Shown: positions 1 to 64,000 of the stretch, piece by piece
Numbering within the stretch: position 1 is the first letter of the stretch
Layout: every line of letters begins with the position of its first letter
NCBI GenBank assembly: GCA_016787785.1
Contig: JAEUTO010000007.1
Location: 1 to 64,000, forward strand
DNA length: 64,000 nucleotides
Direction: 5' to 3'
From: Bacteroidia bacterium
GTDB lineage: Bacteria > Bacteroidota > Bacteroidia > B-17B0 > Aurantibacillaceae
Notes under the pieces: model-generated
Told to the model about the DNA's origin: nothing
Seen by the model: only the letters and a program-made list of their open reading frames with translations
Database searches by the model: none
Made by a program: the position numbers and the translations under genes

Positions 1-13
1 AAGAAGCCCAGCC

Positions 14-144
14 ACTAACAGCGGTTTGGCAAAAGTGGCGGTTCAGTGCTTCGTATGACAGTTTTTCGTAAATTTGAAGTGTGTGCTTCGTATGAACATT
101 TGTGGTTAAATCGCCACCTTCGCCAAGCCGCAAAACGTTATAAC
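14..144 (+). repeat. attC-like spacer element A
   Basis: The element opens with ACTAACAGC (R'') followed by GCGGTTTGGC (L'', 21-30). It closes with GCCAAGCCGC (L', 122-131) and AACGTTATAAC (R', GTTATAAC at 137-144). L'' and L' are inverted complements with one G:T pair, and a second internal pairing is GTGGCG (35-40) with CGCCAC (112-117). A 13-bp direct repeat, GTGCTTCGTATGA, lies at 46-58 and 83-95. A perfect TAnnTTTG box (TAAATTTG, 69-76) is present without a clear TTTG upstream. The R'' box belongs to a preceding unit outside the window. The geometry matches integron attC sites, but no integrase is visible. Confidence 0.7.
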
Positions 145-165
145 TAATGCCGCGGACAGACTTTC

Positions 166-1206
166 ATGAAAAAAACACTGACAAAAAAAATACTAAGACT
201 TCTGGGGTATACGTTGATCTTAGCTCTGATGTTTCTTTTGTTTAAAGTTTTTTTGCCGCGAAACTACAATGCTCCTCAAGTACAAATAAGAGAAAGTACA
301 AAGTATTGGGACTTGACAACAGGTTCAAGAATTGGTTACACTCTGATTTCAGCGAAAGGCGAAAAAAGACCCTATCCAATTATTTATTTGCACGGCGGAC
401 CGGCTGGCCCAATTTACGATGAACATATTAAGGCTTTAACGCCACTTTCCGAAGAAGGTTATGACGTTTATTTATACGACCAAGTCGGTTGCGGACAGTC
501 GAACCTATTGGATAATATTGAGGAATATACAGCTGACCGTCACAAAAAAGATCTTGAAGAAATCATAAAAAAAATAAGCGCAAAGAAAGTAGTTTTAATT
601 GGTCAATCGTGGGGCGCTATACTTGCAACTTTATTTGTTGCTGATGACCCTGAAAAAATTGAAAAAATAATATTAACCGGACCGGGGCCAATAATGCCAA
701 AGAAAATGGAATTGGCGGATTTAACCGCCCCTGATAGTTTGTATTTAAAAGAACCTCTGGTTTCAAATCAGGACGGATTTAGGATAGTGCAAAATATAAG
801 AAGCGCTGCTATGGCGCATTGGGCAACAATATTTGGATGTAAACTAGCTTCTGATAAAGAAGCAAATGGATTTTTCTGGACACTAACAAACCAAACCAAC
901 AAAGCCATGGTCTGCGACACCACAAAAGCTCTAAGAGCAGCGGCTGGTATGGGTTACTACTGCTGGCTAATGACAGGTAATAGTTTAGAAAATGTTGAAG
1001 ACCCAAGACCTAAAATAAAAAACTCCGGCGTTCCACTACTGATACTAAAGGGTCAATGCGACAATCAGAAATGGGGTTTTCTGCCAGAATATTTAGAATA
1101 TTTTACGAACGCTGAAATAGTCATAATTCCAAATGCGGGACACAGTATTTGGATTGAGCAACATGACCTATATTTAAAAACAATTAGGACTTTTTTAGCA
1201 AAATAA
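166..1206 (+). CDS. Membrane-anchored alpha/beta hydrolase, proline iminopeptidase-like (family S33)
   Basis: The 346-residue protein has the alpha/beta hydrolase fold. A basic N-terminus followed by a hydrophobic stretch (about residues 12-31) suggests an anchor facing the periplasm. The oxyanion motif HGGPAG is at 76-81. DQVGCGQS (105-112) corresponds to DQRGCGRS of prolyl aminopeptidases. The nucleophile elbow GQSWG is at 146-150, with Ser148 as the likely nucleophile. A C-terminal NAGHSIW supplies the probable catalytic His. Family members release N-terminal proline or hydrolyse related amides or esters; the substrate here is unknown. The gene sits alone between elements A and B. GTTATAAC at 137-144 before it and GTTATAAC at 1240-1247 after it form the unit's inverted ends. 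It is the first complete cassette in the array. Confidence 0.8.
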   Translation: MKKTLTKKILRLLGYTLILALMFLLFKVFLPRNYNAPQVQIRESTKYWDLTTGSRIGYTLISAKGEKRPYPIIYLHGGPAGPIYDEHIKALTPLSEEGYDVYLYDQVGCGQSNLLDNIEEYTADRHKKDLEEIIKKISAKKVVLIGQSWGAILATLFVADDPEKIEKIILTGPGPIMPKKMELADLTAPDSLYLKEPLVSNQDGFRIVQNIRSAAMAHWATIFGCKLASDKEANGFFWTLTNQTNKAMVCDTTKALRAAAGMGYYCWLMTGNSLENVEDPRPKIKNSGVPLLILKGQCDNQKWGFLPEYLEYFTNAEIVIIPNAGHSIWIEQHDLYLKTIRTFLAK

Positions 1207-1239
1207 AAGACGAAGGCCTTTACTGTGTGCGCAGTACTA

Positions 1240-1339
1240 GTTATAACAGCACCCTTGCGATCATTTTTTGCGTGTTAACGCTCAAATGTATAACTTGGAC
1301 TTAGCAAAAAACGGCGCAAGGCCGCAGAACGTTACCAGC
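1240..1339 (+). repeat. attC-like spacer element B (short class)
   Basis: R'' is GTTATAAC (1240-1247), the exact inverted complement of the box before the preceding gene (137-144). L'' CCTTGCG (1253-1259) pairs with L' CGCAAGG (1315-1321). R' is GTTACCAGC (1331-1339). The loop holds a promoter (listed separately). Its sequence around CGCTCAAAT...TAACTTG is shared with elements F, H, I, J and K. Confidence 0.75.
1267..1298 (+). promoter_or_regulatory. Bacteroidota-type promoter inside element B
   Basis: TTTG (1267-1270), 20 bp, then TAACTTGG (1291-1298), close to the TTTG-N19/20-TAnnTTTG consensus of Bacteroidota. A start near 1305 would give a leader of about 55 nt for the gene at 1360. That leader would include the right half of the element. 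Confidence 0.6.
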
Positions 1340-1359
1340 AAGCCTCCGACAGACCCCGA

Positions 1360-1836
1360 ATGAAAAAGACATTTTACATATTGACATTAATTCTCGTCCT
1401 GACAAACTGCAAAACGACGGACGAAAATAAAGTTGGGACTTGTTGCGACAAGACCTACACCAATGCTGACGACGCAATAAAATGTTTATCGCAGACAAAC
1501 GACGGCCAGGGGACAACTGCTGACGAAAGACTTTTGCTTATAGCCTTCGTAGACAAAGACCTTGAAGCAAACCAAAAATTAGGTTGGAACATAATCAAAG
1601 ACGAAGAAATAATAAATACAGCAAAAAGAAACTATGCGTTGGTGATCACCGACATCAATAAATACAAAATCCCCAACAATGACTGCTCATCCTATATGAC
1701 AGAATGTTTCAAAAATAATTCTGGCAAGACTTTTTTTGTAATTGCTAATCAAGCTCAGTGTTGGTGTAGAGACTGGACCCTAGAGGACAAAAAAGAAAGT
1801 ATTATCGAAAATCTTGAAGTTGGTAACGGACCTTAA
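1360..1836 (+). CDS. Hypothetical cysteine-rich lipoprotein
   Basis: The 158-residue protein is not recognised. It begins with a hydrophobic signal ending in LVLTNC, a plausible lipobox with Cys17. Asn at -1 is unusual, so lipidation is likely rather than certain. The mature part contains at least six cysteines, including CC near residue 28 and CWC near residue 129. A mixed alpha/beta middle region (LGWNIIKDEEIINTAKRNYA) is faintly reminiscent of thioredoxin-like proteins, but no CxxC active site is present. It is the sole gene of its unit. GTTACCAGC (1331-1339) lies before it and its exact inverted complement GCTGGTAAC (1855-1863) after it. The promoter inside element B should drive it. Confidence 0.7.
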   Translation: MKKTFYILTLILVLTNCKTTDENKVGTCCDKTYTNADDAIKCLSQTNDGQGTTADERLLLIAFVDKDLEANQKLGWNIIKDEEIINTAKRNYALVITDINKYKIPNNDCSSYMTECFKNNSGKTFFVIANQAQCWCRDWTLEDKKESIIENLEVGNGP

Positions 1837-1854
1837 ACTGTGTGCGTCGGCCAT

Positions 1855-2043
1855 GCTGGTAACCGGCCGTCTGGTGCCTTTGGGCGGAATCGGGTCATCG
1901 CCGCGCGCTATTAACAAGGTCGCTTCGCGAAATTTAATTTGCGGCGGCTAAAAAACTTGGGTATCTTTAAATAAACATTTGTGGTTGGGAAAAGTTGGTG
2001 CTTCGAAAGCCCAACGGCAAGTAGCTGCAAACCGTTAGCACGC
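1855..2043 (+). repeat. attC-like spacer element C (long class)
   Basis: R'' GCTGGTAAC (1855-1863) is the exact inverted complement of the R' box before the preceding gene. The element ends GTAGCTGCAAACCGTTAGCACGC, with R' GTTAGCACGC at 2034-2043. The L''/L' pairing is weak here. The inner part shares TATCTTTAAATAAACATTTG with other long elements. A small stem GTTGG...CCAAC flanks TGCTTCGAAAGC near 1994-2015. Confidence 0.65.
1938..1969 (+). promoter_or_regulatory. Bacteroidota-type promoter inside element C
   Basis: TTTG (1938-1941), 20 bp, TATCTTTA (1962-1969). It is placed to transcribe the gene at 2049 with a leader of roughly 70 nt. Confidence 0.6.
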
Positions 2044-2048
2044 ATTTT

Positions 2049-3734
2049 ATGACAGGACATGGACTAACATTTTTGTTAATACTAATTTCTAACTTATCAC
2101 TAGGACAAAATTGGCAATGGACAAAGAATCTCGGAGGAACTGGTGATGACTATGGCCAGTCAATCGCAACAGACATCTCCGGTAATATTTATGTAATGGG
2201 TGGTTTTAATAACTACACTGACTTCGATCCTAATCCTGGGGCATTCACACTATCCCCTTTCGGCAGTACAGACATTTATTTATTAAAATTGAACCCGTCT
2301 GGGAATTTATTATGGGCAAAACAAATGGGTGGTATTTCTTATGATTTAGGTAGTTCCTTAAAAATTGATCCATTTGGAAATCTATACACAATTGGTTGGT
2401 TCTATGGTGCGGCAGATTTTGATCCCGGACCTTCTGTTTATACTTTAACCCCTAAAGGAGAGTATGACATTTTTATTTCCAAACTAGATCCTTCTGGAAA
2501 TTTTCTTTGGGCAAAATGTATAGGTGACACTTTAAATGAATTTGGGACATCAATTGCTTTCGATCCCTCAGGAAATATGTATGCGACTGGGTCATATGCT
2601 GGCAATGTAGATTTTGACCCAAATGCAGGAACATCCAATTTAATATCGACAAATCAAGATGTTTTCGTATTAAAATTAAACCCTTCTGGTAACTTCGTTT
2701 GGGCAAGAGGGATTAATGGCAACGGCAGTGACGAAGCATTTTCAATAACAACTGATCCTTCTGGAAATATTTACACGACCGGTATGTTTTTCGGTACCGC
2801 TGATTTCGATCCTGGTCCTGGAATTTTCAACTTAACTTCTGTCGGCAGTATAGATAATTTTATTTCTAAACTGGATTCATCAGGCAATTTTGTTTGGGCA
2901 AATAATTTTGGAGGTTCTGGCATTGATGAATCTTTTTGTATTTCATCGGACCTTAATGGAAATATTTATACAACTGGGATATTTAGTGGTGTGGTTGATT
3001 TTGATTCAGGCCCTTCAACTTTTACTTTAGCATCCTCCGGTGCATATGACATTTTTGTTACTAAATATGATACCAATGGAAATTTTGTTTGGGCTAATAA
3101 AATGGGTGGGAATTCAAACGATTACGGTTGGTCAATAAGCATTGACGTCATTGGTAATATTTATATAACAGGTCAATTTGAAGGAACGGCGGACTTTGAT
3201 CCAGGAATAGGAATATTTAATTTAACTTCGAATGGCAGTAATGATATTTTTATCTTAAAATTAGACCCTACTGGAAGTTTTGCGTGGGTAAAACAAATGG
3301 GTGGCTCATTAAATGATCAAGGCAGATGTATTGTGTTAGATGGCTCTAATAATATCTATACGACTGGCTGGTTTTACGGAACTTGTGACTTAAATCCTGA
3401 TGTTGGTATCTATAATGCTATTTCCAACGGAAGCACCGATATTTTTGTTACAAAAATTGGGGGGACGGTAGGCCTTGAAGAAAATTCTGATACCAACAAT
3501 GAAATCTCTATTTATCCCAATCCATCCCATGGTTCATTTAAAATAAAAACGGAAGAGAATATTACAAACGGCGAATTACTTTTAATAAATTCTTTAGGCC
3601 AAACCCTTTTTAAACAAAAAATAACTCGACAGACAACTATTATAAATTCAAACGGCCTTCCGTTTGGTTTATATAATTGTATTTTGGTTTACGACAATCA
3701 GCAAATAAATTGTGGTCGACTGGTAATTGAATAA
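2049..3734 (+). CDS. Secreted SBBP-repeat beta-propeller protein with T9SS sorting domain
   Basis: The 561-residue protein has an N-terminal signal peptide ending near SLGQ (about residue 20). About eight repeats of roughly 50-55 residues follow. Each contains the pattern SGNIYTTGxFxGTADFDPGPG, then DIFIxKLDPSGNFVWAK, which is typical of SBBP/beta-propeller repeats of surface proteins. The C-terminus (about residues 480-561) is a type A T9SS sorting domain: ISIYPNPSHGSFKIK, then SLGQTLFKQKI, then the end RLVIE. The protein is therefore predicted to be exported by Sec, carried across the outer membrane by the Por machinery and attached or released. The ligand is unknown. It occupies a single-gene unit bounded by GTTAGCACGC (2034-2043) and GCGCGCTAAC (3739-3748), which match as inverted complements in 9 of 10 positions. 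Confidence 0.85.
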   Translation: MTGHGLTFLLILISNLSLGQNWQWTKNLGGTGDDYGQSIATDISGNIYVMGGFNNYTDFDPNPGAFTLSPFGSTDIYLLKLNPSGNLLWAKQMGGISYDLGSSLKIDPFGNLYTIGWFYGAADFDPGPSVYTLTPKGEYDIFISKLDPSGNFLWAKCIGDTLNEFGTSIAFDPSGNMYATGSYAGNVDFDPNAGTSNLISTNQDVFVLKLNPSGNFVWARGINGNGSDEAFSITTDPSGNIYTTGMFFGTADFDPGPGIFNLTSVGSIDNFISKLDSSGNFVWANNFGGSGIDESFCISSDLNGNIYTTGIFSGVVDFDSGPSTFTLASSGAYDIFVTKYDTNGNFVWANKMGGNSNDYGWSISIDVIGNIYITGQFEGTADFDPGIGIFNLTSNGSNDIFILKLDPTGSFAWVKQMGGSLNDQGRCIVLDGSNNIYTTGWFYGTCDLNPDVGIYNAISNGSTDIFVTKIGGTVGLEENSDTNNEISIYPNPSHGSFKIKTEENITNGELLLINSLGQTLFKQKITRQTTIINSNGLPFGLYNCILVYDNQQINCGRLVIE

Positions 3735-3738
3735 AAAC

Positions 3739-3980
3739 GCGCGCTAACAGCAAGCCATGGCGCAATGCGGGCGGATACTTCGACTATCGCTCAGTACAGG
3801 CTTGCAAGGCTTTTGCAAATTTAAGGTCGCTTTTAGTATAAAGCCGCGCACAATCTGGCTCAAAGTCCACCGGACTTTGCCCATTTTGCAAAAGTCTAAT
3901 AAACATGTATCTTTAAATTAACGTTTCGGAAGACAGTGTTTCATAAGCCGCAAGCGCAAGCTTGCAAAACGTTAGCACTC
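3739..3980 (+). repeat. attC-like spacer element D (long class)
   Basis: The element begins GCGCGCTAACAGCAAGCC and ends AGCTTGCAAAACGTTAGCAC (R' GTTAGCACTC, 3971-3980). Its R'' matches the box before the preceding gene, not its own right end alone. The centre holds a perfect 8-bp hairpin, CAAAGTCC (3861-3868), loop ACC, GGACTTTG (3872-3879), and a promoter. The first 45 bp are almost identical to element G and similar to element E. Confidence 0.75.
3885..3915 (+). promoter_or_regulatory. Bacteroidota-type promoter inside element D
   Basis: TTTG (3885-3888), 19 bp, TATCTTTA (3908-3915). The predicted start near 3922 leaves an unusually long leader of about 195 nt before the gene at 4117. The stretch 3981-4116 contains no gene. 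It has one weak hairpin (CATATTCT with AGAATGTG, about 4032-4054). Confidence 0.6.
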
Positions 3981-4116
3981 ATAGGGGCAGACGTCGACCT
4001 AAAAAACATTTGGACGACTTAAAATTGAAACGCATATTCTGACATTTAGAATGTGGCTTTTTGTGACAAAGTGTATTATAAATCCTGTGACATAAAAACA
4101 ATTAAACCTACACCTT

Positions 4117-4680
4117 ATGACAAAAATTACTATTTACACTTGGCCGACGATAATTCTGTTCGGACTGTTCTTTTCATTTACTGCGCCACAAGACGCAACT
4201 AGTAAGGAAAAAACGCAACCAAAAAAAATAAAAATACAAAAACAACCACAGTTTGTTAGTGTTAAAAGGTGCGTCATTTATGTACCTAAAGATTATTGCT
4301 ACTTTCCAAAAAGCGCCAACTTTGCAACCTCATTTAATCGTGATAGTGTTCAATTTGACTATATAGACTGTAAGTTAGCAAATGAAACAGAAAATATTTC
4401 ATGTATTTGGTTATGTTTGTTAGGCAATGAAAATTCAAAACTAACAATTGAGGATCAACTCAAAAACTTCGCTCTCATAAAGGGAAAGGATAAAATAGAA
4501 CATCCGTTTATGATAAAAATTAGCAGTGAACCTAAATTTTTGGGAGCAAACTTTAAAGGAAAAAATATTACAGCGAATTACAGTAAACAAATCGACATCT
4601 TTTTATATTTTAAAAATGTTAATGCAAAACCAGGCGAAAAGTTTAGAATCAATAATCTTACTACGACAATTACAACATAA
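4117..4680 (+). CDS. Hypothetical secreted protein
   Basis: The 187-residue protein is not recognised. The first 24 residues form a hydrophobic signal (TWPTIILFGLFFSFTAPQ) followed by a Lys/Gln-rich linker (about residues 28-48). The remainder looks like a compact beta-rich domain with four Cys residues (near 53, 62, 88 and 98). No catalytic motif was found. The gene is alone in its unit. Its flanks form the longest inverted repeat of the array: the sequence from GTTAGCACTC (3971 onward) is complementary to 4721-4739 (TGCCCCTACAAGTGCTAAC) in 17 of 19 positions. Export to the periplasm or surface is inferred from the signal only. Confidence 0.65.
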   Translation: MTKITIYTWPTIILFGLFFSFTAPQDATSKEKTQPKKIKIQKQPQFVSVKRCVIYVPKDYCYFPKSANFATSFNRDSVQFDYIDCKLANETENISCIWLCLLGNENSKLTIEDQLKNFALIKGKDKIEHPFMIKISSEPKFLGANFKGKNITANYSKQIDIFLYFKNVNAKPGEKFRINNLTTTITT

Positions 4681-4730
4681 AATATGCAGACATCGACAGC
4701 TAAACGTATCGAACTAAGTGTGCCCCTACA

Positions 4731-4985
4731 AGTGCTAACAGCAAGCAATTGCGCAATGCGGCTTTTCGGCTCATCGCAAAGCCAAGTTTTTGCCTGGCCG
4801 ACTGTACTTAAGCTCGCGCGCCAGCTGGCTCAAAGTCCACTGGACTTTGCCCATTTTGCTTTGCTAATAAACATTTGTACATTTAATAAACGTTTCGGCA
4901 GGTAGACCCGACCGACAAAAAAGTCGTTCGGGCAGGCAAAGGATGTTTCATAACGCCCTGCGCCTAGCCGCAAAACGTTACTAGC
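4731..4985 (+). repeat. attC-like spacer element E (long class)
   Basis: R'' AGTGCTAAC (4731-4739) is followed by AGCAAGCAATTGCGC. The right end is CGCCTAGCCGCAAAACGTTACTAGC, with R' at 4977-4985. It holds the same hairpin as element D with a changed loop: CAAAGTCC (4831-4838), ACT, GGACTTTG (4842-4849). A second stem is CCCGACCGAC (4907-4916) with GTCGTTCGGG (4923-4932), 9 of 10 paired. Confidence 0.75.
4855..4885 (+). promoter_or_regulatory. Bacteroidota-type promoter inside element E
   Basis: TTTG (4855-4858), 19 bp, TACATTTA (4878-4885), at the same place relative to the CAAAGTCC hairpin as in element D. It is placed to drive the cytochrome gene at 5022. Confidence 0.55.
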
Positions 4986-5021
4986 AATATGCGCGGACAG
5001 ATATCTCGGTCGACAAAAGAC

Positions 5022-5402
5022 ATGACGACAAAAAATTTAATAATCATATTTATTTTCTTCGCTACAAGTTTGACCTCGCAAACAACGACAAAACCTTCGA
5101 CAATAAAAATTAAAAAAGACAATTCAGACATTCTTAAAGGACAAAAAATTTACATCGACAATTGTAAAGTTTGCCACGACAATCAAAAACTTGGACCTAA
5201 ACTAAACGGTGTGACAGAAAAGTACACCAAACAGTGGGTTTTAGACTTCACAGTAAATAGCGAACGACTTATCAGATTAAAGGACAAGGACGCATTAAAA
5301 ATTTGGTTAGCTTGGAAAAAGGCACCCATGACCGTTTACGACGGCTTTACAAAAGAAACTCTTGATCAATTGTACACTTATCTTAAAACTTTAAAAAAAT
5401 AA
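5022..5402 (+). CDS. Small c-type cytochrome
   Basis: The 126-residue protein is read from ATG 5022. An in-frame ATG lies upstream at 4989, but starting at 5022 places a clean signal peptide first (TTKNLIIIFIFFATSLTSQ). A single covalent heme site, CKVCH, is at residues 48-52, and Met103 (APMTVYDG) is the likely sixth ligand. Heme attachment implies a periplasmic electron carrier; the partner is unknown. The 5' box is GTTACTAGC (4977-4985). The box after the gene is CAGCTAAC (5448-5455), which is only a partial inverted match (GCTAGTAAC would be expected). This is the one unit in the array that breaks the pattern. Confidence 0.85.
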   Translation: MTTKNLIIIFIFFATSLTSQTTTKPSTIKIKKDNSDILKGQKIYIDNCKVCHDNQKLGPKLNGVTEKYTKQWVLDFTVNSERLIRLKDKDALKIWLAWKKAPMTVYDGFTKETLDQLYTYLKTLKK

Positions 5403-5449
5403 ATATGCGGACACGTAACAAGATGTGTTCTATATGCCGCAACCTGACA

Positions 5450-5546
5450 GCTAACAGCACCCTCGCGTCCATTTTTTGCGCAGTAACGCTCAAATACGTA
5501 ACTTGACAAAGCAAAAAAATGTAAGTAGCTGCAAAAGTTTAGGTGC
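5450..5546 (+). repeat. attC-like spacer element F (short class)
   Basis: It runs from GCTAACAGCACCCTCGCG (5450 onward) to GTTTAGGTGC (5537-5546). The layout and much of the sequence match element B, including TTTTTTGCG...AACGCTCAAAT...TAACTTG. The R' box has one extra T compared with the R'' at 5994-6002. Confidence 0.7.
5475..5506 (+). promoter_or_regulatory. Bacteroidota-type promoter inside element F
   Basis: TTTG (5475-5478), 20 bp, TAACTTGA (5499-5506), with the same spacing as in element B. It lies just upstream of the lipoprotein gene at 5578. Confidence 0.55.
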
Positions 5547-5577
5547 AATGGTAAGACAAACATATTTATTTAGCCAA

Positions 5578-5976
5578 ATGAAGCTATTGACATGCATTAT
5601 ATTCTTATCTGTTTTTGGTTGTGTTAATTCCCAGACTTCGTGCACTTTTGACAATTTATTGGGTAAATGGTCACATTTGACAGTACTAAAAACTAAGACC
5701 AACTGGACAAGAGAAGAAATTAATTTTCTTTTTACAGACACAACAAAAGTTTACGGTTCAACATTATCATTCGATTCCTCTTTTGTGTATAACCGAAAGG
5801 GTAGACAAAAAACGGAATACCTTTTAAATCAAACATCTTGTAAAATTACTTACCGCAATTGGCCAAAATCTGAACGATTAAGAACTGACGAAATAATATA
5901 TTTAGATGAAAAATTTCTTATTCTTAGAATTCCAAATCCACATAGCTCGACAGACCAATTGTTTATTAAAAACTAG
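5578..5976 (+). CDS. Hypothetical lipoprotein, possibly lipocalin-like
   Basis: The 132-residue protein is read from ATG 5578. An in-frame start at 5476 would place the promoter and half of element F inside the coding region and bury the signal peptide. From 5578 the protein begins KLLTCIIFLSVFGC, a lipoprotein signal with Cys15. The mature part starts LLGKWSHLTVLK and continues as a beta-rich domain (STLSFDSSFVYNRKGRQ). This resembles small lipocalin-like lipoproteins of Bacteroidota, but the match is not firm. Its unit ends are GTTTAGGTGC (5537-5546) and GCACCTAAC (5994-6002), inverted complements apart from one T. Confidence 0.65.
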   Translation: MKLLTCIIFLSVFGCVNSQTSCTFDNLLGKWSHLTVLKTKTNWTREEINFLFTDTTKVYGSTLSFDSSFVYNRKGRQKTEYLLNQTSCKITYRNWPKSERLRTDEIIYLDEKFLILRIPNPHSSTDQLFIKN

Positions 5977-5993
5977 ACGGAATAAAAACAACA

Positions 5994-6185
5994 GCACCTA
6001 ACAGCAAGCCATGGCGCAATGCGGGCGGATGCATCTACTAGCTACTTCTGCAAGCTCTGTATGGCAGATCAGCAAAGACTTGCCGGACTCCCGGTAGCTA
6101 TTGGGATGCAAATTTAAGGTTGCTTTTAGCATAAAGCCAGACAATGGCCTGCGGTTGCCAGTAACACATTTTGCAAATCTTTAAA
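5994..6185 (+). repeat. attC-like spacer element G, right end missing
   Basis: It opens GCACCTAACAGCAAGCC and follows element D closely through CAAATTTAAGGTTGCTTTTAGC. It then diverges: the CAAAGTCC hairpin is replaced and only ATTTTGCAAATCTTTAAA of the promoter region remains. No GCAAAACGTTA end is present. This truncated copy marks the right border of the array. The rest of the gap to 6254 holds nothing recognisable. Confidence 0.6.
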
Positions 6186-6254
6186 GTACCTACCCCACTA
6201 CCGGCTTTTATGATAAAAAACATACTAAACCTTGATATTTAACGTTTAACTACA

Positions 6255-8609
6255 ATGCCCATAAAAATCCTTTTCCTGCTTTTGTTTTTAACCGCCTTCC
6301 AAGGCATTTATGCGCAAAACAAATTCACTATTAGCGGTTATATTAACGAAAAAGGCAGTAAGGAAAACATTCCCGGTGTTACAGTTTACATTCCCAAATT
6401 AAAACTAGGTACAACTTCCAATAATTACGGCTTCTACTCTATTACCTTGCCAAAAGATTCTGTAGAAGTAATTTTTAGTTATGTAGGTTTTAAAGCAAAA
6501 AAGTTGAGTTTCTATCTGGACAAAAATGTGAATTTAAACATTGAATTAGGTGCTGAAGATCTTGAGGAAGTAACGGTAACCGCTGAACAATCAAAAAAAA
6601 TTAGCGATGAAACTCAAATGAGTAGCGTTGACATACCTATTGAACAGATAAAACAAATTCCTGCTTTAATGGGAGAAAAGGATGTTTTAAAAGTAATTCA
6701 ATTAATGCCCGGTGTGCAAAAAGGGAGCGAAGGCAGCGCAGGCATTTATGTTCGAGGCGGTGGTCCCGATCAGAACTTAATTATTCTTGATGAAGCGCCG
6801 GTGTATAATGCCAATCATTTATTCGGTTTCTTTTCTGTATTTAATGGCGATGCGTTAAAAAGTGTGGAGCTTATTAAAGGTGGTTTCCCCGCGCGCTATG
6901 GCGGCAGACTTTCATCAGTGATCGATCTTCAAATGAAGGATGGGAATAAAGAAAAAATTCATGGAGAAGCAGGCATTGGTATTATATCATCTCGTCTTAC
7001 ACTGGAAGGACCTATCATAAAAAACAAATGCTCTTTTCTTGTTTCTGCCAGAAGAACTTATATTGACGCACTTATTTATCCGTTTCTTCCTAAAGATGGC
7101 AAAGCGGGATATTATTTTTATGACATGAACGCAAAAATAAATTATGTATTTAATGATAAAGACCGTTTGTATTTGAGCGGATATTTTGGAAAAGATAAAT
7201 TTTATTTAAAAACAAAAGATAATAATTCTGAAAGCAAAGCCGGCTTAGATTGGGGGAATGCCACCGGTACCTTAAGGTGGAACCATCTATTCAATAATCG
7301 TTTATTTTCAAACCTCTCTCTTATTTTTACCAATTACCAATTAGGTATAGAGAGTCAGGACAAATACGGCAGCGACTATTACAATCTGAAATATGTATCT
7401 AACATCCGCGACTTTGGCGCAAAATACAATTTTGATTTTATGCCCCATCCCAATCATTACATCCGGTTCGGTGTAAATTCTACCTGGCATCATTTTGTTC
7501 CTCAGGCTTTAGTTATCAAATCTTCCGACCCCATCAATGAGTTAAATAACAAATCGCAGAATATTGACACCTATGAAGGAGGGATTTTTATTGAAGACGA
7601 TTGGAAAGTAATTTCAAAACTTAAAATGAATATTGGCTTTAGACTTTCTGCATTTTCGAGCTATGGCACTAATTTTATTAATCCTGAACCAAGAGTGGCG
7701 GTGAGATATTTATTAGGAAATGATTTTTCTTTGAAAGGCTCTTATGCCTTGATGAATCAATACTTACATTTATTATCCAATACAGGAATCGGATTACCAA
7801 CAGATCTTTGGGTGCCGGCAACCAATAAAGTAAAACCACAGCAATCGCAACAAGTAGCTCTGGGTTTGGCAAAGGACTTGCCCGGCAAAAATATAACCAT
7901 TACCGTTGAAGGTTATTACAAATGGATGAAAAACGTATTGAACTATAAAGAAGGCGCAAGCTTTTTGAATGTTGGTGATAATAGCAATGCCGAAACACAA
8001 AATGATTGGCAAACCAAAGTTGTCTCAGGCAGCGGTTTAAGTTATGGTGCTGAGTTTTTGATCCAAAAGAAAGTTGGAAAATTTACAGGGTGGATCGGTT
8101 ACACCTTATCGTGGACCTGGTTACAATTTGATTCGTTAAACTTTGGAGAAAGATTCCCTGCACGCTATGACAGAAGGCATGATATTTCTGTTGTTGGTAT
8201 CTATAAAATAAACGATCACATCACTCTTTCTTCAACCTGGGTATTTGGAACCGGAAACGCTATTACTTTACCAATTGCTTCTTATGGCGTAGAGCAACAT
8301 GCAGTTACGGGGGCACAACAAACACAACCTGCAATGGGTGGTTATTGGCCTTACAGCGTAGCCGGTGATTACGGAAAAAAGAATTCTTTCCGTATGTCAC
8401 CGTATCATCGCATGGATATTGGCATACAGTTCCATAAAAAATTAAAGCGTTGCGTTCGCACCTTTGAATTTAGTGTTTACAATGTTTACAGTCGTCAAAA
8501 TCCATTCTTCTATTATATAGATTACGATCAAAACGCAAAGAAGAACAAATTGATGCAAGCTTCTTTGTTCCCAATTTTACCAAGTGTTTCATGGAGTTAT
8601 AAATTTTAA
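6255..8609 (+). CDS. TonB-dependent outer-membrane receptor with carboxypeptidase-like regulatory domain
   Basis: The 784-residue protein has a signal peptide ending YAQ (about residue 21). A carboxypeptidase-regulatory-like beta-sandwich follows (about 23-90; VTVYIPKLKLGTTSNNYGFY). The plug domain (about 125-235) includes GIYVRGGGPDQNLIILD and FGFFSVFNGDALKSVELIKG, and ends with GGRLSSVIDLQMK. The rest is a 22-strand-type barrel ending in an aromatic residue (SWSYKF). Such receptors import siderophores, cofactors or sugars using TonB energy; the substrate is not evident. The DUF4249 lipoprotein gene follows with no gap, a standard pairing in Bacteroidota. The gene lies just beyond the end of the cassette array and looks like ordinary chromosomal content. 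Confidence 0.9.
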   Translation: MPIKILFLLLFLTAFQGIYAQNKFTISGYINEKGSKENIPGVTVYIPKLKLGTTSNNYGFYSITLPKDSVEVIFSYVGFKAKKLSFYLDKNVNLNIELGAEDLEEVTVTAEQSKKISDETQMSSVDIPIEQIKQIPALMGEKDVLKVIQLMPGVQKGSEGSAGIYVRGGGPDQNLIILDEAPVYNANHLFGFFSVFNGDALKSVELIKGGFPARYGGRLSSVIDLQMKDGNKEKIHGEAGIGIISSRLTLEGPIIKNKCSFLVSARRTYIDALIYPFLPKDGKAGYYFYDMNAKINYVFNDKDRLYLSGYFGKDKFYLKTKDNNSESKAGLDWGNATGTLRWNHLFNNRLFSNLSLIFTNYQLGIESQDKYGSDYYNLKYVSNIRDFGAKYNFDFMPHPNHYIRFGVNSTWHHFVPQALVIKSSDPINELNNKSQNIDTYEGGIFIEDDWKVISKLKMNIGFRLSAFSSYGTNFINPEPRVAVRYLLGNDFSLKGSYALMNQYLHLLSNTGIGLPTDLWVPATNKVKPQQSQQVALGLAKDLPGKNITITVEGYYKWMKNVLNYKEGASFLNVGDNSNAETQNDWQTKVVSGSGLSYGAEFLIQKKVGKFTGWIGYTLSWTWLQFDSLNFGERFPARYDRRHDISVVGIYKINDHITLSSTWVFGTGNAITLPIASYGVEQHAVTGAQQTQPAMGGYWPYSVAGDYGKKNSFRMSPYHRMDIGIQFHKKLKRCVRTFEFSVYNVYSRQNPFFYYIDYDQNAKKNKLMQASLFPILPSVSWSYKF

Positions 8610-9443
8610 ATGATGAGACTATTTGTGATAATAACCTGTTTGTTGTTTCTTTCGTGTACAAAAGAGGCGAACGTGAAATTACCGGAAGCAAAATCGCTGC
8701 CGGTGATATATTCCTATATATGCCCTACAGACTCCGTTGTCCGTTTAAAATTGATGTCGTCTTCGCCTTTATTTACCAGCAACCAAATAGATGTGCTGGC
8801 TGCGGTTTCCGATGGGGATGTGAAGATCAGCAGTGCGCAAGGAACAGCACAACTGATTTTTAATCAAACCACCGGCTATTACGAATTAAAAACAAACTCT
8901 TACCCCATCGTACCCGGGCAAACATATAAAATGACGGTAACAACAGTAAAAGGTGATGTAGCAACAGCTGAAACACAAGTGCCATTCACAACCGTTCCCA
9001 TAAACACGATAACGGTAGAAAGCGTTCCCGAAAATTACCAAACAAGCGATCGCATCAAAGTTTCTTTTACCGATGAGCCGGGCAGCGTGAATTATTATCG
9101 AATAGCCGCTTTATATGCTTTTGTTTACACTGTGCAAGCAGATACAATAGCAGATGATACGCGCATAAATGAATTGTATAGCGACATTAACCATGATGGT
9201 GAGAACGCTTCATTAGCCGGAAGATTTTATCAGGTATCTGATTCTACTAAGTATTATGATGTTTTTCTTTATAACTGCAGCGAATCGTATTACAATTTTT
9301 ATAGGTCGCTTAAAAATTACTCAGGAGTAGGAATCAGTTTTCCTTCTCCAGCCGAGCCAACCCTCATGTATACAAACGTAAATGGTGGCTTTGGTTGTTT
9401 TGGCGCCTACACGCGTAGTATGCTTAGGTATAAGAAGAAATAA
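8610..9443 (+). CDS. DUF4249-family lipoprotein partner of the TonB receptor
   Basis: The 277-residue protein starts MMRLFVIITCLLFLSC, a clear lipobox with Cys16. The body matches the DUF4249 layout: an N-terminal Ig-like beta-sandwich (VVRLKLMSSSPLF, VSDGDVKI, YELKTNSYPIVPGQTYKMTV, about residues 40-130), then a second beta-rich part ending in SMLRYKKK. The family is known as the surface lipoprotein encoded next to FecA-like TonB receptors. It is presumed to cap the barrel or capture substrate, but its biochemistry is poorly defined. The start codon directly follows the receptor stop, so the two are surely co-transcribed. A weak hairpin (GTAAC...GTTAC, about 9470-9482) lies downstream. Confidence 0.85.
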   Translation: MMRLFVIITCLLFLSCTKEANVKLPEAKSLPVIYSYICPTDSVVRLKLMSSSPLFTSNQIDVLAAVSDGDVKISSAQGTAQLIFNQTTGYYELKTNSYPIVPGQTYKMTVTTVKGDVATAETQVPFTTVPINTITVESVPENYQTSDRIKVSFTDEPGSVNYYRIAALYAFVYTVQADTIADDTRINELYSDINHDGENASLAGRFYQVSDSTKYYDVFLYNCSESYYNFYRSLKNYSGVGISFPSPAEPTLMYTNVNGGFGCFGAYTRSMLRYKKK

Positions 9444-9506
9444 CAGATCCATAAAATCTATCCTTTTTGTAACGCGTTGTTACTTATCTTAAGTTTTTCT
9501 TACTTA

Positions 9507-10133
9507 TTATTCTTGTGTATCACCAGCTTTCTTTTTCTTTAGTTGGCGAGTGATGCTGATTGCCAATAAACGATTATAAGACGTTTTAGAAACAAAAGGA
9601 ACAGCGCGCCTTACCGGCAATAAAGAATGGCTAAATCTTAATCCGAATGTCCATTTCTCGTTTAAGTTGAAGCCAATACCTCCGTTGAATGAAAGCTCGC
9701 TTCTACTAAATGGATAGATATCTACCAGGTCGGGCGATACATTGCCATTTAAATGCTCGGCTAAATTGATCATGTATCCCAAACCAGGACCAAATTCAAA
9801 ATAAAGCATCTTTCTATGGTATTGAAAAAGTACAGGAACCTCAAAATAATGGAGGTTGACCTGATGTGGACTTTGCTTTCTAAATTGTGCATCGCCGATT
9901 CCCTTATCTAAAAGTAAAAGCTCGGTCTGAGCTGTCCATGTTTTATTCATTTTTAGCTGGAACCAGAATCCCGCTAAAAAGTCGCCGGCAGGCCGACTGT
10001 TAGTAAGATCTCCTGTGAGCGCATGATACGAATATCCCAGCTTAAGCCCAACGCGATATGGCGACTTGTAGTTATGCTGCGCGCATAGCCAAACACAATT
10101 AAAAATTGCTATTGTAACAAGCTTTTTTTTCAA
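9507..10133 (-). CDS. Outer-membrane beta-barrel protein (PorT-like family)
   Basis: The 208-residue protein has a short signal (IAIFNCVWLCAQ). Alternating beta strands follow, typical of small eight-stranded barrels of Bacteroidota: VGLKLGYSYHALTGD, FLAGFWFQLKMNKTWTAQTELLLLDKG, YFEVPVLFQYH, LYFEFGPGLGYMI, LSFNGGIGFNLNEKWTFGLRFSHSLLP. Function is unknown; many relatives are porin-like or structural. It converges on the DUF4249 gene and is transcribed away from the array remnant at 10.26 kb. Confidence 0.75.
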   Translation of the reverse strand: MKKKLVTIAIFNCVWLCAQHNYKSPYRVGLKLGYSYHALTGDLTNSRPAGDFLAGFWFQLKMNKTWTAQTELLLLDKGIGDAQFRKQSPHQVNLHYFEVPVLFQYHRKMLYFEFGPGLGYMINLAEHLNGNVSPDLVDIYPFSRSELSFNGGIGFNLNEKWTFGLRFSHSLLPVRRAVPFVSKTSYNRLLAISITRQLKKKKAGDTQE

Positions 10134-10264
10134 TACGTTAATAACGGAATTTTCTTTGACAAATTACGCTAAACTAAATTTTAAAAAGTAGCGCAGTCTT
10201 TTCCTTTTTTTGATAGTATTCGTTCGGTTTTTAAAAACTGCAAACGCTGACAAATATTGTATCG

Positions 10265-10369
10265 GGGCACTAACACTTGATACAAAGCACGATCAATGTT
10301 TTGTTCATTTACGCTCAAATGCATATCTTGGACCTATAGAAATTAGCCTCCCTGCACAACGTTGCGCAC
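10265..10369 (+). repeat. attC-like spacer element H (short class)
   Basis: GGGCACTAAC (10265-10274) starts the element. It ends CTGCACAACGTTGCGCAC (R' 10361-10369). The loop ACGCTCAAATGCATATCTTGGACCTA is the counterpart of the loop in element B. It opens a second, more decayed group of units. The rest of the gap 10134-10264 holds no gene. Confidence 0.6.
10300..10331 (+). promoter_or_regulatory. Bacteroidota-type promoter inside element H
   Basis: TTTG (10300-10303), 20 bp, TATCTTGG (10324-10331), positioned for the gene at 10401 with a leader of about 60 nt. Confidence 0.55.
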
Positions 10370-10400
10370 AACTCTTACATATAAAAAGATAAAATAACCT

Positions 10401-10919
10401 ATGGACATAACAACGCTTTTAAATGATAAGGGGCTTAAACCAAAAGTAAAAACAGAAACATTAAGCAGTTGGCTTCTTGACAACAAAATTACGCCGGACA
10501 ACCTCATTGCATTTGCCGAGACAGCAAAAGATCCTGCAAAAGCAACCTGCATTGAGGCGTTAGAGTATGCCACAAAACAAAAGCCCACAATAGTAAATAA
10601 AAAGACTTTTCAGTTCGTATCGCAAACACTTACTGCAAAAGCCCCGAGAGTAAAATGGGAAAGTGCAAAGGTTATAGGTAATACGGCACACTTATTCACA
10701 GACAAATTAGACGATGCGATAAAAAATCTACTCGACAATTCTGAACACATTGGAACTGTTGTTCGATGGAGTGCTGCTTTTGCCCTGGGCGAAATTTTAA
10801 AACTCAAGACAAAACATAACAAAGACCTATTTACGGCCATTGAAGCAATTTGCAAGCGAGAAGAAAAGAACAGCATCAAAAAAATCTATCTTGACGCTAT
10901 TAAAAAGACAAGCAAATAA
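10401..10919 (+). CDS. HEAT-repeat-like protein
   Basis: The 172-residue protein is all-helical and cytoplasmic, without a signal or membrane segment. Repeating helical pairs (VSQTLTAKAPRVKWESAKVIGNTA, then TVVRWSAAFALGEILKL) are typical of HEAT/armadillo repeats, which usually mediate protein-protein contacts. No enzymatic motif is seen. The gene lies between elements H and I. The flanking boxes GTTGCGCAC (10361-10369) and GGCGCATAAC (10941-10950) are an imperfect inverted pair, so it may be an older cassette. Such repeat proteins are common cargo of mobile cassettes, but a specific role cannot be assigned. Confidence 0.7.
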   Translation: MDITTLLNDKGLKPKVKTETLSSWLLDNKITPDNLIAFAETAKDPAKATCIEALEYATKQKPTIVNKKTFQFVSQTLTAKAPRVKWESAKVIGNTAHLFTDKLDDAIKNLLDNSEHIGTVVRWSAAFALGEILKLKTKHNKDLFTAIEAICKREEKNSIKKIYLDAIKKTSK

Positions 10920-10940
10920 AACTACGCCGAACAAAGTGGT

Positions 10941-11055
10941 GGCGCATAACCGTAGCTTTTCCTCCTCGGCTGAAAGTTAAAGTTTCGTTATCTTGTCCGT
11001 CAATTATTATCAACGGGGTTAAATTTATAACTTGCCTAAGAGTTCTATAACTAAC
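10941..11055 (+). repeat. Degenerate attC-like spacer element I
   Basis: It starts GGCGCATAACCGTAGC. It contains AAATTTATAACTTGCCTAAG, the counterpart of the element B promoter region (TAACTTGC at 11028-11035, with no good TTTG upstream). It ends near GTTCTATAACTAAC. Box sequences are eroded, so the assignment rests mainly on the loop similarity and on its position between two single genes. Confidence 0.4.
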
Positions 11056-11114
11056 TCAAGTGGACTTTAACTATTAAACAGAAACAATAATAAATAAATT
11101 AAAAAACAACTACA

Positions 11115-11366
11115 ATGAATAAATTTATGATCGATATCCTTTTACAAGGAATAGACAATGACACAAGAATAAAATTACTACCCAAAGAACAAGAAATAAT
11201 AAAAGAATGGGAAGAGAACGGAACACTTTTAGCTTCTTACATAAAAGCTGAAACTGCCGGGATCTATTTGGTATTAAAAGCTAACGACAAGTCTGATGCA
11301 GATAAAATGCTTTCCACTCTGCCCTATTATCCATACATGAAAATTGAAATAATTGCTTTGAGATAA
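11115..11366 (+). CDS. YCII/muconolactone isomerase-like small protein
   Basis: The 83-residue cytoplasmic protein has a predicted ferredoxin-like alpha/beta fold. The pattern KEQEIIKEWEENGTLLASYIKAETAGIYLVLKANDKSDADKMLSTLPYYPYM followed by KIEIIAL matches the muconolactone isomerase/YCII superfamily, in particular the final LPxxPYMxIEI segment. Members act as small dimeric isomerases or as accessory domains; the activity here is unknown. The gene stands alone between the degenerate elements I and J. Confidence 0.65.
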   Translation: MNKFMIDILLQGIDNDTRIKLLPKEQEIIKEWEENGTLLASYIKAETAGIYLVLKANDKSDADKMLSTLPYYPYMKIEIIALR

Positions 11367-11433
11367 AACAAAAGCGAACAATTATTTTTGGCTTACTTTT
11401 TTTGGAATAATTAAAATTGATCAATTCAATTTT

Positions 11434-11540
11434 GTGGTAACAAGTAGCAGCCATCATGCGACCTTCTTTTTAGTGTTAATACTCAAATTACTATCTTAGT
11501 TTTACAAAAAAAATACGACTAACCTCAAAACGTTATGCTT
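11434..11540 (+). repeat. attC-like spacer element J (short class)
   Basis: It begins GTGGTAACAAGTAGC and ends CTAACCTCAAAACGTTATGCTT (R' from 11532). The loop TTAATACTCAAATTACTATCTTAG corresponds to the element B loop, with a -7-like box TATCTTAG at 11492-11499. After R' comes AATTCACGCGGACA, like the GCGGACAGA that follows R' in elements A and E. Confidence 0.6.
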
Positions 11541-11852
11541 AATTCACGCGGACATAAGTTTGCGGAGAAAAGACATTGGCAGAGAAAGAAATTTTCCATC
11601 TACCCCTCTTGATCCCGTAGACCATTGAGTGTAGAAAATTACAGAGATCTATGTTTTTGTTTTCAAACAGTCCAATTAAAATTAATTGAAACACAACGAT
11701 GAGAAATTATCGAATCTATGTGCTTTAGAAGACGTATTAGTCAACTCCCGGAAAAGAATTTTCTATAAATCCACACAGTTGCCAAGGCACCAAAAAAGCG
11801 CACGTCTTTCTATAATTAGCCAAGAGTTCTAAAAAATTACTAATTTCATACT
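11541..11852. other. Gene-free stretch after element J
   Basis: About 310 bp without a credible gene on either strand. The first bases (AATTCACGCGGACATAAG) look like the start of a cassette unit, but no coding region or closing R'' box follows before the kinase gene. It is probably a decayed or deleted unit. No terminator or promoter of quality was identified. Confidence 0.4.
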
Positions 11853-14018
11853 GTGAAAACATTTAAATTTTTAGTTACGTTTTTCTTTGCAGTTTTCTTT
11901 ACAACTGTTTCTGCGCAAATAAAAACCAAAGCATTCTCAAAAGAATTTTATTTATGCGATAGCATTCCAGTAAACAAAATGCTTCCTGAGGAACGATTGA
12001 TACTTGATTCGTTACTCACAATTTACAACACGCAAAATAACGATACTGTTCAATTCAAAACACTTCTGCAAATTCCCGATTTAATTTCCGACATCAACAT
12101 TTGGCCGGCCTATAATACATTTCTCAAAGAGAAAGTAAATTCCGCTCTAAAAAATCTCAAAAACAGTGAGGAACAAAAATTAAAAACGCTAAATAAAATT
12201 TTCATTCGTACCATAAACAATGAAGGTCTTTTACAAATGTATATGGGCAATTACAGTACAGCTTCTGCATTATATAATCAAGCGCTTGAGATGGCTAAAA
12301 CTAAAAAAGCCCCAGCCGAAGAAGCTGAAGTTTACAATAGCATTGGCGGTCTTTATCATCTAAAAGGAGAAATGGAACTTACTTTAAAATACTATTTTCT
12401 GAGCATGCAGTTGTTTACTAAAATCGGCGACAAAGAAAGCACAGCACTTTTACTATATAATATTTCTCAAGTCTATTGCCTTCAACAAAACCTTCCTATG
12501 GCCATTAAGTATGCTCAGCAGAGTGTTAAAATATCTGAAGAAACCGAGAATTACTTTGAAGCGGGCACAACTTATTCATTACTGGGCAGTATACTTGCTT
12601 CAATTGAAGAGTATGAAAAATCAGAAAACTATTTAAAAAAGGCGTTTAAATTATCTAAAAGGTCTGGAAGCAAATTACTTGAAACTGAAGTTTTGATTAA
12701 CTTGGCTAATTTATACGCTTCTCAAAACAAAATCGATCTGGCAACAAAAACCTATGAGGCTGCTCGTTTATTAGCAATTGAAACCAATAATGGATTTTCT
12801 CTTAGAATTATTCTAGCCAATCTTGCTCAAAAATATAACCGAATAGGCAATTATCCATTAGCATTAAAATATGGAAATGAAGCACTTTTGCTTTCAAAAA
12901 GTTTCGATAATCATATATTAGAGGTCAATGCGATTACTATATTGGCTGAAATTTATTTAAACAGCAAGGACTATGCAAATGCCAGGAAATTTGGTGAGAA
13001 AGCTTTTTCAAATTCGGAACATTTAAAACTTACTAAAGAGAAAATGGATGCCGCAAATATATTAAAACAAGTTTATGCCCATGCTGGTAATTGGCAAAAA
13101 GCATTTGAGATGCAAAACACAGCAGCGTTTATTAACGACACAATCAACACGAACAAAAATAAAAAAATTCTTTACAATAAAATTTATCAGATCGAATATG
13201 AAAAAAAAGAACTGATATTACTTCAAGAACAAAAAATAAATAATGCGATAGCGGCTGAAGAAAAAAAAGTAGCAGAACTCGAATTAAGCCGAAGTCGTTT
13301 TATAATGTTAAGCCTTGGCGTGCTACTTATACTTACAGCATTGTTAGCTATTTTATTTATCAGGCAAAATAAATTTAAATCAATGCAAAGAAATATTGAG
13401 CTCGAGCAAAAACTTCTTCGTTCCCAAATGAACCCCCATTTTATCTTTAATTCCCTAAATTCAATTCACAGTGTGGTATTAAGCGGCGATACAAAGAATG
13501 CAACAAAATACCTGGCTTCTTTTTCAAAGTTAATAAGATCTATTTTAGAAAGTTCAAGGTTTGAATCTATCTCCCTGGAAAAAGAGGTTGCTTTATTAAA
13601 CAACTATATAAGTCTTCAGATCTTGCGCTTTGAGAACAACATCAAATACAACATCAACATAGAATCTGGTCTATATCCTGAAACTACCATGCTTCCTCCG
13701 ATGTTAACGCAGCCATTTATTGAAAATGCACTTGAACATGGTCTTTCTAATATAACCGACGCCTATTTAACGGTTAACTTTAAGCAAGCTGGAGGTTATT
13801 TAATTATCGAAGTTTGTGATAACGGTTTTGGTCTTGGCGAATCCAAAGATTCCAGTATGCACATTTCTTTAGCTACTACAATTACAAAAGAAAGACTTGA
13901 ATTACTCAATCATAAAAAAGCTCATAAAACAATTTTTTCAATTACTGAAGCCTTTCCTGAAAGTGATAATCGTAAGGGAGTAAGAGTTACTTTCAAAATT
14001 CCCTTACAAAATACCTAA
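11853..14018 (+). CDS. TPR-containing LytS-type sensor histidine kinase
   Basis: The 721-residue protein starts at GTG 11853; no ATG is better placed. A signal peptide (about 1-21, ending VSAQ) is followed by a periplasmic series of about seven tetratricopeptide repeats (about 110-430; GNYSTASALYNQALEMAK, YNSIGGLYHLKGEMELTLKY). Then come a coiled coil, one membrane helix (about 488-508, MLSLGVLLILTALLAILFI) and a cytoplasmic kinase core. The core has the His_kinase motif QMNPHFIFNSLNSIHS (near residue 530) and a HATPase with LTQPFIENALEHG and DNGFGLG. This group phosphorylates LytTR response regulators, and one follows 92 bp downstream. The periplasmic TPRs suggest sensing by protein contact. 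Confidence 0.9.
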   Translation: MKTFKFLVTFFFAVFFTTVSAQIKTKAFSKEFYLCDSIPVNKMLPEERLILDSLLTIYNTQNNDTVQFKTLLQIPDLISDINIWPAYNTFLKEKVNSALKNLKNSEEQKLKTLNKIFIRTINNEGLLQMYMGNYSTASALYNQALEMAKTKKAPAEEAEVYNSIGGLYHLKGEMELTLKYYFLSMQLFTKIGDKESTALLLYNISQVYCLQQNLPMAIKYAQQSVKISEETENYFEAGTTYSLLGSILASIEEYEKSENYLKKAFKLSKRSGSKLLETEVLINLANLYASQNKIDLATKTYEAARLLAIETNNGFSLRIILANLAQKYNRIGNYPLALKYGNEALLLSKSFDNHILEVNAITILAEIYLNSKDYANARKFGEKAFSNSEHLKLTKEKMDAANILKQVYAHAGNWQKAFEMQNTAAFINDTINTNKNKKILYNKIYQIEYEKKELILLQEQKINNAIAAEEKKVAELELSRSRFIMLSLGVLLILTALLAILFIRQNKFKSMQRNIELEQKLLRSQMNPHFIFNSLNSIHSVVLSGDTKNATKYLASFSKLIRSILESSRFESISLEKEVALLNNYISLQILRFENNIKYNINIESGLYPETTMLPPMLTQPFIENALEHGLSNITDAYLTVNFKQAGGYLIIEVCDNGFGLGESKDSSMHISLATTITKERLELLNHKKAHKTIFSITEAFPESDNRKGVRVTFKIPLQNT

Positions 14019-14110
14019 CAGTTATAGCCATATAGTTGATGTACGAACATCAAATGATTACAGTTATCCTCGTCATTTACAATTCCAATTTTATGTTGTA
14101 AATTTACTTC

Positions 14111-14860
14111 ATGCTAAGAGTAGTTATTATCGATGATGAAAAAAAAGCACGCCATGCGCTGAGGCAAATGATTGAAATATCATGCCCAACAGTTAGTGTT
14201 TTAAGCGAAGCTGATGGTGTTGAAACCGGGCTTGAAGCTATTTCTAAGTACAAGCCCGACGTGATCTTACTAGACATTAAGATGAAGGATGGAAGTGGTT
14301 TTGATCTCGTAAAAAAATTAATGAACGTAGATAGCAAAATTATCTTTGTAACGGCCTATCACGAATTTGCAGTTAAAGCCTTTAAATTTTCTGCCATTGA
14401 TTATTTATTGAAACCTGTTGACCCGGACGATCTAGCATTCGCTCTAAAGAAAGCAGAAGAAAGCATTAATAAAGAAAAAAACAATAAATATTTGGAATCT
14501 CTGTTAGAAAATTTTGCCGGAACTGCCAAGCAAATGAAAAAAATTGTACTTAAAACAGCCACTTCTATATTTATCCTTAATATATCAGATATTCTTTATT
14601 GCAGATCTGATGGTAATTATACTGAGTTTCATTGCAGTGATGGTCGTAAACCACTTGTGTCACGACCTATTGGCGAATATGAGGAAATGCTTACCGAATA
14701 TAATTTTATCAGAACTCATCACTCCTATCTCATCAATCTTGCACATGCCAACAGGTTTGATAAAAATGATGGTGGCGCGGTACTTATGAGTAATGGCGAA
14801 AGCACTCCTGTATCTGCCCGTAAAAAAGATGTTCTTTTAGACGCTTTAAACAAGCTATAA
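14111..14860 (+). CDS. LytTR-family response regulator
   Basis: The 249-residue regulator has an N-terminal receiver (1-120) with the acidic pair IIDDE, phospho-acceptor Asp55 (VILLDIKMKDG), Thr in FVTAYHE and Lys in DYLLKPVD. The C-terminal LytTR DNA-binding domain (about 140-247) includes DILYCRSDGNYTEFHC and IRTHHSYLINL. LytTR proteins bind paired 9-10 bp repeats in promoters. It is the obvious partner of the preceding TPR-LytS kinase. Its targets are probably local, since a lone LytTR protein and two secreted proteins follow in the same direction. Confidence 0.9.
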   Translation: MLRVVIIDDEKKARHALRQMIEISCPTVSVLSEADGVETGLEAISKYKPDVILLDIKMKDGSGFDLVKKLMNVDSKIIFVTAYHEFAVKAFKFSAIDYLLKPVDPDDLAFALKKAEESINKEKNNKYLESLLENFAGTAKQMKKIVLKTATSIFILNISDILYCRSDGNYTEFHCSDGRKPLVSRPIGEYEEMLTEYNFIRTHHSYLINLAHANRFDKNDGGAVLMSNGESTPVSARKKDVLLDALNKL

Positions 14861-14992
14861 CTTCCTACTTCCTTAGATCTTTCCCTAATATAAGTTACGT
14901 ATTTCAGCCATTTTAATACACTTGGTAAAAATAGTAATACACTTATACATATAGCTCCTTCATGTTCCTTCCAATGGGTAATTTTGATTCGC

Positions 14993-15478
14993 ATGGAAAG
15001 AATTTTAGTTATTGATGATAAATTTTTTAAGAAGGAGTTAGATGTTTTCTTGAAAAAACACAAAAAACGAATTAAAGTAGATACCAGAACTGAAAATATC
15101 GCAAGAGCCCTTGCCGTAATTTGTGAATCTTCACCTGCCTCCCATTCAAAAGAACAAAGATTATTAATTAATACAGCAAACACATCTATTCTTGTAAAAG
15201 TACAAGATATTATTCGCTGCCAAAGCAACAGAAATTACACCGAACTACATCTTCAAAACAAAAGTAAAATCACGGTAAGTAAGCCTTTAAAACAGTTTGC
15301 TCAACTCGAAATATTAAAAAGCTTTGCCCGTGTACATTTATCACATTTAGTAAATATAAATTACATCGATCGCTTTATTAAATCCGACGGCGGCTCATTA
15401 GTTCTTACAAATGGCACCAAACTCCCGGTAAGTAAAAGACGACGAGATGAATGGATAAAAAAACTAGATATCATTTAA
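14993..15478 (+). CDS. LytTR DNA-binding protein with vestigial receiver
   Basis: The 161-residue protein is read from ATG 14993 (a TTG nine bases earlier is possible). The C-terminal LytTR domain (about residues 55-160) is a paralogue of the one in the preceding gene: DIIRCQSNRNYTELHLQNK and ARVHLSHLVNINYIDRFIKSDGGSLVL. The N-terminus begins like a receiver (RILVIDDKFFKKELD), but only about 50 residues precede the DNA-binding domain. The phospho-acceptor strand and the Lys switch are absent, so it cannot work as a phospho-switched regulator. It may act constitutively, compete for the same sites, or form dimers with the neighbour. The gap upstream (14861-14992) holds no gene. Confidence 0.8.
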   Translation: MERILVIDDKFFKKELDVFLKKHKKRIKVDTRTENIARALAVICESSPASHSKEQRLLINTANTSILVKVQDIIRCQSNRNYTELHLQNKSKITVSKPLKQFAQLEILKSFARVHLSHLVNINYIDRFIKSDGGSLVLTNGTKLPVSKRRRDEWIKKLDII

Positions 15479-15515
15479 TGTAAAATGTATAAATAAATAA
15501 GTAAACAATAACGCT

Positions 15516-17336
15516 ATGAAAAAACACATGCTACTTGGGCTGTTAGCCTTTATGCTGTCAATCAATGTTAACGCTCAATTTGGCGGCTTACTAGATAAAG
15601 CTAAAAAGAAAGCTGAAGAAAAGGCTGCGCAAGAAAAAAAGGAAGCTGAGAAGAAAGCCGAAAACAAAGTTGATAATCCGGTAAATACTTCCGGCTCTGG
15701 AAGTGGTTCAAATAGTAATACCGGCAACGGCTCTAATTCAAACACTTCAAATTCAAACTCGGGGGTTAAGGTAACACCCGTGACGCCAACACCCAAACAA
15801 AGAAAATTAAACTCTAAATTTCCAGAATCAGACTTATATAAAAATAACATTGGCAAAATACTGATGTTTGAATCATTTTCTCCAAAAGTGGAGAAGAAAA
15901 TAGAAGAAAATTTAAAAAATGAACTTGATGTAAATAAGGGAATTGGTTTTTACATGGCATTTCGTTATGGCGCAATTGATGAAATGATATACCCAAACGG
16001 GGATTCGTCAAAAACTGGAAAAGCAGGTTATGAATTAAGTCAGGTTTTTCTTACATATGAATTTAGAACAAAAACAGGTGATATTATTTTAAATTACACT
16101 GAGCCTAACCGAGCAGAAATTTATATTGCTGAATCCCACCTTGAATTCCATGATTATCACGGTTATTATCACGAAGATAGAGGCGAAGGCTACATCGACC
16201 TAATAGATAGTATTCCGAATTACAAAGTCCAAAAGTGGATTGATTTCATTAATAAACTTCCGGTAGGTAAAAGTGAAATTGGAGTAAAAGCTTGGTTTAC
16301 CTCATTTGAAGGACAATACAGTACATCTAAACCAATTGCACAAGGAGAAATAACACTTATTAAACCAACTAAAAACATTGAATTTAATTATCAGAAAATC
16401 TTCGCAAAAAGACTCACAAAAAGACGCTTAAGAGAAATTAATGCCAATTTAATTAAACACGAAGGCATTACAAGTGAAACACACAAAAGCAATATGAACA
16501 AAATTGTTTTTTCAAAAAACCCAATTGAAAAAGGCAAAGAATCAAACTTAACAGATCAATTTTCGGCAACTGATAATATTTTTGGACGATTTTACTTAGA
16601 TAACACCATTAAAAACATTATTACCTACCCTCTTCAAGATAGCACTCGTCCTGAAGTTGGCGGAGAAAGTTTCTTTTATAGAGTGATCATTGATGATACA
16701 AAAGATCTTGACTATAATCGCGCTGGCAAAATGCTTGAAATAAAAGAGTATGGAACCGGATTTGAAAAAAACACAACGCATGCACTACTATTAAAACCAG
16801 ATGTTCAAACGGATGCGGAAAGCACAAATTACCTAATTAACTATTTCTTGAATTGCGAGAAACCCGGGCCTCATAAAGTAACAGTTAATATTTATTACTA
16901 TAGTTCCAAGAACTTGGCAGCAACCGGTAGCTTTACAATTAATAAAACAGCCGGTCAATTTCTTCCCTTCGGTATAAAATTATCAGAAAGTAAAAACTGT
17001 AAGGCGGGCATGTCAAACCCGGCCGTTGAAACAAGTCTTATAGCCGCATTCAAAAAAGAGTACGAAGAAGATTTTATTTCCAATGATGGAGGACCTGTGT
17101 ATACTATTACAAAATGTGTTATATGCGATAAACAATGGACTACAGTTCGCAACGAACTTACTGGTACTATCGTGCAGCGAGCTATTGAAGCCGATCTATA
17201 CTTAAAGGATAATTATGGGCATACAAAATTATTTAAAAAAGTAACCTTTAGGCAAGACTATAACGGCAAAACTTATGGCAATACATTTACTCATGGAGCC
17301 TCTGAAGGTTCTGATTTTGTTATACTAGGAAAATAA
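15516..17336 (+). CDS. Secreted protein of unknown function (FGGLL/KAK family, long form)
   Basis: The 606-residue protein has a signal peptide ending NVNAQ (about 21), then FGGLLDKAKKKAEEKAAQ, a highly charged Lys/Glu/Ala helix (about 25-50), and an Asn/Ser/Gly low-complexity linker (about 53-85). A first folded part (about 95-300) contains ESFSPKVEKKIEENLKNE and AESHLEFHDYHGYYHED. A second part (about 310-606) begins ETHKSNMNKIVFSKNPIEKG and is shared with the next gene. Both folds look beta-rich; no enzymatic motif was found. It follows the LytTR gene by 37 bp and precedes its paralogue by 11 bp, so the three are probably one transcript. Confidence 0.65.
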   Translation: MKKHMLLGLLAFMLSINVNAQFGGLLDKAKKKAEEKAAQEKKEAEKKAENKVDNPVNTSGSGSGSNSNTGNGSNSNTSNSNSGVKVTPVTPTPKQRKLNSKFPESDLYKNNIGKILMFESFSPKVEKKIEENLKNELDVNKGIGFYMAFRYGAIDEMIYPNGDSSKTGKAGYELSQVFLTYEFRTKTGDIILNYTEPNRAEIYIAESHLEFHDYHGYYHEDRGEGYIDLIDSIPNYKVQKWIDFINKLPVGKSEIGVKAWFTSFEGQYSTSKPIAQGEITLIKPTKNIEFNYQKIFAKRLTKRRLREINANLIKHEGITSETHKSNMNKIVFSKNPIEKGKESNLTDQFSATDNIFGRFYLDNTIKNIITYPLQDSTRPEVGGESFFYRVIIDDTKDLDYNRAGKMLEIKEYGTGFEKNTTHALLLKPDVQTDAESTNYLINYFLNCEKPGPHKVTVNIYYYSSKNLAATGSFTINKTAGQFLPFGIKLSESKNCKAGMSNPAVETSLIAAFKKEYEEDFISNDGGPVYTITKCVICDKQWTTVRNELTGTIVQRAIEADLYLKDNYGHTKLFKKVTFRQDYNGKTYGNTFTHGASEGSDFVILGK

Positions 17337-17347
17337 CCTTAAAAAAA

Positions 17348-18550
17348 ATGAAAATGAAAAAAACACTTATTCTACCTGCGCTACTTCTTTCTTGTTCACT
17401 TAGTGCTCAATTTGGCGGATTAATAAATAAAGCTAAACAAATAGGTGAAAAAAAACAGGATGAAAAGAAAATTGAAGAAAAACAAAATACTTCAACTAAT
17501 TCTTCATCTACAGTTACTGCTAATGATGCCAACAACACTACGAGTTCTTCTAACAATGTCAGCACCACAACTTCCGAAACAAAAAAAACCGAAACGAATA
17601 CAACTGTTAACAACAATGCATCTAATGAAACAAAAAAGAGATTTCCGGATGATGGTTATACAAGTGAGGTACATAAGGCAAACATAGGGAAAGTGGTATT
17701 CTCGAAAAAAATGATAGAAAAAGGAAACGAAAAAACAGAAGATTTCATATCCGAAGTTTCAGGAAAAGACCTCTACTTCAGATTCTATTTGGAGAATTCT
17801 TTTTATAACACCTCTATTTTTCCTACTTATCAATATGGTTCGCAGGAACCGCAAGATAACTCTTCTTGCAGTTACTATATTGAAGTTTTAATAGACGGTA
17901 TTGCAATTAAAGACATACCTGAACTTACTTCGATTGGCATAAAACCGCACCTTTACGAGGAAACAGATACCTATGTGATGAGTCATAGCCATAATCTTAA
18001 TGACGAAAAAAAGCTTGCCAGAATAAAATCAACAACAAACGCCTTCTCATTTGGGCAGTGGCCCTTATTTGCAAATTATGTGAAACCCGGCGAACATGTA
18101 ATAAAACTAAATGTTTGGGCCGGATCTGAAGGCTATGCTTCGTATAAAAGCAAAGTACCAGTTGCCACGGGTGAGTTTAAGTATACAAAAAAGGCCGGCG
18201 ATAAGATACCATTTGGAGCTGCCTGGAGTAGCGTTGCAAAAAAACCTGCGATGGTAGATGCCAATTTACAAGCACAAATAAAACAAGCAATTGAAGAAGA
18301 TACAAAAACAAAGTGTATAAAATTGGTAATTATAGACAAAGAATGGACAATTTTTAAAAACTCATTCGGTATTATTGAAAGCCGGCAAATAACCGTTCAG
18401 TACGTTGCAAAAGACTCAAATGGTTATTGCACTGAAGAGTACGCAGGCATGGCACAAAACTACAATAATGGCAAATATGGTCGCATGCGAACTACGGGTG
18501 CAAGTAGCAATGAAGGCCCCGTTTTTATTGATTGTGCAACGGTTAAATAA
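17348..18550 (+). CDS. Secreted protein of unknown function (FGGLL/KAK family, short form)
   Basis: The 400-residue paralogue of the preceding protein has a signal peptide ending SLSAQ, then FGGLINKAKQIGEKKQDEKK, a Thr/Ser/Asn-rich linker (about 42-92), and one folded domain from SEVHKANIGKVVFSKKMIEKG to the C-terminus. The domain contains DLYFRFYLENS and ends near GPVFIDCATVK. Shared landmarks with the neighbour are HKxNxxKxVFSKxxIEKG, xRFYLxN, a Lys-Cys pair followed by KEWT/KQWT, and a closing Gly-rich segment. It probably arose by tandem duplication with loss of the middle domain. About 270 bp downstream (18551-18818) hold nothing recognisable. Confidence 0.65.
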   Translation: MKMKKTLILPALLLSCSLSAQFGGLINKAKQIGEKKQDEKKIEEKQNTSTNSSSTVTANDANNTTSSSNNVSTTTSETKKTETNTTVNNNASNETKKRFPDDGYTSEVHKANIGKVVFSKKMIEKGNEKTEDFISEVSGKDLYFRFYLENSFYNTSIFPTYQYGSQEPQDNSSCSYYIEVLIDGIAIKDIPELTSIGIKPHLYEETDTYVMSHSHNLNDEKKLARIKSTTNAFSFGQWPLFANYVKPGEHVIKLNVWAGSEGYASYKSKVPVATGEFKYTKKAGDKIPFGAAWSSVAKKPAMVDANLQAQIKQAIEEDTKTKCIKLVIIDKEWTIFKNSFGIIESRQITVQYVAKDSNGYCTEEYAGMAQNYNNGKYGRMRTTGASSNEGPVFIDCATVK

Positions 18551-18818
18551 ATAACTCATAGTGTGACCAAAAAGTTTATCAAGAATTAAATAATTCGCCA
18601 AATTTTTATACAATGCATAAAATGCCACCGAGAAATCTGGGCTTTTTATTTGCGACCATAATAAGGTAGCTTATTCCCTACTCACCTGTATGTACCGAAA
18701 CGCGTGTACTAAACTGACTTTTCAAAATTTTATTTTTTGTCTCATTAGAAAGTTATTCTTGCGCGCAATCTGCCGCAATATGCAACAACGATCGTTTGAT
18801 AATTTACCAATTGTTTTC

Positions 18819-19496
18819 TTACACTTTTATTGAATTAAAAAGTAGCGATTCTAAAAACAAAATTATTTTTTTATCATCTGTTTCTTTTGGAAAATCAGTC
18901 AGAGCTGGAAGGTTTTGTTTAAAAAACTTTTGCGCGTGTGCCATCTCTAATATTGTGCTGGCCAGAGAATGTGGATACTTGTACTTTGGATTATATTCTT
19001 TAATAATTAACGAAAACCTTTCACAAAGATCTTTGTATGGCTTAAATAACCTATCCTTATTATCCTTACTTATATTCCTGGTCAGGTAAGCTTTTGAACC
19101 TTCACCTAATACTAATTTGTATGCTTCATATTCCGATAAAAAATCTGAGTTTAAACTCTTGTTCGCAGGTTCTTCGGTGATCAGCCTGATAATTGTTTTA
19201 AGCTTTAACTCTGCATCCGTCATATTATTTAAGCCAAACATAACTTTATATTCAAGATAGCTCCAGTACCAGGTAGTAAGATACACTAATAATCTATGCT
19301 TATTTTCGAAATACCTATAAATACTTGCTTCGGTAGTATTGATCTCGATAGAAAGTTTTTTAAATGTAAATTCCTCAAAACCAAGCTTATTTATTAAAAT
19401 TAGTCCCTGTTTTACTATTTTCTTGCCCAAAGCAGATTCTTCCGGGTTACGAAGGAATAGCTTATCGTTCATCTTAATTCTAATGTCTAAATCCAT
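18819..19496 (-). CDS. TetR-family transcriptional regulator
   Basis: The 225-residue protein has an N-terminal helix-turn-helix of TetR type (about 17-68): IVKQGLILINKLGFEEFTFKKLSIEINTTEASIYRYFENKHRLLVYL. A C-terminal helical ligand-binding and dimerisation domain without recognisable specificity follows. It is divergent from the efflux genes starting at 19604, the usual arrangement for a local repressor. A perfect palindrome lies between them (19548-19566). A -7-like TATATTTA for its own promoter is on the minus strand at 19515-19522, so autoregulation is likely. Confidence 0.88.
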   Translation of the reverse strand: MDLDIRIKMNDKLFLRNPEESALGKKIVKQGLILINKLGFEEFTFKKLSIEINTTEASIYRYFENKHRLLVYLTTWYWSYLEYKVMFGLNNMTDAELKLKTIIRLITEEPANKSLNSDFLSEYEAYKLVLGEGSKAYLTRNISKDNKDRLFKPYKDLCERFSLIIKEYNPKYKYPHSLASTILEMAHAQKFFKQNLPALTDFPKETDDKKIILFLESLLFNSIKV

Positions 19497-19547
19497 AGTT
19501 CAAATTTGAAAGTATAAATATACGAAATATTAAAATAACTTAAAAAG

Positions 19548-19566
19548 ATAATAGTATTACTATTAT
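19548..19566. promoter_or_regulatory. Perfect 19-bp palindrome, candidate TetR operator
   Basis: ATAATAGTATTACTATTAT is a perfect inverted repeat (9 + 1 + 9). It lies between the divergent TetR and efflux genes and sits at the -33 region of the promoter whose -7 box is at 19582-19589. Position and symmetry are what is expected for a TetR dimer site that blocks RNA polymerase. Confidence 0.65.
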
Positions 19567-19581
19567 TTAAGATGTTTATAC

Positions 19582-19589
19582 TATATTTG
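19582..19589 (+). promoter_or_regulatory. -7 promoter element of the efflux operon
   Basis: TATATTTG matches TAnnTTTG perfectly and lies 14 bp upstream of the ATG at 19604. No TTTG is found at the -33 position; that place is taken by the palindrome. Confidence 0.55.
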
Positions 19590-19603
19590 TAGAAAATATT
19601 ACT

Positions 19604-21850
19604 ATGAATAAGGCGAACCTGTTATTTAAGTGGCTATATAAAGAAAAGGCAATCATATACCGTATTTATATTTTAGCCCTTTTACAAGGTTTAATGTACC
19701 TGGCCATACCTTTGGGCATACAAGGTATTATAACCTATATCATGGCCGGAAGTTTCTCGGCTTCACTTATTTTATTATGCAGTATAACCATTGTTGTTAC
19801 TGTTTTCATTGGATTCTTCCAGTTATGGCAAATGCGCATCAATGAGACCTTACATCAAAAAATATTTGGCGACTTATCCTCAAAGATAAATTTCTACTTA
19901 ACTGAAAATTCACCCTCACAAGAAACACTTTCTAAATTAAATAGGTTTACAGAAGTGGTGACCTTGCAAAAGGGAATAAGTAAAATATTACTGGATTTTT
20001 CATTCTCTATTATCAGCATCGTATTTGGCTTGATCATACTGCCAATGTACAGTTCCTGGTTTCTTGTGTTTACTGTTTTACTTAGCGCGACCTTTTATCT
20101 CATAATTGCTTATTATGGAAAAAAAGGGATTGATGCCAACATCCAAACCTCAAACGAGAAGTATAAACTGCTTGACGGGTTTCAGGGACACGCATTGCAA
20201 AAAGAACACTTAGACACAACATTAAACACTGAAGATAATTTACGGAGCTACTTCACTTATCGAAATAATTATTATTCTATCGTAGAAAAACAATTTAAAG
20301 GGATCATTATTTTTAAAGTAATATTTATAAGTATGCTTCTTTTTTTTGGCGCCTACTTAGTTCAAAAAGGTGAGCTAAATATTGGACAATTTGTTGCTTC
20401 TGAGATTATTATATTTTTGGTTTTAAACTCAATAGAGAAATTAACCGGGAGCCTAAATACATGTTATGATATTGTTACTGCTCTTTACAAAATTGAAGGA
20501 ATATTTGAAGGAAAAAAAGAATACTCCTTTATATCGGGAAAACACAAATCATTAAATAGCTTATCAACTATCTATTCTAAAACTTACTCAAAAGCCATCA
20601 AGTATTCCTTGTTTCTTATCTTCCTTATTGGTTTTATTACCTTATTAATGCCCTGGACACAAAGCGTTGAATCAGCAGGTAAAGTTACAACACTTAATCC
20701 TGAAAACAGGCCGCAAACCATTACCTCACGCATAGCCGGGAGAATTGAGAAGTGGTACATTAACGAAGGTGATTTTGTGCGAAAGAACGATACGATCGCT
20801 TTCATTTCCGAAGTAAAAGATGACTATATGGATCCTCAATTAATCAGTCGTTCGGAGCAGATCATAAAATCGAAGGAAACATCTCTTCAATCTTATGAAG
20901 ATAAAATTGATGCTGTCAATTCTCAAATAGATGCCTTAAACAAAACTTTGCTTCTAAAAATGCAACAAGCGCGCAATAAAATAATACAGGCAAAAATAAA
21001 AGTTTCAACAGACAGCATTGAGGCCCATACCTCAAACAACAATTTTAAAGTTGCAGAAGAACAATTAAAAAGATATGAAGAACTCGTTATTAAAGGAGTG
21101 GTCTCTAAAACTGACTTAGAAAACCGAAGGGTTAAAGTTCAGGAAGCCCTAGCTAAGAAAACCGCTGCCGACAATAAATTCCTTTCAACTAAAAATGAGC
21201 TCCTCAATTCAGAGATCGACTTAAATTCAGTTCAACAAGAATTTCAGGAAAAACTAATGAAGGCCGAGTCAGACAAATTCTCATCACTCTCATTATTATA
21301 CGAAGGCGAAGGCTCATTAACAAAACTTCAAAATCAACTGGCTAATTACAATATGCGAAAAGGCTACTATTATGTTCTTGCACCGCAAGATGGTTATATT
21401 GCTAAAACAAACACACAAGGTATTGGCGAAATTCTTAAAGAAGGATCGCCATTGTGCAACATTGTTCCTACACAAAATGAACAAGCAGTTGAACTATATA
21501 TAAATCCGGTAGATCTACCACTTATTCAAAAAGGACAAAAGGTTCAACTCCAATTTGATGGCTGGCCGGCTTTTGTATTCTCGGGATGGCCTGGTATTAG
21601 TTATGGCACCTATACTGCGGAGATTGTTGCATATGATAAAGTTTTATCGGACAACGGGAAGTTTAGAATTCTAGCCAAAAATCATGGTTATAAGTGGCCC
21701 GAAGCTATTCAAATTGGCGGCGGTGTAAAAGGCTTTGCGCTATTAAATAATGTTCCATTATTTTACGAACTGTGGCGTAGAGTAAACGGTTTCCCGCCTG
21801 AATTTTATACGGCACCTAAATCAGCAACAAAAAGTAAAAATGAAAAATAA
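19604..21850 (+). CDS. Fusion of ABC-exporter transmembrane domain (no ATPase) with HlyD-type adaptor
   Basis: The 748-residue protein has two parts. Residues 1 to about 315 resemble the six-helix membrane domain of type I/peptide ABC exporters (RIYILALLQGLMYLAIPLGIQGIITYI, INETLHQKIFGDLSSKINFYL, FGAYLVQKGELNIGQFVASEIIIFLVLNSIEKL). The nucleotide-binding domain expected next, with Walker A, signature and Walker B, is absent. Instead a further membrane helix (about 329-347) leads into an HlyD/membrane-fusion adaptor: a lipoyl-like half SRIAGRIEKWYINEGDFVRKNDTIAFI, a long coiled-coil hairpin (about 425-570), and the second half YYYVLAPQDGYIAKTNTQGIGEILKEG. A TolC-type gene overlaps its end, giving a probable three-layer exporter. 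The energy source is unclear; a separate ATPase elsewhere could serve it. Confidence 0.8.
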   Translation: MNKANLLFKWLYKEKAIIYRIYILALLQGLMYLAIPLGIQGIITYIMAGSFSASLILLCSITIVVTVFIGFFQLWQMRINETLHQKIFGDLSSKINFYLTENSPSQETLSKLNRFTEVVTLQKGISKILLDFSFSIISIVFGLIILPMYSSWFLVFTVLLSATFYLIIAYYGKKGIDANIQTSNEKYKLLDGFQGHALQKEHLDTTLNTEDNLRSYFTYRNNYYSIVEKQFKGIIIFKVIFISMLLFFGAYLVQKGELNIGQFVASEIIIFLVLNSIEKLTGSLNTCYDIVTALYKIEGIFEGKKEYSFISGKHKSLNSLSTIYSKTYSKAIKYSLFLIFLIGFITLLMPWTQSVESAGKVTTLNPENRPQTITSRIAGRIEKWYINEGDFVRKNDTIAFISEVKDDYMDPQLISRSEQIIKSKETSLQSYEDKIDAVNSQIDALNKTLLLKMQQARNKIIQAKIKVSTDSIEAHTSNNNFKVAEEQLKRYEELVIKGVVSKTDLENRRVKVQEALAKKTAADNKFLSTKNELLNSEIDLNSVQQEFQEKLMKAESDKFSSLSLLYEGEGSLTKLQNQLANYNMRKGYYYVLAPQDGYIAKTNTQGIGEILKEGSPLCNIVPTQNEQAVELYINPVDLPLIQKGQKVQLQFDGWPAFVFSGWPGISYGTYTAEIVAYDKVLSDNGKFRILAKNHGYKWPEAIQIGGGVKGFALLNNVPLFYELWRRVNGFPPEFYTAPKSATKSKNEK

Positions 21851-23240
21851 TAAGCTGTTCATACTACTGCTCATTCTTTTTTATTCAATTCAATCGAATG
21901 GTCAAACGGTTAAATTGAGTTACGCTGATTTCATAACAAATGTTATGCTAAATAATCCATTATCAAAAAGAGCAGATAATGAAAAAAAATATGGCGAACT
22001 AAACTACAAAGCGGCCAAAGGTAATTACGACCCCTTTGTTAGTGGTGTTTATGATCAAAAGCAATTTAACGGAACAAATTATTTTACAACATTAAGTAGC
22101 GAAATAAAACAACCGCTATTTACTTCTCAATACTTAAAGTTTGGATATGAATATGGTAATGGAACATACGTTAATCCCGAACTATCAACTTCGCAGCAAG
22201 GCCTACCCTATGTGGGTTTAGAGGTTGGTGTTTTGCAGGGCCTGGTAATTGATAAAAGACGAGCAGAAGTTTTAAAATCAAAAGAGTACCTTAATTACTA
22301 CGATGCAGAAAAACAAATTCAACTGAACACCTTGCTATTCGAATCCTCTCAGCGTTATTTTGATTGGTTGTATAGCGCTAAACAAATGGCTCTGAACAAT
22401 TATTTTATGGAGGTGGCCAGGCAGAGGCTTAAAGGAATAGAAGCCCTTGCCAACATCGGAGAAAAAGCAGCCATTGATACAATAGAGGCAGCAATCTTCT
22501 TTCAATCAAGATTATTAGACCTGCAAAGTGCACTAATTGACTATCAAAAAAACACGAACGATCTTTCTTCATTTAATTGGCAAGATGAAAACGGCCCTAA
22601 TGCATCAAATAAATACGAACCAACGGATAGTCTTGATTCGTATTTTAATAAAATAAAAACGATTTTGACAGAAACTTTATATCAAGGCGAGGTATCAAAT
22701 CCTGTAATATCCAAATACAACTCATTTCAAAAAGTACTGCAAATAGAAAATAGATTAAAGAAAGAAACTATAAAGCCAAACCTAAATGTAAAATATAATT
22801 TCCTTTCCAATAACCCGTCGTCAGCCAACCTGGCTTTTTCAAACAATAATTATAAATGGGGTTTAAACCTCTCTTTTCCGCTGCTATTAAGAAATTCAGT
22901 AAACGAGTATAAAATGTCGAAGATCGTTTTACAAAATAATGGTCTCGAACTTACTAATAAAAAAAATGAGCTAAAATTTAAAATTGAAACTTTAAAACAA
23001 ACCATTAGCATCTTAGCGCAACAGCTTCAAAACGCCGCGCTAAACGCCAACTACAGTAAGCAATTGGTTGAAGCTGAAAAATTAAAATTTTCGAATGGAG
23101 AAAGCTCTTTATTTATGGTAAACACCAGAGAAAACAAATGGTTAGAATCAGAATTAAAACTAGCAGAATACAAATTAAAGTTTATTAAAACTTTTTTAAA
23201 CGTTGTTTATTTAAACGGAAACTTAAATTATAAACTATGA
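21840..23240 (+). CDS. TolC-family outer-membrane efflux protein
   Basis: The 466-residue protein has a signal peptide ending SNGQ (about 23). Two halves of long helices and short strands follow, typical of the outer-membrane efflux family. Examples are ADFITNVMLNNPLSKRADNEKKYGELNYKAAKGNYDP in the first half and LNLSFPLLLRNSVNEYKMSKIVLQNNGLELTNKKNELKFKIETLKQ in the second. It forms the outer-membrane channel of a tripartite exporter. Its start overlaps the adaptor fusion by 11 bp and its end overlaps the next gene in ATGA, so the three are translationally coupled and repressed together by the divergent TetR protein. Confidence 0.88.
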   Translation: MKNNKLFILLLILFYSIQSNGQTVKLSYADFITNVMLNNPLSKRADNEKKYGELNYKAAKGNYDPFVSGVYDQKQFNGTNYFTTLSSEIKQPLFTSQYLKFGYEYGNGTYVNPELSTSQQGLPYVGLEVGVLQGLVIDKRRAEVLKSKEYLNYYDAEKQIQLNTLLFESSQRYFDWLYSAKQMALNNYFMEVARQRLKGIEALANIGEKAAIDTIEAAIFFQSRLLDLQSALIDYQKNTNDLSSFNWQDENGPNASNKYEPTDSLDSYFNKIKTILTETLYQGEVSNPVISKYNSFQKVLQIENRLKKETIKPNLNVKYNFLSNNPSSANLAFSNNNYKWGLNLSFPLLLRNSVNEYKMSKIVLQNNGLELTNKKNELKFKIETLKQTISILAQQLQNAALNANYSKQLVEAEKLKFSNGESSLFMVNTRENKWLESELKLAEYKLKFIKTFLNVVYLNGNLNYKL

Positions 23241-23536
23241 TAGTATTTAATATTATACTAGCCAATGAAGAAAAAGCGGAAGATATTTCTTTATATCTGA
23301 TCAAAAAGAAATATGCACTTCAAGTTCATATTGATACAAACAAAATTCTGAAAGATAAAAAGCAACTTCAAACGGTTCGTCTTTTTTTTATAACAAAAGC
23401 ACTCTTGTATAACAAAATAGAAAGTGAAATAAAAAAAGAGTTTTTTTCAAAAGACATTATTTTGTACGCAACGCCTGTAAGTCATATTAATGAAGAACAT
23501 GGTGCATTGCTAAGAAGTTCTTTAAAGTCCGTGTGA
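23237..23536 (+). CDS. Small protein, possibly CutA/PII-like fold
   Basis: The 99-residue protein has no signal or membrane segment. The start IVFNIILANEEKAEDISLYLIKKKYALQVHI and the later segment KALLYNKIESEIKKEFF, ILYATPVSHIN follow the beta-alpha-beta order of CutA1, a trimeric ferredoxin-like protein linked to metal tolerance. Similarity is limited and the conserved CutA tryptophans are missing, so the call is tentative. The ATG overlaps the TolC stop (ATGA), so it is part of the efflux operon and may sense or modulate the exported substrate. Confidence 0.5.
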   Translation: MIVFNIILANEEKAEDISLYLIKKKYALQVHIDTNKILKDKKQLQTVRLFFITKALLYNKIESEIKKEFFSKDIILYATPVSHINEEHGALLRSSLKSV

Positions 23537-23634
23537 CTTTAATTTCAATTCTAACCATAATAACTAGGCTGTTTGTGCAAGACCCGATTCACAGGCTGAA
23601 AGCGCGGGCAAAAAATCATATTCGTTTGTGGTGC

Positions 23635-23710
23635 CTGAGACTAACACCGGTTTTACTGCCATTTTTTGTGGATTAGCGCTCAAATGTGTAACTTAACAAG
23701 GCAAAACCAA
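23635..23710 (+). repeat. Partial attC-like element K
   Basis: It starts CTGAGACTAACACC and contains the short-class loop TTTTTTGTGGATTAGCGCTCAAATGTGTAACTTAACAAGGC, in two adjoining blocks shared with element B. The right end GCAAAACGTTA is missing. It lies at the junction between the efflux operon and the SDR/AraC pair. The rest of the gap 23537-23843 is empty. Confidence 0.55.
23665..23696 (+). promoter_or_regulatory. Bacteroidota-type promoter inside element K
   Basis: TTTG (23665-23668), 20 bp, TAACTTAA (23689-23696), aligned with the promoters in elements B, F and H. It could transcribe the SDR gene at 23844. Confidence 0.5.
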
Positions 23711-23843
23711 CACATTCTTGGAAAAATTGAATAGTACGCTAAAAAACAACAAACCGTAAAAAGTATACAACAACCTTGAATTAGTATTAACAAACAACCA
23801 GTCATTAGGCTGAAATTTGCATCATAATTTTAAAATCAAAAAA

Positions 23844-24662
23844 ATGAGCAAAAAAGTAATTTTAATCACAGGAGCAAGTTCAGGAATGGGCAAAGAAACG
23901 GCTAAAGCTCTTATCCAGCAAGGACACACAGTTTATACTGTTGCACGACGGATTGATCAAATGCAGGATCTGAAAACAATTGGTGGAAAGCCCATTCAAA
24001 TGGATGTAACTAATGGAAATGACATTCAAAATGTGGTTGACACAATAATTAAGCAAGAAGGAAGAATTAACGTTCTGTGGAATAACGCGGGCTATGGGCT
24101 TTATGGTTCGGTTGAAGATGTGCCCGTTGACGAAGCCCGAAAACAATTTGAGGTAAATTTATTTGGATTAGCAGCTATCACACAAAAAGTTGTTCCGCAC
24201 ATGCGTAAAGCAAATGCCGGTACGATCATCAACACCTCTTCGATGGGTGGAAAAATGTATACACCCATGGGTGCCTGGTATCATGCCAGTAAACATGCTG
24301 TTGAGGGATTTAGCGATTGCTTAAGACTAGAACTTAAACAATTTAATATTAAGGTGGTGGTTTTAGAGCCGGGAATTATTGTAACTGAGTTTGGCGATGT
24401 TATGCTTAACAACTTAAGTAAATTTTCGTCAAAAGGCGCCTACTCTTCGCTTACAAACAAACTTGTAGCCGCTACAAAAAAAATGTATGAAAGCGGACAA
24501 GGATCAAAAACAACTGTAATTTCAAAAACTGTAACTAAAATTATAAACGCAACAAGACCAAAAACAAGATATAGAGTTGGCTTATGGGCAAAACCTATGG
24601 TATGGATGCGAGTATATTTAGGTGATAAATTATTTGATAAAATTGTAATGAGCCAGGTATAA
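23844..24662 (+). CDS. Short-chain dehydrogenase/reductase (SDR)
   Basis: The 272-residue protein is read from ATG 23844, which places the cofactor motif at the usual N-terminal distance. TGASSGMG (9-16) binds NAD(P), and VARR after the second strand favours NADP. NNAGYG, the active-site Ser in NTSSMGGKM and the catalytic Tyr-Lys in WYHASKHAVEGF complete the classical SDR set. It is predicted to be a cytoplasmic oxidoreductase on an unknown carbonyl or alcohol. The AraC gene starts one base after its stop, so the pair is co-transcribed, a common arrangement for small inducible oxidoreductases in this phylum. Confidence 0.9.
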   Translation: MSKKVILITGASSGMGKETAKALIQQGHTVYTVARRIDQMQDLKTIGGKPIQMDVTNGNDIQNVVDTIIKQEGRINVLWNNAGYGLYGSVEDVPVDEARKQFEVNLFGLAAITQKVVPHMRKANAGTIINTSSMGGKMYTPMGAWYHASKHAVEGFSDCLRLELKQFNIKVVVLEPGIIVTEFGDVMLNNLSKFSSKGAYSSLTNKLVAATKKMYESGQGSKTTVISKTVTKIINATRPKTRYRVGLWAKPMVWMRVYLGDKLFDKIVMSQV

Positions 24663-24663
24663 T

Positions 24664-25569
24664 ATGAAACCAATTATTCAATTACACAACATTTCTGACA
24701 TTAACAACTTTGTAAAAAGTAAAACCAATCATCCTTTGGTTGCGGTAGTAGATTTTGGTAAAGCCGATGAATACATCGAAGAAGGCACCAGGATAAGTGC
24801 AGACTTCTACTCCATAATGTTTAAAAATTATTGCGCTAATAAATTGCGCTATGGCCGGCAATCATACGATTTTCAAGAAGGCAATTTAATTTGTATTGCA
24901 CCAAAGCAGGTGCTTACAATGGACAAAGAAATTGAAAAAAAAGAAAATATGATGGGTTGGGGTTTGTTCTTTCACCCTGACCTACTTCGTGGCACTTCGT
25001 TAGGCAGCAAAATGAATGAATACACGTATTTTTCTTACGAAACCTCTGAAGCCTTGCACCTGTCTGATAAAGAAAAACAAACCCTCTACGACTGTGTACA
25101 AAAAATTGAAACCGAATTGCAAGAAAATATTGACAGTCACAGTCGAAACTTAATTGTAACAAACATTGAACTTTTATTAAATTATCTTTCGCGTTATTAC
25201 GGCCGACAATTTATTACACGCAAAAACAGTAACTCAAAAGTGGTTTCGCAAATTGAACATCTATTAAAAAATTATTTTACATCAGACAAATTAAAAGAGG
25301 CTGGCCTACCCACAGTAAAATATTTGGCAGACAATGTGCACTTATCGGCAAGTTATTTAAGCGACTTATTAAAAAAAGAAACAGGAATGAATGCGCAAGA
25401 TCACATTCATTATTACTTAATTGAAGAGGCAAAAAATATATTGCTTAACTCCGACAGTTCAGTAAGCGAAATTGCATATTCATTGGGTTTTGAGTACCCC
25501 CAATATTTTAGTAAACTCTTTAAACAAAAAACAGGGCAAACACCAATTGAATACAGAAGCTTAAATTAA
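24664..25569 (+). CDS. AraC-family transcriptional regulator
   Basis: The 301-residue regulator has an N-terminal cupin-like sensing domain (about 15-130; FYSIMFKNYCANKLRYGRQSYDFQEGNLICIAPKQVL). The C-terminal AraC double helix-turn-helix (about 205-301) contains LADNVHLSASYLSDLLKKETG and SDSSVSEIAYSLGFEYPQYFSKLFKQKTGQTPIEYR. The inducer is unknown. It lies one base after the SDR gene and probably controls that gene or a target elsewhere. Confidence 0.9.
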   Translation: MKPIIQLHNISDINNFVKSKTNHPLVAVVDFGKADEYIEEGTRISADFYSIMFKNYCANKLRYGRQSYDFQEGNLICIAPKQVLTMDKEIEKKENMMGWGLFFHPDLLRGTSLGSKMNEYTYFSYETSEALHLSDKEKQTLYDCVQKIETELQENIDSHSRNLIVTNIELLLNYLSRYYGRQFITRKNSNSKVVSQIEHLLKNYFTSDKLKEAGLPTVKYLADNVHLSASYLSDLLKKETGMNAQDHIHYYLIEEAKNILLNSDSSVSEIAYSLGFEYPQYFSKLFKQKTGQTPIEYRSLN

Positions 25570-25595
25570 CGTAAGAGCAAACTACCCGCGCAGGT

Positions 25596-25763
25596 ACATT
25601 AACCATCTGCTGCTATGGGCAGTCACCAACTGCTAAAAGCACCCAGCAGTAGCTGGCAAACACCAAGTTCTATAAATTTTGTATCTTTAAAAAACTATTT
25701 GTGGTTAAAGCCAGTTGTCTGTTTTAAGCGCCAACTGCTAAGAGCCGCAAAATATTTAGTGCA
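25596..25763 (+). repeat. Degenerate attC-like element L
   Basis: It runs from ACATTAACC (25596 onward) to AGAGCCGCAAAATATTTAGTGC (about 25741-25762), where ATATTTAG stands for the ACGTTAG of intact copies. The inside holds TTTTGTATCTTTAAAAAAC and ATTTGTGGTTAAAGCC, as in elements A and C. TATCTTTA (25682-25689) could serve as a -7 box for the CDF gene. A post-R' remnant ATATACGGACC follows. Confidence 0.5.
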
Positions 25764-25785
25764 TAATTATATACGGACCAAAAAA

Positions 25786-26661
25786 ATGACAACGCCCCAC
25801 GAACAGACAGCAATAAAGGCGACCTATTTTAGTATTGCGGGAAATACCAGCCTGGCAATTATCAAAGGCCTTGCCGGCATTTTTGGCAATTCGTACGCAT
25901 TAATTGCAGACGCGATTGAATCGACCACAGACATCTTTGCATCTTTTTTAGTATTATTTGGGCTAAAATATGCGAGTCGCCCTGCTGATAAAAACCATCC
26001 TTACGGCCATGGGCGTGCCGAACCATTGATCACATTTTTAGTAGTGGGCTTTTTAATTACTTCTGCATCGATCATTGCTTACGAAAGCATTAAAAATATT
26101 GGTACGCCACACGATCTGCCAAAAGTATGGACATTGTTTGTTCTTGCCCCATTAATTATTTGGAAGGAAATTTCTTTTCGCTTAGTAATGAAAAAAGCGA
26201 AAGAAACAAATAGCTCGTCGTTAAAAGCTGATGCCTGGCATCACAGAAGCGACGCCATTACATCTATTGCTGCATTAATTGGAATATCTGTTGCCTTATA
26301 TTTTGGTAAAGGTTACGAAACAGCAGACGACTGGGCGGCATTATTTGCTTCAGGTTTTATACTTTATAACAGCTATAAAATTTTCAGACCAGCTCTTGGA
26401 GAAATAATGGATGAGCATTTATATGACGATCTGGTTGAAGACATCAGGAAAGTATCTATGACTGTTGAAGGCGTAGTTGGAACTGAAAAATGTTTTATAA
26501 GAAAAGCAGGAATGAAATACCACGTTGACTTACATGCTATAGTTGATGCGGCCATTACGGTTAAACACGGACATGAAATTGCGCATAAACTGAAAGACAC
26601 ATTGCGTAACGACATACCTCAATTGGGGCATGTGTTGATACATATTGAACCGAATGCATAA
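25786..26661 (+). CDS. CDF-family cation efflux protein
   Basis: The 292-residue protein is read from ATG 25786; a longer in-frame reading would begin inside element L and adds no conserved sequence. Six membrane helices are followed by a cytoplasmic ferredoxin-like domain (about 205-292) ending VLIHIEP. The signatures KNHPYGHGRAE and ADAWHHRSD (about 148-156) are typical of cation diffusion facilitators, which export Zn, Fe, Mn or Co by proton antiport. In the second helix the metal site reads DAIESTTD (42-49), with Glu45 where DxxxD or HxxxD is usual. The substrate may therefore differ. The C-terminal domain keeps His residues (YHVDLHAIVD, KHGHEIAH). Confidence 0.88.
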   Translation: MTTPHEQTAIKATYFSIAGNTSLAIIKGLAGIFGNSYALIADAIESTTDIFASFLVLFGLKYASRPADKNHPYGHGRAEPLITFLVVGFLITSASIIAYESIKNIGTPHDLPKVWTLFVLAPLIIWKEISFRLVMKKAKETNSSSLKADAWHHRSDAITSIAALIGISVALYFGKGYETADDWAALFASGFILYNSYKIFRPALGEIMDEHLYDDLVEDIRKVSMTVEGVVGTEKCFIRKAGMKYHVDLHAIVDAAITVKHGHEIAHKLKDTLRNDIPQLGHVLIHIEPNA

Positions 26662-26666
26662 AAAAA

Positions 26667-27464
26667 ATGATAGACTTTATTCAGCAACTCAAACACCGAA
26701 ATGAAACCCTATTCTATTATGGTTTGCTGTGTCTTGTGTTATCAATTGTTTTTATTATTCTTACGAAATATACAACTACTCAGGTTTACAATGTGAACGC
26801 TTGGTACAAACCTTTTAAATTCGCTTTTTCAACATTTCTATTTTCTTGGGCCATGGCCTGGTATTGCTATTACTTGCCCAATTTTAATATCAACTTATTC
26901 AATTGGTCGGTTGTAATTTTATTGGGTTTTGAAATTTTTTATATCGCATTTCAAGCAAATAAAGGACAATTGTCGCATTACAATTTATCTACACCGACAT
27001 ATTCAATTTTGTATTCATTAATGGCATTAGCTGCTACTGCCGTAACGTTATACACAGCCTATGTTGGACTGCTATTTTTCAAATCCGATTTTCCAGACCT
27101 TCCTAATTATTATTTGTGGGCTATTCGTTTAGGGATCATCATTTTTGTTATCTTCTCTTTTGAGGGATTTGCTATGGGCTCAAGGCTTAATCATAGTGTT
27201 GGAGCTGTAAACGACAACTCAAATTGGCTCATTGTTAGTTGGAGCAAGACAGTAGGTGATCTGAGAGTTTCACATTTTATTGGCATGCACGCTTTGCAAA
27301 TACTGCCCTTGCTTTCATACTATCTTCTAAAAAACACAAAATTGACAATTGGCCTTTCAATTGTTTACGGACTTTTAGCTTTGGTAACACTTATTCAAGC
27401 ATTGCAAGGCAAACCTTTAATCAGTTCAAATAAGACACAAAAAGAAACACCTAATAATGTGTAA
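26667..27464 (+). CDS. Polytopic membrane protein of unknown function
   Basis: The 265-residue protein has about seven hydrophobic segments, beginning near residues 16-34, 48-66, 78-94, 108-130, 146-166, 200-218 and 225-245. It is not recognised. Notable conserved-looking motifs are NVNAWYKPFKFAFSTFLFSWAMAWY and DLRVSHFIGMHALQILPLLSYY, each with polar or His residues in or next to the membrane, which hints at a transport or sensing role. The start lies five bases after the CDF stop, so the two are likely co-transcribed. Confidence 0.65.
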   Translation: MIDFIQQLKHRNETLFYYGLLCLVLSIVFIILTKYTTTQVYNVNAWYKPFKFAFSTFLFSWAMAWYCYYLPNFNINLFNWSVVILLGFEIFYIAFQANKGQLSHYNLSTPTYSILYSLMALAATAVTLYTAYVGLLFFKSDFPDLPNYYLWAIRLGIIIFVIFSFEGFAMGSRLNHSVGAVNDNSNWLIVSWSKTVGDLRVSHFIGMHALQILPLLSYYLLKNTKLTIGLSIVYGLLALVTLIQALQGKPLISSNKTQKETPNNV

Positions 27465-27520
27465 ATAACCCGGCAAAAAAAGAGTAGTTGATTGTAAAAT
27501 AACCAATAACTTTATGTATT

Positions 27521-27946
27521 ATGAACGTAAAAGCACAGATCAAAGAGTATATTGCTAGTCAGGCTGAAGCAAAATGCATTGATATGCAAGCATTGCACAA
27601 GCTCATTCTTAAAGCTTCACCAAAATGTAAATTATGGTTCTTAGATGGAAAAGACGGTAAAGGAAAAACTGTTACCAATCCAAACATAGGATATGGTTAT
27701 TATACTATAAAATATGCAGACGGGTCAACCAAAGAATTCTATCGAATTGGTTTAAGCGCCAACACAACCGGGATATCTGTTTATATACTTGGCCTTAGCG
27801 ATAAGACATACTTGGCTAAAACTTATGGAAAAAAAATTGGTAAGGCAAGCGTTACAGGGTACTGCATAAAATTTAAAGCGCTAAAAGACATAAACATTGA
27901 TATACTTGAAGCTGCTATAAAAGAAGGGTTTGAGGGTAAGAATTAA
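27521..27946 (+). CDS. DUF1801-family protein
   Basis: The 141-residue cytoplasmic protein has the features of the DUF1801 (YdhG/YjbR-related, frataxin-like fold) family. These are GYGYYTIKYADGSTKEFYRIGLSANTTGISVYILGLSDKTYL and, near the end, GKASVTGYCIKFKALKDINIDILEAAIKEG. No enzymatic function is established for the family. The gene stands alone, facing the response regulator gene that converges on it 17 bp downstream. Confidence 0.75.
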   Translation: MNVKAQIKEYIASQAEAKCIDMQALHKLILKASPKCKLWFLDGKDGKGKTVTNPNIGYGYYTIKYADGSTKEFYRIGLSANTTGISVYILGLSDKTYLAKTYGKKIGKASVTGYCIKFKALKDINIDILEAAIKEGFEGKN

Positions 27947-27962
27947 AAAATAAAATAGTAAT

Positions 27963-28664
27963 TTATTTTTCGGGCACGTTAAAAATAAAACCAACACCAA
28001 AAACGTTCTCAATGTTAAGTTCAGGATCTTCTTTTAAATATTTCCGGATCTTGGTTATAAATACATCCAGGCTCCGACCAAAAAAATAATCATTTTCGCC
28101 CCAAAGATCTTTTAGCATTTCTTCGCGCTTTATAACCTTGTTACGGTGCCTGGATAAATAATTAAGAATGTCGCTCTCTTTTTCGGTAATGCGTTTGGTA
28201 TTACCGAAAATAGTTAAAGATTGATTATTAAAATCGAACGTAAATTTACCGATAGAAGAAATTTCAACTTTGCTTTCAGCGATGTTTTCCGGAATCCTAC
28301 GAATGACCGCTTTAATTTTCCAAAGTAATTCTTCTTCGTCAAATGGCTTTGTAATATAATCGTCTGCCCCAAGATCGTAGCCTTTTAATTTATCTTCTTT
28401 TAACGACCTTGCCGTTATAAAAATAACCGGGATCTTTTTCTCCTTCATTCTTATTCCCTCTGCCAAAGAAAATCCATCCATCTTGGGCATCATCACATCC
28501 AACAAGCACAGGTCAAAAGATTGGCTCAGAAACGCTTTGTAAGCCAATTCGCCATCCTTACAAAGCTTTACATCAAAACCTTCCGTCTCCAGGTAATCTA
28601 CCAGCAGCATACCTAAATTAAGATCGTCTTCGGCTAATAATATTTTAAGTTTCTCTTTAAGCAT
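27963..28664 (-). CDS. OmpR-family response regulator
   Basis: The 233-residue regulator has a receiver (about 7-122) with AEDD, phospho-acceptor Asp56 (LCLLDVMMPKMDG), ITAR and the Lys of ITKPFD. The C-terminal winged helix (about 135-232) has ITEKESDILNYLSRHRNKVIKREEMLKDLWGENDYFFGRSLDVFITKIRKYL. It is encoded directly after its kinase, with an 8-bp overlap. OmpR-type dimers bind tandem direct repeats about 10-11 bp apart. Four such repeats lie upstream of the kinase gene (29971-30014). Confidence 0.92.
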   Translation of the reverse strand: MLKEKLKILLAEDDLNLGMLLVDYLETEGFDVKLCKDGELAYKAFLSQSFDLCLLDVMMPKMDGFSLAEGIRMKEKKIPVIFITARSLKEDKLKGYDLGADDYITKPFDEEELLWKIKAVIRRIPENIAESKVEISSIGKFTFDFNNQSLTIFGNTKRITEKESDILNYLSRHRNKVIKREEMLKDLWGENDYFFGRSLDVFITKIRKYLKEDPELNIENVFGVGFIFNVPEK

Positions 28665-29928
28665 TTGGTAGTGTAATAGTGAATGTTGTGCCCCGCCCCT
28701 TCTCGCTTTGCACTTCTATTGTTCCATGGTGTAATTCAATGATCTTCTTAATATACGCCAAACCAAGACCAAAACCTTTTACATCATGTAAATTACCGGT
28801 TGGCACTCTAAAAAATTTATCAAATACTTTCTTCTGATATTTTTCTGCTATGCCTATTCCATTATCAGAGAATACAAGCGTTAAATTACCAGAGCTATTA
28901 AATGTTTGAATAACTATCTCAGGTTTTTCTTTTGAATATTTAAGTGAGTTATCAATTAAATTACATAAGGCATTTGTAAGATGTGTTCTGTCGCCCAAAA
29001 CCAAAGGTATGGTTGCGTCTAAATTTAATTTTAAGCTACCATGTTTATTTTCTATTTGCAAAGCAATACACTTTATACATTCGTTAATAAGTTCGTGAAC
29101 ATTTAACTCTGCTTTTTGTAAAGGTATCTCTCCTCTTTCGAGCGCTGTCATGCTCAACACCTGCTCTACCTGTACCTTCAATTTTTCGTTCTCCTGCAAT
29201 ATCACTTCAGAATAGTGTTTGATCTTATCTTCCTGTTTTAAGGTAGACTCTTTTGTGATCATTTTACCTGCCAAACCAATATTGGTAAGTGGCGTTTTAA
29301 ATTCGTGAGTCATATTATTTAAAAAATCGGTTGTGTGCTCAGATATTTGTTTTTCTTTAAGTAACGACAAAGTAGTGCGCCAAAACATAACAAGTACAAT
29401 AAGAATAAGGGCAACAGAAGTAATAAAAAGAGTACCCATTTCTGCAATGATAAACGATTCTTTATCAGGAATAATAAGTACTAATTCCAAACCATTTTTA
29501 CTGGCCAGTTCAGATAAGCGTTTGCTATAAATATTATTTTTAAAGCTTGACTGTCCCTTAATTCTAAATGGAGTAGGTTCTATTACCACAAACGAATAAT
29601 CCATATGAAAATTATAAAAATTCATAAAGTGTCTGAACAAAGAATCTATTTTTTTAATATCCGGATTACTGATACAAACTTCAGCGCTTCTGCAAGCATT
29701 TATAACAATACTATCAGATGCGTTATCGTTCTTTTGAATGCTCTGGCAAGTTTCTTTATCAGAATACAAAGCGTCGGCCGTTTTTGAAAGCACCATGTTG
29801 GCTTTTTCAGTAAACAGTTCTTCTTTAATTTGCGCTGTTTCCAATATCCAATTCACTTGTATGAACAATACTATTACCAGTGCTATAGACGAAATGGCAA
29901 TAAATAAATAGGTTCTGTTAAGTTTCAT
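28657..29928 (-). CDS. Membrane sensor histidine kinase
   Basis: The 423-residue kinase has membrane helix 1 at about residues 6-28, a periplasmic sensor region (about 29-170) containing three Cys residues and no named domain, and helix 2 at about 172-190. The HisKA dimerisation motif is FLNNMTHEFKTPLTNIGLAG (phospho-acceptor His near 213). The HATPase core contains NALCNLIDNSLKYS, DNGIGIA, FRVP and GFGLGLAYIKKI. It phosphorylates the regulator encoded next. The divergent small lipoprotein gene at 30058 is a likely target. Confidence 0.92.
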   Translation of the reverse strand: MKLNRTYLFIAISSIALVIVLFIQVNWILETAQIKEELFTEKANMVLSKTADALYSDKETCQSIQKNDNASDSIVINACRSAEVCISNPDIKKIDSLFRHFMNFYNFHMDYSFVVIEPTPFRIKGQSSFKNNIYSKRLSELASKNGLELVLIIPDKESFIIAEMGTLFITSVALILIVLVMFWRTTLSLLKEKQISEHTTDFLNNMTHEFKTPLTNIGLAGKMITKESTLKQEDKIKHYSEVILQENEKLKVQVEQVLSMTALERGEIPLQKAELNVHELINECIKCIALQIENKHGSLKLNLDATIPLVLGDRTHLTNALCNLIDNSLKYSKEKPEIVIQTFNSSGNLTLVFSDNGIGIAEKYQKKVFDKFFRVPTGNLHDVKGFGLGLAYIKKIIELHHGTIEVQSEKGRGTTFTITLPNA

Positions 29929-29970
29929 GGGTGTATCAAAATTAACTATTTTATGTGTGATTTGCGCTGC

Positions 29971-30014
29971 GTTAACAAGTCGTTAACAAGGCAATAACTA
30001 GTCAATAACAAAAT
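29971..30014. promoter_or_regulatory. Four 11-bp direct repeats, candidate response-regulator binding site
   Basis: Units GTTAACAAGTC (29971-29981), GTTAACAAGGC (29982-29992), AATAACTAGTC (29993-30003) and AATAACAAAAT (30004-30014) follow without gaps. Direct repeats with 11-bp spacing are the usual target of OmpR-type regulators. They lie between the kinase gene and the divergent gene at 30058 and end about 18 bp before a TATATTTG box. Confidence 0.55.
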
Positions 30015-30031
30015 TTGATCTAAGACTTAAC

Positions 30032-30039
30032 TATATTTG
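30032..30039 (+). promoter_or_regulatory. -7 promoter element upstream of the small lipoprotein gene
   Basis: TATATTTG fits TAnnTTTG perfectly and lies 19 bp upstream of ATG 30058. A good TTTG is lacking at -33, where the direct repeats end. This suits a promoter that needs an activator. Confidence 0.5.
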
Positions 30040-30057
30040 TACATAAACACTATTACC

Positions 30058-30276
30058 ATGAAACTTTATATTATAAGCCTGGCAGCCGCGAACATTTTTT
30101 TTGTTAGTTGTAAAAATGACATTAAAGCGGATACACAACTTAACAACAGATCAACCACCAAAACAAGAATCAAGACTGACGGTAAAGCTGAAGAAGTAAT
30201 ATATCCGCTACAAATAAAGCCGCTGGGCTTTGACAGGAACGTAAGTTATATGGGAAAGAAAAAAGATAATTGCTAA
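30058..30276 (+). CDS. Small lipoprotein
   Basis: The 72-residue protein is read from ATG 30058, which gives a clean lipoprotein signal, LYIISLAAANIFFVSC, with Cys18. The mature part (about 54 residues) is polar and Lys/Thr-rich with no recognised domain. Its promoter region contains the four 11-bp repeats, so it is a candidate target of the adjacent two-component system. It overlaps the start of the next gene by 7 bp. Confidence 0.6.
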   Translation: MKLYIISLAAANIFFVSCKNDIKADTQLNNRSTTKTRIKTDGKAEEVIYPLQIKPLGFDRNVSYMGKKKDNC

Positions 30277-30965
30277 AAAATATTATTTTGAGAGCGCAAA
30301 TCATATTCTTTACACTTGTTATCGCTTCACTTTTTAGCTGCGAGCAAACAGAAGCACCCGTTCAAATAACACCACCTGCAATTGTTATTAACGGCAATAA
30401 GCTTGACACAGCTTATTTATACAGCTCTTATGACGACCGCGGAGCCTTTCTTGAAAAAAATCCTTGTATCACTGTTCAAGTCAGCGGCACTGTAAATACC
30501 GGTGTAAAAGGTACATATTATGTAGATTATGATTATACAGACGATGCAGGACACAAGGCAGCAACTGTTACGCGAACCGTGCAGGTTGTAGAAAACAAAT
30601 GTGCTTTTTTAAATGGCGGTTACAATGTTGTTTGCACCTGTGTTGCAGTTGTGGCGGGCGCTCCAAACCCAACAATTACCACAACCAATTATACGGCAAC
30701 AGTAGCCCCGGCTATGGAGGATAATTGTTTTGAATTAAGCTCGATGAAAATCGGATCAGGCTATGTAGTACCCTTCCCTCCCCCATCTATTAATGGCAAC
30801 TCCATTACAGTTGGTTTTTGGGATCGCGATTGTATTCCGGGCAGCTGTAGCACAACGGGTACTTTATCGGCCACAAAAAATACTTTTACTATTGAGAGTG
30901 TAGCTTACCAATTTTCTCCGGCCATAAGGTATATGTGCAAAAACGTTTACACAAAACAATTGTAA
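30270..30965 (+). CDS. Lipoprotein with DUF5011/Ig-like domain
   Basis: The 231-residue protein starts at a TTG (30270), overlapping the previous stop. A lipobox (VIASLFSC, Cys24) follows the hydrophobic signal. Residues about 35-105 form an Ig-like domain of DUF5011 type: CITVQVSGTVNTGVKGTYYVDYDYTDDAGHKAATVTRTVQVVE. The remainder is Cys- and Thr-rich without a recognised motif. It is a surface-exposed or periplasmic lipoprotein of unknown role. A gene fragment in the same frame follows its stop (30966-31088). Confidence 0.7.
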   Translation: MLKNIILRAQIIFFTLVIASLFSCEQTEAPVQITPPAIVINGNKLDTAYLYSSYDDRGAFLEKNPCITVQVSGTVNTGVKGTYYVDYDYTDDAGHKAATVTRTVQVVENKCAFLNGGYNVVCTCVAVVAGAPNPTITTTNYTATVAPAMEDNCFELSSMKIGSGYVVPFPPPSINGNSITVGFWDRDCIPGSCSTTGTLSATKNTFTIESVAYQFSPAIRYMCKNVYTKQL

Positions 30966-31088
30966 ATTAATTGGAAGAATTACCATAACGAAAATAAAAA
31001 AGAAGATTTTTGGAAATTCTATTACAAAGATGGAACTTTAATGTATTCTATTGAATACAAAAACAATGTATCACTACTTAACCATTAA
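30966..31088 (+). pseudogene. C-terminal remnant of a MORN-repeat-like protein
   Basis: The 40 codons directly after the preceding stop, in the same frame, encode a peptide containing NENKKEDFWKFYYKDGTLMY followed by SIEYKNNVSLLNH and a stop. The YYKDGTLxYSxEYKN pattern is that of the MORN-like variant repeats common in Bacteroidota. There is no start codon before residue 24 and no upstream repeats, so this is the tail of a gene whose front was lost. It could also be an extension removed by the stop at 30963, but its character differs from the lipoprotein. Confidence 0.5.
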
Positions 31089-31091
31089 TAT

Positions 31092-31535
31092 ATGAAAACA
31101 ACCAGACCGGTTTTACCTACTTTAATTGCCGCGGCAATAGTTATAGGAGTTGCTGCTTGTCATACAACTAAAAAAAATACAACAAAAACAGAGGCAACAC
31201 CCATTCCCGTTGCAACAACAGCAACAAAAACAGAACCTGCCAAAACTTCTTTTTCAAATTTTTCAGGCTCGGCTACTCCGGGCGAGCAACAGGTTAATGC
31301 CATACAAATGAGAAATCCGGGAACAACCTTAGAACAGTTAACCAAAGGACATTCTATTTACACCGGCGAATGTAGCAGTTGTCACCGGGTATTTAGCGTG
31401 TATGATTATACACAAGAAGCCTGGCCGGGAATTATTGATAGAATGGCTCTTAAAGCAGGAATAACGAACGACCAAAAAGATGCTTTATCAAGATATATCT
31501 TTTCTATGAAAGCAACCCAACCCAACGGGAAATGA
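31092..31535 (+). CDS. Lipoprotein c-type cytochrome
   Basis: The 147-residue protein has a lipobox (GVAAC, Cys23) after a hydrophobic signal. A Thr/Lys/Ala-rich linker (about 24-62) and a small cytochrome domain with the heme site CSSCH (94-98) follow. Met108 or later Met residues (DRMALKAG) may supply the sixth ligand. It is presumably anchored in the inner or outer membrane facing the periplasm and passes electrons; the partner is unknown. The next gene starts within its stop (ATGA overlap). Confidence 0.82.
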   Translation: MKTTRPVLPTLIAAAIVIGVAACHTTKKNTTKTEATPIPVATTATKTEPAKTSFSNFSGSATPGEQQVNAIQMRNPGTTLEQLTKGHSIYTGECSSCHRVFSVYDYTQEAWPGIIDRMALKAGITNDQKDALSRYIFSMKATQPNGK

Positions 31536-32368
31536 GCAAAAAATTACTGATACTCTTTTCGCTTTTTTGTTTTTCATTCATGCCATGGCATTTGGGTAAA
31601 GACAAAGAACAATTTGTTGAAATTAGAGGTAAAAAGCAATATTACGTAATAAAAGGCACAGGCGAACCTTTGGTGGTTTTTATTACGGGGCTTGGCCCAA
31701 CTATGGATGATTTTTCCGGACTTCAAAATAGAATTGCAAAAAAAACTAAAACATTATGTTATAACAGAGCCGGAGTTGGCAAGTCTGAATCGTATAACAA
31801 TGAACGTAGCCTCGAAAACATTTCCGCAGAATTAAAAGAACTATTAGATAAAGTTGGAATAGATAAGTCTGTAATTTTAGTTGGACATTCGCGTGGCGGA
31901 TTGATCTTACGGTATTTTATAGATAAATACCCTGGTAAGGTTTGTGGTGCCGTTCTGATTGATCCTGCACTTCCGGAACTAAAACCAATGCGAAGAGCCT
32001 TACGAACAACAGAAGAGAAAATTGAATTTGATAAATATTATAACTCATTTATCACAGATAGCACAAAATATTCGGCGATCATAAGAAATGAATTCAGGAA
32101 TTTTTACACAACAGACTCCGTTTCTGTTGCAAATAAAGGATTTATAAATACTATTCCTACTACAATAATTGGCTCAGTTAAAGCAACAAAAGACAAATAC
32201 GGCAAAGAAGATAATACGATCAAAACAGAGCTATTTAATGATTACGTAAAAAAGTTTCCGCAAATAAAATTGGTCTTGACAAATAAGTCGGGCCATTTTA
32301 TTCACGATGAAGAACCAAAATTAATAAGCGACGAAATTTTACTGGTTATAAAGAAAATAAAAGGATAG
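31532..32368 (+). CDS. Exported alpha/beta hydrolase
   Basis: The 278-residue protein has an N-terminal hydrophobic signal or anchor (about 4-18). The fold markers are TGLGPTMDDF (oxyanion region, about 52-61), the conserved CYNRAGVGKS, and the nucleophile elbow GHSRGG (118-123, Ser120). DPALPEL and a C-terminal NKSGHFIHDEEP with the catalytic His complete the set. The substrate is unknown. It overlaps the cytochrome gene by 4 bp and ends before a strong bidirectional terminator. Confidence 0.82.
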   Translation: MSKKLLILFSLFCFSFMPWHLGKDKEQFVEIRGKKQYYVIKGTGEPLVVFITGLGPTMDDFSGLQNRIAKKTKTLCYNRAGVGKSESYNNERSLENISAELKELLDKVGIDKSVILVGHSRGGLILRYFIDKYPGKVCGAVLIDPALPELKPMRRALRTTEEKIEFDKYYNSFITDSTKYSAIIRNEFRNFYTTDSVSVANKGFINTIPTTIIGSVKATKDKYGKEDNTIKTELFNDYVKKFPQIKLVLTNKSGHFIHDEEPKLISDEILLVIKKIKG

Positions 32369-32379
32369 ATCATTAAACA

Positions 32380-32414
32380 AAAAACCCCGCTTCGGAAACA
32401 GAAACGGGGTTTTT
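32380..32414. terminator. Bidirectional intrinsic terminator
   Basis: AAAAACCCCG (32380-32389) and CGGGGTTTTT (32405-32414) form a perfect 10-bp stem around a 15-nt loop. It is A-rich on one side and T-rich on the other, so it can end the hydrolase transcript and the convergent Kelch gene. Confidence 0.85.
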
Positions 32415-32431
32415 AAGTAATAAAATTATAA

Positions 32432-34060
32432 TTACTGTTTTACAATTTTAGAAGTAAATACAGCTTTACCATTTTCTGTAATTCTAATCGAATAAATACC
32501 GTTTGCAGTATTCTCCAAATTAAGGTCAGAAGTTAAAGAAGTTATTTTTTGTGATAAGATCAATTGTCCCATGTTACTGTATAATTCAATACTTACATTT
32601 TCTGACAAAGAGCTAAGCGCAATGTTTAATAAACCGTTTGTAGGATTTGGATAAAGACCTACAGTTACATCTTTTTCAATTACTGAAGCTATTCCGGTAC
32701 ATAAACTAACGCTTTGTGTTATGGTAGTTGAATTTGAACAGCCGTTAGCATTTGTACCACTTATTGTATATGTTGAGGAAACAGATGGGCTAACAACAAT
32801 ACTGGTTGAGTTAGATGTTGTGCTCCATGTGTAAGTATTAGCTCCGGCAGCAGTTAACGTTGCATTTTGCCCAACACATATTAAACTACTGTTACTTGTA
32901 GCCGAAAGCGTTGGCAAGGCGTTAACCGTTACCGTTGTAACAAATGGTAAAACATTTGTGCATCCGGTTGAAGACGTTCCAACAACAGAGTAAGATGTAT
33001 TTACAGAAGGCGTAACTACAAGAGCGGCGCTGTTAGAACCTGTATTCCATGTATATGTGCTTGCACCCGAAACACCTATTGTTGCTGATGAACCGGCACA
33101 TATCTGTGAGGCAGCAGGTGTAAATGTGATGTTAGGGAAAGCTAAAGAACCGGGGGTTACCGGTAAAAAATAATTGATATTAAGCGCCGATCCGCTTGTT
33201 CCGCCCATTGCAAAAAGACCATTAGTAGTACTTGTTACTGCAAGTTCACCATGGTTTACCGGGTGAGCAAACCCAACGGTCCAGGTGTTGCTGCAAGGAT
33301 TAAAAATATCAACGTTATTAAAAAATGGTGCACCGTTATTTGATCCACTGGTTTTACCACCAACCAAATAAATTCTACCGTCGGGTGCTAAAGATGCGCC
33401 AAATTGATTTCTGGCCGCAGGCATTGTGCCTATTACAGACCATGTATCTGCAGCTATGTTGTAACGCTGAACAGTGTTGGTAGCCGTATTAGTAGCCAAA
33501 TGGCCGCCAAAAACATAAAGGTTACCATTATTGCCCGATGCCATTTTATGTAATTTAACACCAACCGGTAGGTTTGCACCTGTTGACCAGGTACCCAAAG
33601 CAATATCATAAATGCGCATCGAAGTTTCAACCGTTTCGCCACCGGCATAATATATTTTGTTATTGTAACTTACCATAGATCCTTCCCAGTTGCCATTTGG
33701 GCAAGATGTTAAAGTTGACCAGGTGCTTGTGGCAACATCAAAACGTGCAAAAGTGCTGATAACAGGATAGCCTGCTAAGCAATACACCATATTATCTGTT
33801 CCAAGACAATACGCTACGCCGCGCGCAGTATAAGGTACGCTTGGGCCGGTTGTCCACGTATTGGTTGCAGTATTATAAATATACATTGCGTTTACCTCCG
33901 GGCCGATGCCATTCCACCCGCTAAAAAGATAAACATTTCCATTTGGATGAGCTACAAGACCATGCTGACAAACGTTTGTGGGGATTACCATACTGGCAGT
34001 CCACTGACCAAATATCAAAGCGGAATTAATTAATAAAAAAAGAGTAAAGATTTTTTTCAT
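32432..34060 (-). CDS. Secreted Kelch beta-propeller protein with Ig-like repeats and T9SS sorting domain
   Basis: The 542-residue protein has a signal peptide ending IFGQ (about 18). About six Kelch blades follow (20-300) with the typical pattern of Gly pairs and Trp (VYLFSGWNGIGPEVNAMYIYN, IYLVGGKTSGSNNGAPFFNNVDIFN). Two similar Ig/PKD-like modules come next (about 310-450; ASTYTWNTGSNSAALVVTPS and ANTYTWSTTSNSTSIVVSPS). The T9SS sorting domain is at about 460-542 (VGLYPNPTNGLLNI, SNMGQLILSQKI, SKIVKQ). It is predicted to reach the cell surface or medium. The ligand is unknown. The Ig-like pair looks like a recent internal duplication. Confidence 0.85.
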   Translation of the reverse strand: MKKIFTLFLLINSALIFGQWTASMVIPTNVCQHGLVAHPNGNVYLFSGWNGIGPEVNAMYIYNTATNTWTTGPSVPYTARGVAYCLGTDNMVYCLAGYPVISTFARFDVATSTWSTLTSCPNGNWEGSMVSYNNKIYYAGGETVETSMRIYDIALGTWSTGANLPVGVKLHKMASGNNGNLYVFGGHLATNTATNTVQRYNIAADTWSVIGTMPAARNQFGASLAPDGRIYLVGGKTSGSNNGAPFFNNVDIFNPCSNTWTVGFAHPVNHGELAVTSTTNGLFAMGGTSGSALNINYFLPVTPGSLAFPNITFTPAASQICAGSSATIGVSGASTYTWNTGSNSAALVVTPSVNTSYSVVGTSSTGCTNVLPFVTTVTVNALPTLSATSNSSLICVGQNATLTAAGANTYTWSTTSNSTSIVVSPSVSSTYTISGTNANGCSNSTTITQSVSLCTGIASVIEKDVTVGLYPNPTNGLLNIALSSLSENVSIELYSNMGQLILSQKITSLTSDLNLENTANGIYSIRITENGKAVFTSKIVKQ

Positions 34061-34229
34061 GGGACGGGGTTTTAATTTGTTTTATAATACCTAAATATAT
34101 GAAAAAAAATTGATATTATCTCTCTTGGTAGGTTATTATCGATACTAGGACTTTGTGAGACTGTTTCATATCTTTAGCAATAAGCACTTCTCTATTTTAG
34201 GATAGTGATAATTTAAGTAAATTTGGTTT

Positions 34230-35513
34230 ATGAAAATATTTCTTTTGTATCTCTTTCTTTTATTTTGTTCGTTGTTAAAAGCGCAAACTTACACAAGTTA
34301 TTTTACCGGCGATACTTCCAATGTTATTAAACCTACCCAGTACCGTTTATGTATGATGGGTGGCGCCACAGAAGATGATGAAGCCATGAAATGGTTCCTA
34401 AATGGCAGTGGTGGCGGAGACATAGTTGTAATAAGAGTTACTGGGTCAAATGGTTATAATACTTATTTATACTCTTCTTTAGGTATTCCGGTCAACTCAG
34501 TGGAAACTTTGGTTATCCCAAGCATTGCTGCAGCCAACCATCCATATGTAAGAAGACGATTGCGCGAAGCAGAGGCTGTATGGATAGCAGGAGGCAATCA
34601 ATTTGATTATATTAGTTATTGGAATAATACATCTGTTGATACAGCGTTAAATTATTTGATCAATACAAAAAAAACACCTATAGGCGGAACCAGTGCCGGT
34701 ATGGCTATTCAAGGACAAGCTTATTTTAGCGCGGCCGCAGGTTCGGTAACATCTCCTGTTGCGTTATCAAACCCTTATGGCAGTTCGGTTACAATTGGTA
34801 ATAATGATTTTATTCATAATAACATTTTAAAACGCGTAATTACAGATACACATTACGATAATCCTGACAGACGCGGAAGACACAGCACTTTTATAGCCAG
34901 GTTGTTTCAGGATAGCACTGCAGCTTTTTACGGCATTGCCTGCGATGAATATACAGCAGTTTGTATTGATAGCACTGGCATTGCAAAAGTATTCGGTGGA
35001 TTTCCAACCTATGATGACAACGCCTATTTTATACAACCTAATTGCATCTTACCAAACGGACCCGAAACCTGTACGGCGGCGCAATCACTAACATGGAACC
35101 GATCGGGCCAGGCATTAAAAGTGTATGCTATCAAAGGCACATCTGTTGGTGCCGGAAGTTTTGATCTTAACAACTGGCAAAACCCAAATGCCAGCGGCGG
35201 CAGTTGGCAAAACTGGTTTGTTGTTAACGGCACTTTTTCTGCAACAACAGGCGCAAGTGCCATATCCTGCATTACAACACATATAAAAAGTAATTCAGTT
35301 GATGAAATCAACTTATACCCTAACCCAACACAGAGTGTATTGAATTTTGATAAGCTTGTAGAAAAAATTATTATACAAGATGTAACAGGAAAAACACAGG
35401 CAACATTTTTTAATGCAGAAAAAATAAATATTGAAAACTTAGTACCCGGAATTTATTTTATTGAATTACGCTCGAACAATTATTCTTACATTAAAAAGTT
35501 TGTGAAGGAATAA
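34230..35513 (+). CDS. Secreted cyanophycinase-like peptidase (family S51) with T9SS sorting domain
   Basis: The 427-residue protein has a signal peptide ending LKAQ (about 19). The catalytic part (about 30-340) matches cyanophycinase of family S51. It has AGGNQFDY (120-127), the nucleophile motif GGTSAGMA (152-159, Ser155) and the His-containing DTHYDNPDRRGRHSTFIARL. Cyanophycinases hydrolyse the multi-L-arginyl-poly-aspartate polymer; secreted versions let heterotrophs feed on it. The C-terminal T9SS domain (about 350-427; INLYPNPTQSVLNF, KKFVKE) indicates extracellular delivery. Actual substrate specificity is inferred from the family only. Confidence 0.85.
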   Translation: MKIFLLYLFLLFCSLLKAQTYTSYFTGDTSNVIKPTQYRLCMMGGATEDDEAMKWFLNGSGGGDIVVIRVTGSNGYNTYLYSSLGIPVNSVETLVIPSIAAANHPYVRRRLREAEAVWIAGGNQFDYISYWNNTSVDTALNYLINTKKTPIGGTSAGMAIQGQAYFSAAAGSVTSPVALSNPYGSSVTIGNNDFIHNNILKRVITDTHYDNPDRRGRHSTFIARLFQDSTAAFYGIACDEYTAVCIDSTGIAKVFGGFPTYDDNAYFIQPNCILPNGPETCTAAQSLTWNRSGQALKVYAIKGTSVGAGSFDLNNWQNPNASGGSWQNWFVVNGTFSATTGASAISCITTHIKSNSVDEINLYPNPTQSVLNFDKLVEKIIIQDVTGKTQATFFNAEKINIENLVPGIYFIELRSNNYSYIKKFVKE

Positions 35514-35530
35514 CTTTTTACTTTACCATT

Positions 35531-36856
35531 TTGCAGCAACCTATAAAATATTTCTTTTTTTGTTTGACGATCTTCATTTGTCGGCTAAACAGTTTTTCGC
35601 AAACTACAAAAGCAGACTCTTTATTAATTTTAATGCAGCAGCAAAATACGGATGCGGTTAAAGTAGATCTGTTAAATAGTTTATCTTTCGAATACTGGGA
35701 TGTAAATCCGGTTGAGGGCTTAAAATATGCAAAGCAAGCATTGTTATTAGCAGAAAAAATAAATTCTAAACCTGGTATTGCAGAAGCCTACACGAATATT
35801 GGAAGAAGTTACAGAAGAATGACCAATATAACCAAGGCACTAGAATTCAGTTTCAAGTCATTAAAATTGTATGAAGAATTAAACGATAAACATGGCATTG
35901 CCAGTAACCTATTAAATATTGGAAATGCTTACCGGGTACAAAAAGATTTTGACAAAGCTTTGGAATACCTTTTTAAGGCTTTGAAAATAAATGAAGATCT
36001 GAAAGATATGGTTTGGGTTGCCAGATGTTTAAATAGTATCGGAAATGTATATAAAGATAAAAAAGACTACAAAAACACGTTAAACTATTACAGTCGTTCG
36101 CTAAAAACTGCAGAAGCAATAAATGATAAAGACAGAATAACTGCCGCAACCACAAACCTTGGAAGTGTTTATGGCTTAATGAAAAACTATGACCAAGCTT
36201 TAAAGTGCGATATGGAAGCTTTAAAAATGTATAAAGTATTAGGTAAAAAGGTAGGGATATCTGAATGCTACATCAATCTGGGTATGTTGTATCTGGATGT
36301 TTATAAAGACAAAGGTTTAAAAGCTAATCTTGATCTTGCAAAAAATTATTGTGATAGTGCAATAGCAATGGATTCAGAGGCCGGGCATTTAGAAGGCTTA
36401 CAATGGGATTATAAATTCCTAACCACTGTTTTAAGTGAAATTGGAGACCATAAGGGCGCACTAAAAAGTTATGCTTATTACGTTTTAATTAAAGATTCTA
36501 TTTCGAATGGAGAAACAAATAGAAGGATAGCTCAACTTGAGAAAAATAACGAAGAAGATCTTAAACAAAAAGAAATTGAAATTCAAAAATTATAATTATT
36601 ATCCGCTAAAAAAGAAAGATTGTTCTTTATTCTTGGCCTAATTGCTGTAGTTATTTTTGCTGGAGTAATTTTAAGAACCCTAATAATAACACGCAAACAA
36701 AAAAGTATTATCGAAATACAAAAGAAAGTTGTTGAAGATCATCAGAAAGAAATTCTTGATAGTATACATTACGCCAAACGCATACAAACATCTTTATTGC
36801 CCCCCGAAAAATATATTTCGAAACATTTGAATAATAAGAAAACTGACATTAAATAA
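35531..36856 (+). pseudogene. Broken TPR / SpoIIE-type phosphatase gene
   Basis: The reading frame begins at a TTG (35531) with a signal peptide (FFFCLTIFICRLNSFSQ) and at least six TPR units (about residues 45-290). It then meets an in-frame TAA at 36593. The same frame continues without further interruption through a membrane helix (RLFFILGLIAVVIFAGVILRTLI, about 36620-36690) and a coiled coil. It ends with SIHYAKRIQTSLLPPEKYI, the standard entry into a SpoIIE/PP2C phosphatase domain. It stops at 36856, before any phosphatase sequence. So there is one nonsense mutation and loss of the whole catalytic domain. Intact relatives are periplasmic-TPR signalling phosphatases. The first 354 codons could still yield a secreted TPR protein. 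Confidence 0.75.
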
Positions 36857-36920
36857 TGTAATTGAGAAAGTCTAAAATCAAAATATATTTTAACTTTGTT
36901 ATGCAGATCATTAAATAAAT

Positions 36921-37397
36921 ATGAGTACAACCAATACTATACTTGTTGCAAAAGGCAAAAGAGGTGATTCCGGTTACGACACGGTAAGAAGAGAAGATAA
37001 TGAGACGATCCAATCACGGTGGATAAACATTGGCGGAACAAAATTACGCGGTGTGAATGATAAACTTTATTTCTCGAGTCAAGGCGATCTTATAATTGTG
37101 GCATATAACAGTAAAGATCTCACCGTTCGTTCTTTTTGGAATGTAACCAAGAACGAAGGCAAGTTAATTAGCATTATCAATTTGATATTCCACCCCTACT
37201 TATGGATAATCGCTATTATTGGTGCTTGTTTTTTACTTGGATTCAAAAAGGATATAAAAGCTGATGAAAAATTTAAATTATATGCTTTTGGGGCCTATGG
37301 TGGCGCTTTAGTTATTACTTTCGTTTACAGTTTATTTGATTGGCGTAAAGATAAAATTGCCAGTAACAAAGTTGAAGAAGTAAAGAACAGTTTATAA
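36921..37397 (+). CDS. Hypothetical protein with two membrane segments
   Basis: The 158-residue protein is not recognised. The N-terminal soluble part (1-85) is predicted beta-rich (SRWINIGGTKLRGVNDKLYFSSQGDLIIVAYNSKDLTVRSFW). Two membrane helices follow at about 92-108 and 121-139, with a short charged tail. No motif suggests a function. It stands alone between the broken phosphatase gene and the carboxylesterase gene. Confidence 0.6.
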   Translation: MSTTNTILVAKGKRGDSGYDTVRREDNETIQSRWINIGGTKLRGVNDKLYFSSQGDLIIVAYNSKDLTVRSFWNVTKNEGKLISIINLIFHPYLWIIAIIGACFLLGFKKDIKADEKFKLYAFGAYGGALVITFVYSLFDWRKDKIASNKVEEVKNSL

Positions 37398-37449
37398 ATT
37401 AAACCTTTTATTAAAACCGGCATCTAATATAAAACACTAACTATATTAT

Positions 37450-39306
37450 ATGAAATTAAAAGCTTTACTATTTGTTTTTATACTAACTGGCTCTGTTTTA
37501 AAGTCGCAAACAGTTACCACACAATTTGGGCCGGTACAAGGTACTATGAATGGAAGCGTGTATCAATTTCTTGGTATACCTTTTGCAAAACCACCCGTTA
37601 ATACTTTAAGATGGAAAGCGCCGCAAAACCCAACTGCATGGGTAACTGCATTGGCAACAACCAGTTTTGCTCCAATTTGTCCGCAAAAAAAATTCTCTAC
37701 AGGCAGTGCGTCTACATACACACTAATGGGCAACGAAGATTGTTTGTATCTAAACATATGGACACCACAAACAGGCACCGGCACAAGACCTGTATTAGTG
37801 TTTATACATGGCGGCGGTAACCAACAAGGTGGCGCTAGTGAAGATGGTGGTGGTACACAAATGTTCTTTGGAAAAAACATGGCAACAAGAGGCAATGCCG
37901 TTGTTGTAACTATACAATACAGATTAGGTCCATTAGGCTTTTTAGTTCATCCTGGTCTTGAGCCTGAGAATGCAAATAACACTTCAGGAAATTACGCTGT
38001 AATGGATCAGATACTTGCATTAACATGGGTAAAGAACAACATTGCTAATTTTGGTGGTGACCCCAACAAGGTGATGATCTTTGGAGAAAGTGCCGGTGGA
38101 CTAGATGTTGGAAATTTATTATTGACACCAGCAGCGGCAGGGTTATTTCAACGCGCCTGCATTCAAAGTGCATCGCCGGTATTGGCCGATTATATCGCCA
38201 CAAAAAATAAGGGCATAGCATTTTTAGATAGTTTTACAACGGTTGGTACAGATGTTCAAAAAATTGCATTCATGCGTACACTACCAAGTGACTCGATCAT
38301 TAAAGATGAAGTATCGCCATTAACCGGAGGAGCCGTTGGTTTGAACTGGCAATCGGTAATTGACAATGTGCTTTTTTATGATTACCCATCGCAACTAATT
38401 CAGGCAGGTGCCTTTAATAAAGTGCCGTTAATGATCGGTTCTAATTCAGAAGAGATGAGTCTCTCTGCACCTCCAACGGTTGTTCCTGCAATGGTAACAG
38501 CATTAATAAATACAACTGTACCATCAAGTTTACAAGCCCAAGCCGCTACACTCTACCCGCCCGGAAGTAATACTACCCAGGCAAGGCAATCGTATGTTGG
38601 CATTTTAAGCGATGCGCAATTTACCGCGCCCGCAAGAAGAACTGCGCAATGTGTAAGCATGAATCAAACAGATCCGGTATGGCGCTATTTTTTCACACAC
38701 AAACATACCTTTGCACCACTTACGCCATTAGGCAGTTATCATGGTATGGAATTGTTTTATGTATTTAATAACTGGGAAAATGCTACTGCAGGAACAGGTC
38801 CACTCTTTAAACCGCAGGATGATTCCGTGCAGAAGGCGATGTTGAGTTATTGGGTTAATTTTGCGAATACCGGAAATCCTAACGGCTCAGGACTTGTTGC
38901 ATGGCCACAATACAATGCCGCTAACGATTGTTATTTAGAGATAAAAGCAACGCCAAACGGAAGTCAGTGTGGTTTAAGAACAGCGCAATCCAACTTATGG
39001 GATAGTTCGGTAGGTTATGTAACCTGTGTAAGTACATTAGGTGTGGATGAATTTAAAAACACAGATCTTAATTTTGCATTGTATCCGAATCCTAACAGTG
39101 GCGTCTTTAAAATTGAAACACCTCCAGGAACTGACAAAGGCACGTTAGTTATTTATAATACACTAGGGCAAAAAGTGCATGAACAAAAACTGATCAGCGG
39201 TATAAATGAAATAAGAACGCTTGGATTAGCAGGCGGCTTCTACAATTGCATTTTACTGAATGACGCGAATAAACAACTGGGTTCAAGAAAATTATTGATC
39301 GAGTAG
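37450..39306 (+). CDS. Secreted type-B carboxylesterase with T9SS sorting domain
   Basis: The 618-residue protein has a signal peptide ending LKSQ (about 20). The catalytic domain (about 22-530) has the type-B signatures EDCLYLNIW (96-104), the oxyanion HGGG (120-123), and the nucleophile elbow FGESAGG (211-217, Ser214). The catalytic Glu/Asp and His are expected around NSEEMSL and GSYHGMELFYVF. It is expected to hydrolyse carboxylic esters outside the cell. The T9SS tail (about 538-618; FALYPNPNSGVFKIE, NTLGQKVHEQKL) ends LGSRKLLIE. This tail resembles that of the cassette-borne propeller protein at 2049, including the GxYNCIL motif. Confidence 0.88.
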   Translation: MKLKALLFVFILTGSVLKSQTVTTQFGPVQGTMNGSVYQFLGIPFAKPPVNTLRWKAPQNPTAWVTALATTSFAPICPQKKFSTGSASTYTLMGNEDCLYLNIWTPQTGTGTRPVLVFIHGGGNQQGGASEDGGGTQMFFGKNMATRGNAVVVTIQYRLGPLGFLVHPGLEPENANNTSGNYAVMDQILALTWVKNNIANFGGDPNKVMIFGESAGGLDVGNLLLTPAAAGLFQRACIQSASPVLADYIATKNKGIAFLDSFTTVGTDVQKIAFMRTLPSDSIIKDEVSPLTGGAVGLNWQSVIDNVLFYDYPSQLIQAGAFNKVPLMIGSNSEEMSLSAPPTVVPAMVTALINTTVPSSLQAQAATLYPPGSNTTQARQSYVGILSDAQFTAPARRTAQCVSMNQTDPVWRYFFTHKHTFAPLTPLGSYHGMELFYVFNNWENATAGTGPLFKPQDDSVQKAMLSYWVNFANTGNPNGSGLVAWPQYNAANDCYLEIKATPNGSQCGLRTAQSNLWDSSVGYVTCVSTLGVDEFKNTDLNFALYPNPNSGVFKIETPPGTDKGTLVIYNTLGQKVHEQKLISGINEIRTLGLAGGFYNCILLNDANKQLGSRKLLIE

Positions 39307-39334
39307 TAATACTTAAATTAAATTATATAAAACA

Positions 39335-39367
39335 AAAAACCCGTTTCGGATCTCGAAACGGGTTTTT
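39335..39367. terminator. Bidirectional intrinsic terminator
   Basis: AAAAACCCGTTTCG (39335-39348) pairs perfectly over 14 bp with CGAAACGGGTTTTT (39354-39367) around GATCT. It separates the carboxylesterase gene from the end of the ribosomal cluster (rplQ) and can act in both directions. Confidence 0.9.
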
Positions 39368-39386
39368 AAATTTATTGCTGTTGCTA

Positions 39387-39872
39387 TTAAGCTTCTGCAG
39401 TTTTTTCAGTATCGTCTTTTTTAGCTTTTGTAGTGCCTTTTTTAGCACCTTTGCTACGACGTGTAGTTTTCTTAGCTGTACCTTCAGCAGAGCCTTTACC
39501 GTTAGTGTAGATATCGTTAAAGTCTACTAATTCGATCATCGCCATTTCAGCAGCGTCACCCTGACGGTTACCTGTTTTGATGATACGAGTGTAACCACCA
39601 TTACGGTTTGCTACTTTAGTTGCAACTTCTTTGAACAATTCGCTTACAGTTTCTTTTCTTTTTAAGTACGAAAAAGCAACACGACGGCTATGAGTAGTAT
39701 CGTCTTTACTTTTTGTAATAAGCGGCTCAATATATACGCGTAAAGCTTTTGCTTTAGCAAGAGTAGTAAAAATACGCTTGTTATCAATTAACGCACAAGC
39801 TAAGTTCATTAACAAAGCGTGGCGGTGAGCGGTTTTTCTACCTAAATTATTTATTTTATCTCCGTGTCTCAT
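39387..39872 (-). CDS. rplQ: 50S ribosomal protein L17
   Basis: The 161-residue protein carries the L17 core [45 protein letters not shown]. It is longer than the roughly 120-130 residues usual for the family because of a C-terminal extension rich in Lys, Thr and Ala (about 128-161). Such tails are common in Bacteroidota L17. It is the last gene of the ribosomal cluster, 76 bp after rpoA. The gap between them holds a 14-bp tandem repeat. The bidirectional terminator at 39335 follows. Confidence 0.97.
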
Positions 39873-39876
39873 TTTA

Positions 39877-39945
39877 TTTAAGATTTATGATTTAAGATCT
39901 ATGATTTAAGATTAACATCTAAAATCTAACCTCTAAAATCTAAAT
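39877..39945. repeat. 14-bp tandem repeat between rpoA and rplQ
   Basis: Five units follow each other: TTTAAGATTTATGA, TTTAAGATCTATGA, TTTAAGATTAACA, TCTAAAATCTAACC, TCTAAAATCTAAAT. It fills nearly the whole 76-bp gap. Units are imperfect, so this is an AT-rich slippage-type repeat. Confidence 0.75.
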
Positions 39946-39948
39946 TTA

Positions 39949-40941
39949 TTAATCTTTATCTAATTTATATTTTATCACATTCATTCCAAATTGTAAACCT
40001 TTAGTTTGAACAAGGTCTTCTAATTCAGTTAATGATTTTTTACCAAAGTTGCGGAACTTTAATAGATCGTTCTTGTTGAATGAAACAAGTTCGCCTAAAG
40101 TTTCAACATCAGCCGCTTTTAAGCAGTTTAGAGCGCGAACTGAAAGATCCATGTCTACTAACTTAGTTTTTAATAATTGACGCATGTGAAGGCTTGTTTC
40201 ATCAAATTCTTCCTCATTACGTTTTTCTTCAGCATCTAATGTAATTTTCTCATCAGAGAATAACATGAAATGGAATATTAAAATTTTAGCTGCTTCTTTT
40301 AATGCATCTTTTGGATGAATAGAACCATCTGTAACGATATCTAATATCAAGCGTTCGTAATCGGTTTTTTGCTCAACACGATAGTTCTCGATATTGTATT
40401 TTACATTTTTAATTGGCGTGTAAATAGAATCAATAAAAATTGTTCCGTTTGGTGCGCTGTTTGTTTTGTTCTCTTCTGCAGGAACGTAACCACGGCCACG
40501 CTCAACAGTTAATTCCATTTTTAAACGAACAGATGAATCGCAATTAAAGATAACAAGATCCGGGTTTAAGATTTGAAAACCGTTTACATATTTACCGATA
40601 TCCCCAGCAGTGAATTTTTCGCTACCTGCAAAGTGTACAGTAATTTTTTCGTTATCGTGGTTATCTAATTGTTTTTTAAATCTAACTTGTTTAAGATTTA
40701 AAACTATTTCAGTTACATCTTCAACAACACCTTTGATAGTTGAAAACTCATGATCTACACCTTCGATGCGTAAGCTGGTTACAGCATATCCTTCTAACGA
40801 CGATAATAAAATACGACGTAAAGAGTTACCTATTGTAATACCAAAACCAGGCTCTAATGGTCTAAACTCAAATTGTCCTGAAGTCTCGGTTGAATTAATC
40901 ATAATAACCTTGTCAGGTTTTACGAAATTTAATATTGCCAT
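39949..40941 (-). CDS. rpoA: RNA polymerase alpha subunit
   Basis: The 330-residue protein has the alpha N-terminal domain (about 1-230; [37 protein letters not shown]), which dimerises and assembles RNA polymerase. A linker and the C-terminal helix-hairpin-helix domain follow (about 250-320; [47 protein letters not shown]). It is placed after rpsD as in the standard alpha operon. Length is normal for the phylum. Confidence 0.98.
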
Positions 40942-40977
40942 ATTATATACTTATATAGGTTAAATTAATTTATTTTA

Positions 40978-41583
40978 TTATTTAGAGTACAACTCGACAA
41001 TTAACTGTTCTTTAATGTTTTCAGGGATCTGAGAACGTTCAGGACGGTTAATGAATTTGCCGGTCATAGTGTTCTTATCAAAATCTAACCAAGGAAATTT
41101 ATTTACAGCGCCCGAAAGAGCTGTTGTAATTGCTTCCATAGATTGTGATTTTTCACGAACACCAACAATGTCTCCTGGTTTTAAAGTAAATGAAGCGATG
41201 TTTACAACACCACCATTAACAGTAATGTGAGCATGAGAAACTAATTGACGGGCTGCACGACGTGTAGGAGCAATTCCTAAACGGTAAACAACGTTGTCTA
41301 AACGACTTTCAATTAATTGTAACAATACTTCACCTGTGATACCGTGAGAACGAGCTGCTTTATCGAATGTACGGGCAAATTGCTTTTCAAGGATACCATA
41401 AGTATACTTAGCTTTTTGCTTTTCCATTAACTGGATAGCGTATTCTGATTGTTTTGCACGTTTTTTAGTGTTACCGTGCTGCCCCGGAGGGTAGTTCTTT
41501 TTTTCTAGCGCTTTATCAGGACCGAATATTGGTTCTCTGAATTTTCGCGCGATCTTTGATTTGGGACCTGTGTACCTTGCCAT
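40978..41583 (-). CDS. rpsD: 30S ribosomal protein S4
   Basis: The 201-residue S4 starts [20 protein letters not shown] and contains the S4 RNA-binding motif [34 protein letters not shown]. This form has no zinc cysteines in the N-terminus. S4 nucleates 30S assembly and in many bacteria represses its own operon. The 106-bp leader upstream holds two hairpins (41616-41665) that could be its mRNA target. Confidence 0.98.
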
Positions 41584-41615
41584 TTTAAATAATTGTTTTC
41601 TTTTTTATTATTTAA

Positions 41616-41665
41616 GTTATAAATCCTATAGACTTATAACTCCAAATCTCATCGCCTTGATGAGA
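41616..41665 (-). promoter_or_regulatory. Two hairpins in the rpsD leader
   Basis: In transcript order, TCTCATC (41665-41659) pairs with GATGAGA (41653-41647) around a 5-nt loop, a perfect 7-bp stem. GTTATAAGTC then pairs with GATTTATAAC (41640-41616) in 9 of 10 positions. They sit between rpsK and rpsD. S4 autoregulation of the alpha operon is known in other bacteria; whether these hairpins serve it is inference. Confidence 0.45.
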
Positions 41666-41689
41666 CCGGCTGTTTATTTATATTTTATT

Positions 41690-42100
41690 TTATACGCGAC
41701 GACGTTTAGGGGGACGACAACCGTTGTGAGGGATTGGCGTGATATCCATGATCTCAGCAACTTCAATTCCTGTAGCTGCAATAGTTCTGATAGCACTTTC
41801 TCTTCCTGCACCCGGGCCTTTTACATACACTTTTACTTTACGTAAACCTGCATCAAATGCAACTTTACTGCAATCTGCAGCTGCCATTTGCGCAGCATAC
41901 GGTGTATTTTTCTTAGAACCTCTGAATCCCATTTTACCAGCACTGCTCCAAGAAATTACCTGGCCATTGATGTTGGTTAATGAAATGATAATATTATTGA
42001 ATGTAGCATTGATATGAGCTTCGCCTGTAGCTTCTACCTTTACAGTACGCTTACGTGTTGTAGCTTTTACATTTGATGCTGCTGTTGGTTGTTTTGCCAT
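41690..42100 (-). CDS. rpsK: 30S ribosomal protein S11
   Basis: The 136-residue protein has the S11 core [45 protein letters not shown] and ends [18 protein letters not shown], the highly conserved platform-binding tail. The first 15 residues ([19 protein letters not shown]) are a short variable extension. It lies 29 bp after rpsM. Confidence 0.98.
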
Positions 42101-42129
42101 TTTATTTAATACTTATACTTTATTAATTA

Positions 42130-42507
42130 TTATTTAACTGCCATTTTCTTGTTAGCAATTGTCTTACGTTTACCTTTACGCGTACGTGCGTTTGTTTTAG
42201 TACGTTGGCCACGAACCGGTAAACCGTTACGGTGACGCATACCACGAAGACAGTTGATATCAGTTAAACGTTTAATGTTTAATTGCGTCTCAGATCTAAG
42301 AGCACCTTCAACTTTAAAAGCGTTGTTAATTAAATTACGAATAGCATTTTGCTCATCGTCATTCCAATCACTCACTTTTTTATCGGAATCAATTCCTGCG
42401 TCGCTTAATATTTTTGCAGCTCTGCTGCGACCAATACCGTAAATATAGGTTAAACCTATTACGCCTCTTTTGTTTTTTGGTAAATCTATACCTGCTATAC
42501 GTGCCAT
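42130..42507 (-). CDS. rpsM: 30S ribosomal protein S13
   Basis: The 125-residue protein starts [26 protein letters not shown] and contains [30 protein letters not shown], the conserved rRNA/tRNA-contacting tail of S13. It is at the head of the alpha-operon section, 42 bp after rpmJ. Confidence 0.98.
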
Positions 42508-42549
42508 TTCTTTAAACTACTATTTTATAAAGGTTTGCAAAGATAAGAA

Positions 42550-42666
42550 TTACTTCTGTCTTTGTTTAAATTTTGGATTTTTTTTGTTTATTACGTACAA
42601 TCTTCCTTTGCGACGAACGATCTTGCATTCGTTGCTACGTTTTTTTATGGATGCTCTAACTTTCAT
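42550..42666 (-). CDS. rpmJ: 50S ribosomal protein L36
   Basis: This 38-residue gene was found by reading the minus strand between infA and rpsM. The protein starts [20 protein letters not shown] and continues [18 protein letters not shown]. It has the L36 layout but keeps only one Cys (Cys14), so it is the zinc-free form. Its place between infA and rpsM is standard. Confidence 0.95.
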
Positions 42667-42693
42667 TTCTCTTATTTTAAAATTCTAAACTTC

Positions 42694-42912
42694 TTATTTA
42701 TATCTAAAAGTAATTCTTGCTTTTGATAAGTCGTACGGACTCATTTCCAACTTCACTTTATCTCCCGGCAGAATTTTGATGTAGTGCATTCTCATTTTTC
42801 CTGAGATGTGTGCTGTTACTACATGTCCATTCTCCAACTCCACCCTAAACATCGCATTGCTTAATGCTTCTACAATAGTACCGTCAATTTCAATGTTTGC
42901 CTGTTTCGCCAT
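42694..42912 (-). CDS. infA: Translation initiation factor IF-1
   Basis: The 72-residue OB-fold protein starts [20 protein letters not shown] and includes [51 protein letters not shown]. It blocks the A site of the 30S subunit during initiation. It follows secY by 6 bp; adk and map, which lie here in many bacteria, are absent. Confidence 0.98.
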
Positions 42913-42918
42913 ATTTAA

Positions 42919-44247
42919 TTAACCTTGTTGCACCATCATGGCATTAGCGCCACGACCCTTGATCCTACCCGATTTCATTAATCCATCATAATGACGGTTC
43001 AATAAATACGTTTCAACCTGTTGTAAAGTATCTAAAACCACACCTACAAGGATCAATAAGGATGTTCCACCATAAAAATCCGCAAAAGCGCTGTTAATTC
43101 CCATTTTTTGAGCAAATGCAGGCATAACTGCAACACCAGCAAGGAAGATAGATCCCGGCAAAGTGATACGGCTCATAACCTGGTCAATGAACTCAGCTGT
43201 TTTTTTACCAGGCTTAACACCGGGTATAAAACCACCATTACGTTTCATATCATCAGCCAATTGATTAGGATTAACCATAATAGCCGTGTAAAAATAGGTA
43301 AAGAGGATAATTAAGATAGCAAAAATTAAATTGTACCAGAACCCATAACGCTCGTTAAAGATACCACCACCACTTGCTGAGAAGTTAGTAATAGCTAAAG
43401 GAATGAACATGATAGCTTGTGCAAAGATAATAGGCATTACACCCGCTGCATTTACTTTTAAAGGGATGTATTGACGCACACCGCCGTATTGTTTGTTACC
43501 AACGATCTTTTTCGCAAACTGGACCGGTATTCGCCTTGTACCCTGAACGAGTAAGATAGAACCGATAATTACCAATAATAAGATAACAATTTCAATTAAG
43601 AAGATAATTAAACCACCATTGCCTGCAGTTCTTGATTTTACCTCTGATAAGAAGGCAAAAGGTAAACGCGAGATAATACCGATCATGATAATTAAAGAGA
43701 TACCATTACCTAAACCTTTATCAGTAATTCTCTCACCTAACCACATTACAAACATGGTACCGGTAATTAAAATAAAGATAGATTGGATCCACCAGAAAGT
43801 AGAAAGATCGGTAAAGGCATTTGGAGCAGATTGTTTAATAGAAGCAATATAACCGGGAGCCTGAACAGCAGTAACACCAATGGTTAAGAACCTGGTGTAC
43901 TGGTTGATCTTTTTACGACCGCTTTCGCCTTCACGTTGCATTTTTTGGAAATACGGCACCGCCATACCCAATAACTGGATAATGATGGAAGCAGTAATGT
44001 AAGGCATGATACCTAAACCAAAAATTGAGGCACGTAAGAACGCACCACCTGCAAACATGTTAATTAAACCTACGATCCCGCCAGCGTCAGCTGTTTTTGC
44101 ATCATTCAATGCATCAACATTTATCCCCGGAAGAACTACATAAGAACCCAAACGATAGATAAGGATCATACCCAACGTTAATAGAATACGTTGTTTAAGT
44201 TCCTCTATCGTCCAAATGTTCCGAAGTGTATCTATAAAACGCTTCAT
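42919..44247 (-). CDS. secY: Preprotein translocase subunit SecY
   Basis: The 442-residue protein has ten membrane helices. The conserved signatures are YRLGSYVVLPGINV, FAGGAFLRASIFGLGIMPYITASIIIQLL, GNGISLIIMIGII, and YFYTAIMVNPNQLADDMKRNGGFIPGVKPGKKTAEFID. It is the channel subunit of the Sec translocon and so the entry route for the many secreted proteins in this window. It starts 3 bp after rplO. Confidence 0.98.
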   Translation of the reverse strand: MKRFIDTLRNIWTIEELKQRILLTLGMILIYRLGSYVVLPGINVDALNDAKTADAGGIVGLINMFAGGAFLRASIFGLGIMPYITASIIIQLLGMAVPYFQKMQREGESGRKKINQYTRFLTIGVTAVQAPGYIASIKQSAPNAFTDLSTFWWIQSIFILITGTMFVMWLGERITDKGLGNGISLIIMIGIISRLPFAFLSEVKSRTAGNGGLIIFLIEIVILLLVIIGSILLVQGTRRIPVQFAKKIVGNKQYGGVRQYIPLKVNAAGVMPIIFAQAIMFIPLAITNFSASGGGIFNERYGFWYNLIFAILIILFTYFYTAIMVNPNQLADDMKRNGGFIPGVKPGKKTAEFIDQVMSRITLPGSIFLAGVAVMPAFAQKMGINSAFADFYGGTSLLILVGVVLDTLQQVETYLLNRHYDGLMKSGRIKGRGANAMMVQQG

Positions 44248-44250
44248 ATA

Positions 44251-44700
44251 TTATTTTGTATCATTTATAGTACCACCTTTTTCTTCAATAGCTTTTTTAG
44301 CTGTTGCTGTAAAGGCATGTGCTGTTATTTTTATTGACGCAGTTAATGTACCACGACCCATTATTTTAATAAGATCGTTTTTGTGAGCTAAACCATTAGC
44401 TACTAAAACATCAAAATTGATTTCAGTTACTTTTGCAGTATCCACTAATTTTTGGATAGCATCTAAATTAATACCGTTATAGTTAATACGGTTAACGTTC
44501 TTAAAGCCGAATTTTGGTAAACGACGTTGTAGAGGCATTTGACCACCTTCAAAACCTACTTTTTTAGAGTGGCCAGAACGTGATTGAGCACCTTTGTGTC
44601 CACGAGTTGCAGTTCCACCACCGCCCGAACCCTGGCCACGGCCACGACGGTAGTTAGTTTTTACAGAACCATATGCTGGTTTTAAATCACTTAATTTCAT
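44251..44700 (-). CDS. rplO: 50S ribosomal protein L15
   Basis: The 149-residue protein has the Gly/Arg-rich N-terminus RRGRGQGSGGGGTATRGHKGAQSRSGH and the L15 motif GFEGGQMPLQRRLPKFGF. It is a late-assembly large-subunit protein. It lies between rpmD and secY in the normal spc order. Confidence 0.98.
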   Translation of the reverse strand: MKLSDLKPAYGSVKTNYRRGRGQGSGGGGTATRGHKGAQSRSGHSKKVGFEGGQMPLQRRLPKFGFKNVNRINYNGINLDAIQKLVDTAKVTEINFDVLVANGLAHKNDLIKIMGRGTLTASIKITAHAFTATAKKAIEEKGGTINDTK

Positions 44701-44704
44701 TTTA

Positions 44705-44884
44705 TTAAATATTTTCGATTTTTAAAATATGTTTTAATTTACTGATCATGCCATCAATAGCAGGAGTAGATTCTTTTATCACTGAGCTGTGAGTTTTTCC
44801 TAAACCTAAAGCTACAACTGTTGCTTTTTGTGAAGGGCTACGTTTAGCGATACTTTTTACTAATGTTAATTTTACTTTTCCCAT
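44705..44884 (-). CDS. rpmD: 50S ribosomal protein L30
   Basis: The gene was read on the minus strand in the gap between rpsE and rplO. The 59-residue protein starts MGKVKLTLVKSIAKRSPSQK, continues ATVVALGLGKTHSSVIKES, then TPAIDGMISKLKHILKIENI. The LVKSxIxRxxxQxxTVxALGLGK pattern and the length are those of L30. Position and strand agree with the spc operon. Confidence 0.95.
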   Translation of the reverse strand: MGKVKLTLVKSIAKRSPSQKATVVALGLGKTHSSVIKESTPAIDGMISKLKHILKIENI

Positions 44885-44894
44885 TGTTTAATTA

Positions 44895-45413
44895 TTAACC
44901 GTTAAACACTCTGTCTAATTTAATACCTCTTTGTTGAGAGATTGCAATTGCATCACGCATTTTCATTAAAGCATCCAAAGTTGCTTTAACTACGTTATGC
45001 GGGTTACTTGATCCTTTAGATTTAGCTAATACATCTGTAACACCAACGCTCTCTAACACAGCACGCATCGCACCACCGGCAATTACACCAGTACCATGAG
45101 CCGCAGGTTTTAAGAACACACGTGCACCACCAAATTTACCTTCTTGTGCATGAGGCACAGTACCGTTTAAAATGGCAACTTTAACTAAGCTCTTTTTAGC
45201 ATCTTCAATACCTTTTGTAATGGCATCAGTTACCTCGTTAGCTTTACCTAAACCTTGTCCGATAATTCCTTTTTCATTTCCAACCACAACAATGGCTGAA
45301 AAGCTAAAGTGGCGACCACCTTTTGTAACTTTAGTTACACGTTGGATGGCAACTAACTTATCTTTTAATTCTATATCGCTTGATTTAACGCGTTTTACTA
45401 CTTCTTTTGACAT
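44895..45413 (-). CDS. rpsE: 30S ribosomal protein S5
   Basis: The 172-residue protein has the double-stranded RNA-binding-like N-terminus ([43 protein letters not shown]) and the C-terminal fold [44 protein letters not shown]5 helps keep decoding accurate. It is 10 bp upstream of rpmD. Confidence 0.98.
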
Positions 45414-45425
45414 CTTACTAATTTA

Positions 45426-45782
45426 TTAGAATTTTAAACCTCCTTCGCGAGCACCTTCTGCTAACGATTTTACTCTACCGTGGTATAAAAACCCGTTACG
45501 GTCAAAAACCACTGCTGTGATTCCGTTTGCAACAGCTTTTTCGGCAATTAATTTACCTACTAATTTTGCTTTTTCAATTTTGCTAACTTTTGCAGAAGAG
45601 ATTGATTTATCTACTGAACCAACAGCTAATAAAGTTTTTCCGCCTTTGTCTTCAATTAATTGAGCATATATTTCAGAGTTACTACGGTATACGCTTAAAC
45701 GCGGCGCTTCTGCAGTACCTTTGATCCTCTTACGAAGTTTTAATTTAATTTTAGTTCTTCTATCTTGTTTATTTACTGCCAT
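45426..45782 (-). CDS. rplR: 50S ribosomal protein L18
   Basis: The 118-residue protein binds 5S rRNA. Diagnostic parts are [71 protein letters not shown]. It is 12 bp upstream of rpsE. Confidence 0.98.
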
Positions 45783-45818
45783 CTCTACAATTTTTAGGAT
45801 GATTAAAAATTTATTTAA

Positions 45819-46373
45819 TTATTTTTTCGAAGCTGATTTACCTGCTTTTCTTCTTAGTACTTCACCAACGAATTTAATACCTTTACCTTTGTAAGGCTCT
45901 GGCTTACGTAAGCTTCTGATCTTAGCAGCAACTAATCCAATTAATTGTTTGTCGGCACTTTCTAAAACTATTTTAGGGTTTTGACCTTTTTCTGCAGATG
46001 TTGTAACTTTAATTTCAACAGGTAACTGGAAGTTAATGTTGTGAGAGTAACCTAAAGATAACTCTAACATATTTCCTTTATTAGAAGCACGGTAACCCAC
46101 ACCTACTAATTCTTGTTCTGTTTTATATCCTTCGCTTACACCTTTAATCATGTTAGCGATCAAAGAACGGTATAAACCGTGTAATGCTCTGTGGCGTTTT
46201 TGATCAGTTGGACGTGTAACTAACACTTTACCATCTTCAATTGCTACAGTAATATCTATATCTACTTTTTGAGTTAATGTTCCTTTTGGTCCCTTAACGG
46301 TTACTAAACCGTTGCTAATTGTTACCTCTACTCCTTTTGGTATCTCTATCGGGGCTTTTCCTATACGTGACAT
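45819..46373 (-). CDS. rplF: 50S ribosomal protein L6
   Basis: The 184-residue protein shows SRIGKAPIEIPKGVEVTI at the start and LRKPEPYKGKGIKFVGEVLRRKAGKSASKK at the end, both typical of L6. A strong Shine-Dalgarno sequence, AAAGGAGG (plus-strand 46383-46390), stands 9 nt before the ATG. This is unlike the other genes of the cluster. Confidence 0.98.
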   Translation of the reverse strand: MSRIGKAPIEIPKGVEVTISNGLVTVKGPKGTLTQKVDIDITVAIEDGKVLVTRPTDQKRHRALHGLYRSLIANMIKGVSEGYKTEQELVGVGYRASNKGNMLELSLGYSHNINFQLPVEIKVTTSAEKGQNPKIVLESADKQLIGLVAAKIRSLRKPEPYKGKGIKFVGEVLRRKAGKSASKK

Positions 46374-46382
46374 GCTAATTTT

Positions 46383-46390
46383 CCTCCTTT
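46383..46390 (-). promoter_or_regulatory. Shine-Dalgarno sequence of rplF
   Basis: AAAGGAGG on the minus strand, with GGAGG ending 9 nt before the ATG of rplF, in the 20-bp gap after rpsH. Most genes in this window have no such motif, as usual in Bacteroidota. Confidence 0.6.
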
Positions 46391-46393
46391 AAA

Positions 46394-46792
46394 TTATGAA
46401 ATATAACATAAAACTTCACCGCCAACATTCATTTTCTTAGCTTCTTTATCGGTGATAACACCTTTTGAAGTAGAAATGATGGCAATACCTAAACCATTTA
46501 ATACACGAGGCATTTTATCAACACCTGAATACTTACGTAAACCCGGGCTAGACACGCGATCCAATGTGCGGATAGCAGGAAGCTTGGTTACAGGATGGTA
46601 TTTTAACGCAATTTTAATTACGCCCTGGTTGTTTTCTGTACTTTCAAATTTGTAATTTAAAATGTACCCCTTTTCGAAAAGGATCTTAGTGATCTCTTTT
46701 TTTAGATTAGAAGCCGGAACTTCTACGATGCGGTGGTTTGCTTTGATCGCGTTACGAACACGCGTTAAGTAATCTGATACTGTATCTGTCAT
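46394..46792 (-). CDS. rpsH: 30S ribosomal protein S8
   Basis: The 132-residue protein starts TDTVSDYLTRVRNAIKANHRIVEVPASNLKKEI and ends VLNGLGIAIISTSKGVITDKEAKKMNVGGEVLCYIS, both characteristic of S8. S8 binds helix 21 of 16S rRNA and controls the spc operon in E. coli. The 157-bp gap before it carries a hairpin and a candidate internal promoter. Confidence 0.98.
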   Translation of the reverse strand: MTDTVSDYLTRVRNAIKANHRIVEVPASNLKKEITKILFEKGYILNYKFESTENNQGVIKIALKYHPVTKLPAIRTLDRVSSPGLRKYSGVDKMPRVLNGLGIAIISTSKGVITDKEAKKMNVGGEVLCYIS

Positions 46793-46866
46793 TTTTTTTA
46801 AGTTTATATGTTATTCCGAAAACAGAATAATTATATTAAACAATCTATTTTATTTTTTTGAGGGGG

Positions 46867-46874
46867 CAAATATA
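46867..46874 (-). promoter_or_regulatory. Candidate internal promoter (-7 box) before rpsH
   Basis: TATATTTG on the minus strand is a perfect TAnnTTTG box. ATTG lies 21 bp upstream of it as a weak -33 element. It would start transcription within the long rpsN-rpsH gap, giving rpsH and the distal spc genes an extra promoter. Confidence 0.5.
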
Positions 46875-46909
46875 CAACAATTTACCATAACCTCACAATT
46901 TTATTTTTA

Positions 46910-46939
46910 CCGGTTTAACCCCATCGGTTAAAAAGCCGG
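46910..46939 (-). promoter_or_regulatory. Hairpin directly after rpsN
   Basis: In the transcript, CCGG, three bases, TTTAACC, a 5-nt loop, GGTTAAA, CCGG form a stem with one bulge, beginning 10 nt after the rpsN stop. It is not followed by a run of U, so it is not a standard terminator. It could be an attenuator, a processing site or a ribosomal-protein binding site. Confidence 0.45.
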
Positions 46940-46949
46940 AAAGTATTTT

Positions 46950-47219
46950 CTACCAGCTTGATTTGGTAAGTCCCGGAATTAATCCGAAAAGCACCATTTC
47001 GCGGAAAGTAACACGGCTAACACCAAAAGTGCGCATGTAACCACGCGGACGACCGGTTAATTTACAACGGTTACGTAAACGCACTTTTGAAGAGTTACGT
47101 GGTAACTTCTGTAAGCCAACTGAATCACCTGCTTTTTTTAATTCAGCACGTTTTGCAGCGTATTTATCAACTAATTTTTTACGTTTGACCTCGCGGGCCT
47201 TCATCGATTCTTTTGCCAT
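46950..47219 (-). CDS. rpsN: 30S ribosomal protein S14
   Basis: The 89-residue protein starts [20 protein letters not shown] and ends [34 protein letters not shown]. It lacks the paired CxxC of the zinc form, so it is the long zinc-independent type. Its start overlaps the rplE stop by one base. Confidence 0.98.
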
Positions 47220-47785
47220 TATTTTTCTTTCTTTTTAAATGGAATACCAAATTCTGTTAATAAAGCGTGAGCTTCTTTGTCTGTATCTGCGCTGGTTACA
47301 AACGTAATGTCCATACCAGAGATCTTGCTTACTTTATCAATATCTATTTCAGGGAAAATGATCTGCTCAGAAACACCTAACGTGTAGTTTCCGCGTCCGT
47401 CAAATCCTTTATCGTTAACACCTTTAAAATCACGAATACGTGGTAATGAAGCTGCAACTAAACGATCTAAGAACTCATACATTTTATCGCCACGTAAAGT
47501 TACACGTACACCAATGGCAACGCCTTTACGTAATTTAAAGTTTGAGATATCTTTTGTTGAATAGGTTGCTACAGCTTTTTGACCAGTAATAGTGGTCATT
47601 TCTTTTACTGCTGCTTCGATCATCTTTTTATCAGATACTGCATCGCCAATACCCTGGTTAAGGCAAATTTTCTCCAATTTAGGAACTTGCATTGACGAAG
47701 TATATTGAAATTGTTTTTGTAATGCAGGAACTATTTCTTCTGCATATTTACCTTTTAAACGAGGTTGATAGGTTTTTGTTGCCAT
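47219..47785 (-). CDS. rplE: 50S ribosomal protein L5
   Basis: The 188-residue 5S-rRNA-binding protein has the signatures [63 protein letters not shown] and [23 protein letters not shown]. It shares one base with both neighbours, so translation of rplX, rplE and rpsN is tightly coupled. Confidence 0.98.
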
Positions 47786-48102
47786 TATTTAACTGCCTCC
47801 TTAGTTTTTTTTGAGATACGCTCTAATTTTTGAGTTTTCTCATTTAATTTACGACCTAAACGAACGGTTTTACCACCTTCTAAAAACATTAAGTTTGAGA
47901 TATGGATAGAACCTTCTTTTTTTACGATACCACCGTTAGTGTTCTTGGCGCTAGGCTTTTCGCTTTTGCTAACCATATTAACACCTTCTACAATGGCACG
48001 TTCTTTTTTAATATCTATCGAAACGATCTTTCCTGTAGTACCTCTGCTTTCGCCAGAAATTACCTTAACAGTATCGCCTTTTTTTAGTTTTATTTTTGAC
48101 AT
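47785..48102 (-). CDS. rplX: 50S ribosomal protein L24
   Basis: The 105-residue protein begins [28 protein letters not shown], the KOW motif of L24, and contains [21 protein letters not shown]24 initiates 50S assembly. The ATG of rplE overlaps its stop (TAATG). Confidence 0.98.
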
Positions 48103-48120
48103 GACTTACTTTTCTTTTAA

Positions 48121-48489
48121 TTATAGCACTTCCGGTGCTAATGAAATGATCTTCATAAATTGTTTATCGCGTAATTCGCGGGCAACTGGTCCAAAGATAC
48201 GTGTACCACGGATCTCGTCAGTTGTATTCAATAACACTACTGCGTTATCGTCAAAACGAATATATGATCCATCAGCACGGCTGATCTCTTTGCGTGTTCT
48301 AACAATTACCGCTTTACTAACTGTACCTTTTTTTACGTTACCGCTAGGTAAAGCATGTTTTACAGTTACTACCACTTTATCGCCAATTGAAGCATAACGC
48401 TTTTTAGTACCACCTAATACGCGGATAACAAGTACCTCTTTGGCGCCGCTGTTATCTGCTACTGTTAATCTCGATTCTGTTTGTATCAT
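48121..48489 (-). CDS. rplN: 50S ribosomal protein L14
   Basis: The 122-residue protein starts [27 protein letters not shown] and ends [21 protein letters not shown], matching L14 throughout at its usual length. It contacts the 30S subunit at bridge B8. Confidence 0.98.
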
Positions 48490-48520
48490 CTTAAAATGTC
48501 TTTATTACGATTAACACTAA

Positions 48521-48778
48521 TTATTTAACTTTTTCAATTATTTCAACTAAACGCCAGTTCTTAGTTTTACTAAGCGGACGAGTTTCTGCAATTTTAACGG
48601 TATCCCCAATGCTGCATTCGTTCTTCTCATCATGAGCAACGAAGGTGCTGGTTTTCTTTAGGAACTTTCCGTATTTAGGGTGTTTTACTTTACGTATAAC
48701 CGAAACAACGATGCTTTTTTCCATCTTGTTACTTTTTACGACACCGATTTTTTCTTTTCTTAAATTTCTTTCTTCCAT
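48521..48778 (-). CDS. rpsQ: 30S ribosomal protein S17
   Basis: The 85-residue OB-fold protein has the S17 markers [38 protein letters not shown] and [33 protein letters not shown]. It is a primary 16S rRNA binder. It lies 10 bp after rpmC. Confidence 0.98.
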
Positions 48779-48787
48779 GAAGCAATG

Positions 48788-48988
48788 TTATTTAGATGCT
48801 TTGTTACGTTTATTTAATACAGTTAACATACGTGCTATATTTCTGCGGTTAACGCGGATTACAGACGGTTTTTCTACAGGTGAAATTGCATGATTTAATG
48901 TCATTTTATTTAATCCTGCTTTTTCTTCCTTTATCTTCTCAATTAATTCCTGATCGGATAGAGCTGATATGTTGTCCTTGTTTTTCAT
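48788..48988 (-). CDS. rpmC: 50S ribosomal protein L29
   Basis: The 66-residue two-helix protein has SALSDQELIEKIKEEKAGLNKMTLNHAISPVEKPSVIRVNRRNIARMLTVLNKR, an L29 pattern. It sits at the peptide exit tunnel near the signal recognition particle site. A 104-bp AT-rich gap without recognised features separates it from rplP. Confidence 0.97.
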   Translation of the reverse strand: MKNKDNISALSDQELIEKIKEEKAGLNKMTLNHAISPVEKPSVIRVNRRNIARMLTVLNKRNKASK

Positions 48989-49092
48989 TTTTTATTTTTT
49001 GTTTTATTTCCGGTTCATTGTGTTCCGGGTTTAAACATTTTTTAATTAAAGTAACGGTTCAACTAAAACTTGCTTAATGTTTTATTATTCAA

Positions 49093-49527
49093 TTATTTAG
49101 TCACTTCAGCTTCAACGTAATCTCTACGTACAATAAACTTAGTAACGATCGGTAATTTTTGTGCAGCTAAACGTAAAGCTTCTTTTGCAACAGCTAAAGG
49201 AACACCTTCTGCTTCGAAAATGATGCGACCACGTTTAACAGGAGCCATCCAATACTCTGGTGCACCTTTACCCTTACCCATACGTACCTCTGCAGGTTTT
49301 GACGTTACGGGACGATCTGGAAACACACGGATCCAAACCTGACCTTCACGTTTCATGAAACGGGTAATTGCGATACGAGCTGCTTCTAACTGGCGTCCAG
49401 TCATACGGCACTCGTCCATTGCTTTAATTCCAAAAGAACCGAAGGCTAATTCATGACCACGCTTAGCGTCGCCCTTTATCTTCATCTTTTGAGATTTTCT
49501 ATATTTTGATCTTTTTGGTTGTAACAT
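49093..49527 (-). CDS. rplP: 50S ribosomal protein L16
   Basis: The 144-residue protein starts [33 protein letters not shown]. It contains [49 protein letters not shown], the conserved A-site-finger region of L16. Length is normal. Confidence 0.98.
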
Positions 49528-49557
49528 GATAATTAATTTTATCTACTTATTGTAAAA

Positions 49558-50310
49558 CTATTTTTCTTCTCTTTTAGTTCTTTTTTTACCGTTGAACTTA
49601 GGACGGTCGTTATTTGGACGATCTCCGCTTCCACCCGATTTTTTGTCTTTAGACATTAAACCAGCGTTTGGAGAAAGATCACGTTTTCCGAAGATCTCGC
49701 CACGACAGATCCAAACTTTGATACCAATACGGCCATATGAAGTGTGAGCCTCTGCTACAGCGTAATCAATATCAGCACGTAACGTATGTAAAGGAGTTCT
49801 TCCTTCTTTGTAACCTTCGGTACGAGCCATCTCTGCTCCACCTAAACGGCCAGATACTTTAATTTTAATTCCTTCTGCACCTAAACGCATGGTACTAGCC
49901 ATGCTCATTTTGGCTGCACGACGGAAAGAGATACGACCTTCAATTTGACGAGCGATAGAATCTGCAACCAAGCGTGCATCTAATTCCGGACGTTTAATTT
50001 CGAAGATATTTATTTGGATTTCTTTTGTAGTTAATTTTTTTAATTCTTCTTTTAATTTATCTACTTCTTTACCGCCTTTTCCGATAATGATACCAGGACG
50101 AGCTGTATTGATAGTAACAGTGATTAACTTAAGAGTTCTTTCAATAACAATTTTAGAAATGCTACCTTTTGCTAAACGCGCTTTTAAGTAGTTACGGATA
50201 GTATCATCTTCAACTAATTTATCTGCGTAGTGTTTACCACCGAACCAGTTTGAATCCCAACCTTTGATGATTCCTAATCTGAAGCCTATTGGATTTACTT
50301 TTTGTCCCAT
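49558..50310 (-). CDS. rpsC: 30S ribosomal protein S3
   Basis: The 250-residue protein starts [32 protein letters not shown]. It has a KH domain ([20 protein letters not shown], about 65-85) and the conserved [32 protein letters not shown] charged Gly/Asn/Lys-rich tail (about 218-250) makes it longer than E. coli S3. It lines the mRNA entry channel. Confidence 0.98.
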
Positions 50311-50312
50311 TT

Positions 50313-50711
50313 CTATTTTGCTGTTTTGGTGTCTAAAATTAAAGTAACATGATTTGAACGTTTGCGGATACGGTATCCACGGCCTTGCGGCGCTGTACGT
50401 AAACGTTTTTGCATTAAGGCGCTGTCTACCATAACTTCTTTAACGAACAATACACCTTCTTCTGCGCGAGCGCCGGTTTTTAATTCGTAATTAGCAATGG
50501 CTGATTTCAATAATTTCTCTAAACGGCCAGAAGCCTCACGAGTATTGAACTTCAAAATATTTAAAGCAAGGTATGCGTCTTTACCTCTAACAAGATCCGC
50601 CACCTGGCGCATTTTGCGTGGAGATGTAGGGCAACTATTTAATTTAGCGAAGAAAGAAGTTTTGTTCTCTTCTTTACGCTTTTCGGCTACTAATCTTTTT
50701 CTTTTTCCCAT
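50313..50711 (-). CDS. rplV: 50S ribosomal protein L22
   Basis: The 132-residue protein contains [32 protein letters not shown] and [25 protein letters not shown], the beta-hairpin that reaches into the exit tunnel. It has a short basic N-terminal extension ([16 protein letters not shown]). It is separated from rpsC by 2 bp. Confidence 0.98.
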
Positions 50712-50720
50712 GGTTTCTAA

Positions 50721-50990
50721 TTATTTTTTATTATGACCAGCGTGACCTTTAAATACGCGAGTTGGTGAAAATTCTCCTAATTTATGTCCAACCATGTTCT
50801 CAGTTACATAAACCGGAATGAATTTAGCACCATTATGTACAGCAAATGTATGCCCTACAAACTCTGGTGGAATTGTTGAACGACGTGCCCACGTCTTGAT
50901 CGCAGATTTTTTTCCGCTTGCATTCATCTTCTCTACTTTACCTTCCAGGTTGTAATCGATGAAGGGGCCTTTTTTTAATGATCTTGCCAT
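50721..50990 (-). CDS. rpsS: 30S ribosomal protein S19
   Basis: The 89-residue protein starts [22 protein letters not shown] and contains [49 protein letters not shown], matching S19 fully. It is in the 30S head. The 78-bp gap to rplB upstream holds a palindromic repeat (51022-51042). Confidence 0.98.
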
Positions 50991-51021
50991 TTTTTTGGTT
51001 TTGGTTTTGAAACCTATTCTC

Positions 51022-51042
51022 TCCCTTCGACTGGCTCAGGGA
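51022..51042. repeat. REP-like imperfect palindrome between rplB and rpsS
   Basis: TCCCT...AGGGA flank TCGACTGGCTC, giving the sequence TCCCTTCGACTGGCTCAGGG plus A. The CCTTCGACTGGCTCAGG core looks like a dispersed palindromic intergenic repeat, and its GC content stands out in the AT-rich gap. Only one copy is visible in this window. Confidence 0.4.
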
Positions 51043-51068
51043 TCAAATAAGCCATTAAACGTTTATAA

Positions 51069-51896
51069 TTATTTTTTTCTTCTTTCTATAATGTGTTTGT
51101 TAGACGCTTTTGCTTTGTAACGGGTTTTGAAACCTTTTGCAGGTAAACCTTTACGTGAGCGAGGTTGTCCACCAGATGCGCGGCCTTCACCACCACCCAT
51201 TGGATGATCTACAGGATTCATTGCAACCGGACGTGTGCGCGGACGAACACCTTTCCAACGAGAACGGCCTGCTTTACCGTAAACCTCTTGATTATGATCA
51301 GGATTTGAAACCGAACCAACAGTAGCTTTACAAGTAATTAATACCATACGCACCTCACCTGAAGGCATACGTAAAATTGCATATTTACCATCACGGGCTG
51401 ATAACTGAGCGTAAGAACCCGCGCTGCGAGCCATTACAGCCCCTTGACCAGGACGTAATTCAATATTGTGAATAATTGTTCCTAAAGGAATATCAGAAAG
51501 GAATAATGTATTTCCTATTTCAGGAGATGCATCTTTACCAGACATGATCTTTTGATCAACTTTTAAACCTTGTGGAGCGATAATGTAACGTTTCTCGCCA
51601 TCTTTGTAGAAAACAAGAGCGATACGTGCCGAACGATTCGGATCGTACTCAATCGTTTTTACAGTAGCTTCAATACCGTCTTTTTCGCGCTTAAAATCAA
51701 TATCACGAATTACTTTTTTATGACCACCGCCAATATAGCGCATTGTCATCTTACCGGTGTTATTACGTCCACCAGAAGAGTAATTAGTTTTTACAATTAA
51801 GCTCTTCTCAGGCTTACTTGCAGTTATCTCCTTAAAATCCGCTGTTAGCGTATATCTTAAACTTGGAGTTAGTGGTCTATATTTTTTTAATCCCAT
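51069..51896 (-). CDS. rplB: 50S ribosomal protein L2
   Basis: The 275-residue protein has [20 protein letters not shown] at the start. The peptidyl-transferase-proximal segment is [33 protein letters not shown], where the key His is kept in HPMGG. It is required for subunit association and peptide-bond formation. It lies 19 bp after rplW. Confidence 0.98.
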
Positions 51897-51915
51897 TTTA
51901 AATTCTTTTTACAAA

Positions 51916-52206
51916 TTAAATACTTGCGTAAAAATCAATTACTTCGCCTTGTTTTAAAGTAACAATTGCTTTTTTGTAACGGTTAACGCGACCAATAGCA
52001 ACACCACGAGTGGTATTACGCGTTTTTACTTTACCAACATATTGTTGAGTATTAACGCTGTCAACTTTTACACCGTACATTTTTTCAATAGCACCTTTAA
52101 TCTCTAATTTATTAGCCTCTTTTGCTACTACAAAGCCATAGCGATTTAATTTTTCGGCTTGTGCAGTCATTTTTTCCGTAATGATCGGCTTTACTAAAAT
52201 TTCCAT
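51916..52206 (-). CDS. rplW: 50S ribosomal protein L23
   Basis: The 96-residue protein has ILVKPIITEKMTAQAEKLNRYGFVVAKEANKLEIKGAIEKMYGVKVDSVNT, the L23 core. It docks trigger factor at the exit tunnel. It lies one base after rplD. Confidence 0.97.
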   Translation of the reverse strand: MEILVKPIITEKMTAQAEKLNRYGFVVAKEANKLEIKGAIEKMYGVKVDSVNTQQYVGKVKTRNTTRGVAIGRVNRYKKAIVTLKQGEVIDFYASI

Positions 52207-52207
52207 C

Positions 52208-52837
52208 TTACTTATTTAAAATTGTTTCAAGTACTTTAATAGAACCTTCTGCAAGGATCAATGTTTCTGCATGTAAAATATCGTAGGTATTAAGGTCAGA
52301 AGCTGCAACAACTTTAGCACCTTGAATATTGCGAGATGATAGATACACGTTCTTGTTAGCATCACCTACAACCAATAATGTCTTTTTATCAGACAGGTTA
52401 AGGTTCTTCATAAGATCAACATAATTTTTTGTTTTTGGAGCTTCAAAAGAGAAGTCTTCTAAAACAGTAATTGCATTATCTTTTGCTTTGTATGATAAAG
52501 CTGAAGCACGTGCTAAAGTTTTTACCTTTTTATTTAATTTGAATGAATAATCACGCGGACGAGGTCCAAATGCGCGACCACCACCAATAAATAACGGCGA
52601 TTTCATTGAACCGGCACGAGCGCCACCAGTTCCTTTTTGTTTCTTTAATTTCTTAGTGGTACGTGCGATCTCAGCACGTTCTTTTGATTTGTGAGTACCT
52701 TGACGTTGGTTAGCTAAATATTGCTTAACATCAAGATAGATACAATGATCATTTGGCTCTACTGCAAAAATTGAATCTAAAAGATCAACTTTTTTAGTTG
52801 TTTTTTTACCACTTATATTTAATATTTCTACTTGCAT
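52208..52837 (-). CDS. rplD: 50S ribosomal protein L4
   Basis: The 209-residue protein contains the long tunnel-lining loop [60 protein letters not shown], the hallmark of L4. In E. coli it also represses the S10 operon; no matching leader could be identified here. It overlaps nothing and lies 2 bp after rplC. Confidence 0.98.
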
Positions 52838-52839
52838 GA

Positions 52840-53463
52840 TTACTTCTCGATTAAAATATAAGACCCTTTTGCACCTGGAACTGAACCTTTAATAAGGATC
52901 ACATTTTTCTCAGGCATAATTTTTACGATTTCAAGGTTTTGGATCTTTTTACGATTTCCACCCATTCTTCCGCCCATACGCTTACCCGGCATTACACGAG
53001 AAGGATCTGACGATGCACCTAATGAACCAGGAGCTCTTTCACGATCATGCTGACCATGAGATTTGTTTGCGTGGCCTACCCCGCTGAATCCGTAGCGTTT
53101 TACAACACCCTGGAAACCTTTACCTTTACTGGTTCCAACAATATCCACAAAATCACCTTCTGAGAATAAAGCAACGGTTAATACATCACCTAAATTTTTT
53201 GTTTCCTCGAAATGACGAAATTCTACAACTTTACGTTTTGGGGTCGTTTTTGCAATTTCAAAATGACCTTTCATTGCACCTGATGTGTTTTTTTCTTTTT
53301 TCTCATCAAATGACAATTGTAGAGCAGTGTAACCGTCGTTTTCATTGGTTTTTACTTGCGTAACAACGCAAGGACCCGCCTCAATAACTGTGCATGGTAA
53401 GTATTTACCATTGGCATCGAAGAAGCTCGTCATTCCTATTTTTTTACCAATTAATCCTGACAT
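52840..53463 (-). CDS. rplC: 50S ribosomal protein L3
   Basis: The 207-residue protein starts [20 protein letters not shown]. It contains [60 protein letters not shown], the extended loop reaching the peptidyl-transferase centre. At the position of the Gln methylated by PrmB in E. coli (AGQMG) an Arg is found (GGRMG). Confidence 0.98.
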
Positions 53464-53534
53464 TTTTGTTTTTTATTTATTATTTAATTTACTAATTCTA
53501 ATTTTTTGATTTACAGCGTATTATCTGTATCCTG

Positions 53535-53840
53535 TTAAACTTTAATTTCTACTTCAACACCACTTGGTAACTCTAATTTCATTAAAGCATCAACAGTTTT
53601 TGAAGACGAACTATAAATATCTAACAAACGCTTGTAAGCGCATAATTGAAACTGATCACGCGCTTTTTTATTAACGTGTGGCGATTTCAACACCGTAAAA
53701 ATTCTTTTGTTTGTTGGTAATGGAATTGGACCATTAACCACAGCACCTGTAGCTTTTACAGTTTTAACGATCTTCTCTGCTGACTTATCAACTAAGTTGA
53801 AATCGTATGATTTTAGTTTTATTCTTATTCGTTGGCTCAT
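53535..53840 (-). CDS. rpsJ: 30S ribosomal protein S10
   Basis: The 101-residue protein has [64 protein letters not shown], a full match to S10. It is also the NusE transcription-antitermination factor. It follows fusA by 29 bp; no tuf gene lies between them. Confidence 0.98.
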
Positions 53841-53869
53841 GTTAAAAGAACGTATTTATTTATATTAGT

Positions 53870-55987
53870 TTAAACTTTTTCTGCTTTACCTTTTGCTTTT
53901 GAAATTACATCTGCAGCAATATTTGCAGGCGCTTCGTTATAATGGCTAAATTCCATTGTAGATGTAGCACGACCTGAAGTTAAAGTACGTAACTGCGTTA
54001 CATAACCAAACATTTCAGAAAGTGGCACCTTGGCTTTAATAACCTGTGCATTTCCTTTAGAATCCATTCCTTCGATTTGTCCACGACGACGGTTTAAGTC
54101 ACCTACAACATCACCCATGTTTTGCTCTGGCGTTAAAACCTCTACTTTCATAATAGGCTCTAATAAAACCGGCTTACATTTTGGCAATGCCTCACGGAAA
54201 GCTGTACGGGCACAGATCTCAAAAGATAATGCATCCGAGTCAACCGCGTGGTATGAACCGTCTTTTAATACAACTTTTAATCCTACTAAAGGATATCCTG
54301 CTAAAACACCATTGTTTAATGAGTTTTTAAAGCCTTTTTCAACGGCAGGGATAAATTCACGTGGAATGTTACCACCAGTAATTTCATTAACGAACTGTAA
54401 AGGACCATTTTTAGAAAAATCCCAATCCGCATCAACCGGGCTTAAAGTGATTTTCATATCGGCAAATTTACCACGTCCACCAGATTGTTTTTTGTAAACT
54501 TCACGGTGATCAACGTTACCAGTAATTGCTTCTTTGTAAGCTACCTGAGGTGAACCCTGGTTAACTTCTACTTTAAATTCACGTTTTAAACGGTCAACAA
54601 TAATTTCTAAGTGAAGCTCGCCCATACCTGAGATAATGGTTTGACCAGAATCTTCATCCGTTTTAACACGGAAAGTTGGATCTTCTTCAGCTAATTTATT
54701 TAAACCCACCCCTAAACGATCTAAATCACCTTGAGTTTTAGGCTCAATAGCGATTGCGATAACCGGCTCAGGGAAATTCATTGCCTCTAATACTATCGGA
54801 TGTTTTTCATCACATAAAGTATCACCTGTACGGATATCTTTAAATCCAACTGCTGCACCAATATCTCCTGCTTCAATAAACTCAACAGGGTTTTGTTTGT
54901 TAGCATGCATTTGGAAGATACGAGATATACGTTCTTTATTACCAGAACGTGTATTTAATACATAAGAACCGGCATCCAAACGGCCTGCATAAGCACGGAA
55001 AAAGCATAAACGACCAACGAATGGATCGGTTGCAATTTTAAACGCTAAAGCAGTGAATGGTTGAGTAGCATCTGGTTTACGGGAAACTTCTTCTCCTGTA
55101 TCAGGGTTAGTACCTTTAGTCTCTGGTTTATCCAAAGGACTAGGCATTAATTCCATTACAAGGTCTAACATAGTTTGCACACCTTTGTTTTTAAAGGCAG
55201 AACCGCAAACCATTGGTACAATTTTATTTGCAACGCAAGCTTTACGCAAAGCGTCTAATACTTCTCTTTCAGTAATAGTTTCAGGAGCATCAAAGAATTT
55301 TTGCATGATATTATCATCAAAATCCGACACTGCTTCTAACATTTTTTCTCTCCACTCTGTAGCTTCTTCAAGCATATCAGCAGGAATAGGAACCTCTTTA
55401 AAGGTCATTCCTTTATCTTCTTCATTCCAAACAATACCGCGGAAGTTGATAAGATCAACCACACCAATAAAATGCTCTTCAGCACCAATTGGTAATTGTA
55501 AAGGAACAGCGTTACCGCCTAAAATTTCTCTTGTTTGTTTAACTACGTTTAAGAAGTCAGCACCCTGACGGTCCATTTTATTAACGAAACCAATACGGGT
55601 TACATTATAATTATCAGCTAAACGCCAGTTTGTCTCAGATTGAGGTTCAACACCATCAACCGCTGAGAACAAGAACACCAAACCATCTAATACACGTAAC
55701 GAACGGTTCACTTCAACTGTAAAGTCAACGTGGCCCGGTGTATCAATGATGTTGATTTTGTAATTGTTTTCACGGTATTTCCAGAAACAAGTAGTTGCAG
55801 CAGAGGTAATAGTAATACCACGCTCTTGCTCTTGAGCCATCCAATCCATGGTTGCAGCACCATCGTGAACCTCACCTATCTTGTGGTTAACACCTGTATA
55901 ATATAAAATACGCTCAGTACAAGTTGTTTTACCTGCATCAATGTGGGCTGCAATCCCAATATTACGCGTATATCTTAAGTCGCTCAT
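53870..55987 (-). CDS. fusA: Elongation factor G
   Basis: The 705-residue GTPase has G1 AHIDAGKTT (14-22), G3 DTPGH, G4 NKMD and the downstream EF-G domains II-V, ending with [33 protein letters not shown]. It moves tRNAs and mRNA through the ribosome. It sits in the str cluster between rpsG (9 bp upstream) and rpsJ. Confidence 0.98.
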
Positions 55988-55996
55988 TTTATTTAA

Positions 55997-56464
55997 TTAG
56001 AATCTAAAGTGTGAAAATGCTTTGTTTGCTTCTGCCATTTTATGGATATCTTCTTTCTTTTTGAAAGAAGCACCTTCTTCTTTAGAAGCTGCAACGATCT
56101 CTCCGGCTAATTTTTGAGCCATCGATTTTTCGTTACGTTTACGAGAATAAGATATTAACCATTTCATAGCCATAGAAATTTTACGGTCAGGACGAATTTC
56201 TGAAGGAATCTGGAAAGTTGAACCACCAACACGACGAGAACGAACCTCTACCTGAGGCGTTACGTTTGCTAATGCTTTTTTCCAAACTTCTAATCCATCT
56301 TCGCTCGTACGTTTAGCTACGATCTCAATTGCATCGTGAAATATGTTTGACGCGGTATTTTTCTTACCATCGTACATTAAGTTATTTAAAAAACGGGTTA
56401 CCAATGTATCGTTATAAATTGGATCTGGTAATAAAACTCGCTTCTTTGCTTTGGCTTTTCTCAT
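55997..56464 (-). CDS. rpsG: 30S ribosomal protein S7
   Basis: The 155-residue protein starts [38 protein letters not shown]. It contains [53 protein letters not shown], typical of S7, which organises the 30S head. It is 20 bp after rpsL. Confidence 0.98.
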
Positions 56465-56484
56465 TGTATAAACTCTTTAAAATA

Positions 56485-56889
56485 TTATTTTTTCTTAGCA
56501 GCAGCCGCTACAGCACCTGCTTTAGGACGTTTTGTACCGTATTTAGAACGTTGTTGTTTACGACCTTCAACACCAGCGGTATCAAGGCTTCCACGAACAA
56601 TGTGATAACGAACACCCGGTAAGTCTTTTACACGACCACCACGTACCAAAACGATACTGTGCTCTTGCAAGTTGTGACCTTCACCCGGAATATAGGCAAT
56701 AATCTCTTGTTTGTTAGTTAAACGAACCTTTGCAACCTTGCGCATTGCAGAGTTAGGTTTCTTAGGGGTTGTTGTGTACACCTTGGTACAAACACCACGG
56801 CGTTGTGGACATGAGTCCAAAGCGGCCGATTTGCTCTTGTTGGTCGGTTTTGTGCGACCTTTTCTTACTAATTGCTGTATTGTAGGCAT
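56485..56889 (-). CDS. rpsL: 30S ribosomal protein S12
   Basis: The 134-residue protein starts [50 protein letters not shown]. The two lysines at the classical streptomycin-resistance sites are present (TPKKPNSA and [10 protein letters not shown]), so these sites are wild-type. The C-terminus has a short Ala/Lys-rich extension. It is the first gene of the ribosomal cluster, with a strong promoter upstream. Confidence 0.98.
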
Positions 56890-56951
56890 TTTAAATCCTT
56901 TGTGTTACTTGATATTATTGGTTTTCAGCTGTTTCCCTTTTTTAGGGAGGG

Positions 56952-56982
56952 CAAAGATAGGAAAAGATTTTCAACAAGCAAC
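56952..56982 (-). promoter_or_regulatory. Promoter of the ribosomal protein cluster
   Basis: On the minus strand GTTG (56982-56979), 19 bp, TATCTTTG (56959-56952) closely match TTTG-N19-TAnnTTTG. A leader of about 55 nt to rpsL contains TCCCT-AAAAA-AGGGA, a small hairpin (about 56932-56947). Confidence 0.7.
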
Positions 56983-57092
56983 AATTTTGTTCATTTATTT
57001 TTGGCTTTTGAACAATTTTTTTATACTCTACGTCGAATTTGTGGAAAACTTCACGAAAAATTGACTTTTGGCAAAAAAATTTCCAACCGGTT

Positions 57093-58154
57093 TTAGTTGG
57101 ATTTCAGACTATCTGTTTTTGAAATTTCGGGCTGAATTTCGGCCACTTTTTCTTCGTTCACAACCCCATCTTCCCCAATCAGATCAATAATGTACGACGA
57201 ATAATCGTTTTTTAGGTTTTTCGGGATCTTAAATTCGTAGGTTTTTTTATCTGGATTATTTAACGATTCGCCCAACAGCCAAGGGTTATGAAGCTTAACT
57301 ATGGTTTTATTACAGCCAAAATATTTGGCCAAACTGGCAATATTTGTTACCGAAGAATCAACTTTATACGTTTTTAAAGGAATTTTGGCAAAATAAGTGA
57401 GCTTTTTTTTCTTAATTCCAAAATGAGCTGGGTTCGAAAGCAGTGTTTTATAGGCTAAAATCCGGTACACAAAACTGCCCGTTTCGCTGTTTAACAAAAG
57501 ATCGTAATAATTATCGCTTTTTTGGCGCTTTAAAGCCGATTGAATGCCGCCAATTCCCAGATTATAAGCTGCTGCAGCAAGTGTCCAGTTCTTAAAAATA
57601 GCATAGGCATCTTTAATGTGCTGGCAGGCCGCGCGGGTAGCCTTTTCCACGTCTAACCGCTCATCTACCGACCCGTTTACCTCTAGCCCGTAATTTTGAG
57701 CCGAAGCCGGCATTAATTGCCAAAAACCCGCAGCCCCTGCTGGAGAAACCACATTTGACAAATGACTTTCAATTACCGCAACGTACTTAAAATCGTCGGG
57801 AATGCCCTGCTGCTTTAGGATGGGTTCGATATATGGAAACCATTTTTGTGCTTTTGTAAATAAAATAGCCGATGATTGCCAGTGTTTGTTGTTAAAAAAT
57901 TCCTGTTCAAGATCTTCTTTGATGGCCATGCTGTTTGCAGGTATCTTCTCTCCACAAAACTCCAGATTTGACGGGATGTTTAAACCTAATACGTTTTGGT
58001 TATTATTGCTGTAAGAAAGCGAATTTACTGATGGTTGAAGAACGTAGATCTTTAAAAAAATAAACAACGCTACAAATACCACAAAAAAAACAACCGTTAG
58101 GGTGGTTAAATTGAGTCGCGAAAAAAAATGAAAGAATATTTTTTTAGAGGTCAC
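57093..58154 (-). CDS. Membrane-anchored lytic murein transglycosylase (SLT domain)
   Basis: The 353-residue protein has an N-terminal membrane anchor (about 17-37). The SLT lysozyme-like domain (about 105-240) has the catalytic Glu129 in YVAVIESHLSN, SPAGAAGFWQLMPASAQNYGL, and AAAYNLGIGGI. The C-terminal part (about 250-330) resembles a LysM-type or MltD tail (TNIASLAKYFGCNKTIVKLHNPWL). Such enzymes cleave peptidoglycan between MurNAc and GlcNAc, forming anhydro ends. Its start overlaps the preceding transferase gene by 4 bp, tying wall remodelling to the polysaccharide locus. Confidence 0.88.
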   Translation of the reverse strand: MTSKKIFFHFFSRLNLTTLTVVFFVVFVALFIFLKIYVLQPSVNSLSYSNNNQNVLGLNIPSNLEFCGEKIPANSMAIKEDLEQEFFNNKHWQSSAILFTKAQKWFPYIEPILKQQGIPDDFKYVAVIESHLSNVVSPAGAAGFWQLMPASAQNYGLEVNGSVDERLDVEKATRAACQHIKDAYAIFKNWTLAAAAYNLGIGGIQSALKRQKSDNYYDLLLNSETGSFVYRILAYKTLLSNPAHFGIKKKKLTYFAKIPLKTYKVDSSVTNIASLAKYFGCNKTIVKLHNPWLLGESLNNPDKKTYEFKIPKNLKNDYSSYIIDLIGEDGVVNEEKVAEIQPEISKTDSLKSN

Positions 58155-59203
58155 TTTCTCTTTATAACGGTATTTACATATAAAGATACGAATACCAAAA
58201 GGATGTAAAAAATGGAAACATAAAAAAGTGCATAACTAAAGTGAAACACAAGCAAATAGGCTAATACAGAGCCAATTGAGCTAATAACAAAATATAAGAT
58301 CGCTATCCTTTTCTCGGTAATTCCTTTAAAAAACAAATGATGTGTTGTGTGATCCTTTCCGCCAATAAAAGGCGATCTGCCACTTCGCAAACGATTAAAA
58401 ACAACCGTAAAGGTATCTGTTAAAGGGAGCAAAAATACCAACAACACCAATAAAATATTTACCAGCGGAAAACCACCAATAAGCCCCGGGCTTGGGCCGT
58501 TCCAGCAATTATCAATACCCATTACCGCCAAAAATAAACCTAAGAATTGGCTACCCGTATCGCCCATGAACATTTTTGAAGGATGGAAATTGTAAATTAA
58601 AAAGCCTGATAAAGCGCCTAGAATGCCCAAATTTAATGTAGTTGAATAGCTATTGGTATTGAATAAAGAAATATTTAGAGTAGCCATAAACAAACAAATT
58701 ACAATAGAGATGATGGTAGTTATACCATCCATATTATCCAACATGTTTATTGAATTCATAACGCCCACCACCCAAAAAATAGTAATCAGGTAATTAATAA
58801 ATTCATTTTGAAAAATGCGAACGCTGTGCCCCGAAAAAATAATTATAAAGGCACAAAAAACCTGTGTTAAAAATTTTAATAGTGGCTGCGTATTAAAAGC
58901 GTCATCGGCCAAACCCATTAAAAACGCAAGTGTTGCGGCAATTAAGATGCCCACAATTTGTAAATTAAATCCATTGCTTGGCGGCAATAACAGGGTAAAA
59001 ATAAATGCAAATAAAAAAATAAGATAAAAAGAAATTCCTCCCAAAGCAGGTTTTGCGTTATTATTCCATCTTGCCTGAAATTCTTCTTTGCTTCTGATAC
59101 CAAGTGTTTGCGCAAAACGCAAGAGAATGTAATTTATAAGTAAAGAAAAAATAAAACACAAAAAGAAAAGAGAAGTTAATATTATGGGATAATTTATCTT
59201 CAT
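58151..59203 (-). CDS. WecA/MraY-type undecaprenyl-phosphate sugar-1-phosphate transferase
   Basis: The 350-residue membrane protein has about ten helices. The family motifs are GLADDAFNTQPLLKFL, the catalytic NSINMLDNMDGI, FNFHPSKMFMGDTGSQFLGLF-like segments, and IGGKDHTTHHLFF (HIHH-type motif). It belongs to glycosyltransferase family 4, which starts polysaccharide or O-antigen synthesis by loading a sugar phosphate onto undecaprenyl phosphate. Its place beside wza/wzc and rfbC points to a surface polysaccharide rather than peptidoglycan. It lies 2 bp after rfbC. Confidence 0.88.
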   Translation of the reverse strand: MKINYPIILTSLFFLCFIFSLLINYILLRFAQTLGIRSKEEFQARWNNNAKPALGGISFYLIFLFAFIFTLLLPPSNGFNLQIVGILIAATLAFLMGLADDAFNTQPLLKFLTQVFCAFIIIFSGHSVRIFQNEFINYLITIFWVVGVMNSINMLDNMDGITTIISIVICLFMATLNISLFNTNSYSTTLNLGILGALSGFLIYNFHPSKMFMGDTGSQFLGLFLAVMGIDNCWNGPSPGLIGGFPLVNILLVLLVFLLPLTDTFTVVFNRLRSGRSPFIGGKDHTTHHLFFKGITEKRIAILYFVISSIGSVLAYLLVFHFSYALFYVSIFYILLVFVSLYVNTVIKRK

Positions 59204-59205
59204 TT

Positions 59206-59748
59206 TTAGAACATACTTACAAAACCCTTAAAGGGCTTACCTTCCAGGTCTTTCGCCGAAAGCAAGGGATCGTTATAATTCCATTTAATAGCAATGTCTT
59301 TATCATTCCACAACAAACAATCTTCTGCAGCTTTATTGTAAAAATTGGTGCATTTGTATGAGAAAATTGTATTGTTCTCTAAGGTTAAAAAACCATGTGC
59401 AAAACCCGGAGGAACGTACATCATCCACTTATTTTTTTCGGTAAGTTCTAAACCAAACCATTTACCATAGGTGGCAGAGTTCTTTCTTATATCTACCACA
59501 ACATCCAATACTGCGCCTGTAATTACACGTACCAGTTTACCCTGGGCGTGCGGCGGGTTTTGAAAGTGAAGGCCCCTTAAAACGCCTTTTTGAGAGAGCG
59601 ATTGGTTATCTTGAACAAATTCAAGATCCAAGCCTGCTTGTTTAAATAAATTTTGGTTATAGCTTTCAAAAAAATAACCACGCTCATCTTCAAAAACCCT
59701 TGGTTTAAGTACAAACAATCCTTTAAGTTCTGTTTCAATAACTTCCAT
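59206..59748 (-). CDS. rfbC: dTDP-4-dehydrorhamnose 3,5-epimerase
   Basis: The 180-residue cupin enzyme converts dTDP-4-keto-6-deoxyglucose to the L-rhamnose precursor. Markers are the catalytic His in VLRGLHFQNPPHAQGKLVRV, DVVVDIRKNSATYGKWFGLELTEKN, and MMYVPPGFAHGFLTLE. The other rhamnose genes (rfbA, rfbB, rfbD) are not in the window. Its start shares one base with the wzc stop, so it is part of the polysaccharide operon. Confidence 0.95.
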   Translation of the reverse strand: MEVIETELKGLFVLKPRVFEDERGYFFESYNQNLFKQAGLDLEFVQDNQSLSQKGVLRGLHFQNPPHAQGKLVRVITGAVLDVVVDIRKNSATYGKWFGLELTEKNKWMMYVPPGFAHGFLTLENNTIFSYKCTNFYNKAAEDCLLWNDKDIAIKWNYNDPLLSAKDLEGKPFKGFVSMF

Positions 59749-62171
59749 TAACTCATTTTTCTTTTGCTGCGTTTACTAAATTTTTCGTCTTCACTATAGT
59801 AACCACTTCCATAGCCATAGCCGTAACCATAACCATAGCCATAATTATAACTGTAAATTTTCTTGCTAATATCTACATCATTTAACACCACTGCTAAATT
59901 ATGAACCTTTGTTTCGTTTTTTAGCCTGTCCAGTATCTGCGTGAACATTTTTTTAGAATACCCTGCTCTAAAAACATAAATAGGATAATTAGCCATTTTT
60001 ATGGTTTCTATACCATCTGTAACCAAACCAACTGGTGCATTATCTATAACAATATAATCAAATTGAGTTTTTAACTCATCAATAACTTCTTTTAATTTTT
60101 TACTTAAAATTAATTCAGACGGGTTTGGAGGCGCCGGACCCGCTGTAATAAATTTTAAATTTTCCATTGGACTGGTATTAAAACACTCATCCAAGCGGGT
60201 CATGCCTGTTAAGATCGTGCTCATACCAACATTATTTGGGACACCAAAACCTTTATGGATCTTAGGTTTACGCATGTCAAGGTCAATAATAACTACTTTT
60301 TTACCGGTAAAAGCTAAAATGCCCGCAATATTAATAGCCACAAAGGTTTTACCCTCGCCACTTATGGTTGATGTAATAGAAACGATCTTAGGGCCCTCAG
60401 TGGCGTCAATAAACGTTAGGTTGGAACGAATAGATCTGAATGCCTCGCTAATAATTGCCTTAGGGTTCTTATCCACAATTAACTGCGATACCGGAATATC
60501 GCTTTGGTATTTTGGAATAACTCCCAATAATGCAATATTGCCTGATGAGTAACGGGTAATGTCTTTTAATGAATATATTTTATCGTGGAAAATATAACGC
60601 ACAAAAACCAATGCCAGAGATATAAGCAGGGCGCCTAAGAAAGCAACTAAAATCGCATTCCTATTATTTGGAGATACTTTTGCGCCAATGCCAAGTGCTT
60701 TCTCCAAAATAATATTCTTAGATACATAACCTGCTTTTGAAATAGAGAACTCGGTCTTTTTTTCAAGTAACATGGTGTAGTATTTTTCACTTATGGCATA
60801 TAATCTGTTCAAACGAGAGAACTCAACTTCATCTTCGGGATTTTGATTTAACTTAGATTTAAAATCGGTTGATTTCTCTAGTAGGTTTTTGTACTTGGTC
60901 TTATAACGTAATTTAACCGCATCTAAGCTTTCTAAAAGTAATTTTTTCTGATTTTCGAGTTGGTAATTAACCTGTTTTATATTTTCGGAATTTGGCGTAA
61001 CAGCATACAGCAAATTTTCCTTTTCAATTAAAAGTTTTTGAATTGTTTGTGTTATCTCTTTTATTAAATTTTCATATTCTGTTCCAGATATCAACGAAAT
61101 TAATTGGTAAATATCAATGCCTTTATTTTTGTTAATATTCTTTTGGATCTCATCAACAATGCGCTCTTCCATTTCTACTTTTAAAAGTTGATCTTCAACA
61201 GATGAATAACGTATAAGCTCAGAATTTATAAGGATATCTTTTTCGCTAAATTTTTTTTCCTGTTTAAATTTTTGCAAATTCCCTTCAGTATCTTTAAGAT
61301 CGTTAAAAACAACGCCCAATTGTGTATCAATAAACAATAAAATGTTGCGCGAACTCTCACTTTTTCTTTCTACATCGTAGTTCAAGTACTCTTCAGTAAT
61401 GGCATTTACTATATCGGTTGATTTAAGAGGGTTTACATCCTGCACTTTTATTAAGATAGTCTTAGCCAATTCGTTTATAAGTCGTATCTCCAGTTTACTT
61501 TGTAAAATGGAAGTTACCGCGTCAATATCAGAAATAGTAAAATAAAGAGAAGTATTCTCTTTTAAAATATCTGCAATTTGTTCTTTACTTAGCTTTGGAT
61601 TGATAAAAATATTAATATCAAATTCATTGGTTTTTAACCAATTGTTTATTTCAAATTTTTCTAATTTGTTACCTATCTTTAAAACACCGCCCATTAATTT
61701 GGGATTCAATTCAACATATATTTTTTGTCCATAAGCCATTCCCGCCTTAGGATTGATCTTTATTAAATAGGGAGAAGAATGGTATAATTCATTGCTCTTA
61801 AAAGTACCCTCACTGAAGTAGTTAACGCCAATGTCGAGTTTTTCTACAACACGTTTTAAAAATACCCGTGATTTAATTTGCTCGATCTTTTCTGCAATTA
61901 AATTATTGTTGTTATCAAAATTATTTAGCTTTAGTATTTCATCGGCCTTATTGGCATCATTTATCTGTAAAACCGCTTTTGATTCAAAAATTGGTTGGCT
62001 GTAGCGCAGATATAGAAAAGCAAGAGAAAATGAAATAATGAAAAATAAAACGATAAAAAATTTACTTTTATTGAACAGGAATGCAATTACCCCAATATCA
62101 AAATTGGTATTAAACCTCTCGGTTATATCCTTTAATTGATTATTAGTTGATTCTACCTGAGGATCTAGCAT
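59748..62171 (-). CDS. Wzc-type polysaccharide co-polymerase / tyrosine autokinase
   Basis: The 807-residue protein has two membrane helices (about 32-50 and 503-522) enclosing a long periplasmic Wzz domain with coiled coils. The cytoplasmic BY-kinase domain follows. Its Walker A (STISGEGKTFVAI) is near residue 600, Walker A' is VVIIDLDMRKPKIH, and Walker B is FDYIVIDNAPVG. The C-terminus holds a tyrosine cluster (SYNYGYGYGYGYGYGSGYY), the usual autophosphorylation tail, here built of nearly pure GY pairs. It controls chain length and export of a surface polysaccharide together with the Wza protein encoded just upstream (1 bp gap). Confidence 0.92.
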   Translation of the reverse strand: MLDPQVESTNNQLKDITERFNTNFDIGVIAFLFNKSKFFIVLFFIISFSLAFLYLRYSQPIFESKAVLQINDANKADEILKLNNFDNNNNLIAEKIEQIKSRVFLKRVVEKLDIGVNYFSEGTFKSNELYHSSPYLIKINPKAGMAYGQKIYVELNPKLMGGVLKIGNKLEKFEINNWLKTNEFDINIFINPKLSKEQIADILKENTSLYFTISDIDAVTSILQSKLEIRLINELAKTILIKVQDVNPLKSTDIVNAITEEYLNYDVERKSESSRNILLFIDTQLGVVFNDLKDTEGNLQKFKQEKKFSEKDILINSELIRYSSVEDQLLKVEMEERIVDEIQKNINKNKGIDIYQLISLISGTEYENLIKEITQTIQKLLIEKENLLYAVTPNSENIKQVNYQLENQKKLLLESLDAVKLRYKTKYKNLLEKSTDFKSKLNQNPEDEVEFSRLNRLYAISEKYYTMLLEKKTEFSISKAGYVSKNIILEKALGIGAKVSPNNRNAILVAFLGALLISLALVFVRYIFHDKIYSLKDITRYSSGNIALLGVIPKYQSDIPVSQLIVDKNPKAIISEAFRSIRSNLTFIDATEGPKIVSITSTISGEGKTFVAINIAGILAFTGKKVVIIDLDMRKPKIHKGFGVPNNVGMSTILTGMTRLDECFNTSPMENLKFITAGPAPPNPSELILSKKLKEVIDELKTQFDYIVIDNAPVGLVTDGIETIKMANYPIYVFRAGYSKKMFTQILDRLKNETKVHNLAVVLNDVDISKKIYSYNYGYGYGYGYGYGSGYYSEDEKFSKRSKRKMS

Positions 62172-62172
62172 T

Positions 62173-62928
62173 TTATTTTAGCCTATAAAACTGGAAAAGT
62201 ATCAATGCACTTGTTATTAATGTTATAAGAGGTGTAATTTCTGTTGCTAAAGTTTTAAAAGGCCTGTATCTTGGTTCAACATAAATAATATCGTTAGCCT
62301 GCACCTTAGAGTTTCCAAGGGTAATACCTTCTATTTTTGAAAGATCCATTAAATAAACATAAGGTTTTTGCAACGGATCTACATTATTACGAATTAATTT
62401 TACTTTATAGGCTTTGCCATCTTCAGGAATACCCCCTGCGGACGCTATAGCTTCCATAACTGTGGTATTGTTATTTGCAAGGCCAATAACCTTTGCCTGA
62501 CCACTATTACCCGGAAAAACAATTACGCGTTTATTAATTACTTTAAGTGTTACAAATGGCTTAACATAAAACTCCGCATATTTATCTTCCATCACTTTTT
62601 CAGCTTCCCTAATGGTCAATCCTGCTATATTAAACCTGTTCAATAAAGGCATTTTAATGTTGCCATCGCTTTCAACTATAACATCCAGGTCGTTCCTAAA
62701 TGCACCTGCAGTAGTACTCGCCAAATCTATCAACTTAAAACCATCGTTTGTAAATACCCTATACTGAATAGCGTCATTTGGCGCAATTTTATAATCTAAT
62801 CGGGCTAAAGAATCTACTAATTTATCATAGTTGTAATCCTTTGGAGTTTTAAGCATTAAGTTAGACTTAAATATCTTACAGGATGAAAAAATCAGTAGGC
62901 ATGAAAAAATTAGAATAAGGTTTCTCAT
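62173..62928 (-). CDS. Wza-type polysaccharide export lipoprotein
   Basis: The 251-residue protein has a lipobox (LLIFSSC, Cys17). The polysaccharide-export domain (about 50-135) has YKIAPNDAIQYRVFTNDGF, VESDGNIKMPLLNRFNIAGLTIREAEKVM and YVKPFVTLKVINKRVIVFPG. A SLBB-type domain follows (about 140-215; TTVMEAIASAGGIPEDGKAYKVKLIR). A C-terminal hydrophobic segment (about 228-247) resembles the membrane-spanning end of Bacteroidota exporters. It forms the outer-membrane exit channel for the polysaccharide. Confidence 0.92.
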   Translation of the reverse strand: MRNLILIFSCLLIFSSCKIFKSNLMLKTPKDYNYDKLVDSLARLDYKIAPNDAIQYRVFTNDGFKLIDLASTTAGAFRNDLDVIVESDGNIKMPLLNRFNIAGLTIREAEKVMEDKYAEFYVKPFVTLKVINKRVIVFPGNSGQAKVIGLANNNTTVMEAIASAGGIPEDGKAYKVKLIRNNVDPLQKPYVYLMDLSKIEGITLGNSKVQANDIIYVEPRYRPFKTLATEITPLITLITSALILFQFYRLK

Positions 62929-62977
62929 AGTTATAATACAAATATATTAATTTTAAGGCTACTATTAACAGAAAAAT

Positions 62978-64000
62978 CTAAATTGGATATTCGATCCGGG
63001 CATGATAGATATTCATCAGGCGCTTCTTAAAGATCTTTCTAATAGTTGTTATGTCTTTAAACGTTATGTCTGAATTAATAAATTGGTTTTGGGCAATTTT
63101 ATAATCTATTATATTATCAACCAATTCGTTAATTGACAAGGCATCGTGACTTTTTAAACTTCTTGATGCAGCCTCTACACCATCTGCCATCATCAAAACA
63201 GCTGTTTCTTTACTAAACGGTATTGGACCAGGATATCTAAATTCACTCTCGTTTAGCACTTTTGAGCCGCTTTGCTCTTTCATTAAATTTAAAAAATAAC
63301 CAACATAGGTTGTACCATGGTGCGTGCGGATAAAATCTATTATCTGTTCTGGTAACTTATTTGCTTTTGCAAGCTCAACCCCAACAATAACATGGTTAAT
63401 AATGATCTTTGCGCTCTCGGCCGGGTCCATCTCCTGATGCGGACTATAACCTTTTGCCTGATTCTCGGTAAAAAAATTAGGGTTCTTAATTTTACCAATA
63501 TCGTGGTACATAGCACCTGTGCGCACCAACAGCGTATTTCCGCCAATGTAGTAAATTGCCTCTTCTGCCAAATTAGCCACCTGCAGACTATGTTGAAACG
63601 TGCCAGGCACTTCTTGGGAAAGCTGCCTTAACAAGGGTTGATTAAGATCACTAAGTTCTAACAATTTAAAATCAGATATAAAACCAAATATCTTCTCTGT
63701 AAGTAAAATAATTGGGTAAGCCAGCAACACCAAAACCGAACTAACAGCAAAAGGCACATAAACACTAACTTTTTTAACTAATTGAGGCGTTCCAAAACCT
63801 ACCTGGTAACTTACAAATATTATTACATAAAAAATAAACACCAGCGCTGCTGCATTTACAATTTGCTGCCGTTTGCGCATTTCTGCAACTGTAAAGAGTG
63901 TTCCAATACCCGATAGCAGTTGCAAAAGAATAAACTCCAATTTATCAGCCATAAAAAAACTGCATATCAAAACAACAATTAAATGTGTGAATAAAGCTGT
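62978..64000 (-). CDS. 7TM-HD phosphohydrolase (PgpH/YqfF-like), N-terminus outside the window
   Basis: The frame stays open to the window edge, so the start is missing; about 340 C-terminal residues are visible. They hold the last membrane helices of the 7TM part (FIFYVIIFVSYQVGF, VPFAVSSVLVLLAYPIILL) and a complete HD domain. Its metal-binding motifs are HSLQVANLAE, YHDIGK, a His in KIIINHVIVGV and the THHGT motif, with the last Asp in MMADGVEAASRS. Relatives degrade cyclic di-AMP. It is transcribed toward the wza gene with a 49-bp gap. Confidence 0.88.
   Translation of the reverse strand, partial: TALFTHLIVVLICSFFMADKLEFILLQLLSGIGTLFTVAEMRKRQQIVNAAALVFIFYVIIFVSYQVGFGTPQLVKKVSVYVPFAVSSVLVLLAYPIILLTEKIFGFISDFKLLELSDLNQPLLRQLSQEVPGTFQHSLQVANLAEEAIYYIGGNTLLVRTGAMYHDIGKIKNPNFFTENQAKGYSPHQEMDPAESAKIIINHVIVGVELAKANKLPEQIIDFIRTHHGTTYVGYFLNLMKEQSGSKVLNESEFRYPGPIPFSKETAVLMMADGVEAASRSLKSHDALSINELVDNIIDYKIAQNQFINSDITFKDITTIRKIFKKRLMNIYHARIEYPI

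Follow-up and report, generated by a model that had tools for sequence, protein, structure and literature searches.

An ABC-exporter membrane domain fused to an HlyD adaptor, without an ATPase, in a TolC operon of Bacteroidia

In a 64,000-nucleotide stretch of a Bacteroidia genome (assembly GCA_016787785.1, contig JAEUTO010000007.1, positions 1 to 64,000; the window hereafter), one polypeptide joins an ABC-type membrane domain to an HlyD periplasmic adaptor, carries no ATPase and is coupled to a TolC-family protein, an anatomy which is confirmed by the analysis described here. Tentatively, we favour reading this protein as the inner-membrane part of a TolC efflux system under TetR control, namely an ABC exporter which has shed its ATPase and which would be ion-driven, with Glu267 involved in coupling. 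A broader reading, possible and held with more reserve, is that a phylum-wide natural family of ABC exporters has turned secondary-active, in which a pseudo-ATPase was shed, probably twice and once by HlyD fusion, and in which a family-specific charge network (Glu267 and its partners) took over energy coupling. The main rival to an ion-driven exporter is a structural or passive role. The features of the locus are collected in Table 1.

Table 1. Features of the fusion locus, in window coordinates.
Feature	Position	Strand	Details
TetR-family regulator	18819..19496	-	divergent to fusion gene; PF00440 26.8 vs 24 bits
Palindromic probable TetR operator, ATAATAGTATTACTATTAT	19548..19566	.	perfect 9-nt arms, divergent promoter region
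Fusion protein gene	19604..21850	+	748 aa, ATG start; ABC-exporter membrane domain and HlyD adaptor, no ATPase
Six-helix ABC-exporter membrane domain, residues 1-302	19604..20509	+	PF00664, family profile, Foldseek, profile-profile alignment
Glu267 codon, inside helix 6	20402..20404	+	Glu in 144/146 family members
Junction, short linker, residues 303-330	20510..20593	+	comparison with two-gene relatives
Seventh membrane helix and HlyD periplasmic adaptor (lipoyl halves, long coiled coil)	20594..21850	+	PF13437, TIGR01843, model
TolC-family outer-membrane factor, 466 aa	21840..23240	+	PF02321 87.5 vs 22 bits; 11-base overlap with fusion gene
CutA1-like protein, 99 aa	23237..23536	+	4-base overlap with TolC gene; profile match

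The sequence-only reading had assigned residues 1-315 to a six-helix ABC exporter domain, which was borne out for residues 1-302. The Pfam model ABC_membrane (PF00664) lies barely above its gathering score (29.4 vs 28 bits; best stretch residues 22-184), and a family profile, built with the window's fusion protein among its members, spans residues 2-301. When 22 ATPase-bearing relatives are aligned, profile against profile, with MsbA and five exporters of the window's own genome, the match is colinear (E 4.6e-97), and a search of the PDB by sequence matched the fusion to 5l22, an ABC transporter of the HlyB subfamily (E 1.6e-4), and to 7znu (E 1.5). AlphaFold models of low to moderate confidence, for which six sequences were used, were obtained for the full chain (pLDDT 54.6, pTM 0.35) and for residues 1-319 (pLDDT 63.4, pTM 0.52). 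In Foldseek searches ABC exporters rank top for the full-length model (ComA, PCAT1, HlyB) and also for the N-terminal one, the prediction of which had been suggested as a check (PCAT1, ComA, TAP; TM-score by query at most 0.75 among the best 50 matches listed). The NHLM and T1SS permease models of NCBIfam matched the N-terminal half, each below its cut-off.

A seventh membrane helix follows, at about residues 331-352 by hydrophobicity and 328-348 in the AlphaFold model. The adaptor with lipoyl halves and a long coiled coil, which had likewise been proposed, is recognized above cut-off by HlyD_3 (PF13437; 47.3 vs 22.2 bits, residues 591-653) and PF16576 (34.7 vs 30 bits), and two modelled helices (411-496 and 502-566) form the long HlyD hairpin (411-566); the best NCBIfam match of this half is the type I HlyD model TIGR01843, below its cut-off (71.5 vs 208.65). 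Two layers of a tripartite pump are thus contained in a single open reading frame, and the TolC gene overlapping its 3' end agrees with the proposed coupling. In the 748-aa protein ABC_tran finds zero matches at E <= 1, so that the domain bearing Walker A, Walker B, the signature and the H-loop is absent, as had been claimed. The further idea that the adaptor had replaced this domain is not entirely accurate, because two-gene relatives have at the junction position an ATPase domain, a stop codon and the start of HlyD, an arrangement which indicates a deletion between neighbouring ABC and HlyD genes, with catalytic motifs already lost in the relatives.

The search for homologues with the same fusion, also suggested at the outset, recovered full-length fusions in 34 of the 87 genomes of the order, all within five genera, one family and one clade, so that the fusion is neither chance nor assembly error. 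In other parts of the phylum this operon encodes the ABC protein (TMD and NBD) and HlyD in separate genes, and TMD-NBD genes account for 90 of the 97 survey matches read. This survey reading covers 97 of 98 phylum matches (G169:C8 was left out; G222/L108 was taken in by its reading frame). A 748-aa frame of G246, considered as a second fusion, is an N-extended TMD-NBD protein. The resulting family set comprises 146 members, of which 106 bear the ATPase, six are TMD-only and 34 are fusions. Dropped before counting were L047 (identical in sequence to L002), L235, L236 and L241 (contigs of L005, L003 and L001), the partial fusions G002, G022 and G031, and the unclassified G458.

The ATPase is missing in two separate clades, the fusions (SH-aLRT 100) and the TMD-only clade (SH-aLRT 99), the six loci of which have lost the ATPase and carry no fusion. 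The tree prefers two losses, which we regard as probable; under an AU test, one common origin of the ATPase-less forms is not rejected (p 0.124). The root of the tree is not firm, the outgroup branch being saturated, and the tree program gives a warning about long branches that join where the fusions arise. On the fused membrane domain purifying selection is evident from six pairs (pN 0.09-0.17 vs pS 0.80-0.89).

Decay of the ATPase can be followed in the relatives. An LSGGQ-type signature was found in none of their 106 ATPase domains scored, where the forms LSTGQ or LSTGE (L124, L131, L133-L135) are classed as non-canonical. For 101 NBDs, seven catalytic features were scored: the 69 from the window's class retain 0-3, with the Walker B Asp kept in 8, the catalytic Glu in 9 and the H-loop His in 2, and the six canonical exporters of the window's own genome retain 6-7. 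Since no relative has the signature and the class NBDs hold at most three features, decay of the ATPase probably preceded its deletion. The Walker A motif persists in 89 of the 101 NBDs, and the ancestral domains may therefore still bind ATP. Outside the window's class, 26 of 32 NBDs have Walker A, the Walker B Asp and the catalytic Glu and may for this reason be active; the labels NBDcan and NBDpse denote the better of two profiles and carry no implication of catalysis.

The control region appears to have outlasted the ATPase. The 15-nt core of the probable operator (up to 2 mismatches) occurs at TetR-bearing loci in 27/31 fusions, 43/56 ATPase-bearing members and 1/1 TMD-only locus, and at loci without a TetR gene in 0/2, 1/50 and 0/5, respectively, with 38 occurrences in 2089 control segments; one of the 34 fusions, with too little upstream DNA, was left out of this count. 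These patterns point to a TetR operator retained through the loss of the ATPase. Of the 93 survey loci, 45 have a TetR homologue and 89 a TolC homologue.

From these comparisons we infer an order of events in which the ATPase of an ancestral ABC exporter would first have become a pseudo-enzyme and would then have been deleted, with the membrane domain joined to the HlyD adaptor of the adjacent gene. The fusion most likely dimerises via its membrane domain, which would switch between inward-open and outward-open states without ATP and pass a presumed substrate straight to the HlyD-TolC duct. Transport of this kind would most likely draw on an ion gradient, in the first place one of protons; candidate coupling residues are Glu267 of helix 6 and neighbouring conserved charges. 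Glu267 is present in 104 of 106 ATPase-bearing members, in 6/6 TMD-only members and in 34/34 fusions, so that charged residues including Glu267 are retained with or without the ATPase. Its MsbA equivalent by alignment is Phe288, and the six canonical exporters of the window's own genome have no Glu in this column (L009 has one two residues earlier).

By analogy, the fusion may be an ATP-independent exporter with an ion gradient as its probable energy source, as was reported for engineered membrane domains of LmrA and MsbA. Three papers (PMC2704374, PMC6155054, PMC4979069) report proton-coupled transport by LmrA and MsbA without NBDs, and the need for Glu314 of LmrA helix 6 for pH-gradient dependence, which Glu314Ala abolished while leaving membrane-potential dependence. 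A later LmrA paper among these three attributes the ion currents induced by ATP to the NBD and reports none with LmrA-MD. In this literature (PMC6155054, PMC2704374, PMC4979069 and PMC8277102), NBD-less MsbA is reported to fall short of the full protein in effectiveness (IC50 0.094 vs 0.393 uM, control 0.004). An equivalence of Glu267 with Glu314 was considered and dropped: judged by residue spacing, Glu314 lies 74 residues before the Walker A lysine and the Glu267 equivalent in MsbA and L057 lies 94-97 before it. By this spacing the two helix 6 glutamates would occupy different positions, with Glu314 roughly 16-23 residues further along, and are analogous at best.

The role of the membrane domain need not be that of a pump. 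It could be a dimerising anchor or a gated passive conduit which places HlyD under TolC, with substrates entering the duct from the periplasm or flowing down their own gradient. We consider this doubtful, if well worth weighing. In its favour, the energy source proposed for the fusion is hypothetical, an anchor fused to an adaptor would suit a structural role, and 31 of the 34 fusions have shortened versions of both cytosolic coupling loops (ICL1 and ICL2). The three fusions with unshortened loops are exactly those outside the 99% clade of the other 31; ATPase-bearing members have an ICL1 of 40 aa and an ICL2 of 42 aa, each in 105/106. Against an anchor or conduit stand invariant or near-invariant charges, both in the depth of the membrane domain and along helices 3, 4 and 6. 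Six positions of the domain (Lys123, Ser183, Lys186, Gly249, Gly261 and Lys296) are identical in 146/146 members, and such conservation of charge would exceed the needs of a mere anchor. The retained probable TetR operator likewise argues for more than an anchor.

Alternatively, ATP hydrolysis could be supplied in trans, by a stand-alone NBD or by a canonical exporter in a mixed dimer, a possibility which we regard as unlikely. ABC membrane domains normally require NBDs, both coupling loops are at full length in the six TMD-only loci, and Lys123 as well as Gln122 (143/146), near coupling loop 1, are retained. In the window's own genome 30 of 45 PF00005 matches were read, which leaves this reading some room, and no stand-alone exporter-type ATPase is among these 30 NBD loci. 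The best stand-alone NBD there reaches 131 bits, far under the six TMD-joined exporter-type NBDs (347-389 bits); these six went into the profile themselves, which accounts for part of their high scores. A 211-aa piece scoring 323 bits belongs to an exporter of a neighbouring locus, of which it is the truncated end.

Further genomes, searched for exporter-type NBDs only, give a similar picture. In 18 fusion genomes, which include the three with fusions cut by contig ends (G002, G022, G031), no stand-alone ATPase recurs, and 83 of 90 matches lie in frames of at least 531 aa. Among the seven shorter frames, G010:C379, G011:C155 and G012:C142 proved on reading to be truncated at contig ends, G022:C213 and G031:C316 start at bases 5 and 2 of their contigs, and G010:C404 (428 aa) and G020:C98 (487 aa) are known by frame length alone. 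In seven TMD-only or sister genomes one of 64 matches is short, a stand-alone NBD of G136 (324 aa, 152 bits). No ATPase gene recurs within the fusion-type operons. Five genes scanned as possible partners beside outer-clade loci are unrelated (UvrA, OmpA-family, FG-GAP, RecG, BPD_transp_2). A good candidate partner ATPase is missing in the genomes searched, and the ATPase in trans that the sequence-only reading had envisaged finds little support, also in view of the shortened loops. Furthermore, a mixed dimer would rarely hold a complete site, because the class NBDs lack the signature and seldom have the Walker B Asp, catalytic Glu or H-loop His.

The last gene of Table 1 has suggested a regulatory or sensory device, in which the membrane domain and the CutA1-like protein (a PII-like trimer) would form a gate by which a ligand is reported or controlled instead of pumped. 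A profile of 14 CutA1-like homologues matches CutA1 structures (best E 1.5e-9), and PF03091 is matched at E <= 1 by 13 of these 14 (best 4.1e-11), the exception being the window's own protein. The gene, which often adjoins or overlaps an operon gene, is near 20/34 fusions and near 4/9 ATPase-bearing operons of the same family. It was, however, found near none of the 93 survey loci and is missing near 14/34 fusions, some of which are close to contig ends; for this reason the mechanism probably does not depend on the protein, and we hold such a device to be very improbable. Finally, a decaying pseudogene or assembly artefact, for which the vanished ATPase might speak, is already refuted by conservation: 34 fusions across five genera are open and full length, the gene is under purifying selection, and the operator is conserved.

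The ATPase is the defining part of ABC transporters, and its loss raises the question of what powers the pump. In the titles and opening abstracts of open-licence PMC papers, among the matches listed and with some searches narrow, no natural NBD-less ABC exporter or TMD-HlyD fusion is described. The ion-gradient experiments with NBD-free LmrA and MsbA relied on engineered truncations; here evolution made the same cut. As purifying selection has maintained the gene in dozens of species and its probable operator is kept, it offers a natural test of the claim of NBD-free transport, and the lineage one of the conversion of a primary into a secondary pump. Transporter and adaptor in one chain have a fixed stoichiometry, which may ease structural work on tripartite pumps.

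Several known systems share parts of this design. HlyB-HlyD-TolC, PrtD, PCAT1, ComA and the NHLM bacteriocin exporters have the same membrane-domain fold and the same set of ABC, HlyD and TolC genes. In contrast to these type I secretion and peptidase-containing ABC exporters, the NCBIfam models of which all stay below their cut-offs on the fusion, there is here no ATPase domain, the domain is degenerate in relatives, and the membrane domain and adaptor form one chain. In EmrAB-TolC and related MFS/HlyD pumps, an inner part powered by a gradient works with an HlyD-type adaptor and a TolC exit, and EmrA (4tko) is among the Foldseek matches of the full-length model; the adaptor and exit are shared, whereas the inner part is an MFS protein (EmrB) there and has the ABC-exporter fold here. 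TM287/288, TAP and BmrCD keep one complete ATP site. They have lost NBD catalytic residues in part, as have the window's relatives, but a canonical signature is absent from all of the relatives' NBDs scored, and the fusion lacks the domain altogether. Degenerate sites are described in PMC7544095. LmrA-MD and MsbA-MD are ABC-exporter membrane domains without an NBD, as are those of the 34 fusions and six TMD-only loci. These two are laboratory truncations of ATP-driven exporters, whereas here the loss of the NBD is natural and conserved, and the membrane domain is joined to its adaptor.

By fold and operon the fusion is an ABC/T1SS-type exporter, yet it lacks the ATPase that defines these exporters. 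Its N-terminal part is an ABC membrane domain according to four tests. The Pfam ABC_membrane match is barely over the cut-off, and the best NCBIfam matches are T1SS/NHLM permease models, all far below their cut-offs. Foldseek searches with two predicted models, both weak (pLDDT 54.6 and 63.4) and used for fold class only, place PCAT1, ComA, HlyB and TAP on top, and 22 ATPase-bearing relatives align colinearly, profile to profile, with MsbA of E. coli and five exporters from the window's genome (E 4.6e-97). Structure prediction, named in the sequence-only reading as the test that could refute an ABC-type membrane domain in the first 315 residues, led to exporters instead, and the HlyD adaptor and coupled TolC gene of the sequence-only reading are likewise borne out (table). 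The topology would be coherent, as helices 1-6 would end in the cytosol and helix 7 would recross to the periplasm, the site of HlyD. Among the papers listed from an open-licence library, which covers few subscription papers, we found no description of a natural ABC exporter family without the ATPase domain (NBD) or of such a fusion of membrane domain and HlyD. Two adjoining proteins of the window, possibly paralogues, begin alike, with a secretion-signal-like stretch and then FGGLLxKAK.

Genes of the operon, parts of the fusion protein and two adjoining genes
Feature	Position	Strand	Remark
Protein gene	15516-17336		606 residues
Protein gene	17348-18550		400 residues
TetR-family gene	18819-19496	minus	
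Perfect palindrome	19548-19566		within the 107-base divergent promoter region between the TetR and fusion genes
Fusion gene	19604-21850		ABC-exporter membrane domain and HlyD adaptor
TolC gene	21840-23240		overlaps fusion gene by 11 bases
CutA1-like gene	23237-23536		overlaps TolC gene by 4 bases
Fusion protein, N-terminal part	residues 1-302		ABC-exporter membrane domain, then short linker
Fusion protein, seventh membrane helix	residues ~331-352		HlyD adaptor from here to the C-terminal end

Matches were found in 33 of 60 relatives searched and take two forms. One is the fusion, which occurs in the window's genus; in the other, seen in four genomes of this genus and also elsewhere, an ABC gene encoding both membrane domain and NBD precedes a separate HlyD gene and TolC. 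Sampling 395 genomes across the phylum yielded 98 membrane-domain matches, spread over 97 genomes, and the 97 matches that were read comprise one fusion (the window's), 90 genes with an NBD and six membrane-domain genes without one (TMD-only), after which HlyD and TolC come next. At the 93 survey loci newly fetched from this sample, neighbours include a HlyD homologue (90), TolC (89) and TetR (45). All 87 available genomes of the window's order were searched, and the 46 with a match divide into 36 with the fusion (34 full length, two cut by contig ends), nine with a gene that includes the NBD and one unclassified, cut-off case; homologues with the same fusion, sought as a check on the earlier reading, thus exist. 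The full-length fusions span five genera of one family, and four fusion-bearing records carry Bacteroidetes, Bacteroidota or Sphingobacteriaceae as host label. Genome G050 holds two copies (loci L068 and L069) of an operon in which the ABC protein has a degenerate NBD (pseudo-ABC), followed by HlyD and TolC, with TetR beside each. At L060, L061, L062, L067, L068 and L069 the ABC protein begins with an extension of about 150 residues, for which the five scanned (L060, L061, L062, L068, L069) gave no credible Pfam match; the C39 domain of peptidase-containing exporters sits N-terminally, where this extension lies.

Comparison of the NBDs indicates that decay of the ATPase preceded its loss. Seven catalytic features were scored in 101 NBDs with the six canonical exporters of the window's genome as reference. 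The latter have six or seven features and the best of the 101 has five, and an LSGGQ-type signature is found in none of the 101 (near forms such as LSTGQ being counted as absent). NBDs from outside the window's class number 32; 26 retain Walker A together with the Walker B Asp and catalytic Glu, and 21 of the 26 the H-loop His as well. These 26 (L113, L116, L124, L127, L131, L133 and other loci) lack the Q-loop Gln and bear odd signatures such as LPLGL, ISFGM and LSTGQ; they may be active but unusual ATPases at a stage before decay. The 69 NBDs inside the class have between none and three features: Walker A survives in 58, the Walker B Asp in eight, the catalytic Glu in nine and the H-loop His in two. 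Five further NBDs of the window's own family also lack the canonical signature, and Walker A itself is gone in four ATPase-bearing relatives of its genus. A tree of 127 membrane domains groups the fusions in a single clade (SH-aLRT 100) amid degenerate-NBD proteins, and the TMD-only genes in another (SH-aLRT 99). A 146-row tree gives the same result, with two losses on the best tree, a single loss not being rejected by the AU test (p 0.124) and the tree program warning that long branches meet at the base of the fusions.

The cytosolic coupling loops, counted between conserved anchors, measure 40 (ICL1) and 42 (ICL2) residues, each in 105 of 106 ATPase-bearing members. Both are shortened in 31 of the 34 fusions, to 33-38 and 28-37 residues. 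The three that retain 40 and 42 (L054, L055, L232) are exactly those outside the 99% clade of the other 31, which fits a course in which the NBD was lost first and the loops eroded later. The six TMD-only proteins, with no ATPase fused, have both loops at full length.

The palindrome, with at most two mismatches, occurs in TetR-bearing operons with fusions (27/31), TMD-only genes (1/1) and ATPase-bearing genes (43/56); the corresponding counts for operons without a TetR gene are 0/2, 0/5 and 1/50, and for control segments 38/2089. One regulator thus seems, from these sequence counts, to govern the system both before and after ATPase loss, which argues that its physiological role was kept. Among the TMD-only loci (L106-L111), a TetR homologue was detected near L106 only.

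Of the 34 fusions, 20 have a CutA1-like gene nearby (12 after TolC, seven between TetR and fusion, one beyond TetR), at L244 at a distance of about 2 kb. In four of nine ATPase-bearing operons of the window's family such a gene stands between TetR and ABC genes, and none is near any of the 93 survey loci. Homologues accompany 24 fusion or pseudo-ABC operons of this family in total. Its varied placement within a single family suggests that the link is real yet specific to this lineage. PII proteins, to which CutA1 trimers are similar, can act as gates on transporters, so a regulatory role is plausible.

Lys123, Ser183, Lys186, Gly249, Gly261 and Lys296 are present in all 146 membrane domains. 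Position 267 is Glu in 144 (Gln and Asp in the remaining two), position 278 Glu in 138 and Asp in six, and position 279 Lys in 140. Counted from where the hydrophobic stretch of helix 6 begins, Glu267 is seven residues in, and it aligns with Phe288 of MsbA; none of the six canonical exporters of the window's genome has Glu in this column, one having it two residues earlier. Six pairwise comparisons show purifying selection on the fused membrane domain (pN 0.09-0.17, pS 0.80-0.89); as synonymous sites are saturated in every pair, no ratio is given. The strongest rival to ion-driven transport, a structural or passive role, we regard as somewhat less likely.

The sequence-only reading had posed a choice between an ATPase in trans and another energy source, of which the former finds no good stand-alone candidate among the NBD matches covered here. 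The window's genome (100% complete) has 45 PF00005 matches, of which 30 were read. The 18 fusion genomes searched contain 90 exporter-type NBD matches, 83 of them in frames of at least 531 residues; three of the seven shorter frames were read, all cut by contig ends, and of the other four, two open within the first five bases of their contigs and two are 428 and 487 residues long. The 64 matches from seven TMD-only or sister genomes include a single short frame, a stand-alone NBD of 152 bits. Supply of the fusion in trans is improbable, as the six exporter-type NBDs of the window's genome (347-389 bits with a profile built from these same six) are each joined to a membrane domain, the best stand-alone NBD among the 30 read reaches 131 bits, and the would-be NBD holders, the coupling loops, are mostly shortened, although for the six TMD-only proteins a cytosolic partner is possible because their loops stay full length.

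The fusion is very probably ATP-independent. Our leading reading, held tentatively, is that it would be an ion-driven exporter feeding HlyD and TolC, because the family looks like a natural counterpart of LmrA and MsbA without their NBDs. The LmrA study reports ethidium-proton symport and ion transport by the NBD-less protein in proteoliposomes, with Glu314 of helix 6 required for dependence on the pH gradient and not on the membrane potential (PMC2704374); a later paper states that the ATP-induced current of LmrA requires the NBD (PMC6155054). For MsbA without its NBD, transport driven by the pH gradient is reported, less effective than with the full protein (PMC4979069). By residue spacing, Glu314 of LmrA sits beyond the Glu267 position on helix 6, by roughly 16-23 residues, so the resemblance to LmrA is one of kind and not of site.
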